A stretch of DNA of 34,050 bases from Desulfomonile tiedjei (GTDB lineage Bacteria; Desulfobacterota; Desulfomonilia; Desulfomonilales; Desulfomonilaceae): positions 1 to 34,050 of the forward strand of contig DYLG01000011.1 of the NCBI GenBank assembly GCA_020722215.1. The letters are read 5' to 3'. Positions 1 to 34,050 of the stretch are shown here, one piece after another; position 1 is the first letter of the stretch, and each line of letters starts with the position of its first letter. The translations under genes and the position numbers were made by a program. Under the pieces are notes generated by a model. That model saw only the letters and a list, made by a program, of their open reading frames with translations. It was not told where the DNA came from and searched no databases.

Positions 1-16
1 GGTTCGGGAAGCTCCA

Positions 17-613
17 ATGTCGGACCGGGAGGCAGAGGATGTGTCGGCGCAGCCTCCTGCTGCTTCCCCCCTGATCGAGGGGCCCTCTCCGCCGGTTGCC
101 CGCGCTCCGCAGCCCCAACCCGCAGGAACTGCACCGGAACCAAAGTCAGAGGAACCCAGCCCAAAGCCGTTGATCAGCTTTAACGCCGTGGACGTGGTTG
201 CTGTTGCGGATAGTCCTAATCAGGGAACTCTGAAGTTCAGACTGGTGAAGGACCGGCCCGGGGTAGGATTTGCGGGCTACCTGTTCGTTTTTGTGGAGAT
301 GGCGGATCAGGAGGGGAAAAGCAGGCTGTATGCTTATCCTAAGGCCGCCCGTCTCGATGACGGGAATCTGCCTGTAGATTATCGCGTCGGCACATCCCTT
401 TCCATGAAATCCAAGTCCAGTCAGGGAATCGAACTTAAGTTCGGAGACATGCGCAGAGGCGCTTTTCTTTCGCGCGTCTCGATAGTTCTTTACGGTGAAC
501 ATGGGGACATCGTCTTCCAGCGCGGTTTTGATCGTAATGAATTGAAAATGGTCCGAGAGAAACCGACAAGAGTCAACGGGGTACCGCCAAGGAGCACCAG
601 GCAAGCGCTCTGA
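17..613 (+). CDS. Proline-rich protein of unknown function, probably 5'-truncated by the window edge
   Basis: I do not recognise this family. The reading frame is open to the left edge, so the ATG at position 17 may be internal and the gene may begin before the window. Residues 1-50 are Pro/Ala/Ser/Glu-rich and look like a flexible linker. Residues 50-185 alternate short hydrophobic strands with polar turns, which suggests a compact beta-rich domain. No signal peptide or membrane segment is visible in this part; one could lie upstream, because such a linker often separates a membrane anchor from a periplasmic domain. The secreted M99-type peptidase follows about 100 bases downstream on the same strand, so a role in the cell envelope is possible but only inferred. 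Confidence 0.6.
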   Translation: MSDREAEDVSAQPPAASPLIEGPSPPVARAPQPQPAGTAPEPKSEEPSPKPLISFNAVDVVAVADSPNQGTLKFRLVKDRPGVGFAGYLFVFVEMADQEGKSRLYAYPKAARLDDGNLPVDYRVGTSLSMKSKSSQGIELKFGDMRRGAFLSRVSIVLYGEHGDIVFQRGFDRNELKMVREKPTRVNGVPPRSTRQAL

Positions 614-710
614 AACCGACCACGGAGCTGACTCGATTGCGAGCCGAGTGTTCATGTTGTTCTGTCTTTGGTCCTTTTCCGGAATCTTTCGCCAGGCTCG
701 GTTTGGGACA

Positions 711-2594
711 ATGTCGCTACCAGGGAGGTGGAAGCGCGCCCTGACGGAGGCCACGCCTCGTTTGGTTGCTGCTTTGGCTTCAGTGGTTGTCTTGTTTTCA
801 GGAGCGGTTGTCCATTGTCATGCCGAAACGACCCACCGCGTTTTTCTCAAGGGAACCGATTCCGAGCTGGACGTGTATTTCATCAAGGGGCGAGAGCCCG
901 GCCCAACCTTGCTGCTGGTGGGAGGAATCCAGGGCAACGAGCCGGGCGGCTACTTGGCTGCAGATCTTTACGCGGACATTTCTCTGAAGAAGGGGAATCT
1001 GATCGTGGTTCCCCGGGCGAATTTCCTTTCCATTGTTCAAGATGACAGGGGTGTCAGGGGGGACATGAACCGGAAATTTGCCTCGGTGGGCAGAAGAGTG
1101 GACCAGGATGTGCGCGTTGTCGAGATCATCAAGGACCTGATGTCTCAGAGTGATGCTTTCCTCAATCTTCATGACGGGTCCGGATTTTATTCCCCCACTT
1201 GGGAGTCGCGTCTGTGCAATCCGATGCGGTATGGCCAATCCATCATTGCCGACGCAGACGATTACGCCCGGAGCGACGGCAAGATTCTCAAGCTTGGCGA
1301 GATCGCTCGGCGGATTGCTGACAAGGTGAATCCTCAAATAGCGGATGCGAGGCATTTGTTCAGGTTCAATAATCACCGCACCGCCGAGGCGGATACAAGA
1401 CACAAAGAGCAACGGTTATCCGCTACGTATTACGCCTTGACTTCCTTGGGCATTCCAGCCTTTGGCATAGAGACCTCCAAGAGCATTCCCGATTATCGCC
1501 TAAGGGTCAGGTATCAGACCATGGTGATCAACGCTTTTCTCGAGGAGTTCGGGATCGTCCTGGAAAACCCCAAGGTTGCACTTGATTCCCCTTTTCTTAA
1601 GTACCTGATTGTGACCGTCAACGAGAGGACTCCCACAGTGGTTACGGGCAATGACGTGCTGAAAGTCCACAAGGGAGACCGAGTGCGCATAGTGCACATC
1701 GAGTCGAACTATTCGAGAGGACTGACCGCTCAGGTGAAGGGATCGGGCAGGGTGCTCAACTATGTGGACCGGGAGATCGCCATATCGGAAAACACAGTGA
1801 TCCATGTGCGAAAGGATCGTTTCCTCATTGCCACCATTCCTGTGGAAATCATGGACTCCAGGGAAGGAAGGATGTCCGCGGGCATCCATTTTGAGCCCAG
1901 GGTCACTCACTTCTGCGTGCGGGTAAACGACCGGACCTATGTAGTGGAACCGGGCGAGGAATTGACGGTGCTTCGAGGCGACAAGCTTGTGATCCTCGAT
2001 CCGAAGACCAATCTTTCGGAAGAAGACGAAAAGGGCATGCGCATTGATCTGAGGGGCTTCCAGGCCAAGTCGTCTCCTTATCCTGTGGAAGATCGGGGAC
2101 ACCTCATACACACCGACAGGGATTTGCAGGACACTTACGGACAAGTGAGGGGACCGGTGACCTTCTTCATGCTGCAGGCCAAACTGAACCGGAAAGTTTT
2201 CGGCCAATGCTACATCGCGGTAGCTGAACCCAGGCTTGAGTATCTCGTCCTGAAAGGCTCGCGGGGCGCCGGCTTCATCGTGAACTCCGGTGATAAGCTG
2301 GAGGTGCCTCGGGACGAGGTGCTTCGCATAGTGGACGTGCGAACCAATTTCCGAGAAGACTCACCTCTGTTCATAACCATGTCCGGTCGCACCATACGAT
2401 GGGAACGAGAAGGCCAAGCAGGCATTGACGCTGCAAAGCTCTCCGGAGAGGAAGTCCCTCTCGACATCACCCGCAACGGACGGAGCCTCGGCAGAATTTG
2501 GGTGAAGCAGGGGACCGAATACCGGATTTCGTCCGGTGGAAAGCAGCCTCGTTCGCCACTCATCCCGGTCAATTATCCGGGAGGGGCTAACTGA
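711..2594 (+). CDS. Secreted M14/M99-type zinc carboxypeptidase, Csd4/Pgp1-like
   Basis: Probable periplasmic D,L-carboxypeptidase that trims peptidoglycan stem peptides. With the ATG at 711 the protein is 627 aa and begins with a normal signal peptide (basic n-region, hydrophobic core, cleavage near residue 38). A GTG at 648 would add 21 residues; neither start has a clear ribosome site. The metallopeptidase domain spans residues 40-285: GGIQGNEPGG (Q74, E77), DMNRKF (about 118-123), NLHDGSG (H154) and GIPAFGIET (likely catalytic E254). Gln where M14 enzymes have the first zinc-binding His is the hallmark of Helicobacter Csd4 and Campylobacter Pgp1 (family M99), which control helical cell shape. 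After it come three related beta modules with cores near residues 310-334, 410-435 and 522-547, each ending in a (T/S)N(F/Y/L)-type turn. Fold and reaction are inferred from motifs. Confidence 0.82.
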   Translation: MSLPGRWKRALTEATPRLVAALASVVVLFSGAVVHCHAETTHRVFLKGTDSELDVYFIKGREPGPTLLLVGGIQGNEPGGYLAADLYADISLKKGNLIVVPRANFLSIVQDDRGVRGDMNRKFASVGRRVDQDVRVVEIIKDLMSQSDAFLNLHDGSGFYSPTWESRLCNPMRYGQSIIADADDYARSDGKILKLGEIARRIADKVNPQIADARHLFRFNNHRTAEADTRHKEQRLSATYYALTSLGIPAFGIETSKSIPDYRLRVRYQTMVINAFLEEFGIVLENPKVALDSPFLKYLIVTVNERTPTVVTGNDVLKVHKGDRVRIVHIESNYSRGLTAQVKGSGRVLNYVDREIAISENTVIHVRKDRFLIATIPVEIMDSREGRMSAGIHFEPRVTHFCVRVNDRTYVVEPGEELTVLRGDKLVILDPKTNLSEEDEKGMRIDLRGFQAKSSPYPVEDRGHLIHTDRDLQDTYGQVRGPVTFFMLQAKLNRKVFGQCYIAVAEPRLEYLVLKGSRGAGFIVNSGDKLEVPRDEVLRIVDVRTNFREDSPLFITMSGRTIRWEREGQAGIDAAKLSGEEVPLDITRNGRSLGRIWVKQGTEYRISSGGKQPRSPLIPVNYPGGAN

Positions 2595-2602
2595 AGCTTC
2601 AG
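2591..2602. other. 12-bp perfect palindrome holding both stop codons of convergent genes
   Basis: CTGAAGCTTCAG reads identically on both strands. The TGA of the peptidase gene is 2592-2594 and the TGA of the convergent MFS gene is the TCA at 2599-2601, so the genes end four bases apart. There is no T-tract, so a terminator role is unproven. Confidence 0.6.
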
Positions 2603-3867
2603 GAAGCTTTGCGCCCTCCCTCGCGTCTCAGCGCCGAACTATCCGGCACGAATCCGTACACTATGCAGGCAGCGACCAAAGCCACTGCGCCGGCCCACCA
2701 TAAGGAACTGAAACTCTCCGGAGTTGTGAGCTTGGACGGGTCGGGTCCCACCAGAGATCCGAGCAGGTGGATCGCAGCTCCAACTCCAAGAATGGTGAAC
2801 AGGTTCACCGACGTCATCGCGCGCGCAGCCATGCCGTGCGGCACGAGTTCCTTTATGTGCGCATACATTATCTGACCGGGAGCGGCGGTAAAACCCAGGC
2901 CGAAACAGGCGAGAAAAACCTTCCAAAGATCCGGCGATCGTTCCCACCGGACAAAGGAGAGCATAATCAGACAGAACGCCGCCATGGTGGGCAGAACCGC
3001 TCTCTTTCGGGATAGCAGTATCCGGTCGCTGATGGAACCCCAAAAGGGCAGTCCCACCATGTACCCGATCCCCATACAGAACAGGGCATTGGCTGAGTTG
3101 ATCTCGCTGAGTCCCAGGCCGAACGTCATGAATGGAGCCAGCCACAGGCTCTGAAGCGCGGCAAAAAACCCGTACCGGACGAAGTTGCTCAGACTGATTG
3201 CCCAATAGCCATACATGCGGGCCAGATGGCGAAGACCCGCAAGAATCGACTCTCTGGGCCGAGCTTGCCCTTTTCGAGCTTCAGGCCCATCCCGGGCCAC
3301 AAAAATGAATGCTGCGACAACCACCGCATTGACAAGGCCAAAGACAACAAAACTCGCTCTCCATCCGATCTTGAGATTCAACATTGCCAGGGGAGTCGCT
3401 GCAAGAAGGTTCCCCAAGGCGCCCAGGGCAACCGCGGTTCCGGTGAGAAAGGCAAAGCGATTCACCGGGAACCATTGGGAAAGGAGAGCCATGAGAATCA
3501 TCATGTTGCCGCTCATGCCTATGCCCAGCAAAGCTCTGGCGGCGGTAAGCTGGCCGGGAGTAGTCCCCATGGCAAACCAGACGGCTCCACCGACTGCGGC
3601 CACGGACAGAAGACTCATGGCAATCCGGGCGCCCACCCTGTCTATGGCAATCCCCAGCGGTAACTGACACAGTGCAAACGCGTAATAGAACGCAGCGGAC
3701 AGGTTGCTCAGTTGCGCGCTCGTGATGTCCATTTCGCGGACGAGTGCGGGACTGATCACCGCAGTGGAAACCCGGTAGAACATTGACAGAAGAAAATTGA
3801 GACTGCCTATTGCGAATATGGCCCAGCGCCGGTAACTTCCGGGCGCGGGGTCTTTGATGCTCGTCAT
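2599..3867 (-). CDS. Major facilitator superfamily transporter
   Basis: A 422-aa integral membrane protein with about 12 predicted hydrophobic helices, the usual MFS size. The first half shows the loop 2-3 signature region (GIAIDRVGARIAM, about residues 73-85), a form of the MFS GxxxDRxGxR motif. A related GSISDRILLSRKR appears in the second half (about residues 276-288), giving the expected two-fold repeat. A short basic loop (about 195-210) separates the halves. Substrate cannot be read from the sequence; the N-terminal half resembles organic anion or hexuronate-type permeases. It is a single gene, convergent with the peptidase gene and divergent from the three-gene ATPase/nuclease operon. 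The ATG follows GGAAAGAACGGAG on the minus strand, a usable ribosome site. Confidence 0.9.
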   Translation of the reverse strand: MTSIKDPAPGSYRRWAIFAIGSLNFLLSMFYRVSTAVISPALVREMDITSAQLSNLSAAFYYAFALCQLPLGIAIDRVGARIAMSLLSVAAVGGAVWFAMGTTPGQLTAARALLGIGMSGNMMILMALLSQWFPVNRFAFLTGTAVALGALGNLLAATPLAMLNLKIGWRASFVVFGLVNAVVVAAFIFVARDGPEARKGQARPRESILAGLRHLARMYGYWAISLSNFVRYGFFAALQSLWLAPFMTFGLGLSEINSANALFCMGIGYMVGLPFWGSISDRILLSRKRAVLPTMAAFCLIMLSFVRWERSPDLWKVFLACFGLGFTAAPGQIMYAHIKELVPHGMAARAMTSVNLFTILGVGAAIHLLGSLVGPDPSKLTTPESFSSLWWAGAVALVAACIVYGFVPDSSALRREGGRKAS

Positions 3868-4338
3868 CTCCGTTCTTTCCGAAGCCGCTTGTCATCGAGC
3901 TTGCGGGAGCACAGTCACTGGTCTGAACCACGGTGAATCGCGGATGCCCTCTTATGCCGACAAGTGGCGGCAGTCTAACTCCGCATGCTGATTGTCACGA
4001 CGCGAGATGATATACGGGCAGGACTGCTGCGGTCAACGCCAAACGCCTGTTGGCGCCAAAGCTCCGCTCACAGAGATACTTACCTCGAACGGATCGGCCG
4101 GCCTGATTCAATAGCCTCAAGTGTGCTTGTCCCGCCCGGCCTCCATTTTGTATACTTGGTCCGGATTTCCGACCGGGACTGCGAATCGGTAAAGCCGTGC
4201 AGGCGCCAATTAGCTTACCATTCGAGTCCCCGGGAGTCGCTCGACCCTTTGGGCTTGAGCGCCGGCCTACTACGGTCGCCCCGGAGGAATAAGGACCTCA
4301 AGAATGCTCTGGAATGCGAGTAATCACAGGAGATCGAG
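3868..4338. other. Divergent intergenic region between the MFS gene and the three-gene operon
   Basis: About 470 bases with no convincing gene. It holds a 10-bp palindrome TTGGCGCCAA (4050-4059) and a sigma70-like promoter candidate for the downstream operon. An open frame at 3985-4323 has no recognisable composition or ribosome site. Confidence 0.5.
4127..4156 (+). promoter_or_regulatory. Candidate sigma70-type promoter of the three-gene operon
   Basis: TTGTCC (4127-4132), an 18-base spacer and TATACT (4151-4156). It lies about 180 bases before the first gene at 4339 and points towards it. Assigned by consensus only. Confidence 0.4.
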
Positions 4339-4986
4339 ATGTTTTCGGAAGAAAAGATCATAGCCTCTCTGGCGTCACTGAAGGCCAAACGAAAATACCC
4401 CGCGTACCCGGGTGAGATTCTCACGGCTCTCAGACGTCCAAAGAACGTGTTGGAAAAACTGAAACGAGTTCTCAGGTCAATGGGACAGAACGGGACGCTG
4501 ATCCCGTCCCGACGAGGGAAGTTTCGTGCGTATATGCTGGCGGGGGAAGACGTGAGGTACTCGCGAAATCCTGATGAAAAGCTCAAGTTTGAACTCCTGG
4601 CGGAAATCGAGATCCTCAAAGCTCAGCTCTTGCAGGTGGCCGCTGAAGCCAAGGAAAGTTCCGAGGTGGTGCGGGCGGTCGCCGCAGAGGCCGCAGGTGC
4701 ATCAGGGGAAGACCTTGAGAGTCTCGACAGGCGGGTTTTCGAGACTATCCGGAGAATTGCACGGCATAGGACTAGCCGGTGCGTGCATATCCGGGAGATC
4801 AGGGAGGTCTTGTCCGACATACCGGGAAGCGAACTCGACCAATCGCTGGAGCGGCTGGGCACGTCTTGGAAGCTCGAACTGCAACCTGTTCAAGATGCTA
4901 CCAAGCTCACGGAAAAGCAACGGAAAACTGCTCTGAGAGTATCCGACGGCACAATGGTCTGCACTGTGGCCGCACCTGCCGATTGA
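4339..4986 (+). CDS. Small two-domain winged-helix/coiled-coil protein, first gene of the nuclease-motor operon
   Basis: A 215-aa protein whose family I do not recognise. Residues 1-70 look like a winged-helix domain: helices rich in Lys/Leu, then a basic wing-like hairpin (LIPSRRGKFRAYML). Residues 80-125 are a long Glu/Lys/Ala-rich helix, probably a coiled coil. Residues 128-205 look like a second helix-turn-helix module. Start: ATG with AGGAG six bases upstream (4328-4332). It precedes the AAA+ ATPase gene by ten bases, so the two are almost certainly co-transcribed. A DNA-binding adaptor or loader for the ATPase and nuclease-motor encoded downstream is the natural reading, but this is inference from shape and position. 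Confidence 0.75.
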   Translation: MFSEEKIIASLASLKAKRKYPAYPGEILTALRRPKNVLEKLKRVLRSMGQNGTLIPSRRGKFRAYMLAGEDVRYSRNPDEKLKFELLAEIEILKAQLLQVAAEAKESSEVVRAVAAEAAGASGEDLESLDRRVFETIRRIARHRTSRCVHIREIREVLSDIPGSELDQSLERLGTSWKLELQPVQDATKLTEKQRKTALRVSDGTMVCTVAAPAD

Positions 4987-4996
4987 GGGGTAAACA

Positions 4997-7168
4997 ATGT
5001 CCGCCGAACGGGTCCGGGCCGATTTCGCTGAACTGGCCAACATCATCAGGAACGCTGACAATCCTTTCGATGTGGACAAGGTGGAGAAAGCTCGCGATAA
5101 CGTTGTGGATGTCCCCACCATTCACGAAAAGGCCTTCCGCAGCATAGTCGCTGAACTCGAGAGAGTCCGGTCTAGCCGGAAAAGCAGAGGGGTGCTGCTG
5201 ACCGGAGTCGCGGGCAGCGGCAAATCGCACCTTATCTCGAGGCTGTTTTGTCACCGGCCCGAGAACGTCCTTTTTTTCCAAGTCCAGGCTCTGCCGGGAG
5301 GAACCGCTTGGTTCAGACATATCCTCCAGTGCATTGTAAGCGACCTTGAGCAGCCTATGAGCCATGAGGATGACACTCCCCAACTAATATGGTTGATCAG
5401 GCATTTCATTGACGGCGTTCGAGAGAAGATCGGCGCCGAAAGCCGAGGCGACTACGGTATCCGGATTCCGGACAGGGCTCTCAGGGCAAGGCTGGAAGAG
5501 ATCCACACTTCAATCCCCCACCCCGCGGCTGTCGATGTGGTCAAGGTGCTGGTTAATCTGTGGAAATGGGAAGCTCCGTTCAGGAAGAGAAAGGACAGAG
5601 GTGAAGGCATCAAGAAAAAGGGACTTGCAATTCAATGGCTCAAAGGGACCATGATCGAAGACGAAGAACTTGCGGTCATCGGAGCTAAATCAAACTTGGA
5701 AGAGACTGATCAAGACGGCCTCGTGTGCTATCTGGCCGCGCTGCGCGTATTCGGGCTGCTCACGGTGGGGCAGGCGCCGATTGTCCTGGTCTTTGACCAA
5801 CTCGATACAATGGAGCCTCACACCGTCAACAGTCTTGGCAACCAACTGCTTCAGCTCATCGGAAGCGAATCCGCAGCTCCCAACTATCTCCTTGTGACCG
5901 CAGGGGTGGGCGAACAGGTGGACGGTTTCATCGAGAACCGCATCATCCCGAAAGCCGTCGCGGATGTGGTTTTCAAGACCCGCCTGCAATTGCCTGCCCT
6001 TGACATGGATCAATCCCTCGACATGGTGGCCGCTCGACTGGCCCGATTGTTTGGGAACGAGCCGGTGCCGCCATTGCCTCATGGGGCTGACAGGTTGTTT
6101 CCCTTCACAGGGAGTTTTCTCCAAGAGCGGCTGAAAGGCCCCATAAAACCCGTGCCGCGAGATGTCCTGCAGAAATGCAGGACGCTGTACGACGAGATTG
6201 CCGAAGAGGTTGACACAGGATGGCTCGAGCGGTGGCCGGACAGCCTTGGGAAAATTATGCCGCCCACTACTCTGCCGACATGGGAGCACATCAGCTCGTT
6301 TCTCCAAAAAGAACTCGAGGCGTTCAGCGCAACCGTGGCTCTGCGGGTTTCTGTCGGTCCTGTTGACGGAGACTTGCTGGCCGATACGCTGCACAGGTTG
6401 CTGGAATGCGCGGTGGAAAACCGCCCTCTAGTGGCTGTCCCACCGCCTCCGGGGAAGTATCCGGCGCCTGCGGATTCTTTCTTCTGCGTCAAGACTAATT
6501 CGGACAAGTCCCCCTCCGTGGGGATCGTGTTCAATAACAAGGGCCATCATACGAGTGTTGGTGCTGTCTTGAAGAAGTGCCGGCAGTTCCTGGCCGCGTT
6601 CGGTTCTGATCAGCGAATGCTGTTTGGTCGCGATAACCAGGCCAAATCCATGGAAAAATGGAAAAGCTGCCAAGATCTGATAAGGGAATTGGAAGCGACC
6701 GGCAGATTCGAGCTTGTCCGGATGCATCAATCCGAGATTCGCCGGATTCAGGCCCTGGACAAACTCAGACGAGCCGTGCCCGATCTGGTTATGCCGGCTT
6801 CGAGACACCACGGGAGCCATAAGGTCACTGACGCCGATTTCACGAAGTTCCTTTGTGAACCCGGTGTCCTTGACGGTCTTCAGATCATGAAGGCAATTGA
6901 GAACCTTGTCGAAAAACAAATCGGCAGACCGGTCGTTGCGGAGCAGACGCCGGCCGGACCGGCCCTGTCGTTCGTACTGTCACGCATCACCGCCAGGAAG
7001 ATGTACGGCTTCGAGACTCTTGTATCAGAGTGGGCACGACTGCACAACCGGGCCAGACCGAATTCCGACGATCGGGCTGCCATCGAGATGGCAGTGGAAA
7101 CCCACGTCAAAGCGAGCAGGATGATGGTGATCGGCTCAGGCGAACACAAGATCGTCAAGAAGGCATGA
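4997..7168 (+). CDS. Large AAA+/STAND-like P-loop ATPase of the nuclease-motor operon
   Basis: A 723-aa ATPase. The Walker A is GVAGSGKS (residues 70-77) and the Walker B is PIVLVFDQLD (261-270, acidic residues D267 and D270), followed by a sensor-1-like strand (NYLLVTAGVGE, about 296-306). The unusually long distance between Walker A and B holds a helical insertion (about 115-240), as in ORC/STAND-type loaders and several phage-defence ATPases. Residues 310-430 look like a helical lid. Residues 450-600 form an alpha/beta domain I cannot assign, and 630-720 a helical tail. No membrane segment is present. GAGGGG lies six bases before the ATG, and the gene overlaps the next by four bases (ATGA). 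A role as regulator or loader of the downstream nuclease-motor is inferred. Confidence 0.85.
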   Translation: MSAERVRADFAELANIIRNADNPFDVDKVEKARDNVVDVPTIHEKAFRSIVAELERVRSSRKSRGVLLTGVAGSGKSHLISRLFCHRPENVLFFQVQALPGGTAWFRHILQCIVSDLEQPMSHEDDTPQLIWLIRHFIDGVREKIGAESRGDYGIRIPDRALRARLEEIHTSIPHPAAVDVVKVLVNLWKWEAPFRKRKDRGEGIKKKGLAIQWLKGTMIEDEELAVIGAKSNLEETDQDGLVCYLAALRVFGLLTVGQAPIVLVFDQLDTMEPHTVNSLGNQLLQLIGSESAAPNYLLVTAGVGEQVDGFIENRIIPKAVADVVFKTRLQLPALDMDQSLDMVAARLARLFGNEPVPPLPHGADRLFPFTGSFLQERLKGPIKPVPRDVLQKCRTLYDEIAEEVDTGWLERWPDSLGKIMPPTTLPTWEHISSFLQKELEAFSATVALRVSVGPVDGDLLADTLHRLLECAVENRPLVAVPPPPGKYPAPADSFFCVKTNSDKSPSVGIVFNNKGHHTSVGAVLKKCRQFLAAFGSDQRMLFGRDNQAKSMEKWKSCQDLIRELEATGRFELVRMHQSEIRRIQALDKLRRAVPDLVMPASRHHGSHKVTDADFTKFLCEPGVLDGLQIMKAIENLVEKQIGRPVVAEQTPAGPALSFVLSRITARKMYGFETLVSEWARLHNRARPNSDDRAAIEMAVETHVKASRMMVIGSGEHKIVKKA

Positions 7169-9078
7169 CTCCCATGGATGAGCCGCATGACAACAAGTTG
7201 ACCATTTCGGTTACGAAGATCACCGGGTACATACCGCCGGTCGAGGAGGGGCCTTTCAAGGCGTTCCCAGTGGCGCCCATCGGAAGCCTGTTTCACGACC
7301 TGTGCAGCGTCTTCCTGGCCGACTTGAACTCCAAGAGCGATTTTCAGGACACGGTAAAAAGGGCCGTTGCTGATGTCAAAGGGCCGAAGGATGCAGAGGG
7401 CCTGGAGGCCGCCGTGCAAGCCATGAAAGATTACGTCTTTGATGAACTCCTCAGAAAGGCGGCTTTTAGCAACTTCCATGACTTGGAAGCTCACGCCCAA
7501 ATGGAACTCTGGAGGGTGTTGGAATCGTTCTTGGAAGAATTAGGCTTGATACTCTTCGCCGCGAAAGAAAAGGGCGAAGGTCTTAGTTCGGTTCTTCTTG
7601 GAAGCGAGCAACCTCTTTACTGGCTCACAGAGATCAAAGGAAGACCGATTGTGGTATCGGGAAGATATGACCTCTTGCTCTACGATCACAGGTATGACAC
7701 TCCGCATTTGATTGATTTCAAACTCTGCGGAGTTAAGCGAGACCTGGCGAGTCTCATCCAAGTGATGCTCTATGCCCTGATGTTAAACAAGAACCACGGC
7801 ATCCGACCTGCCGCGACGGTACTCAACCTGTACCCCCAGCGCTCTCCAATTACCGTTGCATGGCCTCATATTATGGCTTTCGAGAAACCGCTGCTCACGT
7901 TCATAGAGTACGTGGCTGGCAAGGAATACCCGGGGAGTTTCAGTCCTGTTGAGATTCCGAATCCTACAGCGGAGCTTATCCCAGGTAATACGCCGTTCGA
8001 AACGCCTGAGTTACTGGTGGAGGCTCAAGATCTCCTAGCGAGGATCAAGGACAAACTATCGGAATTCAACTTGCCCGTTGAGCCGTACGAGGAACAAGGA
8101 GGCGCGGTCTTGATCGGTCCTACGTTCATAACGCTTAGAGTGACGCCGGGAAAAGGAGTGAAAGTCGCGTCGTTGACGAACCGGATCGCAGATCTTCAAA
8201 TAGCCTTGGCTACATCCAAGGCGCCTCGGGTGAAACACGGAGCGGGCTACGTGTGCATCGAGGTGCCCAGGCAAGAACGTTCCGTTATCAGCCTTTCGGA
8301 GATCCTTGAGCGCAACGTGAAACCGGGACCGCATGCCTTTGTCCTTGGGGTTGATGTTACCGGTACGGTACATTGGGGGGATTTCTCCAAACCGCCGACC
8401 TGCCACCTCCTTGTGGCAGGACAAACCGGCTCCGGCAAGAGCGAATTCGTTCGGCAATTGCTTTGCTCCTTGGCGTTCGGCAGCAGTCCGCATGGGCTGC
8501 AAATGGTTGTGGTTGATCCAAAAATCACCGGCTATCAAGATCTTAACGACAGTCCGTTTCTAAGATGTCACGTGATCGATCGAATGGACGAAGCTGTCGA
8601 GGTCTTAAAAAGTCTGGTTGAGGAGATGGAAAACCGCTACCTGAAATTTAGGGTACTCACGGCGAAGGATCTCGAATCGTACAATGCGCGATCCGGACTG
8701 GGAAAGATCCCTCGAATAGTCGTGGCGTTCGACGAGTTCGCAGACGCGATGGCCGACAAGGAATTGAAAAAGCAGTTGGAAAGCTCGGTGAAGCGCTTGG
8801 GGGCCAAGGCGAGGGCCGCCGGCATTCACCTCATCATTGCAACTCAGAGTCCGAGGAAAGAAGTCGTGACCGGCCTCATCAAGGCGAACCTGCCTTGCGT
8901 GACGGCGCTTGCCGTGGCAGGTACTACCGAAAGCCTTGTGGTTCTTGATCGAAAAGGAGCGGAGACTCTCTTGGGAAATGGTGATCTCCTGACGAAGGTG
9001 GGGGGCGAGGTCGAGCGCTTGCAGAGTCCTCTTGCCGATGCCCAAACTGTTCGAAGAATCATGTTCCCTGGAGTGTGA
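7165..9078 (+). CDS. RecB-type PD-(D/E)XK nuclease fused to an FtsK/SpoIIIE DNA translocase motor
   Basis: A 637-aa protein starting in an ATGA overlap with the ATPase gene; the ATG at 7174 is an alternative with better ribosome-site spacing. Residues 145-210 carry a complete RecB-family nuclease signature: GRYDLLL (D169), IDFK (D184, K186) and the downstream QVMLY helix (Q199, Y203). Residues 285-385 match the FtsK beta domain (GP-x-xT, VKVASL, GYVCIEVP). The motor follows: Walker A GQTGSGKS (419-426), Walker B VVAFDEFAD (519-527), AAGIHLIIATQSP (551-563) and the GAETLLGNGDLL segment (598-609). The N-terminal membrane domain and C-terminal gamma domain of cellular FtsK are both missing, so this is a soluble motor carrying a nuclease. 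It should translocate on and cut DNA; target and trigger are unknown. Confidence 0.88.
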   Translation: MTPMDEPHDNKLTISVTKITGYIPPVEEGPFKAFPVAPIGSLFHDLCSVFLADLNSKSDFQDTVKRAVADVKGPKDAEGLEAAVQAMKDYVFDELLRKAAFSNFHDLEAHAQMELWRVLESFLEELGLILFAAKEKGEGLSSVLLGSEQPLYWLTEIKGRPIVVSGRYDLLLYDHRYDTPHLIDFKLCGVKRDLASLIQVMLYALMLNKNHGIRPAATVLNLYPQRSPITVAWPHIMAFEKPLLTFIEYVAGKEYPGSFSPVEIPNPTAELIPGNTPFETPELLVEAQDLLARIKDKLSEFNLPVEPYEEQGGAVLIGPTFITLRVTPGKGVKVASLTNRIADLQIALATSKAPRVKHGAGYVCIEVPRQERSVISLSEILERNVKPGPHAFVLGVDVTGTVHWGDFSKPPTCHLLVAGQTGSGKSEFVRQLLCSLAFGSSPHGLQMVVVDPKITGYQDLNDSPFLRCHVIDRMDEAVEVLKSLVEEMENRYLKFRVLTAKDLESYNARSGLGKIPRIVVAFDEFADAMADKELKKQLESSVKRLGAKARAAGIHLIIATQSPRKEVVTGLIKANLPCVTALAVAGTTESLVVLDRKGAETLLGNGDLLTKVGGEVERLQSPLADAQTVRRIMFPGV

Positions 9079-9441
9079 CGGTTCGCCGTCGGCTTGCCTC
9101 TCATTAGATCAGATTTTCCCGATCAACACCGGCACCCTGTGAAGGGACCTATGTCCGAGCGAGTTCCGAGGATGGAGTTTCTGAAGCCAATGCCATTCCA
9201 AGAAGTTCCTCATTTGTTAGCGCGGCGACTACACAAATCGTGCACATGGGCAAGAGGCCTGCGCTCTTGACTCGTACTTCAGGGGCATAGTACCATCCGC
9301 ACTTCGGAAAATCGGGTCCTTGAGCCCCATGGCCGGGGGCCTTGCAGAAGCCATTCGCAATAAAGGAACAACATATTCGCAGATGAACGGAGAAATCCGT
9401 CGGCGTTGCCCTGGTCTCCCGGGAGTGCTCACACAAAGACT
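9079..9441. other. Intergenic region, no gene seen
   Basis: About 360 bases between the nuclease-motor gene and the glycosyltransferase gene. A minus-strand open frame (9149-9436) lacks a recognisable domain or ribosome site and I do not call it. I see no clear terminator. Confidence 0.4.
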
Positions 9442-10413
9442 ATGGAACGATCCCAAAACACAATTGCCGTCGTAGTCCCGTGCTACAAGGTCGCCGCACA
9501 CCTGGATAAGGTGCTGCTGACGATTCCTCCTTGTGTCGGTAGGATACTTGTGGTGGACGACGGATGTCCCGAGGCTTCCGGCAGGATCGCAGAGGAACTT
9601 GCCGCACAAGACCCGAGGATCTCGGTAATATGGCACAAGGCGAACAAAGGGGTGGGGGGGGCGGTTGTAAGCGGCTATGTTCAAGCCCTAGCGGAAGGCT
9701 GTGATATAGTTGTCAAGATGGACGGCGACGGTCAAATGGACCCCGCTGAGATGGGAAGGCTCTTGCAGCCCATTCTTGACGACGAGGCTGATTACGCCAA
9801 GGGAAACCGCTTCCGGGATTTCGAGGCCATTAAGCAAATGCCAAGAGTGAGGCTGTTCGGCAACAGTATGCTGTCATTCCTGGTAAAGGCTGCGTCCGGA
9901 TACTGGCACATCATGGATCCCACAAACGGCTATACTGCCATTCACAAAGATGCGCTGCATAAGCTCCAACTGGAACGGATCGCGGAAGACTACTTCTTTG
10001 AATGCGATATGCTCATCAGATTGAACCTGATAGACGCCCCGGTCGCGGACGTGCCCATGCAGGCCGTGTACGGCGAGGAGCAGAGTTCCATGAGAATCGG
10101 GTCCATTCTTGCCAGGTTTCCCTTCCGTATTCTCCGTGGAATGGTAAAGCGGATTTTCTTCAAGTATTTCGTGTACGATTTCAATATGGCCTCAGTATAT
10201 ATTCTCCTGGGATTGCCCATGTTTATCTTTGGGGCACTGTTCGGCCTGACCGAATGGCTCGACTCGGTGCTCAGAGGAACTCCCAAGACGGCCGGCACCA
10301 TCATGTTGGCCGCCCTGCCGGTAATCCTGGCCTTTCAGATGCTCCTGCAAGCAATACAGATCGATATTGCCCGCACACCTCAAAGGAGTCGGCATGATCG
10401 ACGCCGACTATAG
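9442..10413 (+). CDS. GT2 polyprenyl-phosphate-type glycosyltransferase with C-terminal membrane helices
   Basis: A 323-aa family 2 glycosyltransferase resembling dolichol/undecaprenyl-phosphate sugar transferases (DPM1, GtrB, ArnC). The GT-A domain starts with IAVVVPCYKV (residues 8-17), followed by LVVDDG (37-41) and the metal-binding DGDGQMD (94-100). After the catalytic domain come an amphipathic basic stretch and two membrane helices (about 246-270 and 282-305), a GtrB-like layout. It probably loads a sugar from a nucleotide donor onto a lipid phosphate on the cytoplasmic face. The ATG at 9442 removes an unlikely TTG extension, although no strong ribosome site is visible. It overlaps the methyltransferase gene by 20 bases. 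The GT-C enzyme two genes downstream could use the lipid-linked sugar made here. Confidence 0.88.
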   Translation: MERSQNTIAVVVPCYKVAAHLDKVLLTIPPCVGRILVVDDGCPEASGRIAEELAAQDPRISVIWHKANKGVGGAVVSGYVQALAEGCDIVVKMDGDGQMDPAEMGRLLQPILDDEADYAKGNRFRDFEAIKQMPRVRLFGNSMLSFLVKAASGYWHIMDPTNGYTAIHKDALHKLQLERIAEDYFFECDMLIRLNLIDAPVADVPMQAVYGEEQSSMRIGSILARFPFRILRGMVKRIFFKYFVYDFNMASVYILLGLPMFIFGALFGLTEWLDSVLRGTPKTAGTIMLAALPVILAFQMLLQAIQIDIARTPQRSRHDRRRL

Positions 10414-11056
10414 AAACACCTACAATCGCATGTTTCGTGAATTGCTCGATCAGGCCCCAAGAGGCGGACTGGACGAGTGCGGGTTGCCGTCGTACACGCA
10501 CAGGAATCTCCTGATGAAATGGCTGTTCTGGAGGAGAATACATGCCGCGTTCGGCTTGTGTGAGGACATTGCCGGAAAACGTGTCCTGGACTTTGGATGC
10601 GGTGCCGGCGTAGCTTTCAAGTATCTTTGTGAAAAAGGCTGCGTCGTGACCGGATGCGATAACGAGTTTGCCGCGCTTGCTCAAAACGTTGCCCGAAGAC
10701 TCGGCATGGACGTGACGCTGGTCACGGACCTCAACGAGATTGAAGGAAGCGTTTTCGACTACATTTTCGCTCTGGACGTCCTCGAACACGTGGAGGATCT
10801 GAGGCCCATCCTCAACAGGTTTGTGCATCTTTCCCATGAAAGAACAAGGATCATAGTATCCGGTCCTACGGAGAATTGGGCTTACCGATTCGGGCGCTTT
10901 CTTGCGGGCTTTTCAGGGACGTACCACGTGAGCAACGTGTACGAGGCTGAGCGTGGTCTTAGGCGAGCGGGGTTCCGGCGGTTGGCGCTCCGGAGGCTCT
11001 ACTTTCCTATTCCGCTTTTTCGTGTAAGTTCCTGGGCACGCGGCGGCTCGGCATAG
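10394..11056 (+). CDS. Class I SAM-dependent methyltransferase
   Basis: A 220-aa methyltransferase. The start at 10394 is set by GGAG five bases upstream (10385-10388), which drops nine residues of a longer open frame. The SAM-binding motif I is VLDFGCGAGVA (about residues 65-75), followed by VVTGCDNE (motif II acidic residue) and FDYIFALDVLEHVED (motif IV/post-II, typical of Methyltransf_11/UbiE-like proteins). The fold is complete but compact. Its position inside the glycosyltransferase cluster suggests methylation of a sugar or lipid-linked glycan; substrate is not deducible. It ends with TAG just before an interspersed inverted repeat. Confidence 0.86.
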   Translation: MIDADYRNTYNRMFRELLDQAPRGGLDECGLPSYTHRNLLMKWLFWRRIHAAFGLCEDIAGKRVLDFGCGAGVAFKYLCEKGCVVTGCDNEFAALAQNVARRLGMDVTLVTDLNEIEGSVFDYIFALDVLEHVEDLRPILNRFVHLSHERTRIIVSGPTENWAYRFGRFLAGFSGTYHVSNVYEAERGLRRAGFRRLALRRLYFPIPLFRVSSWARGGSA

Positions 11057-11097
11057 TCTTGTAACCTGAGAGATCCGCGAAGGAAAGCAGGAAGCCA

Positions 11098-11165
11098 ACC
11101 ACCAAGACACCAAGTCACGAAAAGAAAGGACCTTTGAATTCTTTGTGTCTTGGCGCCCTGGTGGT
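11098..11165. repeat. Imperfect inverted repeat of the CCACCAAGACACCAAG type
   Basis: The left arm starts ACCACCAAGACACCAAG (11098-11114) and the right arm ends CTTGGCGCCCTGGTGGT (11149-11165). About 20 of the outer 26 positions pair. I recall very similar elements scattered between genes in Desulfobacterota and other phyla. A long upstream extension of the next gene reads through the right arm and is therefore spurious. Confidence 0.7.
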
Positions 11166-11252
11166 CAATTCTTCTTTTCGGTCACCGCCGGAGGCCCTGG
11201 CGTGCAACAAGGCGCCTCTCCGGTCAACTCTCGTGACGGAAGGTTGTCATAC

Positions 11253-12932
11253 ATGGAAAATGGGATTTGGCGAGGCCCGCTGTCGCCGGTAAGAGCGGCA
11301 TTCTGGATCATCGGACTTACCTGCGGGGGGATCCTCGCTTACACGACCCGGCACTACCTGAACTCAGACGGAATGACATACATCGAAATGGCCGATGGGT
11401 TCAGGAACGGCAACTGGTCTGCTCTGGTCAATTTGGCCTGCAGTCCGGCCTATCCGGTGGTTCTAGCCGGATTCCAGGCATTGCTAAATACGGACGTTCT
11501 CAATGAGCTTCCATTGCTCAAGACCGCGAATCTATTGTGCTTTGTGGCGGCGATGGCAGCCGCGGACCTGTTTGTCAGACTGGTAGTGCAGGAGATGCGC
11601 TCCGCTCGCACGCCTGCCGAAGAGCCCATTGACCAACCTCTACTCACGGCCCTGATGTGTTTTTGCTTTCTCATCGTTTCGCTGACATGGGTAAGAATGC
11701 GCCTGGTCAATCCCGACATGATGGTGTTCTTCTTATTCCTGTTGTGCATGAGCATCATCTTCTGGATCAGAAAAGCCCCGGAGCCGGTCTTCAAGTATGT
11801 GCTGCTCGGCCTGACCGCCGGGTTGGGTTACCTGACCAAGACTTATTTCCTGCCTTATTCCTTGGTCCTGTTCGCTGTGGCCGCCGGGTCGTCACTGCCC
11901 CTCAAGAGAAGCCTCCCCCGAGTCTTGTGGGGAGTTATTGTCATGGCCGTCGTGTCTGCTCCGCTCATAGCAGCGATCTCTTATCGACTGGAGCGCTTTT
12001 CTTTTGGCGAGGTCGGGCGCCACGCTTATACGTCCGTGATAACGGCCGAAGGGAGTCCCAAGTTTAGCCCCCGAGTCTTGCTCCAGCAGCCTCTGGTCCT
12101 TTATTACGAGCTGAACGCCGAGTGTACGGACCATCGCGGGTTCGAGGTCGCCCACTGGTCGGAAGGGATCAGGCCGTCGCCGGCCATTGGTCCGCTCTTG
12201 CGAGCTGTTTTAGCGCATGTCCTCGAATTCCTGACACATAATCTCTGGTTCACCCTTGCGGTGGGCTTCTGGATTGTAACACAGCTTGCGGTCGGCGGCT
12301 TGAAAGCGGGCAAGCTGTGGCCGTTGCCCCTGCCCGTAGCTCTGGCAATCCCCGCGGTGGCGGGGATTGGGATGTTCTCCTTGGTTCATCTGGAACCCAG
12401 GTATGTGGCGCCTTTTGCGTTCGTGGGTTTTGCTGCGCTTCTTACGTGGCCCACGTATCCCATTGGCTCCGTAAGGAAACGATCCGTCGGGAGTCTGGCC
12501 GGAATCCTGCTCGCACTCTGTTTTCTGGCCGTCCTGATAGGCTCCACGGTTGACCAGAGCATGGATGGCCTTCGGTCCACGGACCGGAGACTCTCGTATC
12601 GTGATGGCTTCCTCGAGGAACGAGCCGTTGCGGATTACCTCCATCAAATAGGGGCGGCAGCCGGAGATGTTGTGGCTGTTGTCGATTCACCCCCTTTATA
12701 TTGGGGGCGCATGGGGCGTTTCAAGATCAAGGGCGAAGTTCCTGGCCCAGAGGAGTTCTTTTCAGCCGAACCCTCCGGCAGAACACGCGTCCGCCGTGCC
12801 CTTGCACAAGCCGGCGTTAAGGCCCTGGTCGGTCAGGGATCCGCGTTCAACGATCTCATCCGGGAGGGATGGGAAAAGGTCCCCGGCACTCGGGCGTTCT
12901 TCGTTTTACCCATTCACACCGGTCCGCGCTGA
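11253..12932 (+). CDS. GT-C fold membrane glycosyltransferase (ArnT/PMT-like)
   Basis: A 559-aa polytopic membrane protein with roughly 10-12 hydrophobic helices in the first 430 residues and a soluble C-terminal domain of about 110 residues. The first extracytoplasmic loop carries LNSDGMTYIEMADG with D39, the position of the conserved catalytic Asp in GT-C/GT39-type enzymes, which transfer sugars from polyprenyl-phosphate donors. The ATG at 11253 has GGAAGG nine bases upstream. The open frame extends back to 11145 but that part is repeat sequence. With the GT2 enzyme two genes upstream it forms a plausible donor-maker/donor-user pair for surface glycans or glycolipids. A decayed 3' fragment of a paralogue lies at 14815-14874. 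Confidence 0.82.
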   Translation: MENGIWRGPLSPVRAAFWIIGLTCGGILAYTTRHYLNSDGMTYIEMADGFRNGNWSALVNLACSPAYPVVLAGFQALLNTDVLNELPLLKTANLLCFVAAMAAADLFVRLVVQEMRSARTPAEEPIDQPLLTALMCFCFLIVSLTWVRMRLVNPDMMVFFLFLLCMSIIFWIRKAPEPVFKYVLLGLTAGLGYLTKTYFLPYSLVLFAVAAGSSLPLKRSLPRVLWGVIVMAVVSAPLIAAISYRLERFSFGEVGRHAYTSVITAEGSPKFSPRVLLQQPLVLYYELNAECTDHRGFEVAHWSEGIRPSPAIGPLLRAVLAHVLEFLTHNLWFTLAVGFWIVTQLAVGGLKAGKLWPLPLPVALAIPAVAGIGMFSLVHLEPRYVAPFAFVGFAALLTWPTYPIGSVRKRSVGSLAGILLALCFLAVLIGSTVDQSMDGLRSTDRRLSYRDGFLEERAVADYLHQIGAAAGDVVAVVDSPPLYWGRMGRFKIKGEVPGPEEFFSAEPSGRTRVRRALAQAGVKALVGQGSAFNDLIREGWEKVPGTRAFFVLPIHTGPR

Positions 12933-13309
12933 TTCGGCAGAGGCGGGAGGTAGTCTCTGAAGCGAAGTCCGTCTTGCCGGGCAAACGTCTCTTCCGGGAA
13001 TGTCATTGCCGGCGTGGCAAAGCCGTCTCAGGTTAATAGAGGCCGGCGTTTCTGACGGCCCTAAGATTACCTCGCCTCTCCGCTCTTCGCAATAAGACTT
13101 CGTCGCTCGTAAGTGAAGGCATGTGACCCGCAGCTAGGACGATCGAAAGTGATTGCGGAACGTTCCGGAATCCTCACTTGTGCCACAGGCTCATAATGAG
13201 ATATAGTGATTGTGCTCAAGCGAGACAAGGTGTGAGCGTAAACGGGGCGGCCATCTATCCCCAATCCTTAAGTCCAGGTGATTTCTTCTTTGCGTGGTGA
13301 CAGGTTGTT
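12933..13309. other. Intergenic region with palindrome and candidate promoter
   Basis: About 375 bases without a gene. It contains the 12-bp perfect palindrome CGGAACGTTCCG (13156-13167), ten bases upstream of a promoter-like pair, so an operator is possible. Nothing else is recognisable. Confidence 0.45.
13178..13207 (+). promoter_or_regulatory. Candidate sigma70-type promoter of the radical SAM gene
   Basis: TTGTGC (13178-13183), an 18-base spacer and TATAGT (13202-13207), about 100 bases before the TTG start at 13310. The palindrome at 13156-13167 sits just upstream of the -35 box. Confidence 0.35.
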
Positions 13310-14755
13310 TTGAAGATATTTCTCGTCTATCCCACCATAACCAAGACGGAACGCTACTCTTCCAAATTGGGAAGTTCCGGCGGCAGCCAGATTCCACTGG
13401 GAATCCTCTATCTGGCCTCGTTCATAAGAGAACATGGCCACGAGGTCCGAGTGGTAGATGGCGAAATCGCCAATCTCAAGGCGTCTGAGGTAATCCGGGA
13501 GTTGGAGGCTTTTCAGGGGGAACTGGTCGGTATCAGCAGCACGACGGTAGTGTTTTGCCGCGCACTGGAATTGGCAAAGGAAATCAAGAGATTCCACCCA
13601 GACATGCCCATAGTGCTCGGGGGGTCTCACGTCTCTTCCAATGCGGCCTCGGCCCTGTCCCACCCTGAGTTTGATTTCGGCGTAATCGGCGAAGGTGAAG
13701 AGACGTTGCTGGAACTGGTGTCGGCAATGGGAGGACAAACGGATCCGGGAAATGTGGCTGGCCTGGCTTACAGGAATGGAAATGAGATCCGGATGACCCG
13801 ACCCCGACCCTTTATCAGTCAGCTCGACTCAATTCCGTTCCCCGCGTACGATCTTGTTCCGGACTTGAAGGCGTACAACCCGCCCCCCTGCAATTACAAG
13901 ATGCTTCCGGTGGTGAACATCATCACCACCAGGGGTTGCCCCAATCAATGCACATTCTGCGACAAGTCGGTGTTCGGCTCGAGCTTCAGGGCTCGTTCCG
14001 CCGCAAACATCGCCGAAGAGATAGCCATGTTGCATCAGCAGTATGGGGTCAAGGAAATCGCCTTTGTAGATGATACGTTCACCGTGGGCAAGAACCGGGT
14101 CTACGAACTCTTCGACTTGCTCAAGAAGATGCGGATTTCCTTGCCTTGGACTTGCATGACCCACGTAAACAGCTTGGATTACGATCTGATCAATTACATG
14201 AAAGACAACGGATGCTGGCACGTATCGCTGGGAATCGAATCGGGAAACGAGCAAATCTTGAGCACCATCCGGAAACGGATTTCCCTGGAACGAGTGCGCA
14301 AAGTAGTTGGCTGGTGCAGTGAGGCCGGCATTAAGACCAAGGGCTTCTTCATGGTGGGCCACCCGGGAGAAACGGTTGAGACCATTGACCAAACCATCAA
14401 TTTCGCACTGGAATTGCCTCTGGATGACGTGGTGGCCACTATAAACACTCCCATCCCCGGTTCACCACAGTACCGAGAAGCGCACCTGTACGGTTCTTTG
14501 GACCAGGACGACTGGTCGCAATTCAATTGCTGGAGGCCGGTATTTGTGCCCCACGGCCTTTCCAAAGAAATACTGCTGGAAAAACATCGCGAATTTTACC
14601 GACGTTTTTACATGAGGCCTCGAATTGTGGCGAGATATCTGGCTAGTTTCTTTTCCCCCGGCGGACTCCGAAGGGCGTGGTCGCTAGTGCGCTCAGCACC
14701 GTTCCTTTTCCGGAAGCAGCAGCCGACGAGTCCATGCACCCCCAACCAGGCCTGA
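13310..14755 (+). CDS. B12-binding-domain radical SAM protein (BchE/HpnJ-like)
   Basis: A 481-aa radical SAM enzyme. Residues 1-170 form a cobalamin-binding-type Rossmann domain (KIFLVYPT start; VLGGSHVSS and VIGEGEETL typical of this class). The radical SAM core starts with TTRGCPNQCTFCDK, giving the 4Fe-4S cysteines C210, C214 and C217. It continues with FVDDTFT, SLGIESGNE and KGFFMVGHPGET, all standard for BchE-like methylases, cyclases and rearrangement enzymes. The C-terminal 80 residues are basic and helical. The start is TTG with AGG five bases upstream; no better start fits the conserved N-terminus. Substrate is unknown. Proximity to the glycosyltransferase cluster suggests lipid or glycan modification, but the gene may have its own promoter. 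Confidence 0.85.
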   Translation: MKIFLVYPTITKTERYSSKLGSSGGSQIPLGILYLASFIREHGHEVRVVDGEIANLKASEVIRELEAFQGELVGISSTTVVFCRALELAKEIKRFHPDMPIVLGGSHVSSNAASALSHPEFDFGVIGEGEETLLELVSAMGGQTDPGNVAGLAYRNGNEIRMTRPRPFISQLDSIPFPAYDLVPDLKAYNPPPCNYKMLPVVNIITTRGCPNQCTFCDKSVFGSSFRARSAANIAEEIAMLHQQYGVKEIAFVDDTFTVGKNRVYELFDLLKKMRISLPWTCMTHVNSLDYDLINYMKDNGCWHVSLGIESGNEQILSTIRKRISLERVRKVVGWCSEAGIKTKGFFMVGHPGETVETIDQTINFALELPLDDVVATINTPIPGSPQYREAHLYGSLDQDDWSQFNCWRPVFVPHGLSKEILLEKHREFYRRFYMRPRIVARYLASFFSPGGLRRAWSLVRSAPFLFRKQQPTSPCTPNQA

Positions 14756-14814
14756 TGCCGTGATGTCTGCCGTCATACGAAGACCGATGGCTTCTGAGCC
14801 ACAACGAACGATGA

Positions 14815-14874
14815 AAAGGATGGGAAAAAGTCCCGGGCACTCGGGATTTTTTCGTTCTGCCGACTGTACAATAG
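14815..14874 (+). pseudogene. 3' remnant of a second GT-C glycosyltransferase gene
   Basis: In frame the segment reads GWEKVPGTRDFFVLP and then ends in TAG. The intact GT-C gene ends with GWEKVPGTRAFFVLP (from 12867). The DNA is also clearly alike over about 48 bases. A TGA lies in frame immediately upstream (14812-14814) and no further GT-C sequence is recognisable, so only the tail of a paralogue survives. Confidence 0.7.
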
Positions 14875-15459
14875 AAAGGTTCCCGCCCGGCCATGGATTG
14901 CCGCCTGTCCGGGAGCCGGCCGGAGAAAGCCCCCGCAGCGTTTCATGTTTACGGATTGATTTTTTTTGAGGGAATTTGGACGGGTCGGTGGTATTATGGG
15001 GCCCGTAATCAGAGCCGGTCACCATGTCATGGAAGATGTTGAGGGCCCAAGACAGGCCGGTGGCGCCGTTTTCACCGCAACCATGGGCGGCGCTTCGAGC
15101 GCCCCGTTTTCAACAACTAACCAGGCCTGTGCGCGGTCCGGGGATCGCAGGTATGATTTCCGGTCAACGCACAACACGAGGTCTCGTCCGTCGGGTCACA
15201 AGCGACTTGGATCGCGTCAGTGAGCTTTTCCGGGCGCGTCCGGTCTTGGAAAGGTTGAACGTTGTCGTTATTTGAGGTTGGAGACCGTGTGCCTTTCCAA
15301 TCCGAGCCACTCCGGAGCGTTTTGCGCCTTGGCTTTGGCTGTTCGGTCCTCGGTCCAAAGAGTCGCTACCCGGACAGAACACTAGGTTTTAACGGGCTGT
15401 GAGAAGGTCTTGCCTTCTCAATTGGGCAAACGCTTTAGCCATAGCGGAGGAGGAATGCC
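14875..15459. other. Long leader/intergenic region before cstA
   Basis: About 585 bases with no gene I can support. An eight-T run (about 14961-14968) might be part of a weak terminator, but I see no convincing stem. Two overlapping open frames (14966-15223 and 15024-15275) have no recognisable domain. The last 15 bases hold a very strong ribosome site for cstA. Confidence 0.4.
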
Positions 15460-17124
15460 ATGAGCTCCGTATTAGTGTTCGTTTTTTGGGCGGTAATCAT
15501 ACTTATTGGTTACTTCGTGTACTCAAAATGGGTTGACAAGAACGTTTTCGAGTCCGACCCAAACAGGGCCACCCCGGCCAAGATGTACATGGACGGAGTG
15601 GATTTCATGCCGGCCAACAAGAGTATTCTTTACGGCTTCCAGCTCAACTCGATCGCCGGAGCGGCGCCCATCATCGGGCCCATTATTGCGATTCAGTGGG
15701 GATGGCTCCCGGCGTTGTTGTGGCTGGGATTGGGAGTGCTCTTCATAGGCTGGGTACAGGACTATTCGAGCTGCATGATGTCGGTGAGAAGCGACGGGGA
15801 TACCTTTGGCGCCCTGAGCTACAGGCTGATCTCGTCTCGTGCAAGGGTTATTCTCCTCACCTTCGTGTATTTCTATCTGTTGCTGATTGCGGCAGCTTTC
15901 GGCGCCATCATCGCCAAGCTGCTTAGTACCAAGGCTGTCTTGCCGTTCCCGATGCTGGTCACGGTGGCGGTGAGTCTGCTCGTGGGGCAAATGATCTACA
16001 GATGGAAAGTCAACATCCTTGTAACGACTCTGGTGGCCATTGTGGCGATCTTTGTCAGTATCGGACTGGGCCAGTATGTTCAGATTCAGGGCTCTTTCTT
16101 CTGGATGCTCATTGCTCTGCTCGTTTTCGGGTACTTCAGCTCGATTCTTCCTGTATGGCGTTTCATCCAGCCATTCAACTACGCTTCGGTTTATGTGGTT
16201 TACGGCGGTATTATCGCCGGCGTGATCGGCCTTCTCATAGCCCATAAACCCATAACCCTCCCTGCCTACACCAGCTTTACCACCGGGATGGGGCCGCTTT
16301 GGCCTATTCTTTTTGTGACTATCGCTTGTGGCGCCATTTCCGGCTGGCATAGCCTGGTTTCCAGCACCGGGACCTCGCGGCAGATCGAGAACGAAATGGA
16401 CGTTCGCCCCGTGGCGGGAGGAGCGATGTTTGCCGAGTTCACCATCTCGATCATCGCTGTGGTGATTTGTGCCACGGCTTTTGCAAACTCAACCGAGTAC
16501 GCAGCGGTGGCCCTGAAGAACCCGGCAGCGGTCTTCACCACGGGGCTTTCGAATGCTATGTCCACCCTCGGGATTCCAGCCTCGTACGGAGCCGCGTACG
16601 GCGGCTGCATGATCCTGATTTTGGCACTTACCGTTGTCAACCTCGTTTTCAGGTTTATGAAGGTGGCCACCGCCGAACTGCTGGGGGACAAGATTCCAGT
16701 GGCCAAAAACCCGCACGTGGCAACCATCGTCGCTGCGATTCTCGCCTTTGTTCTGGTCATGACCGGGACTTTCAGTTACGTGTGGGTACTCTTCGGCGGC
16801 GCGAATCAGCTCATGGCCGGTTTGGCCTTAATGCTTGTCACCTTGTTCCTTGCATCCAAGGCAAAAAGCTATGCCTTTTCGGCAATCCCCATGCTGTTCA
16901 TGTACATAACCACCGTTGCAGCGTTGTGCTACCAGTCGTATATCTGCCTCAGCAAGAGTTTCGCCGGCGGACTTAGCGGCGCAGACCTCGCCGGAAACCT
17001 CATCGCCGGCGCCATCGGCGTGGTTCTCGTGATATGCGCGCTGATTCTGGCATGGGACGGGATCAAGGCATTCAAGAAGTACACGTCCGAGAAGGTGCCC
17101 GGCGCCGAAAAGGCCCCTGCCTGA
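15460..17124 (+). CDS. cstA: CstA-family carbon starvation membrane transporter
   Basis: A 554-aa polytopic membrane protein. Conserved CstA features: DGVDFMPANKSILYGFQLNSI region (residues about 46-66), AGAAPIIGPIIA (67-78), GWVQDYSSCMMSVRSDG (about 97-113), and SGWHSLVSSTGTSRQIENE (about 295-313). CstA proteins take up peptides or pyruvate in enterobacteria; the substrate here is not deducible. The short length (E. coli CstA is about 700 aa) fits the smaller anaerobe-type homologues. The ATG has GGAGGAGG six bases upstream. In E. coli, cstA is followed by the small gene ybdD; here it is followed instead, after a repeat-filled 330-base gap, by two different small proteins and two ArsA-type ATPases on the same strand. 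Confidence 0.93.
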   Translation: MSSVLVFVFWAVIILIGYFVYSKWVDKNVFESDPNRATPAKMYMDGVDFMPANKSILYGFQLNSIAGAAPIIGPIIAIQWGWLPALLWLGLGVLFIGWVQDYSSCMMSVRSDGDTFGALSYRLISSRARVILLTFVYFYLLLIAAAFGAIIAKLLSTKAVLPFPMLVTVAVSLLVGQMIYRWKVNILVTTLVAIVAIFVSIGLGQYVQIQGSFFWMLIALLVFGYFSSILPVWRFIQPFNYASVYVVYGGIIAGVIGLLIAHKPITLPAYTSFTTGMGPLWPILFVTIACGAISGWHSLVSSTGTSRQIENEMDVRPVAGGAMFAEFTISIIAVVICATAFANSTEYAAVALKNPAAVFTTGLSNAMSTLGIPASYGAAYGGCMILILALTVVNLVFRFMKVATAELLGDKIPVAKNPHVATIVAAILAFVLVMTGTFSYVWVLFGGANQLMAGLALMLVTLFLASKAKSYAFSAIPMLFMYITTVAALCYQSYICLSKSFAGGLSGADLAGNLIAGAIGVVLVICALILAWDGIKAFKKYTSEKVPGAEKAPA

Positions 17125-17301
17125 CGCGGAAACATCGCTGCCTCGCGGAGGCGGGGCAGCAAACCACAAGAAATGATGGTCGAAGCCACCTTCGGGAAGG
17201 CGGTCCGTCGCGTGTTCGAGGTGCCGAAGGCCAACAGGTCTTACTCGAGGAGCCCTCCTTTCAAGCCCGTTGCCAAGATCTCCGACTGAAGGGATTGGGT
17301 G

Positions 17302-17324
17302 AGGGCGGGTTTCAGACCCGCCCT
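17302..17324. repeat. Perfect 9-bp stem hairpin downstream of cstA
   Basis: AGGGCGGGT, loop TTCAG, ACCCGCCCT. The stem is perfect but no T-run follows, so it could be a transcript-stabilising hairpin or an interspersed repeat rather than a strong terminator. Confidence 0.55.
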
Positions 17325-17389
17325 TCGTCTTGCGGATCGGACATTTATTGTGGTAGGCTCAAATGAAGGATTGTGTCCTCAAGAGTCAT

Positions 17390-17434
17390 TCTCGCGGAAA
17401 CGAGAGCTACCGCTCGCATCTGGCGAGAAGCCAG
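17390..17434 (+). repeat. Two adjacent hairpins just before the first small gene
   Basis: TCTCG-CGGAAA-CGAGA (17390-17405) and CTGGC-GAGAA-GCCAG (17420-17434). The motifs CTCG and CGAG alternate four times (17391, 17401, 17413, 17424), so alternative pairings exist. The surrounding bases resemble a degenerate copy of the widespread CATTCCCGC...GCGGGAATCCAG interspersed repeat. The ribosome site of the small gene follows directly. Confidence 0.45.
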
Positions 17435-17457
17435 AAACAAGGGGAAGGTATCCGGAC

Positions 17458-17751
17458 TTGGAGCGCACTCCCGACGACAAAGGTTTGAACGCCTATTTCC
17501 GAAAAGGCGTGACTGCTGTGAGGGACTTCCTCTACGGGTTCTTCCTTCACGGAATGGTTCGGGAGGTAGCGGGCAGGAAGCGAAGAAAGGAAAGCGTCTT
17601 TTTCGTGTATGTTATGGGAGATTTCGTGGGCTTGCCGATTTTCCCCAATTACTACAGGCTTCGCCTTCTCCCCTACTGCTTTGCCAAACTAGGGCCGTGG
17701 AAACGCACCATACTGAGGCCGAAGGACGTGCTTTCCGCGGTTGAGGACTAA
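17458..17751 (+). CDS. Small paired protein A of the cstA/ArsA locus, unknown function
   Basis: A 97-aa protein, not a family I can name. A TTG start at 17458 is chosen because GGGGAAGG (17441-17448) lies nine bases upstream and because it makes the protein align residue for residue, without gaps, with the next small protein (96 aa). Shared positions include RDF-x-YG (22-27), HGM-x-R (31-35), MGD-xx-G-x-PI-x-P-x-YY-x-LRLLP (53-72) and WKR-xx-LR-x-KD (81-90). The N-terminus is polar; residues 47-80 are hydrophobic and could dip into or hug a membrane. It lies between cstA and two ArsA/GET3-type ATPases, which suggests a client, adaptor or regulator of the ATPases or of CstA. Confidence 0.75.
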   Translation: MERTPDDKGLNAYFRKGVTAVRDFLYGFFLHGMVREVAGRKRRKESVFFVYVMGDFVGLPIFPNYYRLRLLPYCFAKLGPWKRTILRPKDVLSAVED

Positions 17752-17769
17752 TAGGAACAGAGGGTCACA

Positions 17770-18060
17770 ATGACTAAAGAAAAAGAAAAAAAGGGGACAA
17801 AGAAGAAGAGAGGCGGCGTCATCGGCTTCTTTAGGGACTTCACGTATGGGATGGCCACCCACGGGATGGCCCGCCACGCATTGAAGACGCGGTCCAGCAT
17901 GGAGCATCTCTTCATCCTCATAACTATGGGTGATATGCTCGGCGTGCCGATTCTGCCGCCGTACTACTCATTGAGGCTGCTTCCGCACGTAGTTCCTCAG
18001 ATAACCACGTGGAAACGAAGAATGCTGAGGGAGAAGGACTTCGTCGATTCATTGTACTAA
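17770..18060 (+). CDS. Small paired protein B of the cstA/ArsA locus, paralogue of protein A
   Basis: A 96-aa protein of unknown function starting 18 bases after the first small gene. Residues 1-14 are strongly Lys/Glu-rich. The rest repeats the pattern of its neighbour at identical positions: FRDF-x-YG (21-27), HGM-x-R (31-35), MGD-xx-G-x-PI-x-P-x-YY-x-LRLLP (53-72) and WKR-xx-LR-x-KD (81-90). The hydrophobic central part (46-78) suggests membrane association. The ATG has AGAGGG upstream. Duplication next to a duplicated ATPase pair suggests that each small protein serves one ATPase, or that they act as a heterodimer; both are inference. Confidence 0.8.
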   Translation: MTKEKEKKGTKKKRGGVIGFFRDFTYGMATHGMARHALKTRSSMEHLFILITMGDMLGVPILPPYYSLRLLPHVVPQITTWKRRMLREKDFVDSLY

Positions 18061-18129
18061 TCGGGATCTTGAGATCCCAAGCCGGCTCGACCGGGACGGC
18101 CCCGGTCATCATCAGGAGGATACCCTGCC

Positions 18130-19113
18130 ATGGGACTAGCAGATCGTTTGCTGGGGTCACCGGAGAAAAAGTTCATCATGTACGGAGGCAAAGGAGGCCT
18201 GGGAAAAACCACATTCTCTGCTGCCACCGCCTATTACCTGGCCAAGAAAGGGAAGCGAGTTCTGGTGTTCTCCGTCGATCCCCAGGCATCTCTGAGTGAC
18301 ATATTCGAGAAGGACATCTTCGGAAAAGGTAACGTGGAGATACTTCCCAATCTGTACGCATGCGAGGTGGACGCTGATCGCAGGATTGTCGCGTATCAGG
18401 ATGAAATTCGCCAAAAAATTATAGACATGTACGGGATGACCAAGATCCCGGACGAGATAGAAAGCTACATCGCGGCGTCTTCCGCGGAACCTGCAATGGA
18501 GGAGAGCGCCATATTCGACGCAGTGGTTGACATCGTCGTAGAAGGTGGCTTCGACTACTACATTTACGATCTTGTGCCTTTGGGACACGCTCTCTACTAC
18601 CTGAGCATGGGCTCCATCTACGACGCATGGTTGAGCAAGATAACCGGACTCCGAGAGCAAATGAAAGAGTACGACAAAGTCATTGCGACCATGCAGAGCG
18701 AGGACGAGGTCGCTCAGGACGAGATCTATGACGAACTAATGTACATCAAGAACCGAATCGGAACCGCCTCGAAGATCATGACAGATCCTCGACAGACCTC
18801 ATTCTACTTCGTGCTCACGCCCGAGGAAATGATCATCGACGACACCAGGAAAGCCGCCACTCTTTTTGCCAAGTTCGGCGTCCCCCTGTCGGGATATATT
18901 GTAAATAGGGTGATCCCGGTGGAAGAACTCAACGGCGAGCTACCGGCTTATCTCCGAAACCGCGTGGAGATGCAGGTCGGTTGCTTGGAGAATATAAGGA
19001 AGATCTTCGCAGACGACGTTCTGGGCTATGTCCCTGAATTCGACAACGAAGTCAAGGGAACGGACATGATCAAGCGAATGGCGGAGACCATGTTCGGGGA
19101 GAAGTTGGCATGA
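18130..19113 (+). CDS. ArsA/GET3-family ATPase, catalytically complete member of a pair
   Basis: A 327-aa deviant-P-loop ATPase. P-loop GGKGGLGKTT (residues 19-28) with the signature Lys (K21). Switch I is SVDPQASLSD (48-57), keeping the Asp (D50) that in Get3 activates water, but with Ala in place of the His of STDPAH. Switch II is DLVPLGHALYYL (147-158), like DTAPTGHTLRFL of Get3. NRV near residue 258 fits the adenine-contacting Asn loop. The CXXC zinc motif of eukaryotic Get3 is absent. The length matches single-domain dimeric members. AGGAGGA lies nine bases before the ATG. It overlaps the next ATPase gene by four bases. Energising insertion, delivery or export of the small neighbours, or gating CstA, are possible roles. 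Confidence 0.88.
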   Translation: MGLADRLLGSPEKKFIMYGGKGGLGKTTFSAATAYYLAKKGKRVLVFSVDPQASLSDIFEKDIFGKGNVEILPNLYACEVDADRRIVAYQDEIRQKIIDMYGMTKIPDEIESYIAASSAEPAMEESAIFDAVVDIVVEGGFDYYIYDLVPLGHALYYLSMGSIYDAWLSKITGLREQMKEYDKVIATMQSEDEVAQDEIYDELMYIKNRIGTASKIMTDPRQTSFYFVLTPEEMIIDDTRKAATLFAKFGVPLSGYIVNRVIPVEELNGELPAYLRNRVEMQVGCLENIRKIFADDVLGYVPEFDNEVKGTDMIKRMAETMFGEKLA

Positions 19114-20093
19114 AAAATAGCATGAAGGGCTTTCTGGAAGGCCATCCTGGTCTGCGCTATACCTACTTCGGAGGAAAGGGCGGAGTGGGCAAGACGGTCA
19201 TGGCGGGCGCTATGGCTCTGTGGTTCGCTCAACAGGGCAGGAAGACTCTCCTGGCGTCCACCAATCCGGTTCACAGCCTTTCCAATCTGCTCAACCAGAA
19301 CGTATTCGGAAAGGCTACTGAAGTCGATGAAGGCTACGGCCTCCATGCGCTGGAGATTGACACCCGAGAGACAATCGAACGTTCCAAGACCGAGATTCGT
19401 GAGAAAGTCAACTGGTTCCTGAAGTTTGCCGACATCCCCACAAAAGCGGAGGATTTCGTAGAATCCGCCACCATGAACCCGGCTTTCGAAGAATCGGCCA
19501 TGTTCGAGAACATGATCGACCTCATCGTAGCCGACCAGTACGAGGTCTATGTTTTCGACACCGCTCCCACGGCTAACGCCCGAAGGCTTCTGGGCATGTC
19601 AAAGGTCTACGGTCTGTGGGTGGACAAAATGCTCCAAAGCCGTAAGGAGGCCCGTGAGACACGAATCAAGCTCTCCTTCCGCAAGAAGAAGGAAGAAGAG
19701 CAAGAGGACCCGCTTCTCACATACCTCGCTTCGTTCAGGGACCGAATCGACCAAATGCGGGAACTCCTTACCGACGATTCGAAAACGGCCTTCTTCTTTG
19801 TGACTCTGCTCGAGTCTTTGCCTATTGCAGTCATAAAGCGGTTCATAGGCTGGTTCCACGATTTCGGCATCCCCATTGGCGGCGTCATCGTCAACGAGGT
19901 CATTGACGACTCCCAACTTGACGAAAACACTACCCAATTCGTCTTGAACAGAGTTGAAATGCAGAAGCGGTACCTCGAAGAGGCTCAGCAGAGTTTTGAG
20001 AGAATTCTCGGGATGGTGTCCCTCCTGGATAACGAGGTCAAAGGCGTTCCCATGATTAAGAAGGTCATGTCAGCCCTCTTTCCCGGCTCGTGA
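19110..20093 (+). CDS. ArsA/GET3-family ATPase with Asn in place of the switch I catalytic Asp
   Basis: A 327-aa paralogue of the preceding ATPase, starting in an ATGA overlap. P-loop GGKGGVGKT (residues 21-29, K23). Switch I reads STNPVHSLSN (50-59): Asn52 sits where Get3/ArsA proteins have the catalytic Asp of STDPAH. Switch II is DTAPTANARRLL (150-161). A charged insertion rich in Arg/Lys/Glu (about 173-200) is specific to this copy. NEV near residue 265 aligns with the adenine loop. In yeast Get3 the equivalent Asp-to-Asn change abolishes hydrolysis, so this subunit may bind but not hydrolyse ATP. It probably pairs with the upstream ATPase. A strong hairpin follows the stop codon. Confidence 0.87.
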   Translation: MKNSMKGFLEGHPGLRYTYFGGKGGVGKTVMAGAMALWFAQQGRKTLLASTNPVHSLSNLLNQNVFGKATEVDEGYGLHALEIDTRETIERSKTEIREKVNWFLKFADIPTKAEDFVESATMNPAFEESAMFENMIDLIVADQYEVYVFDTAPTANARRLLGMSKVYGLWVDKMLQSRKEARETRIKLSFRKKKEEEQEDPLLTYLASFRDRIDQMRELLTDDSKTAFFFVTLLESLPIAVIKRFIGWFHDFGIPIGGVIVNEVIDDSQLDENTTQFVLNRVEMQKRYLEEAQQSFERILGMVSLLDNEVKGVPMIKKVMSALFPGS

Positions 20094-20108
20094 GTCCAAC
20101 GCTCCCTG

Positions 20109-20134
20109 CCCCTCTCCCCCGCGTGGGAGAGGGG
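20109..20134. terminator. Strong 10-bp hairpin after the ATPase pair
   Basis: CCCCTCTCCC, six-base loop, GGGAGAGGGG: a perfect stem 15 bases after the stop codon of the second ATPase gene. No T-tract follows, so it may be an interspersed repeat acting as a transcript end. Confidence 0.5.
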
Positions 20135-20269
20135 ACTCATTTACGGCCCCCCATCCTCTTGGCAAGTTCGACAATTCCGGGATTCAGCTCTGTAGGTAGG
20201 CTTGGCTTTCGGCCAAGGGGAAAGGACGTTGTCCTCAGACTGGGAAGATCCGTCCCTCCCACCACAATC

Positions 20270-20590
20270 TCACCACGCTCGCCTGCGGGAAATTTCTCGC
20301 GACCGTTCGTCTATCAATGACTCGAGTTGCTCGAAGTCCCACCCTGCGCATTTTCCCTTCCCGTCCACAATGAAGGCGGGGAGCTGAAAAACCCAGTGGC
20401 GGAGCTGCTTCCATAGACCCAGCGGGGATTGCGCGTCAATAAGCTTTATGCGAATCCGGTGCTTGTAAAGACGGTCGATCTCGTCTATCCAGTCTGCTAC
20501 GCGGGAACTAGCTTCCTTCCAATGATCCGGATACTCGTCGCAGGACGACCCGTGGAGTTTTTCCTGCAGGCCCAACTGGCTTGTCACCAT
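20270..20590 (-). CDS. Small thioredoxin-fold protein without a CXXC pair
   Basis: A 106-aa protein. The ATG at 20588-20590 is supported by GAGGG six bases upstream on the minus strand. The pattern fits a short thioredoxin-like fold: an N-terminal helix with DWIDEIDRLY (about 33-42), strand IRIKLID (46-52), then QLPAFIVDGK (69-78) with P71 as the expected cis-proline, and a C-terminal helix. Only one cysteine (C17) is near the expected active-site region, so it is not a classical CXXC oxidoreductase. Neighbours are gene fragments, so it may be a survivor in a degrading region. It is not in an operon. Function unknown. Confidence 0.6.
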   Translation of the reverse strand: MVTSQLGLQEKLHGSSCDEYPDHWKEASSRVADWIDEIDRLYKHRIRIKLIDAQSPLGLWKQLRHWVFQLPAFIVDGKGKCAGWDFEQLESLIDERSREISRRRAW

Positions 20591-20833
20591 TCCGCACCCT
20601 CGTCAGCCGAATCCAAGACTCGACAACATCGGAGCCACTATTTCCAGCACAATAGGCCGCATGGCAATTCTATCCTTTCAAACGGAATTCGAATCGGTTT
20701 CCTGTCGCGAGTTCATCCGACGGAACTCGGGAGCCCCGACAATTGACACCTTCACCGTGTGAGATCAGTATAGCCATAGGCATCGGATTTGCAAGGGGCG
20801 CCAAGCAAGTGGGTCAACCCCGCCCCGCCGGCT

Positions 20834-21013
20834 TCAGATCCATCCTCTTTGTCTTAACGCTACCAGCATGCCGACGGCAGCCGACACGGCAACGAGGATG
20901 ACCGCGGGATAGCCCCAACGCCATTCCAGTTCAGGCATTGTCTTGAAATTCATCTCGTACCAGCCCGTCAAGAACGTCAACGGAATAAATATGGTTGCGA
21001 GTAACTCCTCAGT
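20834..21013 (-). pseudogene. corA: C-terminal fragment of a CorA magnesium transporter gene
   Basis: The minus strand encodes the last 59 residues of a CorA: LLATIFIPLTFLTGWYEMNF, then MPELEWRWGYP and a second hydrophobic helix ending RQRGWI. These are the two CorA membrane helices and the intervening loop. The ~250-residue cytoplasmic domain is missing, and sequence upstream of 21013 is unrelated. The invariant GMN signature reads E-M-N (a single G-to-A change would explain it), which should destroy transport even in a full protein. Confidence 0.8.
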
Positions 21014-21015
21014 AA

Positions 21016-21240
21016 CGAACGGCGCGGAGGTTCCTGCTCCGCTGCGAACGCAGATGGCATCGCAAGAAATCTCTCGATAATCCGGAGTACGTGCAGAAAC
21101 GGCACGGTTCTCAACGCAGATGGAGAGAAGCACAGCGGGAGTACTGGCAGAGTTTCGGCAAGACTCCTCCCGCTTCCATGGAAAAGACCAGTGAACGTCA
21201 GAGGGAACGTAATCGCAGGCGCACAGGTCGGGCGCGTCGG
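21016..21240 (+). pseudogene. Fragment of a small Arg/Trp-rich basic protein gene
   Basis: The plus-strand frame open from 21016 encodes RRWHRKKSLDNPEY, then RRWREAQREYWQSF and ERQRERNRRR. This pattern (RRW-HR-KK...DP-x-Y...QRRWRE...YW...ERNRR) is typical of small basic proteins with an N-terminal cysteine cluster that I have seen annotated as hypothetical in many proteobacteria. The cysteine-bearing N-terminus is missing, no start codon with a ribosome site is visible, and homology begins exactly where the opposite-strand corA fragment ends. Confidence 0.5.
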
Positions 21241-21558
21241 ATTGGAGGGACGGGCGCGGTGTGGTTAGAAAGCCGTATCATTGCAGGCAGATATCAGCCC
21301 ATGCCTGTTGCCCTCGGTGCCTTCGGGACCCGGACGCAGTGGCATCCGGGGTGCCCGCGAGCCCCCATCTTGAACAAAGAGGAGGCTATCCAACACGCCC
21401 CAAGCCCCGCCCTGACAGCAGCGACACTGCTGTTCCGGCACACAGCCTTGTTCCGAGTGAAGGCTTGCGGAGAGTTCATTTTCCAGTTGCATCGGATAGA
21501 ACTTCTGTGCATAATCCAATTTTCTGAGCGTTCAGTCAGATGAACGAAACGTTGACAC
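21241..21558. other. Non-coding remnant/leader before the TRAP operon
   Basis: The open frame of the basic-protein fragment runs on to 21543 but loses its character after about 21240. I see no second gene. The end of this stretch leads into the strong dctP ribosome site GGGAGG (21559-21564). Confidence 0.4.
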
Positions 21559-21570
21559 GGGAGGTGTATC

Positions 21571-22593
21571 ATGCGTCGTAACAGGTTCCTGGCATTGGTC
21601 TGCTTGTGCTTCTTCTGCGCCCTAGTGGCGACAGCAGTGCCGAAGCCCGGCCATTGCCAGACAGTGACACTTACGTACTCGACCTTCTTCCCGGCCACCC
21701 ACATGCATGCCAAGCTCTCCGATGCGTGGGGGAAAGAAGTCGAGAAGCGGACCAACGGCAAAGTGAAGGTCACCTTGTTCCCGGGGGGAACTCTCACGCC
21801 CCCGGCTCAGTGCTACGACGGCGTGGTCAAGGGGATCTCCGATATCGGCATGGGCGTAATGGCCTATACAACCGGCCGATTCCCCCTCATCGAAGCGATC
21901 GAGCTTCCTCTTGGGTACACGAGCGGACGTCAGGCGACCAGGCTCATCAACGCGGTCTATGAGAAATTCAAACCCAAGGAGTTCGACGACGTCAAAGTGA
22001 TGTACCTGCACGCGCACGGGCCTGCTATCATCCACACCAAGACGCCTGTGGAAAAAATGGAGGATTTGAAGGGCTTGAAGCTCCGGTGCCCCGGCACCCT
22101 GGCCAGGTACATTACGTTGTTGGGCGGAACGCCCGTGGCCAGGCCCCAGACGGAGACCTACGACCTTCTGCAGAAGGGAGCGGCCGACGGCTTGAGCGGC
22201 CCCATAGAGGTGCTCAAGGGCTGGAAGTTCGCCGAGTTGATCAAGTTCACAACCGAGAACTATGCCTCATCTTACTCGCTTGGCTTTTTCGTGGTCATGA
22301 ACAAGAAGAAGTGGGATGCGCTGCCAAAGGAAGCCCAGCAGGCAATCGAGGCCATTAACAAGGAATGGATCGAAAAGACTGCCCTGGCTTGGGACGAGAT
22401 CGACAAGGAAGGACGAGAGTACACCCTTTCCAGAGGCAATAAGATCATCAAGCTATCCCCGGAAGAAGACGCCCGCTGGGCCAAGACAGTCCTCCCCGTT
22501 CTTGATGACTACGTGACAAGGACTAAGGCGAAGGGACTTCCCGCGGAGGAAGCGTTGAAGTTCTGCCAGGAATGGCTTAGCAAGAACAAGTGA
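21571..22593 (+). CDS. dctP: TRAP transporter periplasmic substrate-binding protein, DctP type
   Basis: A 340-aa extracytoplasmic binding protein. It starts with a signal peptide (RRNR, hydrophobic core to about residue 23, cleavage near residue 30). The mature part shows DctP features: TLTYSTFFPATHMHAKL at the start, WGKEVEKRTNGKVKVTLFPGG (about 52-72), GISDIGMGVMAYTTGRFP (about 89-106) and LKLRCPGTLARYI (about 170-182), containing the conserved Arg (R173) that salt-bridges a carboxylate ligand. An organic acid is the likely substrate. Ribosome site GGGAGG is six bases before the ATG. It is first in the dctPQM operon; no regulator gene is adjacent. Confidence 0.93.
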   Translation: MRRNRFLALVCLCFFCALVATAVPKPGHCQTVTLTYSTFFPATHMHAKLSDAWGKEVEKRTNGKVKVTLFPGGTLTPPAQCYDGVVKGISDIGMGVMAYTTGRFPLIEAIELPLGYTSGRQATRLINAVYEKFKPKEFDDVKVMYLHAHGPAIIHTKTPVEKMEDLKGLKLRCPGTLARYITLLGGTPVARPQTETYDLLQKGAADGLSGPIEVLKGWKFAELIKFTTENYASSYSLGFFVVMNKKKWDALPKEAQQAIEAINKEWIEKTALAWDEIDKEGREYTLSRGNKIIKLSPEEDARWAKTVLPVLDDYVTRTKAKGLPAEEALKFCQEWLSKNK

Positions 22594-22668
22594 TTCGCTT
22601 CATTTCGCTTCACTGCACTTCAGCTCGGCCGCCCCCGTCTGAGGGGTGGCCGCCCAACGGGATGAAAC

Positions 22669-23148
22669 GTGAGAGCAATTTCCGCATTGGCAACGGTTCT
22701 GGCTCGCTTCATGGGCGTGATCGCGGGCATCGCGCTGTCCATCAGCCTTACTCTTACAGTTGCAGACGTCATTCTCAGGATCTTCAAACGACCCATTCCC
22801 GGCACCTACGAACTGGTGAGCCTTCTGGGGGCTGTGGTGATCGGATTTGCCATCCCCTGGACTTCGAGGGTCCAGGGACATGTCCTTATGGATTTCATCA
22901 CGGCCAAGCTGCCCGGAGGGTGGCAGAGATTGCTGCACGCAATCACTCGTGTTCTTGCGGTGGCCCTGTTTGCCATCATCGCCTGGAACCTGTGGATTGT
23001 GGGCAACGACCTGCGAAGGTCCGGCGAGGTTACCGACACGCTGCATTTCCCATTCTATCCGGTAGCGTACGGCATAGCCGTGTGCTGCGTGGTGGAGTGC
23101 CTTGTTCTTTTCGTGGAACTCATTCAAGGGAGGGAAGGGACATCGTGA
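22669..23148 (+). CDS. dctQ: TRAP transporter small membrane subunit, DctQ type
   Basis: A 159-aa protein with four hydrophobic helices (about residues 8-30, 46-65, 85-108, 130-152), the normal DctQ layout. Typical elements are DVILRIFKRPIPGTYEL (about 33-49) and the conserved stretch GHVLMDFI after the second helix. The GTG start at 22669 follows a weak GGGA site; no ATG in frame fits. It begins 75 bases after dctP and its stop overlaps the dctM start. It forms the membrane complex with DctM for sodium-driven uptake of the DctP ligand. Confidence 0.9.
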   Translation: MRAISALATVLARFMGVIAGIALSISLTLTVADVILRIFKRPIPGTYELVSLLGAVVIGFAIPWTSRVQGHVLMDFITAKLPGGWQRLLHAITRVLAVALFAIIAWNLWIVGNDLRRSGEVTDTLHFPFYPVAYGIAVCCVVECLVLFVELIQGREGTS

Positions 23149-24446
23149 GCGTCGGAATGATCGGTTTTCTGGTGATCTGTCTGCTCTTCGTGTTCTTCTT
23201 CATGGGCATGGAAATCGGCTTTGCCATGGCCTTGGCCGGATTCATCGGATTCGCGGCCATCGTAAACGTGGACGCCGCGCTCAATCTGGCGGCGAAGGAC
23301 ATTTTCAGCGTTTTGTCGTCGTATGGCTTCACGGTCATACCGATGTTTGTTCTCATGGGGCAGATCGGTGCAAGCGGCGGCGTCGCGCGCAATCTGTATG
23401 ATAGCGGGTACAAGTTCATCGGCCACTTGCCGGGTGGATTGGCCATGGGCACAGTCGTTGCCGCGACTGTGTTCAAGGCGATTTGCGGTTCTTCTCCCGC
23501 GACTGCGGCCACGTTCGCGACCATCGCCGTCCCGGAGATGGACCGGTACGGGTACGACAGGCGCCTGTCCTGCGGCACCGTGGCCACGGTGGGGACATTG
23601 GGGATTCTGATTCCTCCGAGCGTAGTGCTCATCGTGTACGGAATTCTCACTGAAACGTCCATCGGCAAGCTGTTCCTTGCCGGCATCATACCGGGCTTGA
23701 TTGTGGCCTTCTCCTTCATCGTGACCCTGGTCGGGTGGAGCATCATCAATCCGAATCTCGGCCCCAAAGGGGAGAAATCCACCTGGGCGGAACGCTTCGC
23801 GTCGCTTCCGCCGGTTATCCTGGTGCTGGCAATATTCCTGCTCGTGGTGGGCGGGCTCATGTGGGGCTATTTCACACCCACCGAGGCGGGAAGCGTCGGA
23901 ACCTTTGCAGTCCTCGTGCTGACCCTAGCCAAGCGCGACATGGACCTCAAGCGGTTCATCCGGGCGATCATGGATACACTCCGGATCGGCTGCATGGTGA
24001 TCATGTTGATTGCCGGGGCAACGATCCTTGGGCATTTCTTTGCCGTTACGAGAACGCCGTACCTTGTGGCCGAGTGGCTGGAAGCGCTTAACCTCCATCG
24101 CGACGTGATTATTCTCATCATCATGGTCGTGTACCTCATAGGCGGGTCGTTTATCGAGGATCTTGCGTTCCTTATTCTGGCGACGCCCATTTTTCTGCCT
24201 CTGGTGGTGAAACTGGGCTATGATCCCATCTGGTTCGGGGTGATGGTATGCGTGATCACCATGATCGGCGTGATTCTTCCGCCCATGGCCATCAACGCCT
24301 TCGTGGTATCCGGAGTCACCAAGGAACCGATTCAGACAATCTATCGCGGAATCTATCCGTACATCATCGGGATGACAGTCTGTTTGCTGATACTCCTGTT
24401 CTTCCCGCAGATCTCGCTGTGGCTCCCCAACGTGTTCATCGGGTGA
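23145..24446 (+). CDS. dctM: TRAP transporter large membrane subunit, DctM type
   Basis: A 433-aa polytopic protein with about 11-12 hydrophobic helices. Diagnostic DctM segments include GLAMGTVVAATVFKAICGSSPATAATFATIAVPEM (about 98-132), GTLGILIPPSVVLIVYGILTE (about 149-169) and the second repeat PPMAINAFVVSGV (about 382-394). The start is GTG at 23145, overlapping the dctQ TGA by four bases, with AAGGGA upstream. The frame is open as far back as 22590 but that portion overlaps dctQ and is not coding. This subunit carries the sodium-coupled transport path. Confidence 0.93.
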   Translation: MSVGMIGFLVICLLFVFFFMGMEIGFAMALAGFIGFAAIVNVDAALNLAAKDIFSVLSSYGFTVIPMFVLMGQIGASGGVARNLYDSGYKFIGHLPGGLAMGTVVAATVFKAICGSSPATAATFATIAVPEMDRYGYDRRLSCGTVATVGTLGILIPPSVVLIVYGILTETSIGKLFLAGIIPGLIVAFSFIVTLVGWSIINPNLGPKGEKSTWAERFASLPPVILVLAIFLLVVGGLMWGYFTPTEAGSVGTFAVLVLTLAKRDMDLKRFIRAIMDTLRIGCMVIMLIAGATILGHFFAVTRTPYLVAEWLEALNLHRDVIILIIMVVYLIGGSFIEDLAFLILATPIFLPLVVKLGYDPIWFGVMVCVITMIGVILPPMAINAFVVSGVTKEPIQTIYRGIYPYIIGMTVCLLILLFFPQISLWLPNVFIG

Positions 24447-24556
24447 GTTCCGGGCCATTGAAGGGGGGCGGCAGTCAGCTCCCCCAGACCGAAGTCAGAT
24501 TTTGCCCCCCGTAACGGAGCGGCCAGGCTCTCTGCCCCTGATCTCACTTGTCGTCC

Positions 24557-24580
24557 GGGAGACTGAAGGGTCAGTCTCCC
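24557..24580. terminator. Perfect hairpin between convergent dctM and the PP2C gene
   Basis: GGGAGACTGA, loop AGGG, TCAGTCTCCC. Ten perfect pairs in a 180-base convergent intergenic region; probably a bidirectional transcript end, although a T-tract is lacking. Confidence 0.55.
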
Positions 24581-24627
24581 CTGTCCTCCACCATTCCCTC
24601 AAGACAGCGCGGCCCGACAAACCCTGC

Positions 24628-25761
24628 CTATTCAATCGACACCACGAGCAGGCTCACGTCATCGTCGAATGCTTCTCGTGCCTGGAAGCTCCGAATGCCC
24701 GATACGATCGCGTCAAGGATCACTTGGGGATCAGCGGATATGTTCTCCACAAAGAGGCGTTTGAGGCGGTCCGTTCCGTACAGGTCGGCGTATTCGGAGC
24801 GGTGTGCTTCCGTTGCCCCGTCCGTGTACAGGAGGATCTTGTCTCCGGGCTTGAGTTGTTCAGCACCTTCCTCGAATTTCATTCCTGCGAACGCCCCTAA
24901 GAGAGTTCCGCCAAGGGAGAGTTCCGCTACCTGGCCCGTATCCCGTCGGTAGAGAAAAGGTCTTGGATGCCCTGCGTTGCAGTAAACCAGCTCCAGTGAT
25001 TGCATGTCGATGAAGCCGCAGAATACGGTAAGGAAGTCCGTATCGGGTATGAGTTGAAACATCTCTTCGCTTATTTGGGAAAGCAGAACCGAGGGAGAAG
25101 CCCCGGACGCGGCTCTTGTCCGAAACGCCATTTTGAACATGGCCCCGATGATGGCCGAGCGAACACCGTGGCCCGAGACATCTACTTGCACGAATCCGAC
25201 CCTGTTTCCCGGAATCTCCACGAGGTCATAGAAGTCACCGCTCGCGGTTGAGGATGGGATGTACATCACCGAAAAGTTTACCCTCTCGTCCCGCGGAAAC
25301 TCCTGAGGCAGAAGAGACCGCTGAAGCTGGGATGCCATCTCCATTTCCTGGGCCATGACACGGTGGGCCCCTTCCAACTCCTTTCGAGCGGTGAACAAGG
25401 CTAGATGGTTCTTCACCTTGATCGACAACTCGGTTCGATCGTACGGCTTGATCAAGTAGTCCACAGCCCCTGCCTCAAGTCCTTTATCGCGGCTTTCGGT
25501 ATCCGCCCTGGCCGTAAGAAAAATCACCGGAACCGCGTGGTCTATAATACCGGCTCTGAGCTGTTCCAGCGTCTGAAAACCATCCATTCCCGGCATCTCT
25601 ATGTCCAGCAGCACCATATCGGGGTTCTGTGCTGCGGCGATGGAGAGAGCCTCGTCACCCGACGCTGCGGTCATGACGCGGTATTGCCGTCTCAGCATGA
25701 TCTCCAGCAGCCTTCGGCTTGCCGGATCGTCTTCGACTACGAGGATCTTAGATTGGCTCAT
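24628..25761 (-). CDS. Response regulator with PP2C/SpoIIE-type phosphatase output
   Basis: A 377-aa soluble signalling protein. Residues 1-120 are a receiver domain: acidic pocket E10/D11/D12, phospho-acceptor D53 (LLDIEMPGMDG), T83 and K105 (LIKPYD). A coiled linker (about 122-150) leads to QLQRSLLP, the usual start of RsbU/SpoIIE-type phosphatases. Phosphatase motifs follow: SGDFYDL (metal-binding Asp), VDVSGHGVRSA, YCNAGHPRP, LLYTDGATEA and the terminal DDDVSLLVV. All metal ligands appear present, so it should dephosphorylate an anti-sigma-factor antagonist when phosphorylated by a partner kinase. No anti-sigma pair lies nearby. A ribosome site is not obvious. It is convergent with the TRAP operon. 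Confidence 0.93.
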   Translation of the reverse strand: MSQSKILVVEDDPASRRLLEIMLRRQYRVMTAASGDEALSIAAAQNPDMVLLDIEMPGMDGFQTLEQLRAGIIDHAVPVIFLTARADTESRDKGLEAGAVDYLIKPYDRTELSIKVKNHLALFTARKELEGAHRVMAQEMEMASQLQRSLLPQEFPRDERVNFSVMYIPSSTASGDFYDLVEIPGNRVGFVQVDVSGHGVRSAIIGAMFKMAFRTRAASGASPSVLLSQISEEMFQLIPDTDFLTVFCGFIDMQSLELVYCNAGHPRPFLYRRDTGQVAELSLGGTLLGAFAGMKFEEGAEQLKPGDKILLYTDGATEAHRSEYADLYGTDRLKRLFVENISADPQVILDAIVSGIRSFQAREAFDDDVSLLVVSIE

Positions 25762-25848
25762 TCGTCATACCAACTCTTGTTCACAAATATGCAGCACAGA
25801 CATTTGACCACAAGACCATCGAAGATTTCCACTCTTTTCCTGGGCCGC

Positions 25849-26889
25849 TCACGGTCTGATTGCTTCGTTTGCCGGAGAGGATTTGTCAGCCATTTCCGAA
25901 GACCCGTCAGACTCTTTGAGCAGGTCGGACACAAACCCGACCACATCCTCAACGACGCAAACGTCGGCCATGTTGAAGATGGCGGCATTCGGGTCCGTGT
26001 TCACTGCAACGATGAACTTGGACCCGCGCATCCCGGCAAGATGCTGAGGAGCGCCGGAGATGCCGCATGCAAAATACAGGTCAGGAGTTACTGTAGCGCC
26101 CGTCTGACCAACTTGTTGGCTGTAATCCAGCCACCCAATATCACACAGAGGCCGCGACGCACCCACCGCAACCCTGGGGAACATACGTGCCAGCCGCCGC
26201 ACGATTTCCAGGTTCTCCTTCTTGCCGATGCCCCTGCCGACAGAGACTATGACCCGTGCTTCGGCAAGGGCGGAACCCCCGGATTGCATTCTCTTCAGGC
26301 CTATGGATCTGGTGAGCGACGACCCTCGGTCCATGATCTTGAGACTTATTGATCCCGGTTTGACGCTACCCGCGGACATCGGTCTGAACGCGCCAGGCTG
26401 TACGATCAGCACGGTGGTTCGGGCCGCAGAAGCAAGGTTCGCATGGATCTTCCCGCCATGGATGGCTCTGGAGAAAACCACTTGTCCGCTCTTATCCTCG
26501 ATGCGTTCAACTCCGCTTATGCAGCATGCCCGAAGCCGAACAGCCAGGCTCGGGCCGAAGTCAAGACCCTGGCTAGTGCCGGCAATACAAACGTATCCCG
26601 GATCGAGTGGTGGCAACTCCTCACTCACGACGTCCCTGAAGATCTCTCCGCTGTAATTTTCCAGGCCGGGGATCTGCAATCCCAGCACGTCGATCCCGGT
26701 CGCTGCGGCGATCTCGCCGGCCGCCTGCTGGACATGCTCACCCAGGACCACTGCAATGAGGGAACCGTTGCTCAGTCTCTGAAGCTCGTGGGCGAACGCG
26801 GCAATCTCGTACGTGACCGGGCTGACTTTCCCGTTTGCATGCTCACATATCAGTACTATGGACTTCTCCATGAGTTTCTCACGCGCCAC
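25849..26889 (-). CDS. etfA: Electron-transfer flavoprotein alpha subunit
   Basis: A 346-aa EtfA. Residues 8-190 are the N-terminal domain. The FAD-binding C-terminal domain carries VSVGRGIG (216-222), SRPLCDIGW (245-253), GQTGATV (261-267), CGISGAPQH (275-283) and NTDPNAAIF (297-305), all expected for FAD binding. A polar tail of about 20 residues after 326 is longer than usual. GTG at 26889 is taken as start; the ATG six codons later is equally likely. It lies seven bases after etfB. The pair passes electrons from acyl-CoA dehydrogenases to the membrane quinone pool; the dehydrogenase gene across the divergent promoter region is the obvious donor. Confidence 0.94.
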   Translation of the reverse strand: MAREKLMEKSIVLICEHANGKVSPVTYEIAAFAHELQRLSNGSLIAVVLGEHVQQAAGEIAAATGIDVLGLQIPGLENYSGEIFRDVVSEELPPLDPGYVCIAGTSQGLDFGPSLAVRLRACCISGVERIEDKSGQVVFSRAIHGGKIHANLASAARTTVLIVQPGAFRPMSAGSVKPGSISLKIMDRGSSLTRSIGLKRMQSGGSALAEARVIVSVGRGIGKKENLEIVRRLARMFPRVAVGASRPLCDIGWLDYSQQVGQTGATVTPDLYFACGISGAPQHLAGMRGSKFIVAVNTDPNAAIFNMADVCVVEDVVGFVSDLLKESDGSSEMADKSSPANEAIRP

Positions 26890-26895
26890 GAGTCC

Positions 26896-27675
26896 TCAGA
26901 CCAACAGGGACTTTTCTCTGAGGATTTGCAGAAGCTTCACGGCCTTCTCCTGTCGAGAGCCTTCCAGCACGATACCTGACCCAATCTTGCCGGGGTATCC
27001 CAGCCCAACGAGAACCTCTGTGTGCTCAGGTCCGGGAATCGATGCGGAGTCTATGGTTTCAAGCGTCTGGCGGCTTGCTCTCATCATGTTTGAAAGCGTC
27101 GGATAGCGAGGCTTGTTGATACCGCTCTGAACCGTGAGGAGCGCGGGCAGTCTCAATTCCAGGCAGTCCCTGAGTCCTCCTTCGATCTCTCTTTCAACGT
27201 ACACAACCTGACGGGAAACGTCGAGCCTAACAAGCACGCACGAAGTGGCATACGGTAAGGCCAGCAACTCCGCAACCGTAGGCCCTGTAAGGCAATTCAT
27301 CATGTCTTCGGACATGACTCCCGTCAAGATAAGATCGTATCCTCGATCCATAGCGAAGGAAGCAATGCGGGAAGCCGTCGCCCAAGGGCTCACGTATTCA
27401 TCGTCATCGGCGATGATGTGGATGCCGTTGTCAGCGCCCATGCCAAGGGCTCTCTTGATCAGAGGCGCCCATTCGCTAGGTCCGACGCAGACCACGTCCA
27501 CGACGGTTTCAGGAAGGCTGTCCTTAACTGAGAGGGCCGCTTCCAAAGCATGTTCGTCGTACTTATTCATTCGGGAAGGCGCGGAGGGGTCCACAATCAC
27601 CCGCTCTCCGGATTGGTCAATGCTTACGTGAGCTTGCGTGTCCCGCACCTGCTTTGCGCAGACCAGTATTCTCAT
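26896..27675 (-). CDS. etfB: Electron-transfer flavoprotein beta subunit
   Basis: A 259-aa EtfB, normal length, first gene of etfBA. It starts MRILVCAKQVRDT, typical of the family, and shows NKYDEHALEAAL (about 37-48) and LILTGVMSEDMMNCLTGPTVAELL. The latter replaces the usual QAIDGDTGQ nucleotide-binding loop with SEDMMNCLTGP, a variant I associate with anaerobe FixA/EtfB groups. The C-terminal recognition region is present. No strong ribosome site is seen (AAGGAG lies about 13 bases upstream). It is transcribed divergently from the histidine phosphatase/dehydrogenase/kinase genes, consistent with one shared pathway. Confidence 0.94.
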   Translation of the reverse strand: MRILVCAKQVRDTQAHVSIDQSGERVIVDPSAPSRMNKYDEHALEAALSVKDSLPETVVDVVCVGPSEWAPLIKRALGMGADNGIHIIADDDEYVSPWATASRIASFAMDRGYDLILTGVMSEDMMNCLTGPTVAELLALPYATSCVLVRLDVSRQVVYVEREIEGGLRDCLELRLPALLTVQSGINKPRYPTLSNMMRASRQTLETIDSASIPGPEHTEVLVGLGYPGKIGSGIVLEGSRQEKAVKLLQILREKSLLV

Positions 27676-27693
27676 TGGGTTGCGTGCTTCTCC

Positions 27694-27722
27694 TTGACAC
27701 AGTTGCCGCAGGATTGTACTTC
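27694..27722 (+). promoter_or_regulatory. Candidate promoter of the phosphatase-dehydrogenase-kinase genes
   Basis: A consensus TTGACA (27694-27699), 17-base spacer and a poor TACTTC -10 (27717-27722), in the 117-base divergent gap with etfB. The weak -10 could imply activation by a regulator. Confidence 0.35.
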
Positions 27723-27792
27723 ATGAGGCGATATTTGCAATATCCGGCGAGGATTCCTCAACCGGTTTGGAACTTGGCAAGACAGGCGCCCT

Positions 27793-28500
27793 ATGACGCT
27801 TCTATACTTCATAAGACATGGCCAGGCCTCGCTGGCAAGCGATAACTACGACGAACTCTCCGAAATCGGGATCCGGCAGGCGGAGATTATGGGGGATTTC
27901 CTTGCACAACTGGGAATGCGATTCGACGCATTGTATTGCGGATACATGAGCCGGCAGACAGACACCGCGCGTGTGGTTCTTTCCAGAATGTTCGACGACG
28001 CAGCCGCACCCGGTATGCAGTCCGCTCCCGAATTCGACGAATACGATGCCCACGGGATCCTCAGGTCGCAATTGGCAGACGTCGTGAAAGAGGATCCGAC
28101 TCTTGGCCCGGACGTGCCAAAGGTTTTCACTGACGGAAAATCGCTGGAGCGGGTGTTTCTTGCAGCCATGCTGCGATGGACGTCGGGCCGTTTCAAGGCA
28201 CCGGGCATGGAAACGTGGGAGGAGTTCAATGATCGAGTGAGAAGAGGCATCTTCAGGATAGCGGCAGAAAACCCGCGCGGGAGAACCGTCGCGGTGTTCA
28301 CCTCCGGCGGCGCGATCTCGTCCGCGATGCAGATTGCCCTCGGGTTATCCGACGAGACTGTCATGAGATTAGTTCTCCGGATTCGCAATGCCTCCATATC
28401 CGTGTTCCAGTACGACGGCCGGCGCCTGAGTCTGCTGTCGTTCAATTCGGTTGCGCACTTGGAACTCCGGAACAATCCGGAACTGATAACGTTCCGGTGA
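27793..28500 (+). CDS. Histidine phosphatase superfamily protein, branch 1
   Basis: A 235-aa phosphatase. The nucleophile motif is FIRHGQAS with R8-H9-G10; YMSRQTDTA (51-59) supplies the second Arg (R54) and E83 is a candidate acid. The region that normally carries the second His (HGG) reads FTSGGAISS with Ser171, a variant that recurs in a subgroup of these phosphatases. The substrate is unknown. The stop overlaps the upstream region of the acyl-CoA dehydrogenase, and the gene set suggests action on a phosphorylated acyl-CoA or hydroxyacid intermediate made by the kinase encoded two genes on. A weak AGG precedes the ATG. Confidence 0.87.
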   Translation: MTLLYFIRHGQASLASDNYDELSEIGIRQAEIMGDFLAQLGMRFDALYCGYMSRQTDTARVVLSRMFDDAAAPGMQSAPEFDEYDAHGILRSQLADVVKEDPTLGPDVPKVFTDGKSLERVFLAAMLRWTSGRFKAPGMETWEEFNDRVRRGIFRIAAENPRGRTVAVFTSGGAISSAMQIALGLSDETVMRLVLRIRNASISVFQYDGRRLSLLSFNSVAHLELRNNPELITFR

Positions 28501-28526
28501 ATCGCGCAACCGGAGAAGGAGCTGCA

Positions 28527-29732
28527 ATGGACTTCACCGTATCGGAAAAGATGCAGACCATCATCGAGATGATTGACGAGTTTGTGGACAAGGAACTAAT
28601 CCCCATGGAGCCTGCGTTTCTGCGCAAACCTTTCCGAAAGATGGTCGCGGAACTCGAAGAGAAGCGAAGAATCGTCCGTCAGATGGAGCTTTGGGCTCCA
28701 CCTCATCCCACGGAATATGGCGGCATGGGGCTGGACCTTGTTGAGTTTGCCCTTGTTTCCGAGGCGCTCGGAAGATCGCCACTTGGCCATTACGTCTTCG
28801 GATGTCAGGCTCCGGACGCTGGGAATATCGAAATACTCAATCTGTACGGAACGCCCGAACAGAAACACAAATACCTGGGACCGCTTGTCTCGGGGCGTAT
28901 CAGGAGCTGCTTCTCCATGACCGAAGTGGAAATGCCCGGTTCAAACCCGGTGATGCTTGAAACCACGGCAGTGAAGGACGGGGACCATTATGTGATCAAC
29001 GGGCAGAAATGGTACACCACGGGTGCTGATGGGGCTGAGTTCGCCATTGTCATGGCTGTAACCAATCCGGACGCTCCTCCGTACCTCAGGGCGAGCATGC
29101 TCATTGTGCCGGCGGACACTCGCGGGTTCAACCTGGTGCGTAATATTCCCGTGATGGGCCACGAAGGAGACGACTGGGCAAGCCACGCCGAGATTCTCTA
29201 TCAATCGTGCAAGGTCCCCAAAGAGAATCTCCTCGGACCCGAAGGCCACGGGTTTGTCATCGCTCAGGAACGCCTCGGACCAGGCCGAATCCACCACTGC
29301 ATGAGATGGATCGGAATATGCAATCGCGCGTTTGCCCTGATGTGCTCGCGATCTCGCAATCGGGTCATCGCTCCGGACAGAACACTGTCCGGCAAACAGA
29401 TCGTCCAGCAGTGGATCGCGGAATGTGCGGCCGACATTCAGGCCGCTCGACTCATGGTTCTCCATGCGGCATGGAAAATGCAAACCCTTGGTGTGAAGGA
29501 GGCGAGGGAAGAGATCTCTCTCATCAAGTTCTTTGTGGCCAACGTCCTGCAGAAGGTGGTCGATCGCGCGTTGCAGGTGCACGGCGGCCTAGGCATGACC
29601 GACGATACGATTCTGGCGTTCTTTTACCGTTTCGAGCGAGCCGCCAGGATCTACGACGGAGTCGACGAAGTGCACAAGGTGACAGTGGCAAAGAAAATCT
29701 TGCAGGACTACGCGGGCAAAAGGGTCAGGTGA
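28527..29732 (+). CDS. Acyl-CoA dehydrogenase of the ACAD10/11 (LvaC-like) group
   Basis: A 401-aa flavoprotein dehydrogenase. ATG at 28527 is chosen because AAGGAG sits five bases upstream; a GTG at 28497 would add ten residues. FAD/substrate motifs: CFSMTEVEMPGSNP (128-141), WYTTGADGAEF (162-172), QVHGGLGMTDD (350-360) and RIYDGVDEVHK (374-384). The last places Asp in DG-x-DEVH, characteristic of the ACAD10/11-like group and not of ordinary short-chain enzymes. In Pseudomonas putida LvaC, a member of this group, works together with the APH-like kinase LvaA on 4-hydroxyacyl-CoA. An APH-family kinase gene follows 54 bases downstream. Electrons should go to the adjacent EtfBA. Confidence 0.92.
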   Translation: MDFTVSEKMQTIIEMIDEFVDKELIPMEPAFLRKPFRKMVAELEEKRRIVRQMELWAPPHPTEYGGMGLDLVEFALVSEALGRSPLGHYVFGCQAPDAGNIEILNLYGTPEQKHKYLGPLVSGRIRSCFSMTEVEMPGSNPVMLETTAVKDGDHYVINGQKWYTTGADGAEFAIVMAVTNPDAPPYLRASMLIVPADTRGFNLVRNIPVMGHEGDDWASHAEILYQSCKVPKENLLGPEGHGFVIAQERLGPGRIHHCMRWIGICNRAFALMCSRSRNRVIAPDRTLSGKQIVQQWIAECAADIQAARLMVLHAAWKMQTLGVKEAREEISLIKFFVANVLQKVVDRALQVHGGLGMTDDTILAFFYRFERAARIYDGVDEVHKVTVAKKILQDYAGKRVR

Positions 29733-29786
29733 CAAAGGTTCGATGATGCCAACGAATGCGCCTTCAAGATCGTCGAGGGAAGTCAA

Positions 29787-30854
29787 ATGGATCTGACAGA
29801 CCGGCCAACCGCGATAAGATCCGGGGAAACCTTGGACAAGACGCTAATCGAGGCGTTTCTCAAGGACTCCATTCCCGGCCTGTCTGGCGATGTGGAAATC
29901 CTCCAGTTTCCAAGCGGTTACTCAAATCTCACTTACCTCATCACAGTGGGCGAGACTGAGTTGGTGCTCAGACGACCGCCCTTCGGAACGAAAGCCAAGA
30001 CAGCCCATGACATGCAACGTGAGTACAAGATGCTCAAGGCTTTGCGTCCCGCGTTTCCGTACTGCCCCGAACCTCTTGCGTACACCGAGGACGGATCCGT
30101 CATCGGCGCTCCCTTCTACGTCATGGAACGGCTCAAAGGCATCATTCTCAGAAAAGAGCTTCCGAAAACTCTCTCATTCCCGCCGGACGAGGCGAGGCGA
30201 CTTTGCGAGAAGTTCCTCGACGTGCTTCTGGAACTTCACTCACTGGATTACGAGGCTTTGGGCCTTGGCGACTTCGCCAAGCCGGAAGGGTACGTGGAAC
30301 GCCAAGTGGTCGGATGGACCAAGAGATATCGGGCGGCACGCACCGAGGATGCGCCGGATTGCGAGGAAGTAATGGCGTGGCTGGCCGAGAAGATGCCTGC
30401 GGACTCGCCGAGGCCGGCGATCATTCACAATGATTACCGTCTGGACAACGTGGTGCTGGACCCGAACAACCCGCTGAACGTAATCGGCGTGCTTGATTGG
30501 GAGATGGCGACGATTGGCGACCCGCTCATGGACCTGGGCAACTCCATGAGCTACTGGGTGCAGGCCGACGACCCGCCGGAGATGGAGATGGTGAGACTCA
30601 TGCCCACGAACATGAAAGGAGCGCTCACCAGGACGGAAATGGTGAAGCGCTATGAGGAGAAGTCGGGACTACCTGTAGCCGACTTCGACTTCTATTATTG
30701 TTTCGGGCTTTTTCGGCTGGCCGTGATCGCTCAGCAGATCTACTACAGGTACTTTCACGGCCAAACCAAGGATGAGCGCTTCAAGCCGCTTGTCCTGGCA
30801 GTTCGAGTCCTGGATAAGGCAGCAAGAGGCGTGATAGCCGCGTCTGACCTGTAG
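29787..30854 (+). CDS. APH-family kinase of the ACAD10/11 N-domain (LvaA-like) group
   Basis: A 355-aa aminoglycoside-phosphotransferase-fold kinase. Motifs: FPSGYSNLTYLI (glycine-rich nucleotide loop, 41-52), LVLRRPP (59-65), the catalytic loop IIHNDYRLDN (H214, D216, N221) and VLDWEMATIGDP (metal-binding D237). LRRPP and GYSNLTY are typical of the kinase half of mitochondrial ACAD10/11 and of bacterial LvaA, which phosphorylates the hydroxyl of 4-hydroxyacyl-CoA before elimination by the partner dehydrogenase. Antibiotic resistance is therefore unlikely. GAGGGA is upstream of the ATG. It ends with TAG. No LvaB-like small protein is visible, so the substrate may differ. Confidence 0.9.
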   Translation: MDLTDRPTAIRSGETLDKTLIEAFLKDSIPGLSGDVEILQFPSGYSNLTYLITVGETELVLRRPPFGTKAKTAHDMQREYKMLKALRPAFPYCPEPLAYTEDGSVIGAPFYVMERLKGIILRKELPKTLSFPPDEARRLCEKFLDVLLELHSLDYEALGLGDFAKPEGYVERQVVGWTKRYRAARTEDAPDCEEVMAWLAEKMPADSPRPAIIHNDYRLDNVVLDPNNPLNVIGVLDWEMATIGDPLMDLGNSMSYWVQADDPPEMEMVRLMPTNMKGALTRTEMVKRYEEKSGLPVADFDFYYCFGLFRLAVIAQQIYYRYFHGQTKDERFKPLVLAVRVLDKAARGVIAASDL

Positions 30855-30927
30855 GAGGATTCTGAAAAGCTATCTTGATCGAAACAACACCCTGCGAAAG
30901 AGACCGCTACAAAACAGGAGACATGTG

Positions 30928-31195
30928 CTACAGTGCCGGCAGTGCCGCTCCGGACAACTTCCCGGCGGCTGCGTCAAGCCATGATAGTTCCAGGCTCCAC
31001 GACGAAAACATGGATTGAGGTTCATTCCGCAAACGGTCCGCCGCCATAGCCCAATACTTCTCATCTATTTCCAGCCCGATGCTGTTCCTCTCGCACCTAA
31101 TGGCTGCCAGGGACGTGGTACCTGTCCCGCAAAAGGGGTCCAATACAGTGTCATGCCAGAAGCAAAACATCCTCACGAGGCGGTAAGCCAGTTCC
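30928..31195 (-). pseudogene. C-terminal fragment of an N4/N6 DNA methyltransferase
   Basis: On the minus strand, LAYRLVRMFCFWHDTVLDPF then CGTGTTSLAAIRC and GLEIDEKYWAMA give motif X-like sequence, the FxGxG SAM site (DPFCGTG, near 31140-31120) and the acidic motif II. In this methyltransferase class the catalytic DPPY/SPPY part lies before this region, and it is missing. Upstream sequence is instead a restriction endonuclease fragment, joined near 31195. About 75 residues of recognisable methyltransferase remain, followed by an unrelated tail. Confidence 0.8.
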
Positions 31196-31551
31196 AAACG
31201 ACGGACCAACTTGGGATTTCGCTTCTAATGCCGCGATAAGTAGTCCGTCTTTGACAACCAGCAAGTCCCATTCCTTTGTAGGCCGAAAAAAGCCTGGTAA
31301 TTGGAGCGTAGCCTTCTGAAAAAAATGTCCGAATCGGGTATACCCTGCTCTGCTATGAGGTCCGCGAAGAGCTTTATGAAACCGTCCATCTGTTTTCCGC
31401 CCGTAACCTTTCCCCGGCTGCCCTGGTCGCGTGCCCCTCTCTTATCTTGCTGAGCCGCTTGAGCGGCGCGAGTAGTCCAGAAGTGAGATACGGCCTCTCC
31501 AACACGCGCATCAAGGTTGCGAAGAACCCGGTTTCTTGATCTACCGGCCAC
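31195..31551 (-). pseudogene. Truncated, frameshifted PaeR7I/XhoI-type restriction endonuclease
   Basis: From a GTG at 31551 the frame gives VGEAVSHFWTTRAAQAAQQ, GKVTGGKQMDGFIKLFADLI and IPDSDIFF, closely resembling PaeR7I-like nucleases (CTCGAG cutters). At a seven-T run (31319-31325) the frame shifts: the correct continuation, LPGFFRPTKEWDLLVVKDGL and then IAALEAKSQVGPSFG, is in the next frame. Eight Ts would restore it. The D...ExK catalytic pair is in that part. After SFG the sequence changes abruptly to the methyltransferase tail, so the C-terminal third is deleted. Confidence 0.82.
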
Positions 31552-31790
31552 GATTTGCCTTATCCGGTTGAATCCGACGACTCAGTCCTGCCCGAACACG
31601 GGTTTCCATGTCTCGGAACCGGGCGGTTTATGGACCAATGGTATCTGCACAGACCCCGGCGGTCAAGGAATTCTTGGCTCCAGCCAAGAACGCCGGCGCT
31701 TCAGCGCAGCATTGTGCCGCTACTTTTCCGAAGCGGAGCCACGGAGAGGTTTGACTCGAATTTTCGTTGCTCTTTGCGGCCTCTTGCGAA
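31552..31790. other. Intergenic region between the R-M remnant and pit
   Basis: No gene is evident here. The stretch holds the 20-base palindrome listed separately. Overlapping open frames on both strands lack any recognisable domain. Confidence 0.4.
31671..31690. promoter_or_regulatory. Inverted repeat upstream of pit, possible operator or hairpin
   Basis: TTCTTGGCT, CC, AGCCAAGAA: nine-base perfect arms with a two-base centre, 100 bases before the pit promoter candidate. The short centre favours a dimeric protein site over an RNA hairpin. Confidence 0.35.
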
Positions 31791-31819
31791 TGGACGTTTT
31801 CGATGGGATCTGCTATACT
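31791..31819 (+). promoter_or_regulatory. Candidate sigma70-type promoter of the pit operon
   Basis: TGGACG (31791-31796), 17-base spacer, TATACT (31814-31819). About 140 bases before the pit start. Confidence 0.45.
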
Positions 31820-31958
31820 CGTATAAATTTCAATCTTTGCCCGAACCGAGCAAAAACGCCGGATTCCCGAAGACGATCCTTTCAAAGACGGCTGCCGGCT
31901 CGTGCCGAACCTCCGGTTCTTGGCTAAGGCTTGCTTCCATGGCGGCCTGGAGGTCCAG

Positions 31959-32978
31959 GTGGACGACAACTTATTTCGTGTTGCCGTCGGAACCGCTCTG
32001 ATCTTCGCGTTTGTCAACGGGGTTCACGACGGCGGCAACGTGGTAGCCACCATCATAAGCTCCAGGTCCATGCGGCGTATTAGAGCGCTCTTGTTGGCTA
32101 CCCTGGCCGAATTCCTGGGACCGATCATTGTCGGAACAGCCGTGGCTCATACGATTTTTGCCATGCTTAACCCGGAAGCTCTGAGCAGACTTCCCGAAGC
32201 CCCCGGAGGCTTGATCGTTATCAGCGCATCGTTGGGGGCTATTTTCTGGAAGCTGCCCACCTGGTTCTTGGGCCTGCCTTCGAGCAGTTCTCATGCCATC
32301 ATAAGCGGGTTGGCCGGGGCGGCGCTCGTTGCAGCGGGCCGGGAAGGAGTGGATTTCTCCCAGGTATTGAGTCATGTGGTGATACCTCTCGTGGCCTCTC
32401 CGTTTATAGGGCTGATCCTGGGATATCTGTGCTTCGCTGTTATCCGGGCCTTGTTCGCTCAGTCCCACAGAAGTATCGGCGGGCTTTTCGTCACGATCCG
32501 GAAGCCGATAATGTTGGCCTTGGCTGCAAGTCACGGTTCCAACGACGCTCAAAAGACAATGGGAATGATTGCGCTGGTTCTCATGGCACACGGTGCGCAA
32601 GAAACCGCCATTGACCGGCTCCCGCAATGGGTTGTGGTCGCCGCGGCCGCAGATCTGGCGGCCGGCGTGACGGTAGGCGGTTTGCGCATAGTCAAGAGCG
32701 TGGGCTACGACATATATCGAATGGAACCAGTTTATTCTTTGGCCTCCCTTCTCACTTCCGCTTCGGTTGTCCTGGGCGCCTCCATTTTGGGAGGTCCTGT
32801 CAGCACAACCCAGGTTGTGGGATCTTCGGTCATGGGTGTAGGGGCTTCACGGCGTTTGGCAGGAGTCCGGTGGAACTCGGCTCGGAACATGGGGTATGCA
32901 TGGTTCATGACTGTTCCCGTATGCGCAGTCCTCTCCGGAGCGATTTTCTGGGTCCTCAACAGGATGTTGTTCGATTGA
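31959..32978 (+). CDS. pit: Pit-family inorganic phosphate permease
   Basis: A 339-aa integral membrane protein of the PiT/PHO-4 family. The GTG at 31959 has GGAGG five bases upstream (31949-31953), which beats the longer GTG start at 31902. The duplicated family signature is present: NGVHDGGNVVAT (20-31) and SHGSNDAQKTMG (191-202). GLPSSSSHA (105-113) and GGPVSTTQ (near 277-284) are the matching Ser-rich re-entrant motifs. About ten hydrophobic helices are predicted. It imports phosphate as a metal-phosphate or with sodium/protons. A DUF47/PhoU-like gene follows 16 bases downstream, the usual pairing for regulating Pit. Confidence 0.92.
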   Translation: MDDNLFRVAVGTALIFAFVNGVHDGGNVVATIISSRSMRRIRALLLATLAEFLGPIIVGTAVAHTIFAMLNPEALSRLPEAPGGLIVISASLGAIFWKLPTWFLGLPSSSSHAIISGLAGAALVAAGREGVDFSQVLSHVVIPLVASPFIGLILGYLCFAVIRALFAQSHRSIGGLFVTIRKPIMLALAASHGSNDAQKTMGMIALVLMAHGAQETAIDRLPQWVVVAAAADLAAGVTVGGLRIVKSVGYDIYRMEPVYSLASLLTSASVVLGASILGGPVSTTQVVGSSVMGVGASRRLAGVRWNSARNMGYAWFMTVPVCAVLSGAIFWVLNRMLFD

Positions 32979-32994
32979 TTGATAGGAATCGCCT

Positions 32995-33606
32995 ATGTCT
33001 TTCTGGAAAGTTTTCGGTTCGGACAGAAAGGTAGACTTCTAGGGGCTTCTTCTTGCTCAGGCGGAAAAAACCCTTGAGGGCTGCATTACCCTCGAGAAGT
33101 TCATGGAAGGACTCTGCAATCCTTCCGATCTCCACCGGATCGAACAGAAGGCGGACGACATAGGTCGAGTGCTGATTGATGAGCTTAATCAGACCTTCAT
33201 AACCCCCATCGACCGTGAGGATATTTTCGCCATGTCTCGGGCTGTGGACGACGTTGTGGATTATGCATATAACACGGCAAGGGAGATGGAGGCCTTTGAA
33301 GTTGACAGCAACGACTCTTTGCGTCTCATGGCACGACTTATGGTCAAAGGAGCCGAACAACTTACTGCAAGCATGAGACATCTCAAGAAAAATCCCAATG
33401 TTGCCGTGGACTATGCGATCCGAGCCAAACGAGTTGAAAATGAGATGAACGATTTGTTCTTGTCCGCGCTCAAGGAACAGTTCTTGGACTCCTATCCGCG
33501 CAAGATCATGAAATATCGAGAGATTTACAGACACTCCAATCGAAGCGCCGATCGCGTGGATGATGCAGCCAACTTTATTACCAACATCGTAGTGAAAATG
33601 TTTTGA
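32995..33606 (+). pseudogene. DUF47/PhoU-like regulator of Pit, interrupted by an in-frame TAG
   Basis: From the ATG at 32995 (AGGA seven bases upstream) the frame reads MSFWKVFGSDRKVDF, then TAG at 33040-33042, then GLLLAQAEKTLEG and onward to 33606 without another stop. The total would be 203 residues, the usual DUF47 size. After the stop all parts of the helical bundle are present, including the first-helix AEKTLEG and the conserved HRIEQKADDIG near 33120-33152. An internal ATG at 33103 could give a 167-aa protein lacking the first helix. TAG is used as a true stop by other genes here, so nonsense mutation (or base-call error) is likeliest. Confidence 0.8.
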
Positions 33607-33644
33607 AAAGCCTCGGCCTGAACGGGCCCAACGGAGATGGCGCC

Positions 33645-34050
33645 ATGAATTCAACCGTTTCGTCACGCACAATGTCGGACCTTGGACCCGGAAACCACGT
33701 CTGTTGCCTGTTTGACTCGGATAGTGAGCGTCATCGGCTCGCGCCCACGTTCCTGGCGCATGGGATCCAAAGGAACCAAAGAGTCCTGTTCATCATCGAC
33801 TCTCATTCGGTCGATGCCCTTCTCAAACACTTGCGTGAGGACGGAATCCCGATAGATCGCTTGACTGACAAAGGCCAATTGGTGGTGCTGACTCCGGAAG
33901 AAGAAACGGTGGACGGCGTCCTTGACCCGGACTCTTTGGTAGGCCTGTTGCGCCGCGAGACCGACTGGGCTGTTGACGCCGGCTACTCCGCGCTTCGAGT
34001 CGCGGCGGACATGACGGCGATAGCGGGTGCTGCGGCGGTTGCCGAGCGGG
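33645..34050 (+). CDS. MEDS (DcmR-like) sensory-domain protein, 3' end outside the window
   Basis: A partial gene, 135 codons in the window. ATG at 33645 with GGAG eight bases upstream. The sequence matches the MEDS domain: LGPGNHVCCLFDSDSE (about residues 12-27), LAPTFLAHGI, RVLFIIDSH, LRREDGI-like turn and DWAVDAGYSALRVAADM near the right edge. This RecA-like-fold sensory module usually lies at the N-terminus of anaerobe signalling proteins, followed by a histidine kinase, PAS or helix-turn-helix domain. The output domain cannot be seen. It lies 38 bases after the DUF47 gene. Confidence 0.85.
   Translation, partial: MNSTVSSRTMSDLGPGNHVCCLFDSDSERHRLAPTFLAHGIQRNQRVLFIIDSHSVDALLKHLREDGIPIDRLTDKGQLVVLTPEEETVDGVLDPDSLVGLLRRETDWAVDAGYSALRVAADMTAIAGAAAVAER

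Follow-up and report, generated by a model that had tools for sequence, protein, structure and literature searches.

The stretch of Desulfomonile tiedjei DNA analysed here (34,050 nucleotides of contig DYLG01000011.1, hereafter the window) belongs to a metagenome-assembled genome (MAG) of 3.74 Mb that is 82% complete. Three intact, co-directional open reading frames on its forward strand encode proteins of 215 (P0001), 723 (P0002) and 637 (P0003) amino acids (Table 1). The first two genes are separated by 10 bases, and the second and third share a 4-base ATGA overlap, in which the ATG is the start codon of gene 3. The ORF coordinates bear out the tight packing described in the initial annotation. 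The promoter candidate that had been assigned to the module did not hold up: a scan for sigma-70-like sites gave four matches compared with 2.0 ± 1.4 in shuffled sequences, and the only forward-strand match upstream of the module (4127-4156) scored 9/12. As the number of matches was within chance expectation, the promoter candidate was rejected. The GC content of the module (0.54-0.56) is close to that of the window (0.557) and is thus uninformative as a sign of recent transfer.

Table 1 Genes and predicted domains of the three-gene module (coordinates refer to the window)
Feature	Residues	Coordinates	Strand	Basis or diagnostic residues
Gene 1 (S, P0001), small winged-helix/coiled-coil protein	215 aa	4339..4986	+	C-terminal motif and AlphaFold2 model
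P0001, long coiled-coil-like helix	78-118	4570..4692	+	AlphaFold2 model
P0001, C-terminal winged helix, conserved part of the family	124-215	4708..4983	+	pLDDT about 95 and alignment
Gene 2 (A, P0002), Orc/Cdc6-like AAA+ ATPase with inserted, predicted inactive REase-like domain and C-terminal wHTH	723 aa	4997..7168	+	
P0002, AAA+ core and lid	44-406	5126..6214	+	Walker A G70-K76-S77, Walker B D267, R347, R388
P0002, REase-like fold (alpha-beta-beta-beta-alpha-beta), without E-x-K	429-642	6281..6922	+	AlphaFold2 secondary structure and alignment
P0002, C-terminal winged helix	655-722	6959..7162	+	AlphaFold2 model
Gene 3 (T, P0003), RecB/Cas4-type nuclease fused to FtsK alpha domain and FtsK motor	637 aa	7165..9078	+	
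P0003, PDDEXK_1 nuclease	38-212	7276..7800	+	G40..FH44, D169, D184-x-K186, Q199-x3-Y203
P0003, FtsK alpha domain (PF17854)	286-368	8020..8268	+	
P0003, FtsK-type motor, without gamma domain	387-637	8323..9075	+	Walker A G419-S426, D523-E524, Q561

A search of domain families gave no significant match for P0001. Its AlphaFold2 model has a helical N-terminal third of low confidence, followed by the long helix and a single confident winged helix, in agreement with the winged-helix/coiled-coil protein of the initial annotation. The C-terminal motif (R155, L173, ..LTE.E..) is common to 37 homologues in the alignment, and the best Foldseek matches of the model were winged-helix proteins, none of them at E ≤ 0.001. 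Judging from the model, the long helix may replace the second winged helix found in many homologues.

P0002 matches AAA_16 (E = 8e-10), as expected from its earlier description as an AAA+ ATPase, and structural comparison refined this to an Orc/Cdc6-like ATPase. The AlphaFold2 model (mean pLDDT 85) shows the AAA+ core and lid, an alpha-beta-beta-beta-alpha-beta domain and a winged helix, in that order. The top Foldseek match in the PDB was ORC with Cdc6 (E = 7.5e-5), with many AAA+ proteins at similar E-values. BrxC and RdrA, which are ATPases of other defence systems, were also matched. The P0002 profile also weakly matches ORC1/ORC4 chains. The middle domain was assigned to the restriction endonuclease (REase) fold from the order of secondary-structure elements in the predicted model and, because an E-x-K motif occurs in none of the 42 homologues aligned, it is best read as an inactive REase. 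Towards the end of the AAA+ core, P0002 has a valine (V324; window 5966-5968) where 38 of 42 homologues have an arginine, and the ATPase might be altered by this replacement. Together with the coiled-coil of P0001, the missing arginine could mark a differently regulated variant.

For P0003, matches to PDDEXK_1 (E = 5e-6) and FtsK_SpoIIIE (PF01580, E = 2e-36) corroborate the fusion of a RecB nuclease to an FtsK motor that had been read from its translation, and the search added an FtsK alpha domain (PF17854, E = 3e-6). The nuclease active-site residues predicted from the sequence (G-x2-FH, D, D-x-K and QxxxY) are intact. The RecB-type motifs and the Walker residues are conserved, as identical or equivalent residues, in 21-22 of the 22 homologues, with truncated or broken copies as the exceptions. 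P0003 has the alpha domain and the RecA-like motor in common with cellular FtsK, but it lacks the 4TM and gamma parts and carries a nuclease at its N-terminus. The same genome encodes its housekeeping FtsK elsewhere, and that protein has the 4TM, alpha, motor and gamma parts; P0003 was therefore rejected as the housekeeping FtsK. In the third gene of four related loci (L019, L023, L059 and L115), the nuclease domain is followed by a Cas4-like cysteine cluster (Fe-S type), which is absent from P0003 and most other homologues.

The initial annotation had raised the question of whether the three genes co-occur in distant genomes, and this turned out to be the case. When neighbouring genes were read with profiles of all three genes, the S-A-T order came up again at about 25 loci. 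These belong to Desulfobacterota, Planctomycetota, Acidobacteriota, an Arcobacter MAG and Tectomicrobia, and the identity is about 20-30%. The gene 2 profile matched at least 62 loci among named genomes (Cyanobacteria, Planctomycetota, Acidobacteriota, Desulfobacterota, Actinomycetota, Myxococcota and others) and 16 of the 395 genomes of the phylum. Over 16 complete loci, the pairwise protein distances were strongly correlated (A-T, r = 0.94; S-A, 0.91; S-T, 0.87; Mantel p = 2e-4). Such co-divergence supports an interaction of the three proteins but falls short of proof, as shared host phylogeny contributes to it.

Within the family to which the window belongs, the ATPase was found in 4 of 18 genomes and the module was absent from the other 14, while the MFS gene upstream of the module had matches, mostly close ones, in all 18. 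In one of the carriers (G421), about 123 kb separate the module from the best MFS homologue. Judged by this patchy distribution and separation, the module therefore behaves as an accessory unit that has been exchanged repeatedly. Searches of phage and viral records gave no matches to the module and a plasmid search gave one weak partial match in a cyanobacterium and none at full length, on which grounds a phage-borne or plasmid-borne origin was rejected.

The composition of the module had been taken to be unprecedented. However, the same component list was published in 2024, when Rakesh, Aravind and Krishnan predicted a 'HerA/FtsK capture' defence class from genome comparison (NAR 2024; PMC10853773, section 22). 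The neighbourhoods described there comprise an Orc/CDC6 ATPase with an inactive REase before its C-terminal wHTH, an active REase, HerA/FtsK and a wHTH. The class has two REase families, one HerA/FtsK set carries the FtsK alpha domain, captured from cellular FtsK, and a subset of the neighbourhoods has a protein with 2-4 wHTH domains (PMC10853773). The module studied here likewise has an Orc/CDC6-type AAA+ ATPase, a degenerate REase between the ATPase and the C-terminal wHTH, and a separate wHTH protein, P0001. P0003 supplies a REase that is of the active type by its sequence and an FtsK motor with an alpha domain, as in the above subset of the class. P0001 combines a coiled-coil-like helix with one well-modelled winged helix, in contrast to the two to four of the paper. 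Beyond this difference, the comparison brought up no feature that contradicts the class. Every core component of the Orc/CDC6-iREase 'HerA/FtsK capture' class is present in the module by this comparison of component lists, and the module adds to an already predicted class rather than presenting a new composition.

Comparison with PADLOC, another check named in the initial annotation, gave a full-length model for none of P0001, P0002 and P0003, and a known PADLOC system was rejected for this reason. With BREX, the module has an Orc/Cdc6-type ATPase scaffold in common (BrxC is among the structural matches of P0002), and BREX-Related Capture (BRC) systems add a HerA/FtsK motor (PMC12839542). However, the module is without PglZ, methyltransferase, GNAT and TGT, and its FtsK is fused to a RecB-type nuclease.

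The motor of P0003 also matches the one at the C-terminus of SspH (E = 2e-63), and the motor of the L023 homologue matches that of DndH (E = 8e-23). The module might accordingly be read as a reduced DndFGH/SspFGH restriction module with phosphorothioate modification, in which genes 1, 2 and 3 correspond to G, F and H, and the three-part logic, in which a wHTH protein and an NTPase accompany a REase that has a HerA/FtsK motor at its C-terminus, would agree with this. The motor homology is real, but the match to SspH is limited to the motor end, and P0003 has 637 amino acids compared with about 1700 in DndH, in which the REase-HerA part is preceded by SF2-helicase-derived, TRD and inactive methyltransferase domains. 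P0001 is likewise short (215 amino acids, compared with 450-500 in the G protein), and P0002 is of the AAA+/Orc type, in contrast to the P-loop kinase domain of DndF (PMC10853773); P0002 and DndF/SspF gave only matches of P-loop length (E about 0.005). Linked Dnd modification genes are not obligatory for DndFGH/SspFGH (PMC10853773). DndC was not found in this genome (82% complete) and exceeded the cut-off in only 2 of the 24 carrier genomes that were searched; this low co-residence is consistent with a module that is independent of phosphorothioation genes. Given that tests of size, domains and gene content refute membership, we consider a reduced DndFGH/SspFGH module highly improbable.

Two further explanations have to be weighed. 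The initial annotation named a housekeeping role in DNA processing as the main alternative, and a constitutive or conditional machine for segregation, end resection or recombination could indeed be built from an FtsK-like pump and a RecB-type nuclease, similar to HerA-NurA. Consistent with such a role, the FtsK alpha domain and motor are derived from cellular FtsK, the nuclease is of the RecB/Cas4 type, ordinary chromosomal genes surround the module, and RuvB is among the motor swaps described below. HerA-NurA also is a DNA pump cooperating with a nuclease, but in the module pump and nuclease are fused and an Orc/Cdc6 ATPase and a wHTH protein are added; furthermore, NurA belongs to a different nuclease family. 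The absence of the module from 14 of the 18 family genomes and most of the phylum, in contrast to the flanking MFS gene, the separate FtsK with 4TM and gamma, and the very fast divergence of all components make a housekeeping role improbable. Alternatively, the three genes might handle DNA for a mobile element that has integrated into the chromosome, in its transfer, in the initiation of its replication or in competition between elements; the Orc/Cdc6 protein would then bind the origin of the element itself. Plasmids and conjugative elements also use Orc/Cdc6 ATPases and FtsK/HerA motors, Rakesh et al. (PMC10853773) term such neighbourhoods mobile, the module occupies different chromosomal places within the family, as in G421, and one of the family loci (L150) lies near a transposase-like ORF. 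However, the annotated ORFs of the window include no recognisable relaxase, integrase, recombinase or replication gene, phage, viral and full-length plasmid matches were lacking in the searches above, and the constant partner of the motor is a nuclease. We therefore regard a mobile-element module as rather unlikely.

Taken together, the module likely belongs, complete and apparently intact, to the predicted Orc/CDC6-iREase 'HerA/FtsK capture' counter-invader systems, and it is probably defensive. The neighbouring genes provide modest evidence for defence. A minority of 75 neighbour proteins of related loci match PADLOC families, among them AbiEi, AriA, PD-T4-4 and MADS, and the module is flanked in the window by metabolic genes (M99 peptidase, MFS, glycosyltransferase and CstA). 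The location in a defence island that the initial annotation had brought up is thus not evident in the window, and the signal among relatives is weak.

The best-supported model consists of recognition by P0001 and P0002, ATP-dependent assembly, FtsK pumping and RecB-type cutting, and it follows the published proposal that invading DNA is intercepted during segregation, transfer or packaging (PMC10853773). P0002, which carries a degenerate REase fold and a winged helix at its C-terminus, and P0001, which evolves fast, would bind particular sites or structures on the DNA of replicating, transferring or packaging invaders, and ATP binding would lead to a ring or filament of P0002/P0001 at the target DNA. 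These two proteins would recruit P0003, whose hexameric FtsK-type motor would pump the DNA. Being without a membrane anchor and the KOPS-reading gamma domain, P0003 would take direction and target from P0001/P0002. The RecB/Cas4-type PD-(D/E)XK domain on the same polypeptide would then cut or degrade the pumped DNA. We infer complex formation, target, cutting and protection, and with them an anti-phage function; K76 of P0002 and K186 and K425 of P0003 are clear catalytic residues to mutate. The open-access papers searched yielded no experimental work on this class of module. As a compact and intact set of three genes, the locus exemplifies a defence class that comparative genomics had predicted, and it opens the questions of whether a pump captured from the segregation machinery of the cell became an interceptor of invader DNA and whether the motor swaps among FtsK, HerA and RuvB.

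The carriers within the family differ in their motors, with FtsK in this genome, a nuclease-HerA-type motor in G421 (L150) and a nuclease-RuvB motor in G422 (L151); G426 (L149/L065) has S-A only. The G421 module (L150:6061-10913) has the same three-gene order with a HerA/TrwB-like motor, and the transposase-like ORF mentioned above lies at L150:3173-3634. In G422 (L151:4824-8837), the ATPase is followed by a 613-amino-acid RecB-type nuclease fused to RuvB_N/RuvB_C instead of FtsK/HerA. The active-site residues of this protein are intact, an S-type C-terminus is readable upstream, where the truncated contig ends, and the genome encodes an ordinary RuvB separately at another place. A single-sequence query, which may miss divergent copies, detected no further RecB-RuvB fusions in 395 genomes of the phylum or on plasmids, and this version of the module is a single case so far. 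Tentatively, the S-A pair may serve generally as a platform for targeting, with a nuclease-linked motor that can be swapped for types other than HerA/FtsK (FtsK here, DndH-type HerA in L150 and L023, RuvB in L151), a possibility to which we give less than even credence. If true, any DNA pump or branch-migration motor could be tethered to a nuclease of the RecB type, with an Orc/Cdc6-wHTH sensor to aim it, and the RuvB form would attack Holliday junctions or replication intermediates.

Other relatives vary in the ATPase itself, which is fused to a HerA domain in L024, L026, L084 and L117. In L061, L064, L073, L078 and other cyanobacterial loci, the ATPase has about 800 amino acids with an N-terminal extension of 150-190 amino acids, and no S gene was detected upstream. 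In L061, the sole cyanobacterial locus scanned, the extension corresponds to an RNase_T/DEDD exonuclease domain. An accompanying 3'->5' exonuclease and varied fusions have been reported for Orc/CDC6-HerA/FtsK systems (PMC10853773), and the RNase_T/DEDD and HerA fusions in relatives agree with this variety. S-A pairs without an adjoining nuclease-motor were found at L025, L029, L030, L032, L056, L058, L060, L065, L069, L079, L103 and L105, and they count against the three-part mechanism proposed above. The genes downstream of such pairs (caspase-like, histidine kinase, UvrB, ABC, MCP and HSP90) are unrelated to each other, and a common alternative effector was rejected for this lack of kinship. 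Finally, one locus (L059:2-9071) shows tandem modules: a complete S-A-T set is followed by an AAA_15/AbiEii-like ATPase, a 227-amino-acid protein and the start of a second S-A.
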